Shown: piece after piece, positions 1 through 43,644 of the stretch
How the letters are laid out: each line of letters starts with the position of its first letter
How positions within the stretch are numbered: position 1 is the stretch's first letter
Source of the DNA: Candidatus Coprousia avicola
Lineage (GTDB): Bacteria > Actinomycetota > Coriobacteriia > Coriobacteriales > Coriobacteriaceae
Direction: 5' to 3'
Length of the DNA stretch: 43,644 nucleotides
Assembly (NCBI GenBank): GCA_018715125.1
Contig: DVMF01000006.1
Location: 1-43,644, forward strand
Position numbers and translations under genes: made by a program
Notes under the pieces: generated by a model
Told to the model about the DNA's origin: nothing
Databases searched by the model: none
What the model saw: the letters and a program-made list of their open reading frames with translations, nothing else

Positions 1-1522
<1,522 letters not shown>

Positions 1523-1523
<1 letters not shown>

Positions 1524-2509
1524 TGGTGGAGACCGACGGCGCGGCACTGGTACGCGCCCACCTTGCCGAGCAGCCCTTTTTGCTGGCGCCCATGGCGGGG
1601 GTCACCGATGCCGCCTACCGCATCATGTGCCGGCGGCGCGGCGCCCGCCTCGCCTATTCTGAGATGGTGAGCGTCGCCGGGCTCGCGTACGCGAGCAACA
1701 AGACCTGGCGGCTCGTGCTCCCCGAAGAGGATGAGCCCCAGATCTGCGTGCAGCTCTTCGGGTCGAAGCCCGATCAGTTCGCCGGTGCCGTCGAGGCCGT
1801 GCAGGAGCGCGTGGGCGAGAGGCTCACCCTGATCGACGTCAACATGGCGTGCCCCGCCCGCAAGGTCATCACCAAAGGCGAGGGCTGCGCGCTCATGGAG
1901 ACGCCGGAGCTCGCAGAGGAGATCGTGCGCGCATGCACCGCTCGGGCGCAGGTCCCCGTGACCGTCAAGATGAGGACGGCTTTTCGTACGGGCGAGCGCA
2001 CGGCGCCTGAGCTCGCGCGTCGTCTCGAGCAGGCGGGCGCGTCCGCCATCGCCGTGCACGGGCGCTCCGCCAAACAGCTCTACACGGGCACGGCGGACTG
2101 GTCGGTCATCGACGAGGTAGCGCGTGCCGTGAGCGTCCCGGTCATCGGGTCGGGCGACGTATTCGACGCCGAGTGCGCGGCGCGCCGCCTGGCGGACACG
2201 GCTGCCTCCGGAGTCTTTATCGCGCGCGGGTCGTACGGAAACCCATGGATCTTCCAGGATGCCCTCGCCTGCGCCCGTGACGGGACGCCGGCGCCTGTGC
2301 ACGATGCCCGCGAGCGCCTCGACGCCCTGCGCGAGCACCTGGGGCTCGTTCACCGGTACCTCCCCTTTATGGCGCGGGCCCGAACCTTCGCGACCTGGTA
2401 TCTCAAAGGTCTGCCTCACGCCGCCTCATGGCGCGGGCGCGTGGTCACCTGCACGACCTACGAGGAGTTCATGGCCCTCGTAGATGAGATCGAGGCCGAT
2501 TGCGCATGA
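1523..2509 (+). CDS. dusB: tRNA-dihydrouridine synthase (DusB-like)
   Basis: This is an FMN-dependent enzyme that reduces uridines in the tRNA D-loop to dihydrouridine. The 328-residue TIM-barrel protein shows the family start FLLAPMAGVTDAAYR, the region DVNMACPARKV carrying the catalytic cysteine, the lysine-bearing VTVKMR strand, HGRSAKQLYTG and the FMN-phosphate-binding end IARGSYGNPWIF. The GTG at 1523 overlaps the lepA stop (TAGTG), with AAGGTGG about 7 bases upstream; GTG at 1526 is an alternative. Its own stop overlaps hemW by ATGA. lepA-dusB-hemW thus looks like one coupled transcript. The family is certain; DusB rather than another Dus subgroup is inferred from overall similarity. 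Confidence 0.93.
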
Positions 2510-3747
2510 CGGTGCGCGCCCTCTACGTGCATGTCCCGTTCTGCCATGCCAAGTGCGCCTACTGCGATTTCGACTCCTGCGGGCTCACGGGCGAGAGGCT
2601 TACCCGCGCCGCCGGGGCCTATCTAGCGAAGCTCGAATCGCGCATCGACGCGTTTGGCGCGAGCGGGGCCCTCGAGGACGTTGAGACCGTCTACATAGGC
2701 GGCGGCACGCCGACGGTGCTCGGAGAGGGGCTCGCCGCTCTCGTCGCGCATATCCGCCGATGGTGCGCCCCCTCCGAGCTCACCTGTGAGGCAAACCCCG
2801 AATCCTTTGACGAGGTCCTCGCGCAGCGCCTGGCCGCGGCCGGTGCGACACGCATCTCGCTGGGGGTGCAGAGCCTTGACGACGACGAGCTCAGGCGCAT
2901 CGGGCGGCTGCACTCCGCGCGCGGCGCTCTTGCGGCGCTCGAGCGCGCGCGGCGGAACGGCTTCACCGTGTCATGCGACCTCATGTGCGGTCTGCCCGGG
3001 CAGACGGGGGCGTCGTGGCGCGCTACGCTTGCGCGCACGGTCGAGGCCCGGCCCGACCATGTCTCGGTCTATCCGCTCACGTTGGAGGAGGGGACTCCGC
3101 TCGCGCGGCGTGCCGAGCGGGACCCGCGCCTCGTTCCGGACGAGGACTTTCAGGCGAGCTGCATGGAGACCGCCGCATCGGTGCTGGCGGGGGCGGGGTA
3201 TGCGCGCTACGAGGTGGCGAGCTACGCCCTGCCGGGGCGGCGCTGCCGCCATAACTGCATGTACTGGACGGGCGCCGGCTATCTCGGCTTCGGACGCTCG
3301 GCCGCGGGCATGCTCGACGGTGCCGCGTACCTGAGGCTGCGCCGACTCTTCCCGGGATGCGAGGGGGACGCGCCGGCGCGATCGGTGGACCCGCGCGATC
3401 GCGTGCGCCTCGTGCAACTCGATGACGCGGCCGAGCGCTTCGATTTCGAGCTCCTGCATGAACGGGAGGCGCTCGCCGAGGACCTTATGCTCGGCATGCG
3501 CATGACCGACGGGGTCGACCGCGCGCTCATCGCCCGCGCTGCGGCCTGCATGGGGGACGACGCCGTCGACGGCGTCCTTCGCGATGTCTGCGCCGCCGGG
3601 CTTGCCGCGTGGACCGATGCGCCGGATGGCGCCGCGTCGTGGCGAGAGCATGCGCCCGGCGCCCGCCTGGTGCCTGCGGAGCGCGGCTGGCTTCTGGGCA
3701 ACGAGCTCTACGCGCGGTTCTGGGACCTGGCGACGGAGGCCTCGTAG
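2506..3747 (+). CDS. hemW: Radical SAM protein HemW (HemN-like, haem chaperone)
   Basis: The protein has 413 residues. The radical-SAM cluster motif CxxxCxxC appears at the extreme N-terminus as YVHVPFCHAKCAYCDF, followed by GGGTPTVL and EANPES, typical of HemN/HemW. The diagnostic HemW motif HNxxYW is present as CRHNCMYWTGAGYLGFG. HemW proteins bind haem and are thought to deliver it to target proteins; they are often mis-annotated as coproporphyrinogen dehydrogenase, and the short N-terminus plus HNxxYW argue against that activity. The ATG at 2506 overlaps the dusB stop by ATGA. In many actinobacteria hrcA follows hemW; here the next gene is a DnaJ variant and no hrcA is visible. Confidence 0.92.
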   Translation: MTVRALYVHVPFCHAKCAYCDFDSCGLTGERLTRAAGAYLAKLESRIDAFGASGALEDVETVYIGGGTPTVLGEGLAALVAHIRRWCAPSELTCEANPESFDEVLAQRLAAAGATRISLGVQSLDDDELRRIGRLHSARGALAALERARRNGFTVSCDLMCGLPGQTGASWRATLARTVEARPDHVSVYPLTLEEGTPLARRAERDPRLVPDEDFQASCMETAASVLAGAGYARYEVASYALPGRRCRHNCMYWTGAGYLGFGRSAAGMLDGAAYLRLRRLFPGCEGDAPARSVDPRDRVRLVQLDDAAERFDFELLHEREALAEDLMLGMRMTDGVDRALIARAAACMGDDAVDGVLRDVCAAGLAAWTDAPDGAASWREHAPGARLVPAERGWLLGNELYARFWDLATEAS

Positions 3748-3815
3748 GCCCGTAAGGTTCAGGTAAGGATGCCGGCAGTCATGTGTGCGCGCGGTAGGGG
3801 CCGGCTATCTCGCGT

Positions 3816-3842
3816 TTGACGTTCCGGCCGCTCAGGTACAAT
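3816..3842 (+). promoter_or_regulatory. Putative sigma-70-type promoter for the dnaJ pair
   Basis: TTGACG (3816-3821) and TACAAT (3837-3842) are separated by 15 bases, slightly short of the ideal 17. They lie in the 133-base gap between hemW and the first dnaJ, about 40 bases before the GTG start. No CIRCE element and no HspR-type inverted repeat is visible in the gap, so heat-shock control by HrcA or HspR at this site is not supported. Confidence 0.5.
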
Positions 3843-3880
3843 AAGCCACATCTGTCTCAACCTAGGAGGTTCGTTCTCCC

Positions 3881-4993
3881 GTGGCGACTATGAACGAAAA
3901 GGATTACTACGCGATTCTCGGAGTCTCCAAAGATGCCGACAAGCGCGAGATTCAGAAGGCGTTTCAGCAGAAGGCCCGCAAGCTCCACCCGGATGTGAAC
4001 AAGGCACCCGATGCGGAGGAGAAGTTCAAGGAGGTCTCCGAGGCGTACGCCGTCCTCTCCGACGATCAGAAGCGGGCGCGCTACGATGCCATGCGCTCGG
4101 GAAACCCCTATGCGGCGGCATCCGCCGGTGCGAACCCCTATGCCTCCTATGGCGGCGGGTACGCGGGCTCTCCCTTCGGAGGCGGGTTCCCCTTCGGCGG
4201 GGGGTTCGGCGATTGGGGGCAGGCGCGGGGCAGGAGCGCCTCTGCGTACAACCCCGAGAACGGCGCCGACGTCGTCGTGGACGTCGAGCTCTCCGCCGAC
4301 GAGGTGAAGCACGGCGCCCGCAAGGGCATCCGGTACCGGCGCTACGAGCCGTGCGGCCATTGCCACGGGTCGGGTTCGGTCTCGAGCGAGCACGCGCACA
4401 CCTGCCCCAGCTGCGGCGGCACAGGCTCCATCGGCGTCGACATGTCGTTTCTGTTCGGGGGCGGCACCTTCCAGATGGTCTGCCCCGAGTGCGGCGGCTC
4501 GGGCAAGGTCGTCGCCGATCCCTGCCCCGAATGCGGCGGGACCGGGCGCACGCAGGTCGTGAGCGAGGCGGTCATCGAGTTTCCCGCGGGCACCCACGAC
4601 GGCGACCGCGTGCGCGTGGCCGGCATGGGGCACGCCGGCACCAACGGGGCGGCGGGCGGCGACCTCATCGGACGCGCGCGCGTTGCCGCCGAGCGCCTCG
4701 AGGGGCGCGCCCACCAGGGCTTCTACCTCATGGGCTTCGCGGCGCCCTTCGTGCTGCTCTTCGCCTTCATGCAGATCCTCTCGGTCATCGCCATCGTATG
4801 CGTCGCGGTGTTCGGCTTCGGCGTGTTCCAGGTCCTCTCCGACGACATCATGCACCGCACTCCGCTGTGGTGGAAGCGGGGCGGCAAGCGCTTCCTCGCG
4901 GGATTCGGCAACGCGCTTTTCTACGCGCTCATAATGCTGTGGTTCGTGAGCTGCTCGAGCGGTCTGTACTGGCGTCCGTACTACCTGTTGTGA
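3881..4993 (+). CDS. Membrane-anchored DnaJ variant (J domain, zinc fingers, TM tail)
   Basis: J-domain co-chaperone of 370 residues with an unusual C-terminus. Residues 7-70 form the J domain with HPD at 36-38. A Gly/Phe-rich region follows (about 74-115). Substrate-binding domain I is split by a full zinc-finger region of four CxxCxGxG repeats (158-223: CGHCHGSG, CPSCGGTG, CPECGGSG, CPECGGTG). After the GDLIGRARV segment that closes domain I, the usual domain II and dimerisation region are absent. Instead there are hydrophobic stretches at about 281-318 (one or two helices) and 339-360, ending in WRPYYLL. It should therefore recruit DnaK (HSP70) at the membrane; that role is inferred. The GTG start has AGGAGG 11 bases upstream; the ATG three codons on is too far from it. 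Confidence 0.85.
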   Translation: MATMNEKDYYAILGVSKDADKREIQKAFQQKARKLHPDVNKAPDAEEKFKEVSEAYAVLSDDQKRARYDAMRSGNPYAAASAGANPYASYGGGYAGSPFGGGFPFGGGFGDWGQARGRSASAYNPENGADVVVDVELSADEVKHGARKGIRYRRYEPCGHCHGSGSVSSEHAHTCPSCGGTGSIGVDMSFLFGGGTFQMVCPECGGSGKVVADPCPECGGTGRTQVVSEAVIEFPAGTHDGDRVRVAGMGHAGTNGAAGGDLIGRARVAAERLEGRAHQGFYLMGFAAPFVLLFAFMQILSVIAIVCVAVFGFGVFQVLSDDIMHRTPLWWKRGGKRFLAGFGNALFYALIMLWFVSCSSGLYWRPYYLL

Positions 4994-5124
4994 CGGGGGC
5001 GCCCGCCGCATCCGCTGCGCGTGATTACCGTTGGTTTTCAGCGGGTACAACGGACGATGCCGGACGTGGCGCGCGCAAGGGCGCCGCGCCGGGGTGCCAA
5101 CCGAAGTGGGGAGTGTAAAGGGTT

Positions 5125-6273
5125 TTGGCTGAGAAAAAGGATTATTACGAGGTGCTCGGCGTCGACCGCGACGCCGACCAGCGCACTATCAAGCGCGCGT
5201 TTCTGAAGAAGGCGCGCACGGTGCATCCGGATGTTTCCGACGACCCGGACGCCGAGGAGAAGTTCAAGGAGCTCAACGAGGCGTATTCCGTCCTCTCCGA
5301 CGAGCAGAAGCGCGCCAACTACGATCGCTTCGGTACGGCGGACGGGCCCATGGGCTCGGGCTATGTCGACCTCAACGACATCTTCGGCGGCATGGGGATG
5401 GACGATATCTTCTCGTCGTTCTTCGGCGGGGGAGCGGCCGGCGGTCGTCGTCGCCAGACGCGACGCCAGGGCCGCGACATGGCCATCTCCCTCAGCGTGA
5501 CGCTCGAGGAGGCGGCGCTCGGTTGCACGAAGACCATCAGCTACGACCGCCTCGCCCCGTGCGAGGACTGTCAGGGCACCGGCCTTTCCGAGGGCGCGCA
5601 CGAGCAGCAGTGCCCGCGCTGCCATGGCACGGGTTTCGTGACGACGGTGCAGCGCTCCATATTCGGCCAGATGCAGTCCTCGTCCCCCTGCCCGGATTGC
5701 GGCGGCGAGGGCGTGGTCGTCGACCACCCCTGCGAGATGTGCGACGGGCAGGGACGCACGCCCAACCACGAGAAGATCGATGTGCAGATTCCGGCGGGCA
5801 TCTCCTCCGGGCGGCAGCTGCGCGTGCGCGGCTACGGCGAGGCGGGCTACCGCGGCGCGGAGGCCGGCGACCTTATCGTGACCGTGGCCGTGGAGGAGCA
5901 CGAGCGCTTCCACCGGATGGGTGATGACCTTGCCCTGGAGGTCGAGATCGGCATGGCTCAGGCCGCCCTGGGATGCACGGTGGAGGTCGCCGGCATCATG
6001 CCCGACGAGACCGTCACCTTCGACATACCCGCCGGCACCCAGTACGGCGACACCGTCACCGTGGACGAGAAGGGCATGCCCCGCATCGGGGGCGGCGGCT
6101 CCCGCGGCCGCGCCATCGCCCAGGTGCGGGTCACGGTGCCGCGTAGGCTCGGCGCGGAGGAGCGCGAGCTGTTGGAGCGCTTCGCCAAGAGCCGGGGTGA
6201 GGAGTTCGCGCCCGCCCCGCGCCGCTCGGTGGGCGATCGCATCCGCGACGCCATCGATGACATCTTGGACTAG
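5125..6273 (+). CDS. dnaJ: Chaperone protein DnaJ (canonical type I)
   Basis: Full-length 382-residue DnaJ, the HSP40 partner that stimulates the DnaK ATPase and delivers unfolded clients. It has a J domain with HPD at 34-36, a Gly/Phe region around residues 72-105 containing DIFGGMGMDDIF, four CxxCxGxG zinc-binding repeats (CEDCQGTG, CPRCHGTG, CPDCGGEG, CEMCDGQG) and both C-terminal substrate-binding domains, including the VTFDIPAGTQYGDTV segment. The start must be TTG at 5125: an in-frame TAA lies at 5116-5118 and the next usable start falls inside the J domain. The ribosome-binding site is weak (GGGGAG about 11 bases or AAAGGG 2 bases upstream). It lies 131 bases after the membrane-anchored paralogue, so the two may act on different client pools. 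Confidence 0.95.
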   Translation: MAEKKDYYEVLGVDRDADQRTIKRAFLKKARTVHPDVSDDPDAEEKFKELNEAYSVLSDEQKRANYDRFGTADGPMGSGYVDLNDIFGGMGMDDIFSSFFGGGAAGGRRRQTRRQGRDMAISLSVTLEEAALGCTKTISYDRLAPCEDCQGTGLSEGAHEQQCPRCHGTGFVTTVQRSIFGQMQSSSPCPDCGGEGVVVDHPCEMCDGQGRTPNHEKIDVQIPAGISSGRQLRVRGYGEAGYRGAEAGDLIVTVAVEEHERFHRMGDDLALEVEIGMAQAALGCTVEVAGIMPDETVTFDIPAGTQYGDTVTVDEKGMPRIGGGGSRGRAIAQVRVTVPRRLGAEERELLERFAKSRGEEFAPAPRRSVGDRIRDAIDDILD

Positions 6274-6280
6274 GTGAGCC

Positions 6281-7600
6281 GTGGCCGATTCTCTCGTCTC
6301 CGTGGTAAACCTCGGCTGTCGCGTCAACCGCGTCGAGTCGGACCGCATCTCCGCCGAGCTCGTCTCCGCGGGTTTCACGCTGGTCGACCCCGACGAGGCG
6401 TCGCTTGTCGTGATCAACACCTGCGCCGTGACCGGCGAAGCCGAGGCCAAGACGCGCAAGGCCGTGCGCCATGCGCTCGGGCGTGCGCGACGCCCCTGGG
6501 TCATCGCGTGCGGGTGCGCCGCCAACCTGCATCCCGACATGCTGGAGACGCTCTCCGATCGTGTTGTGGTGGAGCCCTCCAAGGTGGACGTGGTCGCGCG
6601 CGCGTGCTCCCTGCTGGGGCTCGTGAACGACGGTGACAGCCTCGACGACGCCGTCGACCCTCATGATCTTGCCCGCGTCCTCGGCCGTTCGCGCTGGGGC
6701 GTCAAGGTGCAGGACGGCTGCAACAACCGCTGCACGTACTGCATCGTCTGGAAAGCGCGCGGGCCGGAGCGCTCCGTCCCGGTGCCCGCGGTGCTCGACC
6801 AGGTCCGCCTCGCCGAGAGGGCGGGCGTTCCCGAGGTCGTTCTCACGGGCGTCAATCTGGGGGCGTACGACGGGGTCGGTGCCGGCGATGCGCATGTCGA
6901 GATCGACGAGCTGGTCGAGACCATCCTGCATGAGACGGCGATCCCGCAGCTTCGCCTCTCCTCGCTGGAGCCCATGGATGTAACCGACCGCCTGCTCGAC
7001 GTCATGGCGGCGCACCCCGACCGCATCGCCCCGTTCTTGCACCTGCCGCTCCAGTCCGGATGCTCGGCAACGCTCGCGCGCATGGGCAGGCCCTATACCG
7101 CCGAGGAGTTTCACGACCTCTGCCTGAGGGCCCGCCGCCGCATTCCCGCCCTCGCGCTCTCCTGCGACGTCATCGTCGGATTTCCCGGCGAGACCGACGC
7201 CGAGTTTTCGGAATCACTCGCGATCTGCCAGAAGGTGGGGTTCGCGCGGATGCACGTGTTCCGCTACAGCCCCCGGCCCGGTACCGCGGCGGCAGCCATG
7301 GACGATCAGGTTTCCCCCGAGCTGAAAGAGGTGCGCGGGCGCGCCATGAGGGCACTTGCCCGCGAGCTCGCGCTCGCAGACGCCCGTTCTCGCGTGGGTA
7401 CCGTGGAGTTTGGCGTCGTCGAGGGCGCGAGCCAGGTCACGCTCGGCTCGTATCACCGGCTGCGGCTGCGCGGGGGCGCCGACGCTCTCCCGGCGACGCG
7501 CGTCCCGGTCGCCATCGAGGGCGTCGAGGATTCCGGCGAGCTCTGGGGGACGGTTGCGGCGTCGGAAGGCGCCGAGGCAAGCGAGGTGGCATGTGGATAA
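6281..7600 (+). CDS. mtaB: tRNA N6-threonylcarbamoyladenosine methylthiotransferase MtaB
   Basis: Radical-SAM methylthiotransferase expected to convert t6A37 to ms2t6A37 in ANN-decoding tRNAs. The 439-residue protein has the N-terminal UPF0004 cluster-binding domain (NLGCRVNRVES near residue 10, NTCAVT, CGCAAN), the radical-SAM motif CNNRCTYC with the MtaB-type follow-on IVWKARGPERSVP, and a short C-terminal TRAM-like region. The LGCRVN start and the absence of MiaB (TFGCQMN) or RimO (LGCAKN) signatures favour MtaB. The GTG start lies 7 bases after the dnaJ stop, with AGGTGAG close upstream. Its 3' end overlaps phoH by 8 bases. Confidence 0.9.
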   Translation: MADSLVSVVNLGCRVNRVESDRISAELVSAGFTLVDPDEASLVVINTCAVTGEAEAKTRKAVRHALGRARRPWVIACGCAANLHPDMLETLSDRVVVEPSKVDVVARACSLLGLVNDGDSLDDAVDPHDLARVLGRSRWGVKVQDGCNNRCTYCIVWKARGPERSVPVPAVLDQVRLAERAGVPEVVLTGVNLGAYDGVGAGDAHVEIDELVETILHETAIPQLRLSSLEPMDVTDRLLDVMAAHPDRIAPFLHLPLQSGCSATLARMGRPYTAEEFHDLCLRARRRIPALALSCDVIVGFPGETDAEFSESLAICQKVGFARMHVFRYSPRPGTAAAAMDDQVSPELKEVRGRAMRALARELALADARSRVGTVEFGVVEGASQVTLGSYHRLRLRGGADALPATRVPVAIEGVEDSGELWGTVAASEGAEASEVACG

Positions 7601-8615
7601 CGCACAGGTGACCCTGACCATACCTGACGGGGTCGACGCACGGCTCGTGACGGGCGCATCGGACGCTAACCTGCGCCTCATCGAGAGACGGTCGCCCGCC
7701 TCCGTCATCGTGCGCGGCAACGCGATCGCGCTCTCCGGGCTCTCCGGTGAGGTCGAGCTCCTGACGCGTCTATTCTCGCAGCTCATTCGCGAGGCTGCGG
7801 AGGGAAGGGCGCTCGCTCCGGACGAAGTCGAGCGCCTCTACGATGCCCTGGGGGAGAGCGGCCTCGACGCGGCGAGCTTCCGCGACGACATCCTGCTCAC
7901 GTACCGGGGCCGTGCCCTCAGGCCCAAGACCATCGGACAGAAGCGCTATATCGACGCGATCCGGGAGAACACCGTCACGTTCTGCGTGGGCCCTGCGGGA
8001 ACCGGCAAAACCTATCTCGCCATGGCGATGGCGGTGGGAGCCCTCAAGCGGCGCGAGGTCAGCCGCATCGTGCTTACCCGCCCGGTGGTCGAGGCGGGGG
8101 AGAGCCTCGGGTTTCTGCCCGGCACCCTGGAGGAGAAGATCGACCCGTACGTGCGTCCGCTCTTCGACGCGCTCTTCGATATGACCGATATGGAGCGCGC
8201 CGGCGAGCTCGTCGAGCGCGGCGTCATCGAGATCGCGCCGCTCGCCTATATGCGCGGGCGGACGTTGAACGACGCGTTTGTCGTGCTTGATGAAGCCCAG
8301 AACACCACGCCCGAGCAGATGAAGATGTTTCTCACGCGCCTGGGCTTCAACTCCAAGTTCGTCATCACGGGCGATATGACCCAGCGCGACCTCCCGATGC
8401 GTCGCGGGGGCCTCACCGATATCGAGGCGATACTCGGCGGTGTTCGCGATATCGCCTTCATCCATCTCGACCGCGCCGACGTCGTGCGCCATGCGCTCGT
8501 CGGCCGCATCGTCGAGGCGTATGATGCCTTCGAGGCGGAATGCGGGCCGGGTCGCGCAGGCGACCGGCGCGAGCGAAAGGAGGCCGAGCATGGCCGTTCT
8601 CATAGCGTGCGATAG
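7593..8615 (+). CDS. phoH: PhoH-like P-loop ATPase
   Basis: PhoH family ATPase of 340 residues. An N-terminal KH-like/RNA-associated region of about 110 residues (TIPDGVDARLVTGASDANLRLIE) precedes the PhoH domain: QKRYIDAI, Walker A GPAGTGKTYLAMA, LTRPVVEAGESLGFLPG, Walker B VVLDEAQNTT, and ITGDMTQRDLP. The family is implicated in RNA metabolism, and its conserved neighbours ybeY and era act in rRNA maturation and small-subunit assembly; the exact substrate is not established. The GTG at 7593 overlaps mtaB by 8 bases and has AGGTGG just upstream; GTG at 7608 is an alternative. The 3' end overlaps the ybeY start. Confidence 0.93.
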   Translation: MDNAQVTLTIPDGVDARLVTGASDANLRLIERRSPASVIVRGNAIALSGLSGEVELLTRLFSQLIREAAEGRALAPDEVERLYDALGESGLDAASFRDDILLTYRGRALRPKTIGQKRYIDAIRENTVTFCVGPAGTGKTYLAMAMAVGALKRREVSRIVLTRPVVEAGESLGFLPGTLEEKIDPYVRPLFDALFDMTDMERAGELVERGVIEIAPLAYMRGRTLNDAFVVLDEAQNTTPEQMKMFLTRLGFNSKFVITGDMTQRDLPMRRGGLTDIEAILGGVRDIAFIHLDRADVVRHALVGRIVEAYDAFEAECGPGRAGDRRERKEAEHGRSHSVR

Positions 8616-9114
8616 CGGGTGCGAGGCGCTGCTATCCGATGAGGAGATTGCTGAGACCTGCGCCTTCGTACTCGAAGCCGAGGGGGTCACGGTTCCTTGC
8701 GAGGTGTCGCTCTCCTGGGTCGACGACGAGCGCATGCGCGAGCTCAACGCCACGTGGCGCGGTATCGACAGGGTCACCGACGTCCTCTCGTTCGAGTGCG
8801 ACGATCCGGCGTCCGGCGCCGACGGGGAGGAGGCGGTCGAGCTCGGCGACATTGTTCTCGCGCCCGCGCAGATAGCCCGGCAGGCGCCCGGGTTCGGCAA
8901 CACGCCGGAGGACGAGTGCCGTCTCATGCTCGTGCACGGCATGCTCCACCTGCTGGGATACGACCATATCGAAGACGACGAGGCGGAAGAGATGGAGGCG
9001 CGCGAGGACGACCTCCTGCGCGCGCTCGCCGAGGGGCGCGGCGAGGACCCCGCCGCCCTCGACCTGGGCCCGCTCACGCGCCATAGCGCTGAGGAGGAGG
9101 GAGACGACGTATGA
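8590..9114 (+). CDS. ybeY: Endoribonuclease YbeY (rRNA maturation factor)
   Basis: Metal-dependent endoribonuclease needed for 16S rRNA 3'-end processing and 70S quality control. The 174-residue protein contains the zinc-binding signature HGMLHLLGYDH (HxxxHxxxxxH) and the conserved upstream segment RGIDRVTDVLSFE. The acidic tail after residue 140 is typical of actinobacterial versions. ATG 8590 is preceded by a near-perfect AAAGGAGG 6 bases upstream (8576-8583), which lies inside the end of phoH; the two genes overlap by 26 bases. The stop overlaps the next start by ATGA. Confidence 0.95.
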   Translation: MAVLIACDSGCEALLSDEEIAETCAFVLEAEGVTVPCEVSLSWVDDERMRELNATWRGIDRVTDVLSFECDDPASGADGEEAVELGDIVLAPAQIARQAPGFGNTPEDECRLMLVHGMLHLLGYDHIEDDEAEEMEAREDDLLRALAEGRGEDPAALDLGPLTRHSAEEEGDDV

Positions 9115-9488
9115 TTCCCGGTTCTGAGCGCGACCACCCCACGTTCATCCGCTCCTTCCGCTACGCCCTCGAGGGCTTCATCACCGCCGTGACGACGGAG
9201 CGCAACATCAACGTGCAGCTCTGCGTGGGGGCCGCCGCCATCGTCGCGGGCCTCGTCATCGGCATCGACGCCATCTCCTGGGCGCTCATCGTTCTCTGCA
9301 TCGGCATCGTGCTCTTCGCGGAGCTCGTCAACACGGCCCTCGAGGCGGTGGTCGACCTCGCGACGCAGGAGCTTCACCCGCTTGCCAAGCGCGCGAAGGA
9401 CATCGCTGCCGCGAGCGTCTTCGTTTTGTCCCTCACCGCGGCCGTCGTCGGCATCCTCGTGTTTGCCCGGGCCCTCGGATTGTTGTAA
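9111..9488 (+). CDS. dgkA: Diacylglycerol/undecaprenol kinase (DgkA family)
   Basis: Small integral-membrane lipid kinase of 125 residues. It has the family signature ELVNTALEAVVDL followed by HPLAKRAKDIAAASV, and three hydrophobic helices (about 40-60, 61-80 and 100-122). Gram-positive members mainly phosphorylate undecaprenol to recycle the cell-wall carrier lipid, whereas proteobacterial ones use diacylglycerol; the sequence alone does not settle the substrate. ATG 9111 overlaps the ybeY stop (ATGA), with a GAGGAGGAGGGA purine-rich stretch upstream. A ybeY-dgkA-era order is common in Gram-positive genomes and supports co-transcription. Confidence 0.92.
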   Translation: MIPGSERDHPTFIRSFRYALEGFITAVTTERNINVQLCVGAAAIVAGLVIGIDAISWALIVLCIGIVLFAELVNTALEAVVDLATQELHPLAKRAKDIAAASVFVLSLTAAVVGILVFARALGLL

Positions 9489-9497
9489 GGAGTGCGT

Positions 9498-10604
9498 ATG
9501 GCCCACGATACGGACCGTCTGATGACGGGCGACGCCGCTGTCGAGGAGGAGTTCGTCGAGGTCGATCCCTTCGCCGATTTGAGCGACGACGAGCTCGATG
9601 CCCTGCTCGACGCCGGCGAGTGCCCTCTTGGCGAGACGGCGGGCGACGCGGCGGCGGACGACTTTGGGGAGACCCCGTTCGGCATGCTCCCGGGAACGGA
9701 CGTGCCCCCGGGGTTCCGGTCCGGCTTCGTCGCCCTCGTCGGGCGTCCCAATGCGGGAAAATCGACGCTTCTCAACGCCTGCCTCGGCGAGAAGGTCGCC
9801 ATCACCTCGCCGGTCGCCCAGACAACGCGCCGCCGCATGCGCGGCGTGCTCAATCGCGACGACTGCCAGATCGTGTTCGTGGACACCCCCGGCTTGCACA
9901 AGCCTCAGGACTCGCTCGGCGGCGAGCTCAACCGCAGCGCGCTCGCCGAGCTGGGCGATGTTGATGTCGTCGCGTTTCTCATCGATGCCACGAAGCCTGT
10001 CGGCTCGGGTGACGCCTGGGTGGCAGAGCGCGTGCGCGGCGCGCGCGCCATCAAGATCCTCGTCCTCACCAAGATCGACCAGGCGACGCCCGAGCAGGTC
10101 TCCGCGCAGCTCGACCGCGCGCACGAGCTCATGTCGTTCGACGACGAGATCGTCATCTCCTCGGTCGAGGGCTTCAACGTAGACGCATTTTGCGCGCTTG
10201 TCGCCGCTCGCCTCCCCGAGGGTCCGCGCTGGTTCCCGCTCGATATGGCGACCGACGAGTCGGATGAGATGCTCGTCGCCGAGTTCATCCGCGAGAAGGT
10301 GCTCCTCCTCACCCGCGAGGAGGTCCCCCATGCCGTCGGCGTCGTCACCGACGAGATGGCGTTCAAGAAGCACGGCGATGTGCTCGCGGTGCATGCGACC
10401 ATCTTGGTCGAGCGCGACGGGCAGAAGGGCATCATCATCGGCAAGCGGGGGGCAATGATCAAGCGCATCGGCACCGAGGCCCGCGCCGACCTCGAGAGGC
10501 TCTTCAAATGTCGCGTGTACCTCGATCTCGAGGTGCGCGTCCAGCCCTCTTGGCGAAGCGACGTGCGCGAGATCAGACGCATGGGGTACGCTGCCGACGA
10601 GTAA
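9498..10604 (+). CDS. era: GTPase Era with acidic N-terminal extension
   Basis: Era is the essential GTPase that binds 16S rRNA near its 3' end during 30S assembly. The G domain shows G1 GRPNAGKST (82-90), G2 region QTTRRRM, G3 DTPGLHKP and G4 TKID (the usual NKID has T in place of N). The C-terminal KH domain carries GIIIGKRGAMIKRIG and ends in RRMGY. The protein has 368 residues against about 300 for typical Era. The excess is a roughly 72-residue, strongly acidic N-terminal region (EEEFVEVDPFADLSDDELDALLD) before the G domain. ATG 9498 has AAGGAG 5 bases upstream, so the extension is translated if this start is used; no good alternative start with a ribosome-binding site is seen closer to the G domain. 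Confidence 0.95.
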   Translation: MAHDTDRLMTGDAAVEEEFVEVDPFADLSDDELDALLDAGECPLGETAGDAAADDFGETPFGMLPGTDVPPGFRSGFVALVGRPNAGKSTLLNACLGEKVAITSPVAQTTRRRMRGVLNRDDCQIVFVDTPGLHKPQDSLGGELNRSALAELGDVDVVAFLIDATKPVGSGDAWVAERVRGARAIKILVLTKIDQATPEQVSAQLDRAHELMSFDDEIVISSVEGFNVDAFCALVAARLPEGPRWFPLDMATDESDEMLVAEFIREKVLLLTREEVPHAVGVVTDEMAFKKHGDVLAVHATILVERDGQKGIIIGKRGAMIKRIGTEARADLERLFKCRVYLDLEVRVQPSWRSDVREIRRMGYAADE

Positions 10605-10631
10605 GCGCCCGTGAAACGATAGGAGGGCGCT

Positions 10632-11390
10632 GTGGCCGGCAGGGGAACGTACCGGTGCCTCGCATTGGTGCTGGACAAGACGAAGCTCGGTGAGAGCGAT
10701 CTCATCCTGACCCTTCTCGCTCAGGATGGCCGCCAGATCCGCGCCGTAGCCAAGGGCGCCCGCAAACCGGGCAGCAGGCTCGCGGCGCGCTGCGAGCTCT
10801 GCTGCACCACCGATATGCTGCTCGCCCGCGGCAAGTCGCTCGATATCGTCTCACAGGCCGAGCTCATGGCCGCCCCGCTGGGGAGTGCGCCGGACTATGG
10901 GCTTCTGACGGCGGCCAGCTCGTTGGCCGAAGTCGCGCGCCTCTGTTCGTTCGAGGATGCCACGGACGGATTCGTGTTCCCCATCACGGTGCGCGCGCTC
11001 GACGTCCTCGGCGGCGCCTCGGGCGCGCTCGACGGCGCGCACCTGGACCTCATCGTCGCCGCCTATGTCTTCAAGCTGCTGGCGCACATCGGATACCGCC
11101 CCGACCTTACCTCCTGCGTGAGCTGCGGGGACGAGGCCGTCAGCTATTTCTCCGCGGCGGCCGGCGGCCTTCTGTGCGCGTCCTGCGCCACCTCCATCGC
11201 CGGTGCCGAGGAGGTTGACGGCGCGGCGGTCGGTTGGCTGCGCGCGCTCATGGCGATGAGGTTCGACGAGCTCGCCGCGGCGCAGATCGATCCGGCGACT
11301 GCGGCGCTCCTGCTCGCCTTCGCGCACGTGTGGGCCGCCGTCCATCTCGATTCACGCCTTCGCGCCCTCGAGTTCATGCTCGGTTGCTGA
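10632..11390 (+). CDS. recO: DNA repair protein RecO
   Basis: RecO works with RecR to load RecA onto SSB-coated single-stranded DNA and anneals complementary strands. The 252-residue protein has an N-terminal OB fold (YRCLALVLDKTKLGESDLILTLL, then VAKGARKPGSRLAARCE) and a helical C-terminal domain with a four-cysteine zinc motif, CVSCG and CASC, spaced by about 20 residues. GTG 10632 has AGGAGG 5 bases upstream (10621-10626). It follows era by 27 bases, matching the era-recO order of other actinobacteria, and appears to be the last gene of this operon. Confidence 0.93.
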   Translation: MAGRGTYRCLALVLDKTKLGESDLILTLLAQDGRQIRAVAKGARKPGSRLAARCELCCTTDMLLARGKSLDIVSQAELMAAPLGSAPDYGLLTAASSLAEVARLCSFEDATDGFVFPITVRALDVLGGASGALDGAHLDLIVAAYVFKLLAHIGYRPDLTSCVSCGDEAVSYFSAAAGGLLCASCATSIAGAEEVDGAAVGWLRALMAMRFDELAAAQIDPATAALLLAFAHVWAAVHLDSRLRALEFMLGC

Positions 11391-11452
11391 GCCGGCTCGG
11401 TAGTTCCTGTGGGCCTTGGGGGCGCGCCTGCGGACACCGAGGCGCCGGGCGG

Positions 11453-11458
11453 TACAAT
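11453..11458 (+). promoter_or_regulatory. Putative -10 element upstream of rnjA
   Basis: TACAAT sits 90 bases before the rnjA ATG in the 157-base gap after recO. A weak -35 candidate, CGGACA (11431-11436), lies 16 bases upstream. The same -10 hexamer occurs ahead of dnaJ and of the FHA gene. Confidence 0.4.
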
Positions 11459-11490
11459 ACCAAGACCTGTGCACATTACCTCATACGTTT

Positions 11491-11508
11491 CGCAGGCCCC
11501 TGCCTGCG
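11491..11508 (+). other. Perfect hairpin in the rnjA 5' leader
   Basis: CGCAGGC (11491-11497) and GCCTGCG (11502-11508) form a 7-bp stem with a CCCT loop, 39 bases before the rnjA start. The T-rich tail (TTTATCTATG) is not an uninterrupted run, so it is a poor intrinsic terminator for recO. If the TACAAT upstream is the promoter, the hairpin is in the rnjA mRNA leader. Confidence 0.45.
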
Positions 11509-11547
11509 TTTATCTATGTCTGCGACAGAAAGGACCCAACCGACATC

Positions 11548-13215
11548 ATGGCAAAACAGAATCCGCCTCTCCGCATCATCCCGCTCGGCGGCCTTGACGG
11601 CATCGGCAAGAACATGACCGCGTTCGAGTGCGGGCCCGATATGGTGCTCGTCGATGCGGGACTCATGTTTCCCGACGACTCCCAGCCCGGCGTCGACCTC
11701 GTGCTGCCCGACTACACCTACGTGCTCGAGAACGAGGACAAGCTGCGCGGCATCGTGGTGACCCACGGCCACGAGGACCATACCGGCGCCCTGCCGTATC
11801 TTCTGCAGGACCTCAACAACAAGGTGCCGATCTTCTCCAGCAAGCTCACCCTCGGCTTCATCGAGGGCAAGCTGTCCGAGTTCCGCATCAAGGCGCCCAA
11901 GTTCCGCGAGGTCAAGGACGGTTCGCATATTTCGCTCGGCCAGATCACCATCGACTTCTTCTCGATGACGCATTCGATACCCGGCGCGCTCGGCGTCTAC
12001 ATCAAGACACCCCAGGGCACGGTCATGCACACGGGCGACTTCAAGCTCGACCAGACGCCCATCGACGGCGTGCGCCCCAACTACGCCGCCATCAACCGGT
12101 TCGCCAAGCAGGGCATCGACCTTCTCCTCTCGGACTCCACCAACGCTACCGTCCCTGGCTTTACCAAGTCCGAGGCCGAGGTCGGCCCCTCGCTGTACAG
12201 CGCGATCAAGAATGCCCGCGGCCGCGTGTTCGTCGCGAGCTTCTCGTCGCATATCCACCGCTTGCAGCAGATCTGCGACGCCGCGAAGCGCTGCGGCCGC
12301 AAGGTCGTGGTGACGGGCCGCTCGATGCTCACCAACACCCGGGTTGCGCGCGAGCTCGGTTATCTGAATATCGACGAGCAGGATCTCATCGATGCCTACG
12401 AGATCAACAACCTGCCCGAGGACAAGCTCGTCGTCATGTGCACCGGCTCTCAGGGCGAGTCGCTCTCGGCGCTGTCGCGCATGGCAAACGGCGAGCATAA
12501 AACGCTCTCCATCCACGCAGGTGACACCGTGATCATCTCGGCCACGCCCGTGCCCGGCAACGAGAAGGCCGTCCAGCAGGTCGTCAACAGCCTGGCGAAG
12601 ATCGGCTGCGACGTCTTCGACAAGAGCCGCACGCTCGTGCACGTCTCCGGTCACGGCAGCCAGGAGGAGCTCAAGCTCATGCTCGCCATGACGAAGCCGA
12701 CCTACTTCATGCCGGTTCACGGCGAGGCCGTGCACCTGCGCGCCCATGCTGCCCTCGGACGCAAGATGGGCATCCCCGACGACCATATCTTCATTCTCGA
12801 CAACGGCGATACGCTCGAGATGCGCGGCGGCGTCGTCAAGGTCGGGCAGGCGGTGGAGTCCGGCGTCGTGTACGTCGACGGCCTGCGCATCGGCGACACC
12901 GACCCCATCGTCTTGCGCGACCGTCAGAAGCTCGCCAACGACGGCATGGTCACCGCCGTCGCTATCGTTTCGCTGAAGCGGAAGAAGATCGATGCGGTCG
13001 AGTTCTCGAGCCGCGGCGTCTCGTTCACCATCGACGACGCTTTCGCGCACGATGCGGAGGAGGCCATCATCAAGGTCATCGAGAAGGGCAAGTTCAATTT
13101 CACGGCGAGCGGTACCGATGCCCTGCGCAAAGCGGTGCGCGATTCCGTCTCTAACTTTATCTGGAACCGTACCAAGACCCGCCCGATGATCATCCCCGTG
13201 GTCATGGAGGTCTAG
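11548..13215 (+). CDS. rnjA: Ribonuclease J
   Basis: RNase J is a metallo-beta-lactamase/beta-CASP nuclease with 5'-3' exonuclease and endonuclease activity in mRNA decay and rRNA processing. The 555-residue protein has the zinc-binding motif THGHEDHTGALPY, a second metal-site segment MHTGDFKLD, beta-CASP residues around SDSTNA and VASFSSHIHRLQQ, CTGSQGE, HVSGHGSQEELK and MPVHGEAVHL, then the RNase J C-terminal domain. ATG 11548 gives the standard N-terminus LRIIPLGGLDGIGKNM; the only upstream purine-rich stretch, AGAAAGGA, is 14 bases away, so initiation may be weak or structure-dependent. ftsK follows after one base. Confidence 0.96.
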   Translation: MAKQNPPLRIIPLGGLDGIGKNMTAFECGPDMVLVDAGLMFPDDSQPGVDLVLPDYTYVLENEDKLRGIVVTHGHEDHTGALPYLLQDLNNKVPIFSSKLTLGFIEGKLSEFRIKAPKFREVKDGSHISLGQITIDFFSMTHSIPGALGVYIKTPQGTVMHTGDFKLDQTPIDGVRPNYAAINRFAKQGIDLLLSDSTNATVPGFTKSEAEVGPSLYSAIKNARGRVFVASFSSHIHRLQQICDAAKRCGRKVVVTGRSMLTNTRVARELGYLNIDEQDLIDAYEINNLPEDKLVVMCTGSQGESLSALSRMANGEHKTLSIHAGDTVIISATPVPGNEKAVQQVVNSLAKIGCDVFDKSRTLVHVSGHGSQEELKLMLAMTKPTYFMPVHGEAVHLRAHAALGRKMGIPDDHIFILDNGDTLEMRGGVVKVGQAVESGVVYVDGLRIGDTDPIVLRDRQKLANDGMVTAVAIVSLKRKKIDAVEFSSRGVSFTIDDAFAHDAEEAIIKVIEKGKFNFTASGTDALRKAVRDSVSNFIWNRTKTRPMIIPVVMEV

Positions 13216-13216
13216 C

Positions 13217-15874
13217 GTGGCCGAGCGTAAGGGACAGGGCGCCAAGGCGAAGCAGCGCGCCGGCAAGGGCAAGGCGTCTCAACGCCACCTGCGAGCGAAC
13301 GCATCCGCGGCCGCCGCAGCCCCTGCGGAGCCCCTGTGGGACCAGGGCGCGGGGCGCGATATCGCAGGCGTGGTGCTGGCCGTCATCGCGGTCGCCTCGC
13401 TCATCGCCGTCGTCACGCCGGCGACCGCGCCGGTGACGCAGGCCATAGCCGGCTTCTATCACCTGGGCTTCGGCCTGGGCGGATACGTGCTGCCCTTCGT
13501 CATCCTCGGCTGCGCCGCCCTCGTGTTCCTGCGCGGCGCCGTTCAGGTGCCCGTCCGCACGGTCATCGGCTCGAGCCTGGTCTTCGTGGCGGTCCTCGGG
13601 CTCCTCGTGCTTGCCATGACGCCCGACACGATGGTGTGGGGCGTCACGGTCGGGGAGGCCGACCTCGCTCGAAGCGGCGGATTTGTGGGTTTCGCGATTG
13701 CGTCGCTTCTGGCCGCCGGTCTCGGGAAGCCGATCGCGACCGTCGTGCTCGTCGGCGTTGGCGTCGCCGGGGCCGCCCTCGTCGGGTTCTCTATCAGCTC
13801 CGTGATCGGCGCGGTGCGCGACCACGCGGAGCGCCTGGCCGAGCGTCGCCGCGTATCCGTTAACGAGACGCCTTGGGGCGAGGAGCCCCCCAAGGCCTCG
13901 CGCCGCGCGGCGCGCGGCATCTTCTCGCATGGGAAGGAGGGCGCGCTCGCCCAGTCCGACCGCGCTCTCGATACGCAGAGGACCACGCTGATCGAGGATC
14001 TGGACGACGGGGACGACAACCCCTTCGTCGACCTGTCCGCCCAGCTTGCCGCCGAGCGCGCCGAGACGACGCTCATTCCCATCGAAGAGACGTACGCCGA
14101 GGCCGACGCCGCGCCGACGACCCTCATCGACGCTTCTCGCGCGAAGGGCCGCGACGCGCGCGGGCAGGCGGCTCCCGCGGCGAAGGAGGCGCCGGCCGCC
14201 GAGCGCGCCGCAGACGCCCCTTCCGAGATGCGCGCGGCCGAGCCGGCTGCCGCGGAGACCGCGCCGGCCATTCCCGATTTTCTGCTTCGTCCGCCTGCGC
14301 GCGCTCAGGCGACTCCAGCTGCGGCCGACAGCGCACCGGACGCCGCATCCGCGGTTGACGCCGACGCCGCGGGGGAGCCCGAGGGTCGCGCGCTGCCCCC
14401 GGCGACCATCCTCAACCACAATCCGCAGTCTGCCAAGGCGGCGTCCTCAGACGCCGAGCTAGCCCAGACCGCCGAGTCGCTGCAGTCGACGCTCGAGGAG
14501 TTTGGCCTGCATTCGCGCGTGGTCGGTTGGATCTCCGGCCCCACGGTCACGACGTTCAAAGTGCAGCCGGGCGAGGGCGAGCGCGTGAGCCGCATCTCGA
14601 GCCTCGAGGACGATATCGCTCTCACCCTCGCAGCGCAGTCGGTCCGCATCTTCGCACCCATCCCCGGCACCTCGCTCGTGGGTATCGAGATTCCCAACCG
14701 CAAGCGCCAGAACGTCAACCTCGGCGACGTGCTGCCCTATGTTCAGGGAGGTCCTCTGGAGCTCGCGATCGGCCGTGACGCGGAGGGCTCGCCCATCGTC
14801 GCCGACCTCGCCAAGATGCCGCATCTGCTCATCGCCGGCACCACCGGCTCGGGCAAGTCCGTCATGATCAACTCCATCGTCGTCACGCTGCTCATGCGCA
14901 CGGTTCCGGAGGACGTCCGCTTGATCATGGTGGACCCCAAGCGCGTGGAGCTCTCGGGCTACAACGGCCTGCCCCATCTGTACGTACCCGTGGTCACGGA
15001 GCCCAAGCAGGCCGCGAGCGCCCTGCAGTGGGGCGTCTCCGAGATGGAACGGCGCCTCAAGGTGTTCGAGCGCATCGGGGTGCGCAACATCGCCACCTTC
15101 AACGCCAAGCAGGCCGCCGGTGAGTTCGAGCAGTACGACAACCCTCCCGCCAAGATGCCCTACCTCGTCATCATCATCGACGAGCTCTCCGACCTCATGA
15201 TGGTGGCCGGCAAGGACGTCGAGGCATCCATCGTGCGCATCGCCCAGCTCGGTCGCGCGGCCGGCATCCACCTCATCGTGGCGACGCAGCGCCCGAGCTC
15301 CAACGTCGTGACGGGCCTCATCAAGGCGAACATCACCAACCGCATCGCCTTCAACGTCGCCACCGGCATCGACAGCCGCGTCATCATCGACCAGATGGGC
15401 GCCGAGAAGCTCACGGGCTACGGCGACATGCTCTTCTCCAAGGTCGATTGGGGCAAACCCAAGCGCATCCAGGGCTGCTTCGTATCAGACGAGGAAATCA
15501 ACGACGTCGTCGAATTCGTCAAAAGCCAGGGCGAGGCGGAGTATCACGAGGAGATACTCTCCGCCGTTTCCCCGGCGACGCTCTCTACGGGCGCGGGCGG
15601 GCATGAGCCGGCTGACGACGACCCGCTTATGTGGGAGGCGGCCCATATCGTCGTCGAATCCCGCCTTGGTTCAACGTCCGGGTTGCAGCGGCGCCTGAAG
15701 GTCGGTTACGCGCGCGCCGGGCGTATTATGGATATGCTGGAAGAAAAGGGCATCGTGGGTCCGCCCGACGGGTCGAAGCCCCGCGAGGTGCTCCTCGACG
15801 AGGAGGGGCTCGCGGAGCTCGAGTCCCTCGAGGCCCGCATGGCGATCGAGGACGAGGAGTTGGGAGGGTTCTGA
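13217..15874 (+). CDS. ftsK: DNA translocase FtsK/SpoIIIE
   Basis: Septal DNA pump that clears the terminus region during division. The 885-residue protein starts with a basic, Ala-rich tail and about four transmembrane helices (roughly residues 50-200). A long Ala/Glu/Asp-rich linker follows (about 215-405). The RecA-like motor carries Walker A GTTGSGKSV, Walker B LVIIIDELSDLMM and ATQRPSSNVVTGLIKANI. The C-terminal gamma winged helix (GSTSGLQRRLKVGYARAGRIMDMLE split over 830-860) should read KOPS-like polarity sequences. The GTG start one base after rnjA has GGAGGT 5 bases upstream. Its stop overlaps the next gene (TGATG). rnjA-ftsK proximity is also seen in mycobacteria. Confidence 0.95.
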   Translation: MAERKGQGAKAKQRAGKGKASQRHLRANASAAAAAPAEPLWDQGAGRDIAGVVLAVIAVASLIAVVTPATAPVTQAIAGFYHLGFGLGGYVLPFVILGCAALVFLRGAVQVPVRTVIGSSLVFVAVLGLLVLAMTPDTMVWGVTVGEADLARSGGFVGFAIASLLAAGLGKPIATVVLVGVGVAGAALVGFSISSVIGAVRDHAERLAERRRVSVNETPWGEEPPKASRRAARGIFSHGKEGALAQSDRALDTQRTTLIEDLDDGDDNPFVDLSAQLAAERAETTLIPIEETYAEADAAPTTLIDASRAKGRDARGQAAPAAKEAPAAERAADAPSEMRAAEPAAAETAPAIPDFLLRPPARAQATPAAADSAPDAASAVDADAAGEPEGRALPPATILNHNPQSAKAASSDAELAQTAESLQSTLEEFGLHSRVVGWISGPTVTTFKVQPGEGERVSRISSLEDDIALTLAAQSVRIFAPIPGTSLVGIEIPNRKRQNVNLGDVLPYVQGGPLELAIGRDAEGSPIVADLAKMPHLLIAGTTGSGKSVMINSIVVTLLMRTVPEDVRLIMVDPKRVELSGYNGLPHLYVPVVTEPKQAASALQWGVSEMERRLKVFERIGVRNIATFNAKQAAGEFEQYDNPPAKMPYLVIIIDELSDLMMVAGKDVEASIVRIAQLGRAAGIHLIVATQRPSSNVVTGLIKANITNRIAFNVATGIDSRVIIDQMGAEKLTGYGDMLFSKVDWGKPKRIQGCFVSDEEINDVVEFVKSQGEAEYHEEILSAVSPATLSTGAGGHEPADDDPLMWEAAHIVVESRLGSTSGLQRRLKVGYARAGRIMDMLEEKGIVGPPDGSKPREVLLDEEGLAELESLEARMAIEDEELGGF

Positions 15875-17139
15875 TGGCACGGTTTGGGGACATGCTCTAC
15901 CAGCGGCGACGTCAGATGGGCCTTACCATTCTGCAGGTTGCGAACACCATCAAGATCAGGCCGCAGATCATCGAGTTCTTTGAGAACGGTGATTTCACCG
16001 CCATGCCGCCGCGCGGCTATGCACAGGGCATGATCTCGAGCTACGCACGGTACCTGGGGCTTAACCCCCGAGAGGTCGTCGAGGCGTATTTCGAGGACCT
16101 CCGCGCGTATGAGCAGGCGACCGACAACCACGGAGGGCGCTTCCAAGACGCGGCGGGCCTCGTGAGCACGCGTTCCGCGAGTGCCACCGGGCGCTTCATG
16201 ATGGTGGATTCCGCGCCGCGCTCGCGCTATGCGCAGCGCCCCCCGCAGGCGGGGTACGTCTCAGAAACCGAGTCGGGCCACGAGCCGCAGCTCAACCGGG
16301 GTCCCTATCGGCAGCGTCCCTATGGGGTTAGCTCCGGTGCGGGGCCGCGCCGCGCCGACCAGACGATGCGCATGCCCGCCTACGGGCGCAGCGCTGAGGG
16401 GCATGCCGACCCGCGCGGTACGGCGCAGCGCCGCCAGCAGGGGCAGGTGCGCCCGACGGGCTCCGGTCGCGGCGGTGCGCCGTACCGCAATGCCCCCGGC
16501 CGCGGGGGCAGACCGCCCCATGGAGCGCGGCAGCAGGGGCGGGGGAGCGCACCCGCGCCCGACAACCGCCTCCTCATCGCCCTTATAGCCGCCGGTCTCG
16601 TCATCATCGTCCTGCTGGCGCTCCTGCTCTTCCGCGGCTGCACGCCGGCGGACGCGACATCGGGTGCCGGCTCCGAGGCAGCTACCCCCGAGACGACGCA
16701 GGCGGCCTCGCCCGACACGCCCGCTACCTCGACCGACGATGCGGCGGATGACACCCAGGATGCCGAAGCCGACCCTGAGGCTGAAACCACCGAGGAGCCG
16801 CAGCAGCTCGTCGTGAGGGTCTCGGTACCCGAGGGCGAGTCGTCTTGGCTCGAGATACGGCTCGACGGTTCCATCGTCTACGGCAACGAGGTCATCGGGC
16901 CCTTCGAGCAGGAGTACACCGTGACCGAGTCCATCCGGATCACCGCGAACACGCCTTCGAGCGTTACCGTGACGCAGAACGGCGAGACCGTTCGCTGGGA
17001 TACCAGCACCTCGGGTGTGGCGCGCATCAACCTGACCGCTCCCGAGACGCCGGCGACCACGGGAGATGCCGCGACGTCCACCGATGGTGAGACCGGAGAC
17101 GCGGCGGCAAGCGACCCGAGCGCCGCCGCGGCTCAATAA
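15874..17139 (+). CDS. RodZ-like helix-turn-helix membrane protein
   Basis: This 421-residue bitopic protein resembles RodZ, which links MreB or other morphogenetic machinery to the membrane. Residues 5-72 form an HTH_25-type helix-turn-helix domain (MGLTILQVANTIKIRPQIIEFFENGDF, here split in two). Residues 80-230 are disordered, Arg/Gly/Pro/Gln-rich and strongly basic. One transmembrane helix spans 233-254 (LLIALIAAGLVIIVLLALLLF). An acidic Thr/Ala/Asp-rich linker precedes a beta-rich domain (about 310-375: SSWLEIRLDGSIVYGNE, ITANTPSSVTVTQNG) like the RodZ C-terminal DUF4115 domain, and a Ser/Ala tail. ATG 15874 overlaps the ftsK stop and has GGGAGG upstream. The RodZ relation is inferred from domain order. 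Confidence 0.82.
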   Translation: MARFGDMLYQRRRQMGLTILQVANTIKIRPQIIEFFENGDFTAMPPRGYAQGMISSYARYLGLNPREVVEAYFEDLRAYEQATDNHGGRFQDAAGLVSTRSASATGRFMMVDSAPRSRYAQRPPQAGYVSETESGHEPQLNRGPYRQRPYGVSSGAGPRRADQTMRMPAYGRSAEGHADPRGTAQRRQQGQVRPTGSGRGGAPYRNAPGRGGRPPHGARQQGRGSAPAPDNRLLIALIAAGLVIIVLLALLLFRGCTPADATSGAGSEAATPETTQAASPDTPATSTDDAADDTQDAEADPEAETTEEPQQLVVRVSVPEGESSWLEIRLDGSIVYGNEVIGPFEQEYTVTESIRITANTPSSVTVTQNGETVRWDTSTSGVARINLTAPETPATTGDAATSTDGETGDAAASDPSAAAAQ

Positions 17140-17162
17140 CGAACGCTTAAGGAGGAACTTCC

Positions 17163-17660
17163 ATGGCTAAGGACGCTAGTTTCGACGTCGTGTCGCAGGT
17201 CGACGTCCAAGAGGTCGACAACGCCTTCCAGCAGGCGGTCCGCGAGGTCGCTCAGCGCTACGACCTCAAGGACTCGGGCGCCAAGCTTGAGTTCGCAAAG
17301 GCCGAGCGCACCATCACCATCTCGGCGCCTGCAGAGTTCGTCGCCCGGCAGGTGACCGACATCCTGTCCGCTAAGTTCGTCAAGCGCGGCGTCGACCTCA
17401 AGTCGGTCTCCTGGGACGCCCCGGCGGCCGCTTCAGGAGGTACCGTCCGCGTGGTCGGTCATATCGTAGAGGGCATCGACCAGCCCACCGCGAAGAAGAT
17501 CAGCAAGGACGTCCGCGACCTCAAGCTCAAGGTCAAGGTCGCCATCGAGGCTGACAAGCTCCGCGTCACCTCGGCTTCCAAAGACGCCCTTCAAGAGGTC
17601 ATTCAGTTTCTGCGCGGGCAGGACTACGGCAGGCCGCTCCAGTTCATCAATTACCGCTAA
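17163..17660 (+). CDS. yajQ: YajQ family nucleotide-binding protein
   Basis: The 165-residue protein matches the YajQ/UPF0234 family of two alternating ferredoxin-like domains: start ASFDVVSQVDVQEVDNAFQQ, central FVKRGVDLKSV, and the end FLRGQDYGRPLQFINYR with the highly conserved QFINYR. Members bind RNA, GTP/ATP or, in some proteobacteria, cyclic-di-GMP; the ligand here is unknown. ATG 17163 is preceded by TAAGGAGG 7 bases upstream. It stands 23 bases after the RodZ-like gene and 80 bases before rimO. Confidence 0.95.
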   Translation: MAKDASFDVVSQVDVQEVDNAFQQAVREVAQRYDLKDSGAKLEFAKAERTITISAPAEFVARQVTDILSAKFVKRGVDLKSVSWDAPAAASGGTVRVVGHIVEGIDQPTAKKISKDVRDLKLKVKVAIEADKLRVTSASKDALQEVIQFLRGQDYGRPLQFINYR

Positions 17661-17740
17661 CCACCCCCCATCTCCCTTTACGGCGCCGGATCGCTGCAGA
17701 GCGCTAGCGACATGCCGCGCGTCAAACGAAAGGATGCCCG

Positions 17741-19081
17741 ATGCCCGCATCGTTCGGAAACCTACTCTTCATCACGCTGGGATGCGCGAAAAACGAGGTC
17801 GATACCGACCGCATGCGCTCCCTTCTCACGGCGGCAGGCTACGGCGAGGTCACCGATGTCGCGCAGGCGGACGCCGTCCTCATCAACACCTGTTCCTTCT
17901 TGGCTTCCGCCACGTCTGAGAGCATTGAGTGCACGCTCGGGCTCGCCGACGAGATCGCACAAGGCGTGCGCGGCTGCCCCATCGTGATGTGCGGGTGCGT
18001 GCCCTCGCGCTATGGTTCCGACCTGCCGGAGACGCTGCCCGAGGTCCGGGCGTTCGTCCGCACCGACGAGGAGGACGGCATCGTGGCGGTGGTCGACGGG
18101 GTCCTCGGCGTTACGCGCGCAGAACCCGCCTTCATCCCACGGGTGAAGCGCACGGTCGAGGGGTCGGTCGCCTATCTCAAGATCTCTGACGGCTGCAACC
18201 GTTTCTGCAGCTTCTGCGCGATCCCCTATATCCGCGGACGCTATCGCTCCCGCGAGGCCTCCTCGATTCTCGCCGAGGCCGCCGAGCTCCTCGAGGGAGG
18301 CGTCCGCGAGCTCGTCCTCATCGGTCAGGATACCGGCATCTGGGGCAACGACTTCGACGCCGAGACCCCGGGCTCGCGCACGCTCGCTGAGCTCCTGCGC
18401 GCCGTTGCCGAGGTTGCCAGGCCCTTCGGCGCCTGGGTGCGCGTGCTGTACCTGCAGCCCGAGGGCATGACCGACGAGCTCATTGCGACGCTGCGCGACG
18501 TTCCCGAGGTTCTGCCGTATATCGACATCCCCATCCAGCACTGCGCGGCGCGCGTTCTCAAGGAGATGAACCGCACGGGATCCGCCGCGGAGTTCGAGGC
18601 GCTCTTCGACCGGCTGCGCCGCGAGATCCCGGGCATGGTCATCCGCTCGACGGCGCTCGTGGGCTTTCCCACCGAGACCGATGAGGAGTTCGAGGAGCTC
18701 ATGGGGTTCCTCGACCGCGTCGGCTTCGACTATACGAGCGTATTCGCCTACTCGCAGGAGGACGGCACGCGCGCAGCCCGCATGGAGGGCCAGGTGGATG
18801 AAGAGACCAAGATCGAGCGCGCGCAGGTCGCCCAGGACCTTGCCGAGGCGCTCGGATTCGCCGCCACGGCATCACACGTGGGGGAGCGCGCGCAGGTGAT
18901 CATCGACGGCATCGATGAGACGGATGAGGGCCCGGAGCTCATCGGTCACGCCTGGTTCCAGGCGCCCGATTCCGACGGCGCGGTGCATCTTGACGCGACG
19001 GAGGCGTGCGTTGGTGATATCGTGGAGGTCGAGTTCACCGACAGCTTCTGCTATGAACTCATCGGTCATGTAGTCGGATAG
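17741..19081 (+). CDS. rimO: Ribosomal protein uS12 methylthiotransferase RimO
   Basis: RimO methylthiolates the conserved aspartate of ribosomal protein S12 near the decoding centre. The 446-residue protein carries the RimO N-terminal signature FITLGCAKNEVDTDRM, the remaining cluster-I cysteines in NTCSFL and MCGCVPSRYG, the radical-SAM motif CNRFCSFC followed by AIPYIRGRYRSR, and a C-terminal TRAM domain (about 375-446). LGCAKN separates it from MiaB and MtaB. ATG 17741 has AAAGG 7 bases upstream; an out-of-frame ATG at 17734 precedes it. pgsA follows after 11 bases, a common rimO-pgsA arrangement. Confidence 0.94.
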   Translation: MPASFGNLLFITLGCAKNEVDTDRMRSLLTAAGYGEVTDVAQADAVLINTCSFLASATSESIECTLGLADEIAQGVRGCPIVMCGCVPSRYGSDLPETLPEVRAFVRTDEEDGIVAVVDGVLGVTRAEPAFIPRVKRTVEGSVAYLKISDGCNRFCSFCAIPYIRGRYRSREASSILAEAAELLEGGVRELVLIGQDTGIWGNDFDAETPGSRTLAELLRAVAEVARPFGAWVRVLYLQPEGMTDELIATLRDVPEVLPYIDIPIQHCAARVLKEMNRTGSAAEFEALFDRLRREIPGMVIRSTALVGFPTETDEEFEELMGFLDRVGFDYTSVFAYSQEDGTRAARMEGQVDEETKIERAQVAQDLAEALGFAATASHVGERAQVIIDGIDETDEGPELIGHAWFQAPDSDGAVHLDATEACVGDIVEVEFTDSFCYELIGHVVG

Positions 19082-19092
19082 GGAATTAAACG

Positions 19093-19707
19093 ATGGCAGC
19101 TGCACCGCAAAAGGAATTGACGAGCATCTGGACGCCCGCGAATATCGTCACGTGCGTCCGCATCGTCTTCATACCCGTGTTCATGGTCTTCGCCACCGAG
19201 GGTTTCTCCGCCCTCGGCCTCAGTGCCGGCGCCCAGGCGATCATAGCCTTCTGTCTCTACATCCTCTTGAGCGGAACCGACAAGGTCGACGGAGACCTCG
19301 CCCGCAAGCGAGGAGAGGTGACGGATTTCGGGAAGTTCCTCGATCCCATCGCCGACAAGCTGCTGGTGTTCTCGGCGCTCCTGCTCTTTCTCGTTTGGGA
19401 CATCGTGAGCGTGTGGGCGGTTTTCATCATTCTCTTCCGCGAGTTTCTGGTAAGCGCGCTTCGCATGGTGGCGAGCGCGAGCGGCGAGGTCATCGCCGCC
19501 GACAAGCTGGGCAAGGCGAAGACCGCGGTGACCATGGTCGCCATCTGCGCCCTGCTGCTCGATCGCGCGATTCTCGTTCAGACGGGGCAGTCGGTCGAGA
19601 TCATCTGGGTCATCGGGCAGGCGCTCATGACCGCTGCCGTGGTGCTCACCGTGGTCTCGGGCGCCCAGTACTTCTGGAATGCCCGCAAGATCGTCTTCCG
19701 CGTGTAG
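19093..19707 (+). CDS. pgsA: CDP-diacylglycerol-glycerol-3-phosphate 3-phosphatidyltransferase
   Basis: Integral-membrane CDP-alcohol phosphatidyltransferase of 204 residues. It carries the full catalytic pattern DxxDGxxARx8GxxxDxxxD as DKVDGDLARKRGEV then TDFGKFLDPIADK. There are about six hydrophobic helices, and the N-terminus IWTPANIVTCVRIVFIP is typical of PgsA. The likely product is phosphatidylglycerophosphate, the first step to phosphatidylglycerol and cardiolipin. The rimO-pgsA-cinA-recA order matches many Gram-positive genomes. A second family member lies at 39870-40577; this one is the better PgsA candidate. Confidence 0.92.
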   Translation: MAAAPQKELTSIWTPANIVTCVRIVFIPVFMVFATEGFSALGLSAGAQAIIAFCLYILLSGTDKVDGDLARKRGEVTDFGKFLDPIADKLLVFSALLLFLVWDIVSVWAVFIILFREFLVSALRMVASASGEVIAADKLGKAKTAVTMVAICALLLDRAILVQTGQSVEIIWVIGQALMTAAVVLTVVSGAQYFWNARKIVFRV

Positions 19708-19731
19708 CCATCGGGTGGGGAGCGGCTCACT

Positions 19732-20241
19732 ATGTGCTCGAGTGACATGTGCGACCTGGAGGCGCAGCGCCTCGTTGCCTTTGCCTCTGCTCACGGGCTT
19801 ACGGTCGCCACGGCCGAGTCGTGTACGGCCGGCCGGGTCGCCGCCGTCGTGGGCGGTGTGCCCGGCGCCTCCGAGGTTCTGCGCGGCGGAGCGGTCACCT
19901 ATGTGAATGAAATCAAGCACCGTGTGCTCGGCGTTTCCGAGAAAACACTCGCCTCCGTCGGCGCCGTCTCAGAGAGGTGCGCCTGCGAGATGGCCGAGGG
20001 CGCCCGAGCGCTGTTTGGTTGCGACGCCGCTGTCAGCATCACGGGTTTTGCCGGGCCGGGGGGCGGTACGGCCCAAAACCCCGTAGGGACCGTGTACCTC
20101 GGCGTCGCCGATCACGATGGCGCGAGGGCGGTGCGCCGCCATTTCAACGGTGATCGCGACGACGTGCGATGGCAGGCTACGATGGAGGCGCTGCGTCTTC
20201 TGCGATCCACATGTGAAGATATCGTGCTATCTCGTGGATAG
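19732..20241 (+). CDS. pncC: Nicotinamide-nucleotide amidohydrolase (CinA C-terminal domain)
   Basis: Stand-alone CinA C-terminal domain of 169 residues, an NMN deamidase in NAD salvage. Conserved segments are TVATAESCTAGRVAA, the substrate-binding GGAVTYVNEIKHRVLGV, and SITGFAGPGGG followed by PVGTVYLGV. The N-terminal molybdopterin-like (COG1058) domain of full CinA is absent, which is common in actinobacteria, so pncC describes it better than cinA. ATG 19732 has GGGGAG 9 bases upstream; ATG 19747 is an alternative. The position just before recA is typical for cinA, but the recA promoter is separate. Confidence 0.92.
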   Translation: MCSSDMCDLEAQRLVAFASAHGLTVATAESCTAGRVAAVVGGVPGASEVLRGGAVTYVNEIKHRVLGVSEKTLASVGAVSERCACEMAEGARALFGCDAAVSITGFAGPGGGTAQNPVGTVYLGVADHDGARAVRRHFNGDRDDVRWQATMEALRLLRSTCEDIVLSRG

Positions 20242-20412
20242 CCCGCTGCCGGCATGTGGCTCGAGCGCTCTGGGTCCAGCCATGCGAGGCCTTTGGTTTG
20301 CGCAGCTCAACGTCTCCGCCGGCGTGGACGGTCAGGAGCATGTCATATCGAGGTTTGCCGCACGTCCGAACGAGGTGGATATCGGTCGGGATACGGTGAG
20401 AACCCCTCGGTA

Positions 20413-20427
20413 GAATCAAGGTGATTC
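20413..20427 (+). repeat. Perfect inverted repeat abutting the recA -35
   Basis: GAATCA-AGG-TGATTC is a perfect 6-bp inverted repeat with a 3-base centre that ends one base before the recA -35 hexamer. It could be an operator or activator site, or a small hairpin at the end of the pncC transcript; the following CTTGACGG has no T-run, so termination is unlikely. Confidence 0.45.
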
Positions 20428-20428
20428 C

Positions 20429-20457
20429 TTGACGGCGAACAACCGTTCGTCTATCAT
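20429..20457 (+). promoter_or_regulatory. recA promoter with LexA operator in the spacer
   Basis: TTGACG (20429-20434), a 17-base spacer and TATCAT (20452-20457) form a good promoter. The spacer contains CGAACAACCGTTCG (20436-20449), a perfect match to the Gram-positive/actinobacterial LexA box CGAAC-N4-GTTCG. LexA bound there would cover both the -35 to -10 spacer and RNA polymerase contacts, so recA should be SOS-inducible. Confidence 0.88.
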
Positions 20458-20485
20458 TGAGTCAGTTCACGCGAGGAGGTATCCC

Positions 20486-21574
<1,089 letters not shown>

Positions 21575-21580
21575 GCCCCC

Positions 21581-22261
21581 ATGCCGCCGCAGGTAGAGGA
21601 TATCGCCTTCATCTATCCCGATCGTACCGAGCGCGCCGCAGCGGCGTATCGGAAGAGCAGGCCCAAGGCGCGAGTGGTGTGCACCCTGTCCTCGGGAGAT
21701 GAGCGGACAGTGTACGTTCCCGCGCGGGTTGCCCGTGCCGTCGCCAAGGAAACGCCCGATCTTCCGTGCGATATCGGGGGGCTCATCAATTGGATAGATG
21801 CCGTAGGGCGACGCGTTTGCTATGCGGCGCTCGTCGAGATGCTCGCTCAGCGCGACCACGGGGAGAGCGAGGCGCGCGACAAGCTCGCGCGCAGCGGGTA
21901 TTCGCCGGCGGCCATCGATGAGGCAGTCGAGCGCGCCCGCTCCTCGCGCTTTCTCGACGAGGAGCGCTATATGCGCTACTTCATAGCTGAGCGGCTTCGC
22001 CGCGGATGGGGGCGTCGCAAGATCGAGCAGGAGCTGCGCCGCAAGGGTGCCGACCCCACGCAGCTTGCCGATTACCCCGACGCCTTCTTTTCCGAGGATG
22101 AGGACCGGTGCCGCGCCGCAGAGCTTCTGCGGCGCAAACCCATCCCCGACGTGCGCCCGTTCGAGAAGCTCGTCCGTTTTCTGATGGGCAGGGGCTTCTC
22201 ATACGGCGTTGCCGCCGATGCGGTGAAAGCCCGACTCTCTGAGGACGGGGACGAGGCGTGA
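21581..22261 (+). CDS. recX: Regulatory protein RecX
   Basis: RecX caps or destabilises RecA filaments and limits recombination. The 226-residue protein has an N-terminal region of about 70 residues that is not conserved in the family, then tandem three-helix RecX repeats: RVCYAALVEMLAQRDHGESEARDKL, RSSRFLDEERYMRYFIAERLRRGWGRRKI (split here by position) and a third repeat around PFEKLVRFLMGRGFSYGVAADAV. The position directly downstream of recA is diagnostic. ATG 21581 is 6 bases after the recA stop, with GAGGG upstream. A promoter-bearing gap follows. Confidence 0.92.
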   Translation: MPPQVEDIAFIYPDRTERAAAAYRKSRPKARVVCTLSSGDERTVYVPARVARAVAKETPDLPCDIGGLINWIDAVGRRVCYAALVEMLAQRDHGESEARDKLARSGYSPAAIDEAVERARSSRFLDEERYMRYFIAERLRRGWGRRKIEQELRRKGADPTQLADYPDAFFSEDEDRCRAAELLRRKPIPDVRPFEKLVRFLMGRGFSYGVAADAVKARLSEDGDEA

Positions 22262-22299
22262 AGCCTTGGCGCACACCGCTCTTGACGGTCCGTTTACAA

Positions 22300-22328
22300 T
22301 TGACAGCTGGACCAGCTCCACGTAGACT
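22300..22328 (+). promoter_or_regulatory. Putative rny promoter with palindrome in the spacer
   Basis: TTGACA (22300-22305) and TAGACT (22323-22328) are exactly 17 bases apart, about 150 bases before the rny start. The spacer holds a perfect palindrome, AGCTGG-A-CCAGCT (22305-22317), in the position expected of a repressor operator. No known consensus is recognised. Confidence 0.6.
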
Positions 22329-22427
22329 GAAATGGTCATTTGCCTTGTGATATATGCTCATCCTCGATGAGATTGACGTTATAGACATATCTTCAAAGCG
22401 GTTGCCTATATACCACGCAAATGTCTC

Positions 22428-22445
22428 GCCCTCTCTCGGGAGGGC
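22428..22445 (+). other. Hairpin in the rny 5' leader
   Basis: GCCCTC (22428-22433) and GAGGGC (22440-22445) form a 6-bp stem with a TCTCGG loop, about 33 bases before the rny start. A T-rich stretch (TTTTTCTT) comes only 14 bases later, just before the ribosome-binding site, so this is not a standard terminator. It may be a leader structure. Confidence 0.35.
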
Positions 22446-22478
22446 CCGTTATGGATACCTTTTTCTTAAGGAGTTGGC

Positions 22479-24029
22479 ATGGAGATTTTGATTGGTATCG
22501 TCTGCCTGGCACTTGGTGCCGGCGGCGCTACGGTCGCCATGCGCAGCGCAAAGCAGGGGAGCCTTCGTGAGGCGGACGCGGCCATCGAGTCTGCGCGCAC
22601 TCAGGCAGACCAGATGATAGGCGATGCGCAGCGACAGGCGGAGACGCTCAAGAAGGAGGCCCTTCTCGAGGCTAAGGAGGAGATCCTCCAGAGCAAGCAG
22701 GCCGCCGAGGCGGAAGAGAAGCAGCGCAAGAAGGAACTCCGCACCATGGAGAACCGCATCATGCAGCGCGAGGAGTCTCTCGATCGCCGCAACGATGCCC
22801 TCGACAAGCGCGAGCACCAGCTCTCGAGCCAGGCCGGCCAGGTTGAGAAGCGCAGCCGTGAGCTCGAGGAGCTCGTCAGCAAGCAGACCGCCGAGCTCGA
22901 GCGCATATCTGAGCTCACGCGCGACGATGCCCATCAGGAGCTCCTCGACAAGGTCCGCGGTGAGGTGACGCACGAGGCGGCTGCCATCATCCGTGAATCC
23001 GAGCAGCGCGTGAAGGCCGAGTGCCACAAGACGGCGCAGGAGATCATCTCCCTTGCTATCCAACGCTGCGCAGCAGACCATACCGCCGAGGTCACCGTTA
23101 CCTCCGTGCATATTCCCTCAGACGACCTCAAGGGCCGCATCATCGGCCGCGAGGGCCGCAACATCCGCACGTTCGAGCAGGTCTCCGGCGTCAACCTCGT
23201 CATCGATGACACGCCCGAGACGGTTGTGCTCTCGAGCTTCGACCCCGTCCGCCGCGAGACGGCCCGCGTCGCCCTCGAGAACCTCATCGCCGACGGGCGC
23301 ATCCACCCGGCGCGCATCGAGGAGATGTACCAGAAGGCCTCCAGCCTCGTGCAGCAGCGCGTCCGCGAGGCCGGCGAGCAGGCCGCCTTCGATACGGGCA
23401 TCCATGACCTGCACCCCGAGCTCGTGAAGACGCTCGGCGCGCTGCGCTACCGCACCTCCTTCGGCCAGAACGTGCTGACGCATTCCACCGAGGTGGCCGA
23501 GCTCTGCGGCATCATGGCATCCGAGCTGGGCGTCGATGCGACCACGGCGCGGCGCGCCGGCCTTTTGCACGACCTCGGCAAGGCCATCGACCACGAGGTT
23601 GAGGGGCCGCATGCCGTCATCGGCGCAGACCTTGCCCGCCGTTACGGGGAGAAGCCGGTCATCGTCCATGCGATCGAGGCGCACCACGGCGACGTCGAGC
23701 CCGATTCCGTCATCGCCGTCCTCGTCATGGCCGCTGACGCCATCTCCGCCTCTCGTCCCGGCGCGCGCCGCGAGTCTGCGGAAAACTACATCAAGCGCCT
23801 CGAGAAGCTCGAGGAGATCGCCAACTCCTACGAGGGCGTCGAGCGCACGTATGCCATGCAGGCAGGGCGCGAGGTCCACGTGATGGTGCAGCCCGACAAG
23901 ATCTCCGACGCCGATTCGACCGTTCTGGCTCACGACATCGCCCATCAGATCGAGGAAGAGATGGAGTACCCCGGTCAGGTTCGCGTCGTCGTTATTCGCG
24001 AGAGCCGTGCCGTCGACATCGCAAAGTAG
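22479..24029 (+). CDS. rny: Ribonuclease Y
   Basis: RNase Y is a membrane-anchored endoribonuclease that initiates mRNA decay. The 516-residue protein has an N-terminal membrane helix (about 2-20), a long charged coiled coil (about 28-190), a KH domain with [19 protein letters not shown], and an HD domain with [17 protein letters not shown] and [11 protein letters not shown]. The C-terminal region ends [14 protein letters not shown] as in the family. ATG 22479 has TAAGGAG 5 bases upstream. The 22262-22478 gap holds its own promoter, palindrome and leader hairpin. With rnjA in the same window, both Gram-positive-type decay nucleases are encoded. Confidence 0.96.
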
Positions 24030-24050
24030 CGGGAAGATCCAGGGTTTTAT

Positions 24051-25133
24051 ATGGCGGACTCGCAGGAACTCATTTCGTTTATCGCTCAGATGACGGGCGA
24101 GTCCAACCTGCGCGTCGAGGAGAACCTCGGCGAGGGCTATGTCCGCCTGCGCGTCTCCGAGGCCGAGCGCCGGCAGGCCAAGCACGATATCCAGCATGTC
24201 GAGGATATGGTCATCGAGCTGTTGCGCAATGCGCGCGATGCCGGCGCTCAGCACATCTACGTTGCGACGTACCGTGACGACGACCTCCGTAAGGTCGTCG
24301 TCATCGATGATGGGTGCGGCGTCCCCGAAGACATGCAGGACCGCATCTTTGAGGCGCGCGTCACCTCCAAGCTCGAGAGCATGCATATGGACCGTTGGGG
24401 CGTCCACGGTCGCGGCATGGCGCTGTTCTCGATCCGCCAGAACTGCGACGAGGCACGTGTCATCACGTCTGGCACCAATTTGGGAACCGCCCTGTACGCC
24501 TGCGCCGACACATCGGTGCTCCCGGAGCGCGCCGATCAATCTAGTTGGCCCGTCGTAGAGAAAGACGACCAGGGACGTCACGTCTGTGCACGCGGCCCGC
24601 ATAACATCGTGCGCACCGTTGCCGAGTTCGCCTTGGAGGAGCTGCACGGCTGCGAGGTCTATCTCGGTTCCGCAACGGAGATCGCCGCGACGCTCTACCA
24701 GCACGCGCACCGAGCCCTCGATGCGTCCCAGCTCCTCTTTCTGGATTCCGAGGAGCAGCTCCCCGTCGTCGATCGCCTCGGATATGCCGCTGACGCCGAG
24801 GACTTCATGCGTATCGCCTGCAGCATCGGCCTCTCTTTGTCAGAGCGCACGGCGCACCGCATCCTCGCCGGCACCATAAAGCCCATGAGGAGCGTGGCCG
24901 CGCGCCTCCTGCGTGAGCGCACGGCTGCCCCGCAGGAGTCCGCCGTCGACCTTGCGCGCGATAGGCGCGGCCTGCGCATCACGCGTGACGATCTGCAGGC
25001 GTTTGCGAGGACGCTCGAGCGCGACTTCGCCGAACTCGGAGACCGCTACTATCTCACACTTGCCCAAGAGCCCACCGTGCGCGTGCGCGGGGACCGTATC
25101 ACCGTCACGTTCGACATCCATAAGGATGAGTAG
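24051..25133 (+). CDS. GHKL-fold ATPase of unknown function
   Basis: A 360-residue protein with a Bergerat (GHKL) ATP-binding fold and no kinase, sensor or gyrase/MutL module that I can recognise. The N box is EDMVIELLRNARDAGA (E56, N60), G1 is VIDDGCGVP (86-92), and the ATP-lid/G2 segment is DRWGVHGRGMALFSIR (114-129). No phospho-acceptor H-box precedes the N box. Residues about 165-270 and the C-terminus (helical, then FDIHKDE) match nothing I know. This layout is closer to Hsp90/MutL/MORC-type N domains than to histidine kinases. It lies 21 bases after rny and 83 bases before spoVS, with AGGG 6 bases before ATG 24051. The function is unknown; an RNA- or development-linked role is only suggested by context. 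Confidence 0.85.
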   Translation: MADSQELISFIAQMTGESNLRVEENLGEGYVRLRVSEAERRQAKHDIQHVEDMVIELLRNARDAGAQHIYVATYRDDDLRKVVVIDDGCGVPEDMQDRIFEARVTSKLESMHMDRWGVHGRGMALFSIRQNCDEARVITSGTNLGTALYACADTSVLPERADQSSWPVVEKDDQGRHVCARGPHNIVRTVAEFALEELHGCEVYLGSATEIAATLYQHAHRALDASQLLFLDSEEQLPVVDRLGYAADAEDFMRIACSIGLSLSERTAHRILAGTIKPMRSVAARLLRERTAAPQESAVDLARDRRGLRITRDDLQAFARTLERDFAELGDRYYLTLAQEPTVRVRGDRITVTFDIHKDE

Positions 25134-25138
25134 GTTTC

Positions 25139-25167
25139 TTGCCCATATTCCCAGCTTACGGTAAGCT
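25139..25167 (+). promoter_or_regulatory. Putative spoVS promoter with overlapping inverted repeats
   Basis: TTGCCC (25139-25144) and TAAGCT (25162-25167) are 17 bases apart in the gap before spoVS. AGCTTAC-G-GTAAGCT (25153-25167) is a perfect inverted repeat covering the -10. A second one, AGCTCA-A-TGAGCT (25164-25176), shares its central AGCT. This gives three AGCT half-sites at 25153, 25164 and 25173. Confidence 0.4.
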
Positions 25168-25216
25168 CAATGAGCTAGCGCACCCCCATCGAACCACATT
25201 TGCAGGAGCAACGTAC

Positions 25217-25534
25217 ATGGATTACCTGAAGGTCTCGAGCAAATCATCCCCCGCATCGGTCGCCGGTGCGATCGCCGGTATGGTGAAAGATGGGGTTCCC
25301 GTCAATATGCAGTGCGTGGGCGCCGGCGCCGTCAATCAGGCCATCAAGGCCATGGCGATCGCGCGCGGTTTCCTGATTCCCACAGGGTTCGACATCTCGT
25401 GCGCTCCCGTGTTTTCCGATATCCTGATAAACGGCGAATCGCGCACTGCCATACGGCTTTCGGTATACGTGCACCAGCTCAGCCTTCAGAACAGCGAGCT
25501 CGTCGACCCCCATGATGTTCAAACGGTGGCGTGA
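25217..25534 (+). CDS. spoVS: Stage V sporulation protein S (SpoVS)
   Basis: SpoVS/Alba-like nucleic-acid-binding protein of 105 residues. The start DYLKVSSKSSPASVAGAIAG and the core QCVGAGAVNQAIKAMAIARGF are near-identical to the family. The usual length is about 86 residues, so roughly 17 residues form a C-terminal extension (QLSLQNSELVDPHDVQTVA). In Bacillus it affects spore coat and cortex formation; homologues in non-spore-formers suggest a wider regulatory role. ATG 25217 has AGGAG 8 bases upstream; the frame is open further upstream to 25139, but the family alignment places the start here. miaB begins one base after the stop. Confidence 0.95.
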   Translation: MDYLKVSSKSSPASVAGAIAGMVKDGVPVNMQCVGAGAVNQAIKAMAIARGFLIPTGFDISCAPVFSDILINGESRTAIRLSVYVHQLSLQNSELVDPHDVQTVA

Positions 25535-25535
25535 T

Positions 25536-26909
25536 ATGTCTCAATCTGCTTTCTCGTATCCGGTGCTCTCACAGAAGACCTACTTCATCCGCACCTTCGG
25601 CTGCCAGATGAACCTGCATGATTCCGAGCGCGTCAGCGGCGTGCTCGATGCGTGCGGTTGCCTTGAAGCCGCCGAGCCCGCAGAGGCGGATATCGTCATA
25701 TTCATGACGTGCTGCGTGCGCGAGGCCGCCGACCAGCGTCTATACGGGCAGTGCTCCTCGCTTAAAAGCCTTCCCGCAGGCCCATCGGGCAAGCGGGTGG
25801 TCGCCATCGGCGGCTGCATCGCCCAGCGCGATGGAGAGCGCCTTATCGACAAGCTCGATAACGTTCAGGTGGTCTTTGGCACCTCTGCCATCAATCATGT
25901 TGCGGAGCTGCTCGCGCATGCGTTTGAGTCCGACGAGCCCCAGGTGGTTACGGCTGAAGACCCCGCTTGCGACGCGACGGCGCTTCCCTGGCATCGCGAG
26001 ACCCCGTATCACGCCTGGGTGCCCATCATGACGGGCTGCAATAACTTCTGCACGTACTGCATCGTCCCTTACGTCCGCGGTCGTGAGAAGAGCCGTCCTA
26101 TCGAGAACATCATCGACGAGGTCACCGGTCTCGTGCGAGCCGGCGTGCGCGAGGTGACCCTCCTCGGCCAGAACGTCAACTCGTACGGCCGCGACCGTTA
26201 CGGCACGCCGCGCTTCGCCGAGCTGTTGCGCGCCGTCGGGGAGACGGGTATCGAGCGCATTCGCTTCACCTCGTCCCATCCCAAAGACCTGCTTCCGGAG
26301 ACCATCGACGCTATAGCCGAGGTGCCCGCGGTCATGCCGCACCTCCATCTAGCGGTGCAATCCGGTTCCACGCGCATTCTGAAGCTCATGAACCGACGGT
26401 ACACGCGCGAAGACTATCTCGATCTTGTTCAGCGGGTCCGCGAACGCGTCCCCCATATCGCCCTCACAACCGACATCATCGTCGGGTTCCCCGGTGAGAC
26501 GGAGGAGGATTTCGCCGAGACGCTCTCGCTGGCGCGCGCCGCCCGGTTTTCCCAAGCGTTCACGTTCATCTACTCGCGGCGCGCCGGGACGCCCGCCGCG
26601 GAGATGCCCGACGATACGCCCCGCGAGCGCATTCAGGATCGCTTTGACCGCCTGGTGCACGTTATCGAGGATACGGCCCATGCCTTCAACCAGCAGGACT
26701 TGGGACAAGTCGTTCCGGTCTTGGTCGAGGGCGTATCCAGGAAGGACTCCCATCGCCTGCAGGGCAAGAGCCCCAAGAACCAGACGGTGCACGCTCCCGT
26801 GCCCGAGGGCATCGATCCCGGCTCGCTTGTCGGCAAGATCGTCGATGTCGAAGTGCAGACGGCCCGCACCTGGTACCTTGCAGGCGAGATGCGCGGCGAG
26901 CCTCGATGA
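25536..26909 (+). CDS. miaB: tRNA-2-methylthio-N6-dimethylallyladenosine synthase MiaB
   Basis: Radical-SAM methylthiotransferase that adds the 2-methylthio group to i6A37 of UNN-decoding tRNAs. The 457-residue protein carries the MiaB signature RTFGCQMNLHDSERVSG, cluster cysteines in MTCCVRE and GGCIAQRDG, the radical-SAM motif CNNFCTYC followed by IVPYVRGREKSR, and a C-terminal TRAM domain. ATG 25536 starts one base after spoVS; in-frame ATGs at 25512 and 25515 would overlap spoVS and lack a better ribosome-binding site. The stop overlaps miaA (ATGA), which makes the i6A substrate. Confidence 0.95.
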   Translation: MSQSAFSYPVLSQKTYFIRTFGCQMNLHDSERVSGVLDACGCLEAAEPAEADIVIFMTCCVREAADQRLYGQCSSLKSLPAGPSGKRVVAIGGCIAQRDGERLIDKLDNVQVVFGTSAINHVAELLAHAFESDEPQVVTAEDPACDATALPWHRETPYHAWVPIMTGCNNFCTYCIVPYVRGREKSRPIENIIDEVTGLVRAGVREVTLLGQNVNSYGRDRYGTPRFAELLRAVGETGIERIRFTSSHPKDLLPETIDAIAEVPAVMPHLHLAVQSGSTRILKLMNRRYTREDYLDLVQRVRERVPHIALTTDIIVGFPGETEEDFAETLSLARAARFSQAFTFIYSRRAGTPAAEMPDDTPRERIQDRFDRLVHVIEDTAHAFNQQDLGQVVPVLVEGVSRKDSHRLQGKSPKNQTVHAPVPEGIDPGSLVGKIVDVEVQTARTWYLAGEMRGEPR

Positions 26910-27823
26910 GCCGCGTTATCGCCATCGTGGGGCCCACGGCTATCGGTAAGAGCGCTGTGGCAGACCTCTTGGCGCACCAGCTTGGGACATCGGTCATCTC
27001 AGCCGACTCGATGCAGGTGTATCGGGACATGGATATCGGCACCGCCAAGATGGCTCCCGGGGAGTGCCTGGCACCCCTGCTCATGGTTGACGTGGCCGAT
27101 TTCTCGGTTCCGTATTCGGCGGCGCTGTACCAGAGCGCCGCGCGCAACCTTATCGACGAGATGCTCGAAGCGGGAAAAACCGCCATCCTGTGCGGCGGCA
27201 CGGGGCTCTATGTACGTGCCGCTCTCGACGAGATGCGTTTCCCCGCAGGAGAGGCGGGCAGCTCCGTGCGCGATGCCTACGAGGCCTATGCGTGCGAGCA
27301 TGGCGAGGAGGCGCTCTATCGGCTGCTTCAAGACCGCGATCCCCGTAGCGCGGCGGTGATTCACCCGCATAACGTGCGGCGTGTGCTCAGGGCTCTCGAG
27401 ATGTGCGACGAAGGGACGTCGTACGCGGATCAGAAACAGGGGTTCTCGCAATACCGGCCGCACTACGATGCCGTACAGTACGGTCTCACCGGTGACCGGC
27501 GGCGGCTCTACGATCGCATCGACCGCCGTGTCGACGAGATGATCGCCCGTGGTCTGATCGAAGAGGTGCACCGCCTTGTCGATAAGGGGCTCGGAGATGC
27601 CCTGACATCCAGGCAGGCCATCGGCTACAAGGAGATCATCTCGTATCTGGACGGCGCCGTGTCGCTCGAGGAGGCCACTGACCTTATCAAGATGCGCACC
27701 AGGCGCTACGCGAAGCGTCAATTATCCTGGTTCAGGCGCGACCCGCGCGTTCAGTGGATCGATTGCGATGAGATGGAAGTCGCGGAGATAGTCTCCCTTA
27801 TCCGCCAGCGCGAGGGGGTCTGA
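26906..27823 (+). CDS. miaA: tRNA dimethylallyltransferase MiaA
   Basis: MiaA transfers a dimethylallyl group to A37 of UNN-decoding tRNAs, giving i6A for MiaB to modify further. The 305-residue protein has the P-loop VGPTAIGKSAVA (8-19), the substrate-binding SADSMQVYRDMDIGTAK, the CGGTGLYVRA segment, RVLRALEM and the C-terminal TRRYAKRQLSWFRRD. ATG 26906 overlaps the miaB stop by four bases. hflX starts four bases after its stop, giving a coupled miaB-miaA-hflX cluster, in line with the miaA-hflX pairing of many bacteria. Confidence 0.95.
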   Translation: MSRVIAIVGPTAIGKSAVADLLAHQLGTSVISADSMQVYRDMDIGTAKMAPGECLAPLLMVDVADFSVPYSAALYQSAARNLIDEMLEAGKTAILCGGTGLYVRAALDEMRFPAGEAGSSVRDAYEAYACEHGEEALYRLLQDRDPRSAAVIHPHNVRRVLRALEMCDEGTSYADQKQGFSQYRPHYDAVQYGLTGDRRRLYDRIDRRVDEMIARGLIEEVHRLVDKGLGDALTSRQAIGYKEIISYLDGAVSLEEATDLIKMRTRRYAKRQLSWFRRDPRVQWIDCDEMEVAEIVSLIRQREGV

Positions 27824-27827
27824 TCGC

Positions 27828-29120
27828 ATGGGCCGCTTTCCGCTGGTGCCCACTCTGCCTGCCGCCGAGAGGGCCCTGCTCGTCGGGGTCGAGGGGCTGC
27901 AGGGTTCCTGGCCGGTCGACCGCTCCCTTGACGAGCTCTCGCGACTCGCTGCGACTGCGGGTGCCGAGGAGGTGGCGCGTCTCACGCAACGGCTCGAACG
28001 TCCGTCTCCACGCACGTACATCGGTTCCGGAAAGGTGGAGGAGCTCTGCCGGCTCGTTCATGCGCTTTCCGTCGACGTCGTCATCTTCGACGACGACCTA
28101 TCTCCGTCGCAGCAGGCGAATCTCGAGCGCGCGGTCGGCGAACCGGTCAAGATCATCGATCGAACCGCCCTCATCCTCGATATCTTCGGTCTTCACGCCA
28201 CCACGCGTGAGGGGCGGTTACAGGTTCAGCTAGCGCAACTCCAGTATCTCCTGCCGCGGTTGCGCGGCATGTGGAGCCATCTCGCTAAGGAGCAGACCAG
28301 AGGCGGTATCGGAAGCCGTTTCGGTCAGGGAGAGACGCAGCTGGAGGTGGACCGTAGGCTCATCCGTCGCCGAATCGCCACGCTCAAGCGCGAGCTCGAG
28401 CTGCTCGCTAGGCGCCGTGGCGTGCAGGCGAAGGTCCGCAACGATTCGGCGATGTTCCGCATCGCGCTTGCGGGATACACCAACGCAGGCAAGTCGTCGC
28501 TCCTGAACGCCCTCACGGGCGCGGCTGTTCTCGCTCAGGACAAGTTGTTCGCGACCCTCGATCCTACGACCCGTGCCTTCCATCTGCCCGGAGGGCGCGA
28601 TGTCACGATCACCGACACCGTCGGCTTCATTCAGAAACTGCCCCATGGGTTAGTCGAAGCGTTCAAATCGACGCTGGCAGAAGCCCGTGAGGCCGATCTC
28701 ATCGCCGTCGTCGTCGATGCCTCCGATGATGATTGCGGCCGGCATATCGACGCTGTCATGCAGGTACTTCGCGAGATAGGTGCCTCGTCTACCCCTACGC
28801 TCATGGTGTTCAACAAGATAGATCAGATAGACGCAGATGCCGTTCGGGCCCTATCGCATCGGTATCCCGATGCGATATTCTGCTCTGCGCTCACCGGCCT
28901 GGGTATCGAGGATCTCGTCTCCCGGCTCAGCGAGGAAGCGGCGCGCCAAGATGACCTTCTGGAACTGGTGATGCCGTATAGCGAAGGCACCGCCATCTCA
29001 CTTCTTCGCCGCATCAGCCGGGTGATTGCGGAGGAGTATGGAGAGCGCGGCGTGCGGCTCGTGGTCAAGATCCCGCACCGCTACTCCGCGCGATTTGCAA
29101 ACTGGCGCACCGATCTTTAG
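27828..29120 (+). CDS. hflX: GTPase HflX
   Basis: HflX is a ribosome-splitting GTPase that rescues stalled 70S ribosomes after heat or antibiotic stress. The 430-residue protein has the HflX N-terminal domain (RTYIGSGKVEEL, VVIFDDDLSPSQQANLE, KIIDRTALILDIF), the linker helices QLAQLQYLLPRLRGMW and GGIGSRFGQGETQLEVDRR, and a G domain with GYTNAGKSSLLNAL, DTVGFI and NKID. ATG 27828 is four bases downstream of the miaA stop, with GAGGGGG about 10 bases upstream. It is the last gene of this plus-strand block and converges with the acyltransferase gene. Confidence 0.95.
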   Translation: MGRFPLVPTLPAAERALLVGVEGLQGSWPVDRSLDELSRLAATAGAEEVARLTQRLERPSPRTYIGSGKVEELCRLVHALSVDVVIFDDDLSPSQQANLERAVGEPVKIIDRTALILDIFGLHATTREGRLQVQLAQLQYLLPRLRGMWSHLAKEQTRGGIGSRFGQGETQLEVDRRLIRRRIATLKRELELLARRRGVQAKVRNDSAMFRIALAGYTNAGKSSLLNALTGAAVLAQDKLFATLDPTTRAFHLPGGRDVTITDTVGFIQKLPHGLVEAFKSTLAEAREADLIAVVVDASDDDCGRHIDAVMQVLREIGASSTPTLMVFNKIDQIDADAVRALSHRYPDAIFCSALTGLGIEDLVSRLSEEAARQDDLLELVMPYSEGTAISLLRRISRVIAEEYGERGVRLVVKIPHRYSARFANWRTDL

Positions 29121-29168
29121 GCATCGGGGGCGCATCTTCCCCTTCCGGCAGTTTAGATGCGTCGATGC
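29121..29168 (+). other. Long interrupted stem between convergent hflX and acyltransferase genes
   Basis: GCATCG (29121-29126) pairs with CGATGC (29163-29168), and inside it CGCATCT (29131-29137) pairs with AGATGCG (29155-29161), giving 13 paired bases with GGGG bulged on one side. The structure starts right after the hflX stop, as a terminator would, but neither strand has a clear T-run. Confidence 0.35.
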
Positions 29169-29176
29169 AGGCGTCA

Positions 29177-29899
29177 TCAGTATCCCAGCAGCATGCCGAT
29201 CGCGATTAGCAAGGGCTGGTGCGCTAGGTAGATGGGAAGACTCAAGCGCCCCACAAAGGTAAGGGCCGGGCACCAATCACGTTGCATCCAGATCGGATAG
29301 GCGTCTTCTCGAGTGTGCTCGAAGAGCGACGAGGCGGCCATGCCCGCGAGATACATAAAGAAATAGGGGATGAGCGGGTAGTAATCTCCGGAGGTGAAGG
29401 TGGGGGAGGGAAACCCGAGCCACGCGAGGCCCTCTACAGGGTACCGCGAGAGGGGGAGCGCGTACGTGAGGGCGAAGGCGATAACGGCACCTAGAAGCAC
29501 GGCGGCGGGATGGGTGAGGACCCCCGACCTTCGCACTATATGACCGAGAAGCGTGCTCGCAGCCATGCAGAAGAGAATGCCGAATGAGATCGCCGTATCG
29601 ACACCGGCGAGCGAGGTCGCTAGGAACACGGCGAACGCAGCCGCGCCGTAGCGGGCGGCGCGACGGAGGTTGCTGCGTGAGAAGGCGGTCATCCATCCGG
29701 CGAGAAACAGGAACGTCCAACTGATGCTCGCCCGCCATATCGCTTGAAGAGGGGTGCCCATGAACCACGGCATGGGGATTCCCCAGAGGTAGGCGGCGTC
29801 ATAGCATGCGTGAAACAGAACCATCGAGATTATGGTGAAGCCGCGCAGGGTATCGAAAAGAGCGATTCGCGGGCGTTGGGGTGTATGCGACATGCGCAT
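29177..29899 (-). CDS. HGSNAT/DUF1624-type membrane acyltransferase
   Basis: Integral-membrane protein of 240 residues with about seven hydrophobic helices. The N-terminus RIALFDTLRGFTIISMVLFHACYDAAYLWG matches (in parts) the DUF1624/heparan-alpha-glucosaminide N-acetyltransferase catalytic family, with the conserved arginine of DTLRG and histidine of FHACYD. The GDYYPLIPYFFMYLAGM and GRLSLPIYLAHQPLL segments also fit. Bacterial members probably move acyl groups across the membrane onto sugars or envelope glycans; the substrate is unknown. ATG 29899 has AAGGA just upstream; ATG 29893 is an alternative. It begins 12 bases after the lexA stop on the same strand, so it may be read from the lexA promoter. 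Confidence 0.82.
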   Translation of the reverse strand: MRMSHTPQRPRIALFDTLRGFTIISMVLFHACYDAAYLWGIPMPWFMGTPLQAIWRASISWTFLFLAGWMTAFSRSNLRRAARYGAAAFAVFLATSLAGVDTAISFGILFCMAASTLLGHIVRRSGVLTHPAAVLLGAVIAFALTYALPLSRYPVEGLAWLGFPSPTFTSGDYYPLIPYFFMYLAGMAASSLFEHTREDAYPIWMQRDWCPALTFVGRLSLPIYLAHQPLLIAIGMLLGY

Positions 29900-29911
29900 G
29901 GATCCTTATGG

Positions 29912-30550
29912 TTAAAACCGGCGCATGAGCGCTACGACCTTACCCAGAATGACGGGGTTCTCGGCATAGATGGGCTGCATCGCGTCGTTCTCAGGCTGGA
30001 GCCGCACGCGGCCCTGCTCCTTGTAGAACGTCTTGACGGTCGCCTCGCCATCGATCATGGCGACGATGATCTCACCGTTCATGGCGCTCTTCTGTTCGCG
30101 GACGACGAGGTAGTCCCCGTTAAAGATGCCGGCGTTGATCATGGAGTCGCCGTGGACCTCTAGAACGAAAGAGCACGAGTCGGTCGTGATCTCGGTGGGC
30201 AGCGTAAAGGTATCTTCCACGTTCTGCTCCGCAAGGATGGGCATGCCTGCCGCCACGCGGCCGACAAGAGGGAGCTCGACGGTGTTGCGGTTGGGCGCCT
30301 CCTTGACCTCGGCGAGCTTGACCGACGAGCCGTCCTCGTTGAAAAGCTCGAGCGCACGGGGCTTCGTGGCGTCGCGCTTGATGAGCCCGTGTGCCTCAAG
30401 CGCGGAGAGGTGGGCGTGGACGGTGGAGGGGGAGGAGAGACCAACGGCAGCCGCCATTTCCCTCACGCTTGGCGGATAGCCCTTCTCCTGCTGGTATGCG
30501 CGAATGAAATCATAGATCTGCTGCTGGCGCTTCGTGATCTTGCGAGCCAT
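29912..30550 (-). CDS. lexA: SOS repressor LexA
   Basis: Master repressor of the SOS response, inactivated by RecA-stimulated self-cleavage. The 212-residue protein has an N-terminal winged helix (KITKRQQQIYDFI, GYPPSVREMAAAVGLSSPSTVHAHL split), the Ala-Gly cleavage site at A101-G102 (GRVAAGMPIL), catalytic Ser136 in VHGDSMINAGI and Lys173 in EATVKTFY. The ATG at 30550 gives the standard MARKITKRQQQ start, with AAGGAGG 6 bases upstream; the longer open frame upstream is not coding. Three LexA boxes in the divergent region with the LysM gene indicate autoregulation. Confidence 0.97.
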   Translation of the reverse strand: MARKITKRQQQIYDFIRAYQQEKGYPPSVREMAAAVGLSSPSTVHAHLSALEAHGLIKRDATKPRALELFNEDGSSVKLAEVKEAPNRNTVELPLVGRVAAGMPILAEQNVEDTFTLPTEITTDSCSFVLEVHGDSMINAGIFNGDYLVVREQKSAMNGEIIVAMIDGEATVKTFYKEQGRVRLQPENDAMQPIYAENPVILGKVVALMRRF

Positions 30551-30566
30551 CGATGCCTCCTTAGTA

Positions 30567-30580
30567 CAAACTGCTGTTCG
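30567..30580. promoter_or_regulatory. Degenerate LexA box near the lexA start
   Basis: CAAACTGCTGTTCG differs from CGAAC-N4-GTTCG at one conserved position (A for G). It lies about 17 bases upstream of the lexA ATG, just before its ribosome-binding site, and would block lexA transcription early. Confidence 0.55.
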
Positions 30581-30588
30581 ATTTTCTA

Positions 30589-30618
30589 TTGACAGGAACA
30601 GCTGTTCGTCGATAATAA
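30589..30618 (+). promoter_or_regulatory. Promoter of the LysM suppressor gene with LexA box in the spacer
   Basis: A perfect TTGACA (30589-30594) precedes ATAATA (30612-30617, spacer 17) or TAATAA (30613-30618, spacer 18). The spacer contains GGAACAGCTGTTCG (30595-30608), a LexA box with one deviation in the first base. On the minus strand the same AT-rich block reads TATTAT and could serve as the lexA -10, so the two promoters probably overlap. Confidence 0.75.
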
Positions 30619-30622
30619 TACA

Positions 30623-30636
30623 CGAACACTCGTTCT
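30623..30636. promoter_or_regulatory. LexA box at the divergent promoter region
   Basis: CGAACACTCGTTCT matches CGAAC-N4-GTTC with a deviation only in the last base. It lies 4-5 bases downstream of the plus-strand -10, so it would cover the transcription start of the LysM gene and the upstream part of the lexA promoter. Confidence 0.8.
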
Positions 30637-30705
30637 TTAGCCAGTTTTTTGTCCGCACGGTTCGATATAACCATATCGCAGCACAGTCGGAGAAAGGAAC
30701 GAATC

Positions 30706-31158
30706 ATGACCGCCGTTGAGCATTTGGTGATAGGTAATCTCGCGCTCGCCCCCGTTCGCGAGGAGGTTGCGCCACGGCCCCGCTTAACGGTGATCGAGGG
30801 GCGCGCCGGCGAGCGCCTCCAGGGTCATATGCCCGAGCGCGCTATCGATGTTCGGCGTCACGGCAATGCGCCAACGGTTGTCGCGGCATGCTTTGTCTGC
30901 CTGCTCCTCACGGTATCCCTTGCCATAGGCTGGTCGGTTGTCACGGGGCGCGCAGCCATGGCAGACGAGGCGTTCTCGCATGTCGAGATGGAGGAGGTCG
31001 CGGTTGAGGCGGGTGACTCCCTGTGGACCATCGCGGAACGCCACGCGGTCGACGGTATGACTACGCGCGAGCTAGTCGATCGGCTGAAGGAGCTTAACGG
31101 CACCGGTTCGCAACCGCTTCAGCCCGGCGATGTGCTCATGGTCCCCATCGCCTCTTAA
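30706..31158 (+). CDS. LysM-domain SOS cell-division suppressor (YneA/ChiZ-like)
   Basis: Bitopic protein of 150 residues: a cytoplasmic N-terminal region, one transmembrane helix (about 56-78, PTVVAACFVCLLLTVSLAIG) and an extracytoplasmic LysM domain (98-148: VEAGDSLWTIAERHAV, LKELNGTG, LQPGDVLMVP). Size, topology and divergence from lexA match Bacillus YneA and the actinobacterial Rv2719c/DivS group, which block septation during DNA damage. ATG 30706 has AAAGGA 7 bases upstream. Two LexA boxes lie in its promoter. The N-terminal region of 55 residues is longer than in YneA. lexA-LysM-nrdR is the same order as Rv2720-Rv2719c-Rv2718c of M. tuberculosis. The function is inferred from these features. 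Confidence 0.83.
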   Translation: MTAVEHLVIGNLALAPVREEVAPRPRLTVIEGRAGERLQGHMPERAIDVRRHGNAPTVVAACFVCLLLTVSLAIGWSVVTGRAAMADEAFSHVEMEEVAVEAGDSLWTIAERHAVDGMTTRELVDRLKELNGTGSQPLQPGDVLMVPIAS

Positions 31159-31200
31159 GGCACATGCGCCTCTCCTAGCGGCCTGCCCCTTGGGCGTCGG

Positions 31201-31206
31201 TATAAT
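31201..31206 (+). promoter_or_regulatory. Consensus -10 hexamer upstream of nrdR
   Basis: A perfect TATAAT lies 110 bases before the nrdR start in the 157-base gap after the LysM gene. No convincing -35 is seen at 16-18 bases, so activity is uncertain. Confidence 0.4.
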
Positions 31207-31276
31207 GAGGCGCGGCTCGGGCTCATGTTACGTGCTCCTACATATTCGGTTTTTTCGAAAGTCGCATCACAACTCG

Positions 31277-31285
31277 TGGTATGCT
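31277..31285 (+). promoter_or_regulatory. Extended -10 element close to nrdR
   Basis: TGGTATGCT has the TG-N-TATGCT form of an extended -10, 30 bases upstream of the nrdR ATG. There is no good -35, as extended -10 promoters tolerate. No NrdR box is recognised around it. Confidence 0.4.
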
Positions 31286-31315
31286 AGACAGGTTTTCAAA
31301 GCATGAGGAGGCTTG

Positions 31316-31759
31316 ATGCGCTGCCCAAAGTGTGGAGCTGACGATACCCGCGTCATTGATTCGCGCATGCAGGAAACCTCGAACGCTATTAAGCGCCGTC
31401 GTGAATGCCGCTCGTGCGGTTATCGCTTCACGACCTTCGAGCGCTGCGAAGATCCGATCGAGGTTATCAAGAGCGACGGTTCGACCCAGCCCTTTGACCG
31501 TAATAAGCTCCTTGTCGGGCTTATGCGCGCCACATCGAAGCGCGATATCGACCTCGCCACCCTGAATCATCTTATCGATGACATCGAGCAGGACCTGCGA
31601 AGCAGGCCCTTCACCTCAATAACCTCGCACGATATCGGCGATATGGTTCTAAAGCGCTTGGAATCTCTCGACAAGGTCGCCTACATTCGCTTCGCTTCGG
31701 TCTATCGCGATTTCAAGGACATCGATGAGTTCGTAGACGAGCTCGCAAAATTGAGGTGA
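31316..31759 (+). CDS. nrdR: Transcriptional repressor NrdR
   Basis: NrdR represses ribonucleotide reductase genes in response to the ATP/dATP balance. The 147-residue protein has an N-terminal zinc ribbon (MRCPKCGADD and ECRSCGYRF) followed by an ATP-cone domain (IEVIKSDGSTQPFDRNKL). ATG 31316 has AGGAGG 4 bases upstream; the TTG one codon earlier is less likely. No ribonucleotide reductase gene lies in the window, so its targets are elsewhere. dut begins four bases after the stop, pairing dNTP-level regulation with dUTP removal. Confidence 0.96.
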   Translation: MRCPKCGADDTRVIDSRMQETSNAIKRRRECRSCGYRFTTFERCEDPIEVIKSDGSTQPFDRNKLLVGLMRATSKRDIDLATLNHLIDDIEQDLRSRPFTSITSHDIGDMVLKRLESLDKVAYIRFASVYRDFKDIDEFVDELAKLR

Positions 31760-31763
31760 TCAT

Positions 31764-32207
31764 ATGAAGAGCATTACCGTATCGCTGAAGCGTCTCGATC
31801 CGAGCGTTGAGCTTCCCTCGTACGCCTACGAGGGAGACGCCGGACTTGACCTGCGCTCTAACATCGACATCGATCTCGCGCCCTTTGAGCGCGCGTTGAT
31901 TCCCACGGGACTCGCGATTGCCATCCCCGATGGATTTGCCGGCTTCGTGCAGCCCCGCAGCGGTCTTGCCATCAAGCGCGGCTTCTCGATCGTGAACACC
32001 CCCGGTCTTATCGATGCGCATTATCGCGGTGAGCTCATGATCATCGGTATCAACCTTGACTCGCGCGAATCCATACACATCGCCCGGGGCGAGCGTATCG
32101 CCCAGCTCGTGATTCAGGAAGTTCCCACCGTCAACCTCGTTGAGGTTGAGGAGCTTGACGAGACGGATCGGGGGAGCGGCGGTTTCGGCTCAAGCGGTGT
32201 CGCCTAG
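31764..32207 (+). CDS. dut: dUTP diphosphatase
   Basis: Trimeric dUTPase that hydrolyses dUTP to dUMP and keeps uracil out of DNA. All five family motifs are visible in 147 residues: DAGLDLRS (1), PRSGLAIKRG (2), NTPGLIDAHYRGEL (3), RGERIAQLVIQ (4) and the P-loop-like RGSGGFGSSG (5). ATG 31764 has GAGGTGA 4 bases upstream, a ribosome-binding site that contains the nrdR stop. nrdR and dut are therefore likely translated from one mRNA. Confidence 0.96.
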   Translation: MKSITVSLKRLDPSVELPSYAYEGDAGLDLRSNIDIDLAPFERALIPTGLAIAIPDGFAGFVQPRSGLAIKRGFSIVNTPGLIDAHYRGELMIIGINLDSRESIHIARGERIAQLVIQEVPTVNLVEVEELDETDRGSGGFGSSGVA

Positions 32208-32261
32208 ACGCGTCATCCGAGCATATAGCAGGAAGAACACATCGAAGGAAAAGGGGAGTAG

Positions 32262-33575
32262 ATGGATACGTTCTTCAAACTTTCCGAGCGCGGCACAAGT
32301 TCCGCGACGGAGGTGCGCGCCGGCATTACGACGTTTCTTGCCATGGCGTACATCATCGTGGTCAACCCGAGTATTCTGAGTGCTGCAGGCATCCCGAGTG
32401 CCGCGGCGGTCACCGCGACCTGCATCGGCGCGGCGGTTATGACCATCGCCATGGGCGTCTTTTCGAATCGTCCGCTTGCCTGCGCATCGGGCATGGGCAT
32501 CAACTCCATCGTCGCCTTCACGCTTTGCGGCTCCATGGGCTATGGGTGGCAGACGGCCATGGCGGTGATTCTTATCGAGGGCGTCGCGATTCTCATCCTC
32601 GTCCTCTGCGGTCTGCGCGAGGCGATCATGGACGCCATTCCCGTCTCGCTTCGTCACGGCATCTCTATCGGCCTCGGTCTGTTCATCGCTATGATCGGCC
32701 TGAAGGATGCGGGCATCATCGTCGCTAACGAGTCCACCATGGTCGCCCTGGGCGATGTACAGTCCGGCGCCTTTATCGTCGGTATCATCTCGATCGCGCT
32801 CTCGGTCATCCTGTACTCCATGAAGGTCAAGGGTGCGCTTCTGTGGGGCATCGTCGCCGCCGCCATCGTCGGCATCCCGCTCGGCGTGACCCCTGTTCCG
32901 ACCGCCATCGTCGCTCCGCTCGATTTCACCACGTTCGCGGCGCCGCTCCAGACCGCGCCCACCGGTGTCATGGGTCTCGTCGAGGCCTTCACCACGCCGG
33001 CGCTTCTGCTGTTCGCCTTCTCGCTCATGATGAGCGACTTCTTCGATACCATGGGCACGGCCATGGCCGTCGCCAAGCAGGGCGAGTTCCTCACCGAGGA
33101 CGGTAAGGTCGAGGATATCCGTCCGATCCTTATCGTTGACTCCATCGCGGCCGCGGTCGGCGGATTCTTCGGCGCCTCGTCGATCACGACGTTCGTCGAG
33201 TCCTCTTCGGGCGCCGCTGACGGCGGGCGGACGGGTCTCACCTCCATCGTCGCCGGCGTGCTCTTCCTCACCGCCGCTTTCCTGTCTCCGCTCATCAGCT
33301 GCATTCCGTCTGCAGCCACGTGCGGCGCGCTCGTGTTCGTCGGCTTCCTCATGATGACCGATGTGGTCGACGTCGATTGGACCGACGTTCTCGAAGGCTT
33401 CCCGACCTTCATGATCGTCGCCGGCATCCCGTTCACCTATTCCATCTCCAACGGTATCGGCCTCGGCTTCATCACCTATGTCGTCGTCGCCATCGTGACC
33501 GGCAAGGTTAAGGAGATCAGGCCGCTCATGTGGGTCGCTGCGGCAGCGTTCCTGCTGTACTTCCTTCTCGTCTAG
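32262..33575 (+). CDS. NCS2-family purine permease (AzgA/PbuG-like)
   Basis: Integral-membrane nucleobase:cation symporter of 437 residues with about 12-14 hydrophobic segments. Family hallmarks of the COG2252 branch are GITTFLAMAYIIVVNP, ASGMGINSIVAF, SLRHGISIGLGLFIAMIGLK, FDTMGT, and SSITTFVESSSGAADGGRTG. Members import adenine, guanine or hypoxanthine; the exact base cannot be read from sequence. ATG 32262 follows AAGGGGAG. A strong terminator follows the gene. No purine riboswitch is evident in the 54-base upstream gap, which is too short to hold one. Confidence 0.9.
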   Translation: MDTFFKLSERGTSSATEVRAGITTFLAMAYIIVVNPSILSAAGIPSAAAVTATCIGAAVMTIAMGVFSNRPLACASGMGINSIVAFTLCGSMGYGWQTAMAVILIEGVAILILVLCGLREAIMDAIPVSLRHGISIGLGLFIAMIGLKDAGIIVANESTMVALGDVQSGAFIVGIISIALSVILYSMKVKGALLWGIVAAAIVGIPLGVTPVPTAIVAPLDFTTFAAPLQTAPTGVMGLVEAFTTPALLLFAFSLMMSDFFDTMGTAMAVAKQGEFLTEDGKVEDIRPILIVDSIAAAVGGFFGASSITTFVESSSGAADGGRTGLTSIVAGVLFLTAAFLSPLISCIPSAATCGALVFVGFLMMTDVVDVDWTDVLEGFPTFMIVAGIPFTYSISNGIGLGFITYVVVAIVTGKVKEIRPLMWVAAAAFLLYFLLV

Positions 33576-33600
33576 CGCACGTTTCTCGCCAAGATGCCTA

Positions 33601-33634
33601 GGGGCCGTTCCGTCCGCGGAGCGGCCCCTTTTGT
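33601..33634 (+). terminator. Rho-independent terminator after the purine permease
   Basis: GGGGCCGTTCC (33601-33611) pairs with GGAGCGGCCCC (33618-33628) over 11 bp with one G-T pair and a GTCCGC loop, followed by TTTTGT. It lies 25 bases after the permease stop. Confidence 0.9.
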
Positions 33635-33701
33635 ATGCGGACAACGCAGTTGGGGTAGGAGCTATCGTAGCGAACGCGCATTACGATAAGGAGGGCCTTC
33701 T

Positions 33702-34631
33702 ATGGCAGATACGTACGATGTCGTTATCCTCGGCGGCGGTGCCGCTGGATACACCGCGGGTATCTACGCGGTTCGTTCCGGGCTCCGCACCGTTGTGATC
33801 GAGCAGGGTATGCCCGGTGGACAGATCGCAACGACCGATATGGTGGACAACTACCCTGGCTTCCCTCATATCTCCGGCGCCGAACTTGGCCAGCGCTTTG
33901 AGGAGCATGCCGCATCGCTCGGCGTTGAGACGGTCTATGCGATGGTGACTGCGGTAAGCGGTAGCGAACAGGGGTTCATCTTAGAGGCGGGTCCGAGCGG
34001 GCCCATAGAGGGATGCGCCCTCATCGTGGCCACCGGCGCCGTTCCTCGAGAAGTCGGCTTCGAAGGGGAGCGTACGTTCCGCGGGCGCGGCGTTTCGTAT
34101 TGCGCAACCTGCGACGGTATGTTCTACCGCGGCAAGACGGTGTTTGTCGTCGGCGGCGGCAATGCGGCCTGCGAGGAGGCCATCTATCTCTCGCATATCG
34201 CACGCGAGGTCGTCATGGTGGTCCGACGGGATGAATTCCGCGCACCGAAAGGCATCGTCGATGAACTCAATGAGGTACCTAACATAAAGGTTCGCTTCAA
34301 CACCTCGATCACCGAGATTCGCGGCGAGCGGTTCATCGCCGACATCACCTTCCGCGACAATGCCACCAACGATGTTGTGGTGGAGCACTTTGATGAGGGA
34401 ACGGTCGGTATATTCGTATTCGCCGGGACCTTACCGGTAACCGACCTTGTATCCGGGTATGTAGAGCTCGGACCAGACGGCGGTATCGTGACCGACGAGA
34501 ATATGGCAACCGGGTTCCCGGGCTTATACGCCGCTGGCGATGTGCGCTCCAAGCGGTTGCGGCAAGTTATCACCGCTGCAAGCGACGGTGCCATAGCGGC
34601 AACCTCTGCATATCATTATCTTCGTCAGTAA
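33702..34631 (+). CDS. trxB: Thioredoxin reductase
   Basis: Low-molecular-weight flavoprotein that passes electrons via FAD and a disulfide to thioredoxin. The 309-residue protein has the FAD-binding GGGAAGYTAGIYA (11-23), GGQIATTDMVDNYPG, redox pair C134-A-T-C137 in SYCATCDGMFYRG, the pyridine-nucleotide site GGGNAACEEA, and the C-terminal FAD motif GLYAAGDVRSKRLRQV. The 2'-phosphate-binding HRRxxxR appears as VRRDEFR, so the histidine is replaced but the arginines remain and NADPH use is still likely. ATG 33702 has TAAGGAGG 7 bases upstream. The gene is flanked by terminators on both sides. Confidence 0.93.
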   Translation: MADTYDVVILGGGAAGYTAGIYAVRSGLRTVVIEQGMPGGQIATTDMVDNYPGFPHISGAELGQRFEEHAASLGVETVYAMVTAVSGSEQGFILEAGPSGPIEGCALIVATGAVPREVGFEGERTFRGRGVSYCATCDGMFYRGKTVFVVGGGNAACEEAIYLSHIAREVVMVVRRDEFRAPKGIVDELNEVPNIKVRFNTSITEIRGERFIADITFRDNATNDVVVEHFDEGTVGIFVFAGTLPVTDLVSGYVELGPDGGIVTDENMATGFPGLYAAGDVRSKRLRQVITAASDGAIAATSAYHYLRQ

Positions 34632-34670
34632 GTACGATAATATATCTTATGTAAAGTTGGTAGCTGATAG

Positions 34671-34701
34671 AAAAGAAGGGGGCTCAGTGCGAGCCCCCTT
34701 C
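34671..34701 (-). terminator. Rho-independent terminator of degV (convergent with trxB)
   Basis: GAAGGGGGCTC (34675-34685) and GAGCCCCCTTC (34691-34701) form a perfect 11-bp stem with an AGTGC loop. On the minus strand it runs into TTTT (34674-34671), so it best serves degV; the stem also stands 43 bases after trxB and may stop plus-strand reads. Confidence 0.88.
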
Positions 34702-34716
34702 CGCTATTTCTAGAGG

Positions 34717-35571
34717 CTATCTGTCAGCCCAGCCATAACCGATGATGAGGCCCTTTTCCTCCGCGTAGTAGGAGCAGAGACCGCCGCAAGGCATGATCTC
34801 GGTCTCGGCAGCGGGCCATTTGGCTGAGATGGCTCGGGCGAGCTCATCGGCCGTCTCCTGATTGTCTACATGGTCGATACATACCAGACCACCGGTGAAA
34901 CCGTCACTCTCCATGCTCTGCAGCACCTTGGCCGTCATCTTCTTTTGACCTCGTGTGGGTGCAACGATCTTGATGGTTCCCTCGTCGGATGCGGTTCCGA
35001 GCACGCGAATGTTCAGCCGATTGGCCAGCACGCCCGCCATCTTGGGCATACGGCCGGATTTCATGAGGTTCTCGTAAGAGCTCAGGGAGAAAAGGACGGT
35101 GCTATTCTGTTCGAGTGCATCGACATAGGCGCAGGCGGCCTCGAACGTGGTCTCCGGGTTATCCTTTAGGTACCTATCTAATGCGATGGCGAGCATCTCG
35201 AGCTTCCCGCCCGCTGCGCGCGAGTTGACAAGATGAATCTGGTGGCCACCCTCACCGACTACCAGCTCCCGGGCCATGCAGGCCGCCTCATAGCTTCCGG
35301 AAAGATTGGCGGATATCGTGATAGCGATAACGTGGTCGGCGCGACGGAACAGCTCGGCCCACTCCCCTACGCTGGGACAGGCGCTCGAGCTGGCCGATTT
35401 CTCGCTGGCAACGACGCGGTTGAGCTCTGCGACGTCAAGGGCCTCGTCATCGATGAACTCGCGGCCGCCGACGTTGATCTTCAGCGGCGCTATGGCAAAC
35501 TGCGTATCCGGCGCCTGAGGCTGATAATTCCTGAGATTGCAGCTTGAATCTGCTACGATCGCCCAGCTCAT
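34717..35571 (-). CDS. DegV family fatty-acid-binding protein
   Basis: DegV/FakB-type protein of 284 residues that binds a single long-chain fatty acid and, in known systems, presents it to fatty-acid kinase FakA for phospholipid synthesis. Conserved segments are the start AIVADSSCNL, the ligand-contact region ITISANLSGSYEAA, VNSRAAGGKLEML, SSYENLMKSGRMPKMAG and the C-terminal GGLCSYYAEEKGLIIGYG. No FakA kinase is in the window. The ATG at 35571 is preceded on its strand by GAGAGGA. The divergent 128-base region to the DUF1836 gene has no strong -35, though TATACT occurs on the minus strand. Confidence 0.9.
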   Translation of the reverse strand: MSWAIVADSSCNLRNYQPQAPDTQFAIAPLKINVGGREFIDDEALDVAELNRVVASEKSASSSACPSVGEWAELFRRADHVIAITISANLSGSYEAACMARELVVGEGGHQIHLVNSRAAGGKLEMLAIALDRYLKDNPETTFEAACAYVDALEQNSTVLFSLSSYENLMKSGRMPKMAGVLANRLNIRVLGTASDEGTIKIVAPTRGQKKMTAKVLQSMESDGFTGGLVCIDHVDNQETADELARAISAKWPAAETEIMPCGGLCSYYAEEKGLIIGYGWADR

Positions 35572-35665
35572 CTACGATCCTCTCCCCTGATTCGCCTCAA
35601 GCGGCGTGAAACAGTACACCTACAGTATACCTAGCATCCGATACCAGATGTGCTAGTATTCGTAA

Positions 35666-35679
35666 TTGAATTTATTCAA
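35666..35679. repeat. Short inverted repeat in the degV-DUF1836 divergent region
   Basis: TTGAA-TTTA-TTCAA is a perfect 5-bp inverted repeat about 20 bases before the DUF1836 start. It could be an operator for that HTH protein, but the sequence is AT-rich and short, so chance is a fair alternative. Confidence 0.3.
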
Positions 35680-35699
35680 GCGTGTGAATGAGGTGGCCT

Positions 35700-36320
35700 A
35701 TGTCGCGCTCGCGTGTCATCCCCATGTCCGATCATTCCGCGGAGATCACCTCGGAAGACATCAAGCCCACGATTCTGCCCGATGATTTTCTCGATACCGC
35801 GCTCGCTCGTGAGGTCCGCGCGTTCCATATGCCCCGGTTCAATCAGATTCCCGATGTGGAGCTCTACCGCGAGCAGGTCATATCGTTCGTCGATTCGGTG
35901 CTGGCGCCCCTCGCCCCTTGCGTTGAGGGACCGTGGCTCACGCCGTCGATGGTCAACAACTACGTTAAGGCCCATCTCATCGCCGCTCCCCAGAAGAAGC
36001 TGTATGGCCGTGAGCAGATCGCGCGGCTGGTCGTGATCTGCATCTTCAAGCAGGTCCTGTCGATCTCCGCTATCTCAGAACTCTTTGCCATTCAGAAGAT
36101 GACCTATATCACCGATGTCGCGTACGACTACGTGGCGACCGAACTCGAGCACGCGCTCGCGCAGTTCTTCACGACCGAGGCGAAGGCCTCCCGTGATTCC
36201 GCATCCAGGGTGACTCGCGAGTCCCTTCTCGTGAGAAGCGCGGTGCTGGCTTTTGCCGCGAAGGCGCACTTGGTTGGCTATCTCAGCTTCTTGGGATACC
36301 AGGAGACCGCCCAGCGCTGA
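35700..36320 (+). CDS. DUF1836 domain protein (putative HTH regulator)
   Basis: A 206-residue soluble protein of the DUF1836 family, whose members are found mainly in Firmicutes and Coriobacteriia and look like MerR-type winged helices. Visible family features are the N-terminal PRFNQIPDVELYREQVISFVD segment, WLTPSMVNNYVKAHLIAAPQKKLYGREQIARLVVICIFKQVLSISAI (quoted here only as the positions about 80-125, core motif NNYVKAHLI), then helices ending in YLSFLGYQ. The ATG at 35700 has AGGTGG close upstream; ATG 35688 and 35724 are alternatives. It is a single-gene unit next to degV. Its target is unknown. Confidence 0.8.
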   Translation: MSRSRVIPMSDHSAEITSEDIKPTILPDDFLDTALAREVRAFHMPRFNQIPDVELYREQVISFVDSVLAPLAPCVEGPWLTPSMVNNYVKAHLIAAPQKKLYGREQIARLVVICIFKQVLSISAISELFAIQKMTYITDVAYDYVATELEHALAQFFTTEAKASRDSASRVTRESLLVRSAVLAFAAKAHLVGYLSFLGYQETAQR

Positions 36321-36365
36321 GGCGCGACCATACGCACGACGTGCACAATCGCGGCGGCGTCGAAG

Positions 36366-36406
36366 CAAAAAGGGAAGCGGGGCGCCGTCAGGGTGCCCCG
36401 CTTCCC
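36366..36406 (-). terminator. Rho-independent terminator of the NlpC/P60 gene
   Basis: GGGAAGCGGGGCGCC (36372-36386) and GGTGCCCCGCTTCCC (36392-36406) pair over 15 bp with one G-T pair and a GTCAG loop. On the minus strand the stem is followed by TTTTT (36371-36367). It lies 28 bases beyond the NlpC/P60 stop. Confidence 0.93.
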
Positions 36407-36433
36407 ATGTGCGTGGTATCAATTGTGTAACGT

Positions 36434-37645
36434 TTACAGCTGGCCGCCGCCGAGGAAGGCGCCGTACCAGGAGATGTTGCCGTACCCTGCCACCTGACCG
36501 GGGCGCGTGGCGCCGAAGACCTGGCCGTTGCCCACGTAGAAGGCGACGTGTCCCGGGAAGAAGACGAGGTCCCCATACTGCAGCTCGCTCACATTCGTCG
36601 TGAAGCGGCCGGCATAGGAGCGGAAGTAGCTGAGCTGCCCCTCCGCCGTGCGGGGCAGGGTGATGCCGATTTGCTGATAGGCGTAATAGGTGAGGCCTGA
36701 GCAATCGAAACCGCCCTCGGCAAGGCTCTCACCACCATAGACGTAGGGCTGTCCGGCCATCTCGAGGGCATATGCCACAGGGCTCGAGACCGTGGCGCTG
36801 CCGCCTCCTGTACCGCCGCCGGGCTGGGGGTCGGGGTCGGGCGTGACGGTCGAGATATTGCCCCCGTTGCCCGTCGAGCCGGAATCAGAGGGTGCGTTGC
36901 CGCCCCCACCGGACCCGGAGGTACCGCCCTGCTGGCCGGAACCGCTCGATGCCGAACCCGAGTTGTCGCCGGTGATGGGAACGTTAGAGGCGCCGTTCGA
37001 GGCGTCCTCGGCAGACTGGACGCCTGCGGCGAGATTCTCGTCCTCTGCGGCCTCCGTCTGGAGCTCTGCCTGCACCTCGGCGGAAAGCGAACTGACGAGC
37101 GCCGCGGCGCGCTCCTGGTTGGCGGCCTGCTCGTCGACCTTCGCCTGAGTGTCCGCAAGCGCCTGCTCCTGCTCGCGCTGCTGCTGGGTGAGGGCGGCCT
37201 GGAGGTCCTTTACCTTTTCGATGGCGTTCGCTTGGGCATCGTTGACCTTGGTGACGTACACGACGCGTGCGATCAGGTCGTTGAAATCGGTTGAGCTGAG
37301 CAGGATGTCGAAGAGATTAACGGAGCCGCTCTTGTAGTCGCTTGAGACGTTGCCGGCGAGAAGGGCCTGCGCCGAGGCAAGCTCCTGCTGCGTCGTCTCG
37401 ATCTGGTAGGCGGTGTTCTCGAGCGCGGCGCCCGCCTCCTGCAGTTCGCGCTGCAGCTGCTGGTACTCGGCACCGATGGCGGAGAGCTCCTCACGCGCGG
37501 CGGCGAGGTCGGTCGCGGTGTCTGCGTAGGCGGCGACGGGCAGGGCGGAGATGTAGGGTGCGACGCCGGAAAGGGAGAGCACGCCGGCAACGGAAAGGGC
37601 GGTGACGCAACGGATGGCGCGGCGGGCGCCTCGTTGGCATAACAT
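36434..37645 (-). CDS. Secreted NlpC/P60 peptidoglycan hydrolase with coiled coil
   Basis: Exported D,L-endopeptidase-type protein of 403 residues. A signal peptide (1 to about 41, cleavage near AAYA-D) precedes a long coiled coil (about 43-210), a Gly/Ser/Asn-rich linker (218-285) and a C-terminal NlpC/P60 domain (288-403) with catalytic Cys315 in GGFDCSGLTYYAY and His366 in FFPGHVAFYVG. The coiled-coil plus NlpC/P60 layout resembles PcsB/CwlO/RipC-type enzymes that are activated by FtsEX; that link is inferred, as no ftsEX is in the window. The ATG at 37645 is preceded by GGAGGT. A TATACT (minus strand, 37698-37693) may be its -10. Confidence 0.9.
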   Translation of the reverse strand: MLCQRGARRAIRCVTALSVAGVLSLSGVAPYISALPVAAYADTATDLAAAREELSAIGAEYQQLQRELQEAGAALENTAYQIETTQQELASAQALLAGNVSSDYKSGSVNLFDILLSSTDFNDLIARVVYVTKVNDAQANAIEKVKDLQAALTQQQREQEQALADTQAKVDEQAANQERAAALVSSLSAEVQAELQTEAAEDENLAAGVQSAEDASNGASNVPITGDNSGSASSGSGQQGGTSGSGGGGNAPSDSGSTGNGGNISTVTPDPDPQPGGGTGGGSATVSSPVAYALEMAGQPYVYGGESLAEGGFDCSGLTYYAYQQIGITLPRTAEGQLSYFRSYAGRFTTNVSELQYGDLVFFPGHVAFYVGNGQVFGATRPGQVAGYGNISWYGAFLGGGQL

Positions 37646-37740
37646 GTATACGACCTCCGGAAGATGGTTGGGGAACGGTACGGAGTGTCTTCAGTATAGG
37701 AGCGGAGGACTCATCGGACAGACGTGTCCCCCCGGTATAT

Positions 37741-37770
37741 GGAAAACCTTCAAAGCTGTGAATGGTTTCC
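37741..37770 (-). other. AT-rich hairpin between apt and the NlpC/P60 gene
   Basis: GGAAAACC-TTCA (37741-37752) pairs with TGAA-T-GGTTTCC (37759-37770) around an AAGCTG loop, giving about 11 paired bases with small bulges. It lies 22 bases beyond the apt stop on the minus strand. It may be a weak apt terminator, but no T-run follows. Confidence 0.35.
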
Positions 37771-37792
37771 GTAAACGTCGAGAAAGTATTTT

Positions 37793-38326
37793 TCAGCGCG
37801 ATTGAACGAGCGAGAACAGCTCGTGATCGCCGAGCTGCGCAAGCGCCTGCTCGGGATGGAGGAAGCACAGCTCAAGGATGCAGGCGAAACCAGCCACCTC
37901 TCCCCCGGCCTTCTCGACCAGGCGCGCGGCGGCCGAGATGGTGCCGCCGGTGGCGATCAGGTCGTCAACGAGCAGCACGCGGTCGCCGGGCTGGATGGCG
38001 TCGGCGTGAATCTCGATGGTATCCGTGCCGTATTCGAGCTCATAGGTTTCAGAGATGGTTGCGCGCGGCAGCTTGCCCGGCTTGCGGGCGGGTATGAAGC
38101 CCGCGCCGAGCTCGACGGCGACGGGGGCGCCTACGAGAAAGCCGCGAGCCTCGGGACCCAGCACCTTGGTAATCCCCTGATCGCGAAAGTGGTCTGCAAG
38201 CTCGCGGATAGCCGCAGCGAGGGCCTCCGGATCGGCGAAAAGCGGGGTTATGTCCCGGAAGATGACGCCGGGCTCGGGATAATCCGGAATGGAGGGGATG
38301 AAGGCGTCGAAATCAATGGAGCTCAT
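37793..38326 (-). CDS. apt: Adenine phosphoribosyltransferase
   Basis: APRT converts adenine and PRPP to AMP in purine salvage. The 177-residue protein has the start [21 protein letters not shown] split over residues 10-30, the [14 protein letters not shown] segment, ARKPGKLP, and the PRPP-binding loop [13 protein letters not shown]. The length is standard. The ATG at 38326 has AAAGG 8 bases upstream on its strand. It follows the MerR-like gene by 27 bases and may share its transcript. The purine permease at 32262 could supply its substrate. Confidence 0.96.
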
Positions 38327-38353
38327 AGCGTCGACCTTTCGTTCGTTAGGCAG

Positions 38354-39355
38354 TTACCTGCGCGAGCGTGCCCGGATGGGAGCCGCTGCGGGCTCGAGGC
38401 CAGGAAGCGGCAGCGGTTCTATGCCGTGCGCATCATGGTCCGCCGTACCCGTTGCCGTGCGCGCCCGTTGCGCGCCTGCGGGCTTTTTCTGAGAGGCGGG
38501 GCGGGGTGAGGGTGCAGACGGCGCGTCCTCTCCCTCGGCATGTGAATCGGCGACGGCGCCCGATCCGTCCTGTGCCTTTCGTCCCTCGCTTTGATCGAGC
38601 TTCTCGTCGATCTCATCCATATCGGCATCTTCGACAACGGCGTTGAGGGACTCGTAGACGCGGTTTTTGAGCAGGGCGGTCCGCACCCCGTCGGTCAGGT
38701 CGTGCAGCTTCTTGAACGCACGCTCGATCTTGGTGTTACGGTCGCCCTCGGAGGTGTCCATGCCGAGCATGCCGGTGAGGACCTGCTCGAACATCGTCGA
38801 CTCGCGGTTGGCGGCAACGACGTACTGGCGCAGGTTGCGCGGCTCGATATGAAAGCGGGCGAGTTCGGAGGCGTACCGGATGATCTCGAAATCGCGCCCG
38901 TCTATGAGCTCGCGGTTCTTGGGGCTCCGCACGATCTTGATGAGGTCGTTCTCGGCGAGCTGCCGCAGGAAGGAAATCTTCACCCCGAGCAGGTCGGGGA
39001 TATCCTCGATGGGATGCAGCTTCTGCTGCGTCTCCTTCGGTTCAGTCTTCAGCGGCACGTCGGAGAGCAGGCCGACCTCATAGGCGAGCGTCGAGAGGTC
39101 GCTGGCGCTCTCCAAGCGCTGCTTGATGACGTTGAGCGGCATGTAACGCGTCTTCTGAAGATGCAGGATGACCTCGAGCCGGTCGACATCCTCCTTGGAG
39201 TACTGGCGGTACCCCTTAGGCGTGCGATGGGGCGTGATGAGACCCTCGTCCTCCAGGAAGCGGATCTTGGAGTTGGAGAGGTCGGGATAGGAGCTGCGCA
39301 GGTAGTTGACGACCTGACCGATGCTCAGATAGCTGCGCTCGGCCAAGCTACTCAC
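38354..39355 (-). CDS. MerR-family regulator (FtsR/Rv1828-like)
   Basis: A 333-residue regulator with an N-terminal MerR winged helix (about 8-75: YLSIGQVVNYLRSSYPDLS, SKIRFLEDEGLITPHRTPKGYR) and a second conserved domain (about 112-185: IEDIPDLLGVKISFLRQLAENDLI) typical of Rv1828 and Corynebacterium FtsR. The C-terminal 85 residues are low-complexity, acidic then Ala/Pro/Arg-rich, and longer than in those homologues. FtsR activates ftsZ in Corynebacterium; the target here is unknown. The GTG at 39355 overlaps the FHA gene by 8 bases, repeating the garA-Rv1828 and odhI-ftsR pairing, which strongly supports the assignment. Confidence 0.86.
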   Translation of the reverse strand: MSSLAERSYLSIGQVVNYLRSSYPDLSNSKIRFLEDEGLITPHRTPKGYRQYSKEDVDRLEVILHLQKTRYMPLNVIKQRLESASDLSTLAYEVGLLSDVPLKTEPKETQQKLHPIEDIPDLLGVKISFLRQLAENDLIKIVRSPKNRELIDGRDFEIIRYASELARFHIEPRNLRQYVVAANRESTMFEQVLTGMLGMDTSEGDRNTKIERAFKKLHDLTDGVRTALLKNRVYESLNAVVEDADMDEIDEKLDQSEGRKAQDGSGAVADSHAEGEDAPSAPSPRPASQKKPAGAQRARTATGTADHDAHGIEPLPLPGLEPAAAPIRARSRR

Positions 39356-39782
39356 CCGTTTCGATGCGCTCCGGCTTGGTCTCGTGATAAATCAGCGTGA
39401 AGGTACCGATCTGCACCGAGGAGCCGTCGCGCAGGGGCGCCGCGTTCACGATGGCGCCGTCGACCCAGGTCCCGTTGAGCGAGCCCAAATCCTCGATGAC
39501 CATGCCGGTGGGCTTGCGCAGGATCTTGGCGTGCGCGCGGGACACCGTCATATCGTTCAGAAAAATCGCGTTCGCGGGGTCGCGGCCGATCGTCGTCTCG
39601 AGGGCGTCGAGCTCGAAGGTGTTTCCCGTCTGGGGCCCCTTGATGATGGTGAGGACCGGCTGGGTAAGCGTAGCGCTCTTGAGCAGGTCGGGAGCCGTGG
39701 CGTCGTCGGCAGGCATACGGAAGACGCGGGTCTGATCGCTGCTGTGCTGGTCCGGTGCTTGCATATCGGGTGACATGGCCAT
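39348..39782 (-). CDS. FHA-domain protein (GarA/OdhI-like)
   Basis: A 144-residue protein with an N-terminal tail and a C-terminal FHA domain (about 60-135) carrying the phosphothreonine-binding residues IGRDP, SRAHAKI and LGSLNGTWVD. The tail contains QTRVFR (T18), which resembles the ETTSVFR phosphorylation motif of GarA/OdhI. In those proteins PknB/PknG-type kinases phosphorylate the threonine, the FHA domain binds it intramolecularly, and inhibition of 2-oxoglutarate dehydrogenase is relieved. No kinase is in this window. The ATG at 39782 has AGGAG 5 bases upstream. It overlaps the MerR-like gene downstream. Confidence 0.87.
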   Translation of the reverse strand: MAMSPDMQAPDQHSSDQTRVFRMPADDATAPDLLKSATLTQPVLTIIKGPQTGNTFELDALETTIGRDPANAIFLNDMTVSRAHAKILRKPTGMVIEDLGSLNGTWVDGAIVNAAPLRDGSSVQIGTFTLIYHETKPERIETGE

Positions 39783-39826
39783 AAGAACTCCTATCGGCTA
39801 CGCGATGCGCGTTTGCGGTTTAATCC

Positions 39827-39846
39827 ATTGTACCCCACGGCTGGGG
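39827..39846 (-). promoter_or_regulatory. Putative FHA-gene promoter with palindrome beside the -10
   Basis: On the minus strand TACAAT (39832-39827) lies 44 bases before the FHA start. Directly upstream of it is CCCCA-GCCG-TGGGG (39846-39833), a perfect 5-bp inverted repeat. No good -35 is seen. The palindrome may be an operator or the end of a pgsA-like transcript. Confidence 0.45.
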
Positions 39847-39869
39847 ATTGAGCCGAATCTCTACCGTCC

Positions 39870-40577
39870 TCAGGATTCAACGATATCGGGATTCAGGAAA
39901 TCCTCCTCTTCCTCCTCGGGATGCAGGCGAGCCTGATGGATGGCGGAAGCACCCTTGAGGGTGTAGATCACCGCCGTGAGAAGGGAGAACGCCACACCGA
40001 GGTATACGAGGTAGATCCCTAAGGGCTGGGCGGCGCCGTCGAGCCCGGGGAGCCATGCCCCGGCATCGGGGAGAAGCGCGGGCCCGGCTACGAGCGGAAG
40101 GCCGAGGAGCATGAAGGAGAAGCCGGTCATGAGGAGGGCCGTTGCGGCCTTGCCCGTGTAGACGACGTCGATGGGGCGCTTGTGGAACCGGCGCACTATC
40201 GCATTGCCGAGCGCGAGGTACACATCGCGCAGGATAATGACCGCGCAGATCCACACGGGAAGCTCGCCGCGCCACACGAGCCCGACGACACCGGTGAAGA
40301 GCAGAGCTCGGTCCACCACGGGGTCGAGGAGCTTGCCGAGCCAGCTCACCGTTTGGGTGCGGCGGGCAATCTGGCCGTCGAGCCAGTCCGTCGAGGCGGC
40401 AACCGCGTAGATCACCAGGGCGACATAGCGATTGAAATCAGTTACGAACAGGTACAGGAACACGAAGGTGAGCACGAGGCGGAGAAAGGTGATGAAGTTG
40501 GAGATCGTGAAAACCTGGTTCGAGGGGTATTCGGAGGTGCCGATGAGCTCCTTCTTGATTTTCTTCCGCAGGCCCAC
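39870..40577 (-). CDS. CDP-alcohol phosphatidyltransferase (second PgsA-like protein)
   Basis: Membrane enzyme of 235 residues with the catalytic pattern DxxDGxxARx8GxxxDxxxD as DWLDGQIARRTQTV then SWLGKLLDPVVDR, and about six hydrophobic helices. The C-terminus is unusual: a hydrophobic segment followed by the acidic tail HPEEEEEDFLNPDIVES. With pgsA already at 19093, this paralogue may make another phospholipid, such as cardiolipin or phosphatidylinositol phosphate; the alcohol acceptor cannot be read. GTG 40577 is chosen because GGGGGAG stands 4 bases upstream; GTG 40607 would add ten residues but has no ribosome-binding site. Confidence 0.85.
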   Translation of the reverse strand: MGLRKKIKKELIGTSEYPSNQVFTISNFITFLRLVLTFVFLYLFVTDFNRYVALVIYAVAASTDWLDGQIARRTQTVSWLGKLLDPVVDRALLFTGVVGLVWRGELPVWICAVIILRDVYLALGNAIVRRFHKRPIDVVYTGKAATALLMTGFSFMLLGLPLVAGPALLPDAGAWLPGLDGAAQPLGIYLVYLGVAFSLLTAVIYTLKGASAIHQARLHPEEEEEDFLNPDIVES

Positions 40578-40653
40578 AGGTCTCCCCCACCTCGGTTTCG
40601 CTGACACTAGACGGCATGATACCCAACGGAGGCGCTCTCATGCCGTACATATG

Positions 40654-40679
40654 AAAAGGGCATCGGATACCCGATGCCC
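40654..40679 (-). terminator. Rho-independent terminator after tRNA-Pro
   Basis: GGGCATCGG (40658-40666) and CCGATGCCC (40671-40679) form a perfect 9-bp stem with an ATAC loop. On the minus strand it is followed by TTTT (40657-40654), 9 bases beyond the tRNA 3' end. Confidence 0.9.
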
Positions 40680-40688
40680 TGAAGCTTC

Positions 40689-40765
<77 letters not shown>

Positions 40766-40774
40766 AAGCGATTA

Positions 40775-40788
40775 CTGCTCGCGAGCAG
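40775..40788. repeat. Perfect 14-base palindrome in the tRNA-Pro leader
   Basis: CTGCTCGCGAGCAG lies between the putative tRNA promoter and the tRNA 5' end, 10 bases from the mature tRNA. It would form a hairpin in the precursor leader, or could end the coaBC transcript, though no T-run follows. Confidence 0.5.
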
Positions 40789-40796
40789 CAAGTGAT

Positions 40797-40825
40797 ACTT
40801 TACTCAACTCCGCCGGTGAATGCAA
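40797..40825 (-). promoter_or_regulatory. Putative tRNA-Pro promoter
   Basis: On the minus strand TTGCAT (40825-40820) and TAAAGT (40802-40797) are 17 bases apart, 31 bases before the mature tRNA 5' end. It lies in the 87-base gap after coaBC. Confidence 0.55.
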
Positions 40826-40852
40826 GGATTATTTTGCGATTCATCACAGGAG

Positions 40853-42072
<1,220 letters not shown>

Positions 42073-42076
<4 letters not shown>

Positions 42077-42792
42077 GCGCGCTCAGACTCCTCTCTAAGC
42101 AGGAGACGGCCGCAGTACGGGCACGTGGCGATATCCCCCTCGCGGGCGAGGTCGTCGAGCGAGGCCTCGGTCAGCTTCATGCGGCAGACGGAGGGCGTGT
42201 CGCCGTGCAGCACCTCGACCCCGATACCGTGGTGCGCGCGCACGGAGGCGGTGTAGCGTTGCAGCAGCCCCTCGTCGATGTTAGCGGCGCAGGCCTCTCG
42301 CTCGCGGCGTGCGGAGGCAACGCGCTCCTGCACTTCGGTAACCGCCTCCTTGGTGGCCTGCGCCTCGGCGACGAGGCTCTCCTCGAACTTCTGCGTGTAC
42401 TGCGAAACCTTGGTCTCGCGCTCCCGGGCCTCGGCGAGGGCACGGTGCTTGTCGTTCAAAGAGAAGGCGATCTTATCGAGCTTCTTGGCCAGATCGGAGA
42501 GCTCGACTTCCAGCGCCTGCACCTCGCGGTAGTCCTTAAGGCGCTGGGCATCTTCCTGGGTGATGGCCACCTCGTCCTCCGTCGCCTTCTGCTCGGCGAC
42601 GAGGTCCTCGATCTCCGCCTCGAGGTCCTTGCGCACGCCCAGAAGACGCGCCTCCTCGCTTTTGAGCTTCTGATAGGCCGCTCGCTTGCGGGCGAGCTCC
42701 TTGAGCTCGGGCAGCTCGCGCAGGGTCTGCTCATCTCGATCGAGGGCGAGATCGAGTTCTTGCATCTTCATAAGAATCGCAGCGGGGGTCAT
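42073..42792 (-). CDS. Coiled-coil zinc-ribbon protein (C4-type, COG1579-like)
   Basis: A 239-residue, mostly coiled-coil protein (about 8-180, rich in Glu/Lys/Ala/Leu) with a short C-terminal zinc-ribbon region. Family members usually have two CxxC knuckles; here the second is intact (CPYCGRLL), but the first is reduced to one cysteine (SVCRMKLTEASL). Metal binding may thus be altered. These proteins sit next to nif3 in many bacteria and have no firmly established function. ATG 42792 overlaps the nif3 stop (ATGA) and has AGAGGAG 6 bases upstream; an earlier in-frame start at 42822 lies inside nif3 and is less likely. Confidence 0.85.
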
Positions 42793-43598
42793 CGAATCTC
42801 CTCTTCCCGGTAGGAACGCCATTGGCGATGCTCATTAAGTATACTAACCTGCTCCGCCGGTAGGCTCGCCTCACGCGCGCAGGCGGCGAGGACCGACGCA
42901 AACGGCAGCTCAGACGCATCGTGGCCGATGAGTATCACCGAGCAGCCGCGCGCAGTCAAGTCCTGGCAGACATGATAGCCTGCTTCTCCGCAGATGACGG
43001 CGCCCGCGCCGGCCGCAAGGGCGTATTCGCCAGCGTCGCCGAGAGATCCGCCGAGCAGGGCGTAGCGCGCGACGGGCTCATCGCCTGCCCGCCAGATGCG
43101 CGGGACGCTTGCAAAGGCCGTGGCTGCCCGACCTGCAAGATCGTCCAAGCGCACGGGACACGTGTCGATAAGGGCGCCCAGCCCCGGCGTTCCGGGATCG
43201 CGGGGATGCTCAAGAGAGCTCACCGGCTCGGCCCCCATGAGGCCCGCGAGGCAGCGGCGCGCATCGACCGAGCGGTCGAGGTTCGTGTGAAACGAGAGAA
43301 TCGCGACGCCGCATTTCACGGCGGCCCACACCGTTGCCGCCGCCATGGGCGTCGAGGCGCTAGGAGCCGGGCTAAAGGTGCCGGGCGCCTTCAGGTAGAC
43401 CGGATGGTGCGTGAGGAGGACGTTCGCCCCCCGGGCCGCGGCCGCCTCTACGTGGGCGGGCGTAGGGTCGAGGGCGCAGGCGACGCCCGCCACCTGCGCC
43501 TCGGGGTCGCCGACCGATAGGCCCACATGGTCCCACGGCTCGGCATCCGATACGGGAAAACGGGCGAAGAGCCTGGACTCGAGCTCTTTGACGAGCAT
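42789..43598 (-). CDS. Nif3-like dinuclear metal centre protein
   Basis: A 269-residue member of the Nif3/DUF34 family (GTP cyclohydrolase I type 2 in older annotation; in vivo role unclear). Conserved metal-site segments are AEPWDHVGLSVGD, VLLTHHPVYL, LSFHTNLD and the C-terminal GHDASELP. The ATG at 43598 has AAAGGAG 9 bases upstream. The same frame stays open to the window edge (to 43644), so a longer N-terminus cannot be excluded, but the family start aligns at this methionine. nif3, the zinc-ribbon gene and coaBC overlap in series and should form one operon. Confidence 0.9.
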   Translation of the reverse strand: MLVKELESRLFARFPVSDAEPWDHVGLSVGDPEAQVAGVACALDPTPAHVEAAAARGANVLLTHHPVYLKAPGTFSPAPSASTPMAAATVWAAVKCGVAILSFHTNLDRSVDARRCLAGLMGAEPVSSLEHPRDPGTPGLGALIDTCPVRLDDLAGRAATAFASVPRIWRAGDEPVARYALLGGSLGDAGEYALAAGAGAVICGEAGYHVCQDLTARGCSVILIGHDASELPFASVLAACAREASLPAEQVSILNEHRQWRSYREEEIR

Positions 43599-43644
43599 GC
43601 GCTTCAGCTCCTTTCCAAGATGCGGGGATGCCCCTACAGCATAG

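Follow-up and report, generated by a model that had tools for sequence, protein, structure and literature searches.

A tandem array of seven direct repeats was found upstream of recA in Candidatus Coprousia avicola, and we are highly confident that this array is a conserved feature of the recA promoter region. Judged from the sequence, it probably acts as the activator site of an upstream promoter (P1), which directly precedes the LexA-controlled promoter (P2) of the gene. The window referred to below is the whole stretch of 43,644 nucleotides that was analysed. The original prediction had suggested that recA receives a second input besides LexA through a palindrome adjacent to the -35 element; the conserved direct-repeat array, which lies further upstream than the positions given there, speaks in favour of a second input, while the palindrome could not be maintained in this role.

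Results

The recA promoter region and the LexA boxes

The elements in front of recA are the following.

20330..20405, + strand: array of seven direct repeats, with units starting at 20330, 20341, 20352, 20363, 20374, 20384 and 20395
20411..20416, + strand: -10 hexamer of P1, TAGAAT, 16 nt past the start of the last array unit
20429..20434, + strand: -35 element of the LexA-controlled promoter P2, TTGACG, read from the sequence
20436..20449, no strand assigned: LexA box CGAACAACCGTTCG in the P2 spacer, read from the sequence and recurring across the family promoters
20452..20457, + strand: -10 element of P2, TATCAT, read from the sequence
20486..21574, + strand: recA (NCBIfam TIGR02012, 542 bits), with its ATG at 20486

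The 17-nt spacer of P2 (20435-20451) contains, as originally predicted, a perfect LexA-type box at 20436-20449, so that a CGAAC-N4-GTTCG operator overlaps the recA promoter. CGAAC-N4-GTTCG is the LexA box type of Gram-positive bacteria and actinobacteria, and the region resembles their SOS systems both in the perfect box of the P2 spacer and in a lexA gene that lies within the window and has boxes of its own. Of the 62 family recA upstream regions displayed, nearly all carry a LexA box between the two elements of a promoter of the TTGAC type, with TTGAC or TTGC at the -35 position. P2 is an ordinary LexA-repressed promoter, in which nothing unusual was noticed.

29912..30550, - strand: lexA, the repressor for the recA box (NCBIfam TIGR00498, 231 bits)
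30596..30635, no strand assigned: two GAAC-N4-GTTC boxes (30596 and 30624), read from the sequence, between lexA and a divergent yneA-like gene

The lexA gene is thus itself under LexA boxes, and it shares the two boxes with the divergent yneA-like LysM gene (29912-31158 for the pair), whose product scores below the NCBIfam cut-off. LexA-like elements were also seen elsewhere: 8 of the 13 displayed uvrA upstream regions (e.g. L268) carry a degenerate CGAAC-N4-GT-N-CG box, the remaining ones have a partial box or none (G004, G005), and a TANACT-like hexamer follows in most of those displayed. In several genomes of family f2 the LexA-type box of recA reads CAAAC-N4-GTTCG.

The upstream promoter P1

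The position of the P1 hexamer is strongly restricted. When hexamers were counted in 4-nt bins from 13 to 152 nt before the LexA GAAC, TANNNT was found 25-28 nt before it in 32 of 35 non-redundant promoters of the window's family (f1), with at most 3 in any other bin, and the stricter TANNAT in 25 of 35, with at most 1 in any other bin. The family sample comprised 63 of 65 genomes, without G045 and without G010, whose recA is divided between contigs; the promoter count used 60 genomes, with G037, G035 and G055 set aside, and 35 promoters remained after clustering at 75% identity. G035 and G055 also have TANNNT at 26 nt, and G037 has TANNAT at recA. The same placement of the TANNNT hexamer recurs in a second family (f5). 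The combination of a LexA box with TANNAT at the P1 distance matched in 57 of 65 family genomes; of its 62 matches, 52 are located at recA and oriented like P1, and the control gave 22 matches.

No -35 element is evident for P1, the array occupying that place. With a 22-bp site matrix (array unit plus -10) trained without the genus of the window, 20395-20416 ranks first of 87,246 window positions (17.4 against 14.4 for the next). The register of the last unit was also recovered in f5 with a matrix built from f1: over 36 promoters, not de-duplicated, the mean score was +1.28 at the expected place and -2.2 to -5.8 at offsets of 1-8. If transcription from P1 starts 6-8 nt past TAGAAT, its transcript would have the LexA box at approximately +13 to +28. 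As a separate observation, G068 (L190) and G097 (L194), which have no PafB hit, keep the repeats and carry TTTTAT in place of the TANNNT hexamer.

The direct-repeat array

The units of the recA array follow each other at 11, 11, 11, 11, 10 and 11 bp, with a unit consensus of about kGTCAGAT over 11 bp. In the window's family the array extends over units 0-6, in f5 over units 0-4, i.e. about five. Scanning with the last unit gave peaks approximately every 11 bp in both families (at 0, -11, -22/-21, -33/-32 and -44). The in-phase mean score was +6.6 in 34 f1 promoters, +5.1 in 39 f5 promoters and +9.1 in the 9 promoters without a PafB hit, while the values ranged from -3.6 to -13.1 at a distance of 2 to 5 phases. 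Only in 12 of 34 f1, 15 of 39 f5 and 3 of 9 PafB-less promoters did phase 0 score highest of all 11 phases; neighbouring phases overlap by the tolerance used, and the neighbour of phase 0 carries much of the signal. Chains of at least three units were present in 51 of 85 promoters, against 8 of 85 when the start was shifted out of phase; the anchored counts leave out 10 promoters from outside the family in which no GAAC-N4-GTTC was recognised, among them that of G230, which has no PafB hit. Outside the family, 78 of 176 recA upstream regions were fetched (241 genomes with RecA less the 65 of the family).

An anchor-free test against resampled sequence was significant (p<=0.05) in 24 of 37 f1 promoters, 32 of 50 f5 promoters and 10 of 23 promoters of other Coriobacteriia, leaving 13 of 37 and 18 of 50 non-significant in the two families, and in none of 20 actinobacterial recA loci. 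In the controls, significance was reached in 2 of 27 uvrA upstream regions, in 1 of 40 and 4 of 59 sequences taken from the opposite strand, and in none of 10 pieces of recA coding sequence; the f1 counts of the test and of its controls contain G035 and G055 read on the wrong strand. The unit matrix of the anchor-free tests, their controls, the five-unit scan and the scans of G093 and G003 drew in part on promoters to which it was then applied. Out-of-sample results are the last-unit register and the phase peaks in f5, the actinobacterial unit scan, the scoring of recA and rpsF by means of the shared spacing, and, within the anchor-free test, the counts for actinobacteria and for other Coriobacteriia. 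The recA upstream region of G134 (f2, L232) also gave an array-like score (19.0, p 0.02).

With a unit matrix from f5 only and the spacing shared with the rpsF array described below, the recA array takes rank 1 on both strands of the window (17.0, next 13.3); this 11-11-11-11-10-11 spacing was adopted after the chains had been viewed, and with two spacings close to it recA obtains 16.1 and 17.0. With seven units at strict 11-bp steps the array does not score at recA of the window and fails at rpsF too, and in a drift-tolerant five-unit scan recA of the window stands barely above noise (16.1 against 15.2).

Arrays at other genes

In the window's genome (G000) a second array precedes rpsF, which is followed by ssb (both identities confirmed by Pfam), on a 9-kb piece that also carries a pair of WYL proteins. 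Its seven units have the very same spacing as those of recA, and it is rank 1 in its piece (19.4 against 9.4, with the f5-only matrix and the shared spacing). The rpsF-ssb genes are also preceded by an array in G003, where the last step is irregular.

In G093, a member of f5, 400 kb corresponding to 25% of the genome was scanned: three arrays score at least 23.4, followed by about 15 for the next. No score of at least 18 was reached on either strand of ten simulated 400-kb sequences, and the real 400-kb sequence read backwards gave 17.5 at best. These three arrays precede recA, the UPF0102(yraN)-comM-dprA genes (Pfam) and an orphan ORF of 353 amino acids. The orphan array (L304:6741-7927) has five units and lies downstream of thyA- and folA-like ORFs; the ORF has no Pfam match, its -10 is not evident, and tblastn against the loci collected gave no paralogs. 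Four clean units in register with a -10 were also seen before a 755-aa SpaA/T-Q ester protein of the LPXTG type (L318:10185-12536); this array is weaker and was picked after the fact, and further stretches, scored with drift, are noisier. The orphan ORF and the surface protein are array genes that do not fit competence.

Altogether the element stands at recA and rpsF-ssb in G000 and at recA and comM-dprA in G093, the four genes never being found together under it in one genome. Neither comEC nor comEA nor pilus genes were seen under an array in about a third of G093, which was partly masked and in which their loci were not located.

The palindrome next to the -35 element

Two overlapping inverted repeats lie between the -10 hexamer of P1 and the -35 element of P2.

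20413..20427, no strand assigned: palindrome GAATCA-N3-TGATTC (GAATCAAGGTGATTC), considered a side effect of the P1 -10 and the sequence around it
20416..20432, no strand assigned: second inverted repeat TCAAGG-TGATT-CCTTGA, perfect, overlapping the palindrome, read from the sequence

The palindrome is placed just as described originally: it is perfect and separated by a single C (20428) from TTGACG. In Markov resampling, at least one perfect 6-bp inverted repeat with a spacer of 0-10 occurred in 12% of 65-nt stretches and in 47% of 244-nt intergenic regions; two or more such repeats occurred in 3% of 65-nt stretches, and an exact 6-3-6 repeat in 1.5% of them. The occurrence of the palindrome is only mildly unlikely by chance. 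Allowing up to 2 mismatches, 2 matches were found in the window where 1.15 were expected. The sole copy with 1 mismatch in the genome was discarded; it sits within a glycosyltransferase-like ORF, in the coding frame.

That the palindrome, or the overlapping TCAAG-N7-CTTGA, is the operator of a species- or genus-specific regulator is extremely improbable. Such a reading could draw on the perfect dyad with its low 6-3-6 chance in 65 nt, and on G001, which retains a TCAAGS-N5-SCTTGA dyad with its inner pair altered in a matched way (TCAAGC-TAGCA-GCTTGA). The perfect form is restricted, however, to G000 and G002, which have identical RecA, among the 62 family upstream regions displayed, and the genome has no second perfect copy. 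Of the 247 genomes of the order, 3 carry the looser TCAAG-N7-CTTGAC-LexA pattern, and these belong to a single genus. Moreover, both arms overlap or abut promoter elements, the left one being the end of the P1 -10 TAGAAT and the right one bordering the -35 of P2. The palindrome was rejected as a regulatory element because the dyad is not conserved among the recA upstream regions of relatives, and it looks like a by-product of two interlocked promoters packed together.

Discussion

Candidate regulators of P1

The first candidate regulator of P1 was PafBC, in which case P1 would be a RecA-NDp promoter like P1 of mycobacterial recA, with tTGTCRgtg as its -26 element. We consider this unlikely. 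The mycobacterial consensus, as given in PMC5656591, consists of tTGTCRgtg, 8 nt and TannnT, and the last array unit together with the P1 -10 fits this consensus and spacing (GGTGAGAA-N8-TAGAAT at 20395-20416), the first block being only a partial match to TGTCRGTG. The draft genome furthermore has two adjacent WYL hits on contig 8. For the first protein the PDB matches are chains of 9fnd (E 2e-4) and 7p5x (E 3e-4), which carry the deposited name 'transcriptional regulator-like' and are taken to be PafB; for the second they are 6sj9 PafBC (E 2e-6) and 7p5x PafC (E 6e-4). The matches are weak, none being better than E 2e-6, and neither protein was named by NCBIfam. This tandem of PafB- and PafC-like regulators (L153:3533-5558) is situated close to rpsF-ssb-rplI, and no Pup ligase hit was obtained in the draft genome, which is 96.6% complete. 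In f5 the TANNNT hexamer is in place in 36 of 39 promoters of genomes with a PafB hit compared to 3 of 8 without (Fisher p 0.0017), and counted by genus in 15 of 16 compared to 3 of 7 (p 0.017), where a genome counts as PafB-less if a single PafB query finds nothing in it at E 0.01, fragmentary hits being scored as present. When the -26 block is also required, however, the difference is no longer significant (18 of 39 against 1 of 8, p 0.08), so that in f5 it is the P1 -10 alone that correlates with PafB, the array occurring with and without it. The P1 hexamer is missing in three genomes that do have PafB (G222, G238 and G138), while G056 has the site intact with no WYL hit whatever. The nine promoters of PafB-less genomes keep their repeats in phase, with the high mean already mentioned, and 7 of 8 are individually significant (G126 has p 0.08, and G097 was dropped as near-identical to G068).

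The comparison with actinobacterial loci points in the same direction. The last unit, the 8 nt and TANNNT have the same register as in the mycobacterial RecA-NDp promoter, but the 33 non-redundant actinobacterial NDp promoters have one unit and no array, whereas recA of the Coriobacteriales carries repeats, kept even without a PafB hit. Of 47 actinobacterial loci inspected, 29 have both elements, and in every one of these the NDp site is situated between the SOS box and the gene, with 50 to 143 nt from GAAC to TA, whereas P1 of the Coriobacteriales lies upstream of the LexA box. A wider PafBC regulon was likewise rejected: with 6 matches in the genome against 7 in the control, the strict NDp pattern shows no enrichment, at least 4 of the 6 lie in long open frames, and GTNRR-N10-TANNAT was found in none of 50 uvrA upstream regions, collected from 50 of the 65 family genomes. 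No paper on PafBC in Coriobacteria was found. The element is periodic and independent of PafB; since the array is equally strong in PafB-less promoters and the actinobacterial loci are single-unit, PafBC was dropped as its likely binder. It is also quite unlikely that the array is a structural element which strengthens P1 or P2 with no dedicated activator, by UP-element-like alpha-CTD contacts or by phased bending. Its helical phasing and promoter-adjacent position would suit such a role, but the conserved word is the GC-containing kGTCAGA and not A-tracts, 25 of 27 uvrA upstream regions show no significant array, and arrays are rare in the 400 kb of G093. Highly improbable is a phosphate-type (PhoB/PhoP) box, which would place recA in a phosphate or envelope-stress regulon: the 11-bp TGTCA direct repeats and the 16-nt distance to the -10 resemble the Pho boxes of E. 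coli, yet among the array genes found, recA, rpsF-ssb and comM-dprA are recombination genes, and neither the orphan ORF nor the surface protein is known to belong to phosphate metabolism.

A model with two interlocked promoters

The arrangement that we propose instead consists of two interlocked recA promoters, P2 repressed by LexA and P1 just upstream of it with the array replacing its -35 element. Direct repeats of 11 bp in place of the -35 are typical of OmpR/PhoB-like and SARP activators, and the array shares with such sites (Pho boxes, AfsR/SARP) the head-to-tail 11-bp units that end by the -10 and a similar distance to it. Unlike them, it has five to seven units and stands at recombination genes, and each of the two arrays in the window's genome contains one step of 10 bp. 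The predicted activator would be an OmpR/PhoB-like winged-helix protein, copies of which could bind the array head to tail along a single side of the helix. At the last unit, which begins 16 bp upstream of the -10, it could touch region 4 of sigma. Since the LexA box falls within the first 30 nt of the P1 transcript, and since the order of the actinobacterial loci is reversed with P1 before the box, LexA would hinder P1 as well. Taken as a whole, this model of interlocked P1 and P2 with an array-bound OmpR/PhoB-like activator of recombination genes has, on the present sequence comparisons, about an even chance of being correct.

The activator is predicted to switch on recA, ssb, comM and dprA, which would form a set for the integration of incoming single-stranded DNA and might represent the late regulon of natural transformation. 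The products of these genes handle incoming single strands during transformation, and the rpsF-ssbA operon of Bacillus subtilis is competence-induced. The late competence regulons under ComK boxes, the ComX cin-box and CRP-S have recA, ssb, dprA and comM among their targets as well; the array element, by contrast, is unlike all of these sites. A transformation or recombination regulon under the candidate activator would be our assessment, with a confidence that ranges from tentative to evenly balanced. Rather more doubtful than probable is the most specific form of the proposal, a transformation programme of the Coriobacteriia in which an activator bound to five to seven 11-bp repeats drives recA, ssb, comM and dprA, with the recA promoter threaded through the LexA operator. 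Among the literature matches listed there was nothing on competence or transformation in Coriobacteriia, and those on SOS in Eggerthella and on 11-bp repeats with recA or dprA held nothing on the array.

Coriobacteriia are hard to manipulate genetically, and a cis element common to recA, ssb and dprA offers a bait for the regulator and a reporter for the inducing condition. The recA region itself is a compact case in which a putative activator array and a repressor box are combined within one promoter. If the proposed transformation programme is real, DNA damage signalling and competence would meet within a single 130-bp stretch at recA.

Follow-up and report, generated by a model that had tools for sequence, protein, structure and literature searches.

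A MutL-like GHKL ATPase encoded directly downstream of the RNase Y gene in Coriobacteriia

A GHKL ATPase gene between rny and spoVS

The window analysed here is a 43,644-nucleotide stretch of contig DVMF01000006.1 from Candidatus Coprousia avicola (Coriobacteriaceae). It carries a forward-strand cluster that runs from recA and recX through rny, the gene for RNase Y, to spoVS, miaB, miaA and hflX, and between rny and spoVS lies the gene for a GHKL ATPase, the subject of this work (Table 1). Pfam and NCBIfam searches confirmed the neighbours rny, spoVS, miaB, miaA and hflX; RNase Y and SpoVS on either side, and tRNA-modification and ribosome-rescue genes downstream, had been read at the outset from the DNA letters. 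The GHKL reading frame starts with ATG and holds no internal stops, and its start Met is kept in 26 of 27 non-divergent homologues. The rny stop lies 21 bp ahead of the GHKL start. No terminator-like site was found within 22200–25700, and the span from the promoter-like site at 22300 to 25700 thus fits one transcript; rny and the GHKL gene are probably co-transcribed.

Table 1. Features of the rny–GHKL region in window coordinates; residue numbers are those of the GHKL protein.
Feature	Position	Strand	Basis
recA	20429..21574	+	gene call
recX	21581..22261	+	domain search
Promoter-like site upstream of rny, 10/12	22300..22328	+	consensus match only
rny, RNase Y	22479..24029	+	TIGR03319 1.5e-216; RNase_Y_N, KH, HD
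GHKL ATPase gene (main finding)	24051..25133	+	360 aa, homologues in relatives
N-terminal module, residues 1-33: helix then beta hairpin with ENLGEGYVRL	24051..24149	+	AF2, alignment
MutL-like GHKL/Bergerat ATPase domain, residues 34-206	24150..24668	+	Pfam; MutL profile 8.6e-10; VIA-align Z 12.4 (B. subtilis MutL)
N-box IELLRNARDAGA, residues 55-66; ELLRNARDAGA	24216..24248	+	conservation
G1 box DDGCGVP, D86-P92	24306..24326	+	conservation
TSK motif, T105-K107, common to MutL	24363..24371	+	conservation, profile comparison
G2 box HGRGMAL, H119-L125	24405..24425	+	conservation
Helical segment, possibly HTH-like, residues 207-288	24669..24914	+	AF2; HTH_3 3.7e-4 in one member, below cut-off; structural Z <=3.6
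S-x-R-x3-R motif (S264, R266, R270), C-terminal half	24840..24860	+	conservation
C-terminal helix and beta hairpin, residues 311-360	24981..25130	+	AF2; without confident fold match
spoVS	25217..25534	+	SpoVS Pfam 1.6e-33
miaB	25512..26909	+	Pfam/NCBIfam
miaA	26906..27823	+	Pfam/NCBIfam
hflX	27828..29120	+	Pfam/NCBIfam

ATP-binding motifs and domain anatomy

In Pfam searches, residues 46–140 of the GHKL protein matched HATPase_c (1.9e-9, above the cut-off) and HATPase_c_3 (6e-8). The N, G1 and G2 boxes and the TSK motif are conserved in 31 diverse homologues; Pfam, conservation and the predicted fold agree in setting the N, G1 and G2 motifs that define the GHKL superfamily within a Bergerat fold, just as the original prediction had read them. 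Within the N-box, E56 is the candidate general base and N60 the candidate Mg-binding residue. The position of E56 four residues before N60, which is the spacing of MutL, is occupied by Glu in all 27 core members and indicates hydrolysis; with its motifs intact, the protein probably hydrolyses ATP.

An AlphaFold2 model (mean pLDDT 82) comprises an N-terminal helix and hairpin, the GHKL domain to residue ~206, a helical segment to ~288, a linker of low confidence, and a C-terminal helix and hairpin. Residues S264, R266 and R270 of the helical segment are invariant across the 31 diverse members. The long C-terminal part, predicted to belong to no recognised family, indeed received no name: Pfam assigned no family to it, a profile search against the PDB returned nothing significant, Foldseek with this half by itself gave no match below E 0.47, and the best VIA-align Z was 4.6. 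A strong match along the whole protein to some characterised family had been fixed beforehand as a result that would tell against the prediction; none was found.

Were the helical segment a true helix-turn-helix, the protein might be an ATP-gated, DNA-binding regulator of transcription whose target could be its own rny operon. In one member (L063), an HTH_3 match (3.7e-4) coincides exactly with the S-x-R-x3-R segment, weak HTH matches are scattered through PHROGs and NCBIfam, and the DNA-binding regions of ArgR, Fur, GntR, NsrR and FixK2 give weak structural matches. However, all HTH matches fall under curated cut-offs, any one Pfam HTH model is matched by at most 2 of 31 members, structural Z values do not exceed 3.6, and a one-to-one linkage to rny would be unusual for a general regulator. 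The HTH reading of the C-terminal half is suggestive only, and we regard a regulator of this kind as unlikely.

Distribution and linkage to rny

Of 60 relatives, 59 carry the GHKL gene. Within the class Coriobacteriia, whose members are common in the human gut, 147 of 149 genomes have it, and all 124 genomes of good quality have a single copy. A profile search across Actinomycetota recovered it from 118 of 296 sampled genomes. All 118 matches reach at least 5e-56, and no best match fell between that value and the limit of 1e-12. Among the best 80 named-genome loci listed, all are from Coriobacteriaceae, Atopobiaceae or near kin, including a Collinsella sp. An268 locus 99% identical to that of the window. 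The viral contigs searched held no relative; a phage search gave a single weak partial match (28.6% over 29% of the query), and a plasmid search only one Collinsella record and two MutL genes.

The 177 fetched loci with the gene, among which some genomes are represented more than once, all have rny immediately upstream in the same orientation, and the two genes mostly overlap or are separated by less than ~25 bp. Gene spacing was counted on longest ORFs, which makes start positions approximate. Independently, mapped matches place the GHKL gene just downstream of rny at the expected spacing on the same contig and strand in 104 of 106 Actinomycetota genomes; in the remaining 2, the genes are on different contigs. 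An order confined to this one genome, which had been named in advance as grounds for rejection, is thereby contradicted, as the gene stands beside rny across Coriobacteriia and wider Actinomycetota. Other links in the cluster break, through absence of spoVS or insertions between spoVS and miaB or between miaA and hflX, but the rny–GHKL link holds.

Presence follows the same pattern. The RNase_Y_N domain occurs in 211 of the 296 Actinomycetota genomes, and 117 of the 118 GHKL-bearing genomes also have rny, the exception (G404) being fragmentary and 79% complete. The resulting table of 117/1/94/84 gives a Fisher p of 4e-22, a value that overstates independence as the genomes are related. That 94 genomes have rny but not the GHKL gene indicates that RNase Y as such can do without it. 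At 20 rny-bearing loci without the GHKL gene, no relic of it was found, and what comes after rny is spoVS, miaB or some other gene. On an rny tree, the GHKL presence label requires 5 changes compared with a shuffled mean of 17, and at least 3 are forced by well-supported branches; the tree was built by a quick method, and such counts do not separate gain from loss. Most simply, this is an old gene with several losses. The correlation of GHKL and rny distance matrices is no better than that of GHKL and miaB and is not distinctive. Linkage and co-occurrence are circumstantial evidence, and co-occurrence within one phylum is confounded by descent.

The original prediction had also tied the ATPase to SpoVS. 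In that case, the protein would be a nucleoid- or SpoVS-linked factor acting with the Alba-like SpoVS, and RNase Y a mere neighbour in a conserved cluster. Most Coriobacteriia loci do have spoVS right after the GHKL gene, but in one deep lineage the order is rny–GHKL–miaB and no spoVS was found there, and spoVS is retained at three loci that lack a GHKL gene (L185, L186 and L189, which represent two family codes). The predicted order rny–GHKL–spoVS therefore stands in its first half, where rny nearly always adjoins the GHKL gene, but spoVS is a usual, not an obligatory, partner; we consider a SpoVS-linked factor improbable.

The GHKL genes of this deep lineage (f40; L060, L061, L062, L063, L091 and L092) are shortened and diverged. 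They start near window residue 22, lacking residues 1–21, and their G2 region reads HGAGLSLYHI or is further changed, one member having lost the H and G there. With these two alterations, ATP use may differ in f40.

A PHP-domain protein is encoded in the rny–GHKL cluster at 14 of 38 wider GHKL loci (L081:7556-8389 and 13 others), located either immediately behind the GHKL gene or in the spoVS–miaB interval. It is akin to nucleoside bisphosphate phosphatase/RNase RNM, under NCBIfam cut-offs, and is absent from the window cluster, with a relative elsewhere in the window genome. At L079:10726-11433, a xylose-isomerase-like TIM-barrel protein takes its place between spoVS and miaB. Assignment of the gene between spoVS and miaB as ymdB was rejected, the tested members being the PHP-domain protein and, in one case, the TIM-barrel protein.

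Relation to other GHKL proteins and to RNase Y control

The best profile match of the GHKL domain is MutL (8.6e-10). In structure, it aligns to B. subtilis MutL with Z 12.4 and rmsd 4.1 over 152 residues; topoisomerase VI-B and GyrB come close behind, so that the structural ranking among the three is not decisive. Like the N-terminal ATPases of MutL, MLH1 and PMS2, the protein has a GHKL domain with an E-x3-N box, D-x-G-x-G and TSK. Those proteins differ in having their own S5 transducer and a C-terminal dimerisation/endonuclease domain, both absent here: Pfam detects no S5-fold transducer (DNA_mis_repair, PF01119) and the region after residue 206 is predicted helical, Pfam and NCBIfam give no match to the MutL C-terminal domain, and the MutL equivalog TIGR00585 scores 37 bits against a cut-off of 180. 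What the GHKL protein has instead is its own C-terminal half and another gene partner, rny. The early statement that a MutL module is lacking is thus correct for the transducer and the C-terminus but not for the ATPase domain, which is nearest to MutL.

Across same-order genomes, PF01119 was absent from all 30 searched, the window genome included, and was found in 11 of 14 controls; the bacteria of these 30 genomes appear to lack MutL.

A MutL-derived ATPase kept near recA and recX and still serving DNA repair would accord with the top sequence and structure matches, with the presence of both genes in the cluster and with relatives devoid of MutL. Against this, the protein has neither S5 transducer nor MutL C-terminal domain, and its constant close partner is rny rather than recA (median distances 761 bp for recA–rny and 20 bp for rny–GHKL); we give a repair function little credence. 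MORC and paraMORC proteins also join a MutL-like GHKL ATPase to an extra C-terminal part, and they have an S5 domain, a patchy mobile distribution and restriction-modification neighbours (PMC2292703). The GHKL protein is instead vertical, single-copy and rny-linked, and neither an S5 domain nor restriction-modification neighbours were found in it or at its loci.

Sensor histidine kinases share the Bergerat ATP-binding fold (HATPase_c), whereas the GHKL protein has no HisKA/H-box, sensor or receiver and does have the hydrolytic Glu. Pfam gave no HisKA match and NCBIfam kinase matches were far under cut-offs; H-box, receiver and gyrase modules, expected from the outset to be missing, were not found in either collection. 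SpoIIAB structures match weakly (Foldseek 1.6e-3), and Pfam and NCBIfam yield no SpoIIAB/RsbW family match. An unorthodox kinase or SpoIIAB-like anti-sigma-type switch that phosphorylates or sequesters a partner, which the HATPase_c domain common to both classes and weak Foldseek matches to each might suggest, is most improbable given the lack of H-box and receiver, the hydrolase pattern of E at N-4, and the additional modules that flank the ATPase domain in this 360-aa protein.

RNase Y is a main mRNA-cutting enzyme and starts mRNA decay in many bacteria, and its control is known mainly from Bacillus and relatives, partly through YlbF/YmcA. Linkage to and co-occurrence with rny, the marks by which we judged an RNase Y accessory factor, are both found for the GHKL protein, and we conclude that it is probably a functional partner of RNase Y. 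In support, we count adjacency to rny, co-occurrence, vertical retention, the hydrolytic signature, an RNA-decay neighbour (the PHP protein), and YlbF absence with PSP1 presence. From the initial idea of an RNA- or stress-linked ATP switch, an undescribed GHKL ATPase tied by gene order to RNA decay remains, but the stress role is unsupported.

By analogy with other hydrolytic GHKL proteins, ATP binding would close the lid of the GHKL protein and pair two subunits, and hydrolysis would open the pair. As there is no S5 transducer, the conformational change would be passed to the protein's own C-terminal half, through the helical segment with S264, R266 and R270 and then the helix and hairpin. 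This half would contact RNase Y or its RNA substrate and so set when or where RNase Y cuts; we infer both the dimer switching and the physical contact with RNase Y. That the protein is a dedicated, ATP-hydrolysing RNase Y accessory factor, made from the same transcript and working in this manner, has in our judgement an even chance of being correct.

Stable binding of RicT (YaaT) to RNase Y in Bacillus requires the presence of YmcA and YlbF (PMC10470536). The PSP1 family (RicT/YaaT) occurs in 56 of 60 relatives, and Com_YlbF exceeds its cut-off in none of the 60. The YlbF/YmcA family is likewise missing where the GHKL ATPase occurs (0 of 118 genomes), which is weak evidence for replacement, as Com_YlbF is rare in Actinomycetota anyway (5 of 296). 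Com_YlbF is not among the Pfam matches of the GHKL protein, and the Y-complex or Ric proteins of Bacillota (YlbF, YmcA, YaaT) are unrelated to it in sequence and have no ATPase domain; the likeness would be their role as RNase Y accessory factors (PMC10470536), which for the GHKL protein is proposed only. We hypothesize that the GHKL protein may stand in for YlbF/YmcA, which in Bacillus couple RicT to RNase Y. More tentatively still, and with the odds rather against it, a MutL-type GHKL ATPase could have been recruited in an early ancestor of Actinomycetota into an ATP-driven RNase Y control complex, gaining a new C-terminal module and taking the place of YlbF/YmcA.

Searches of the open-licence PMC literature, for RNase Y with GHKL in Actinobacteria or in Coriobacteriia, found no paper describing this family. 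If the RNase Y control complex is real, its ATPase would be the first GHKL ATPase known to us to act in bacterial mRNA decay, and a MutL-type ATPase would be serving, unusually, outside DNA metabolism. A single-copy ATPase beside rny throughout Coriobacteriia is a concrete candidate for the missing control of RNase Y. One genome without the GHKL gene (G433) has a Com_YlbF gene in its rny cluster, immediately behind miaB (L198:4399-4710); in Bacillus subtilis, ymcA follows miaB.
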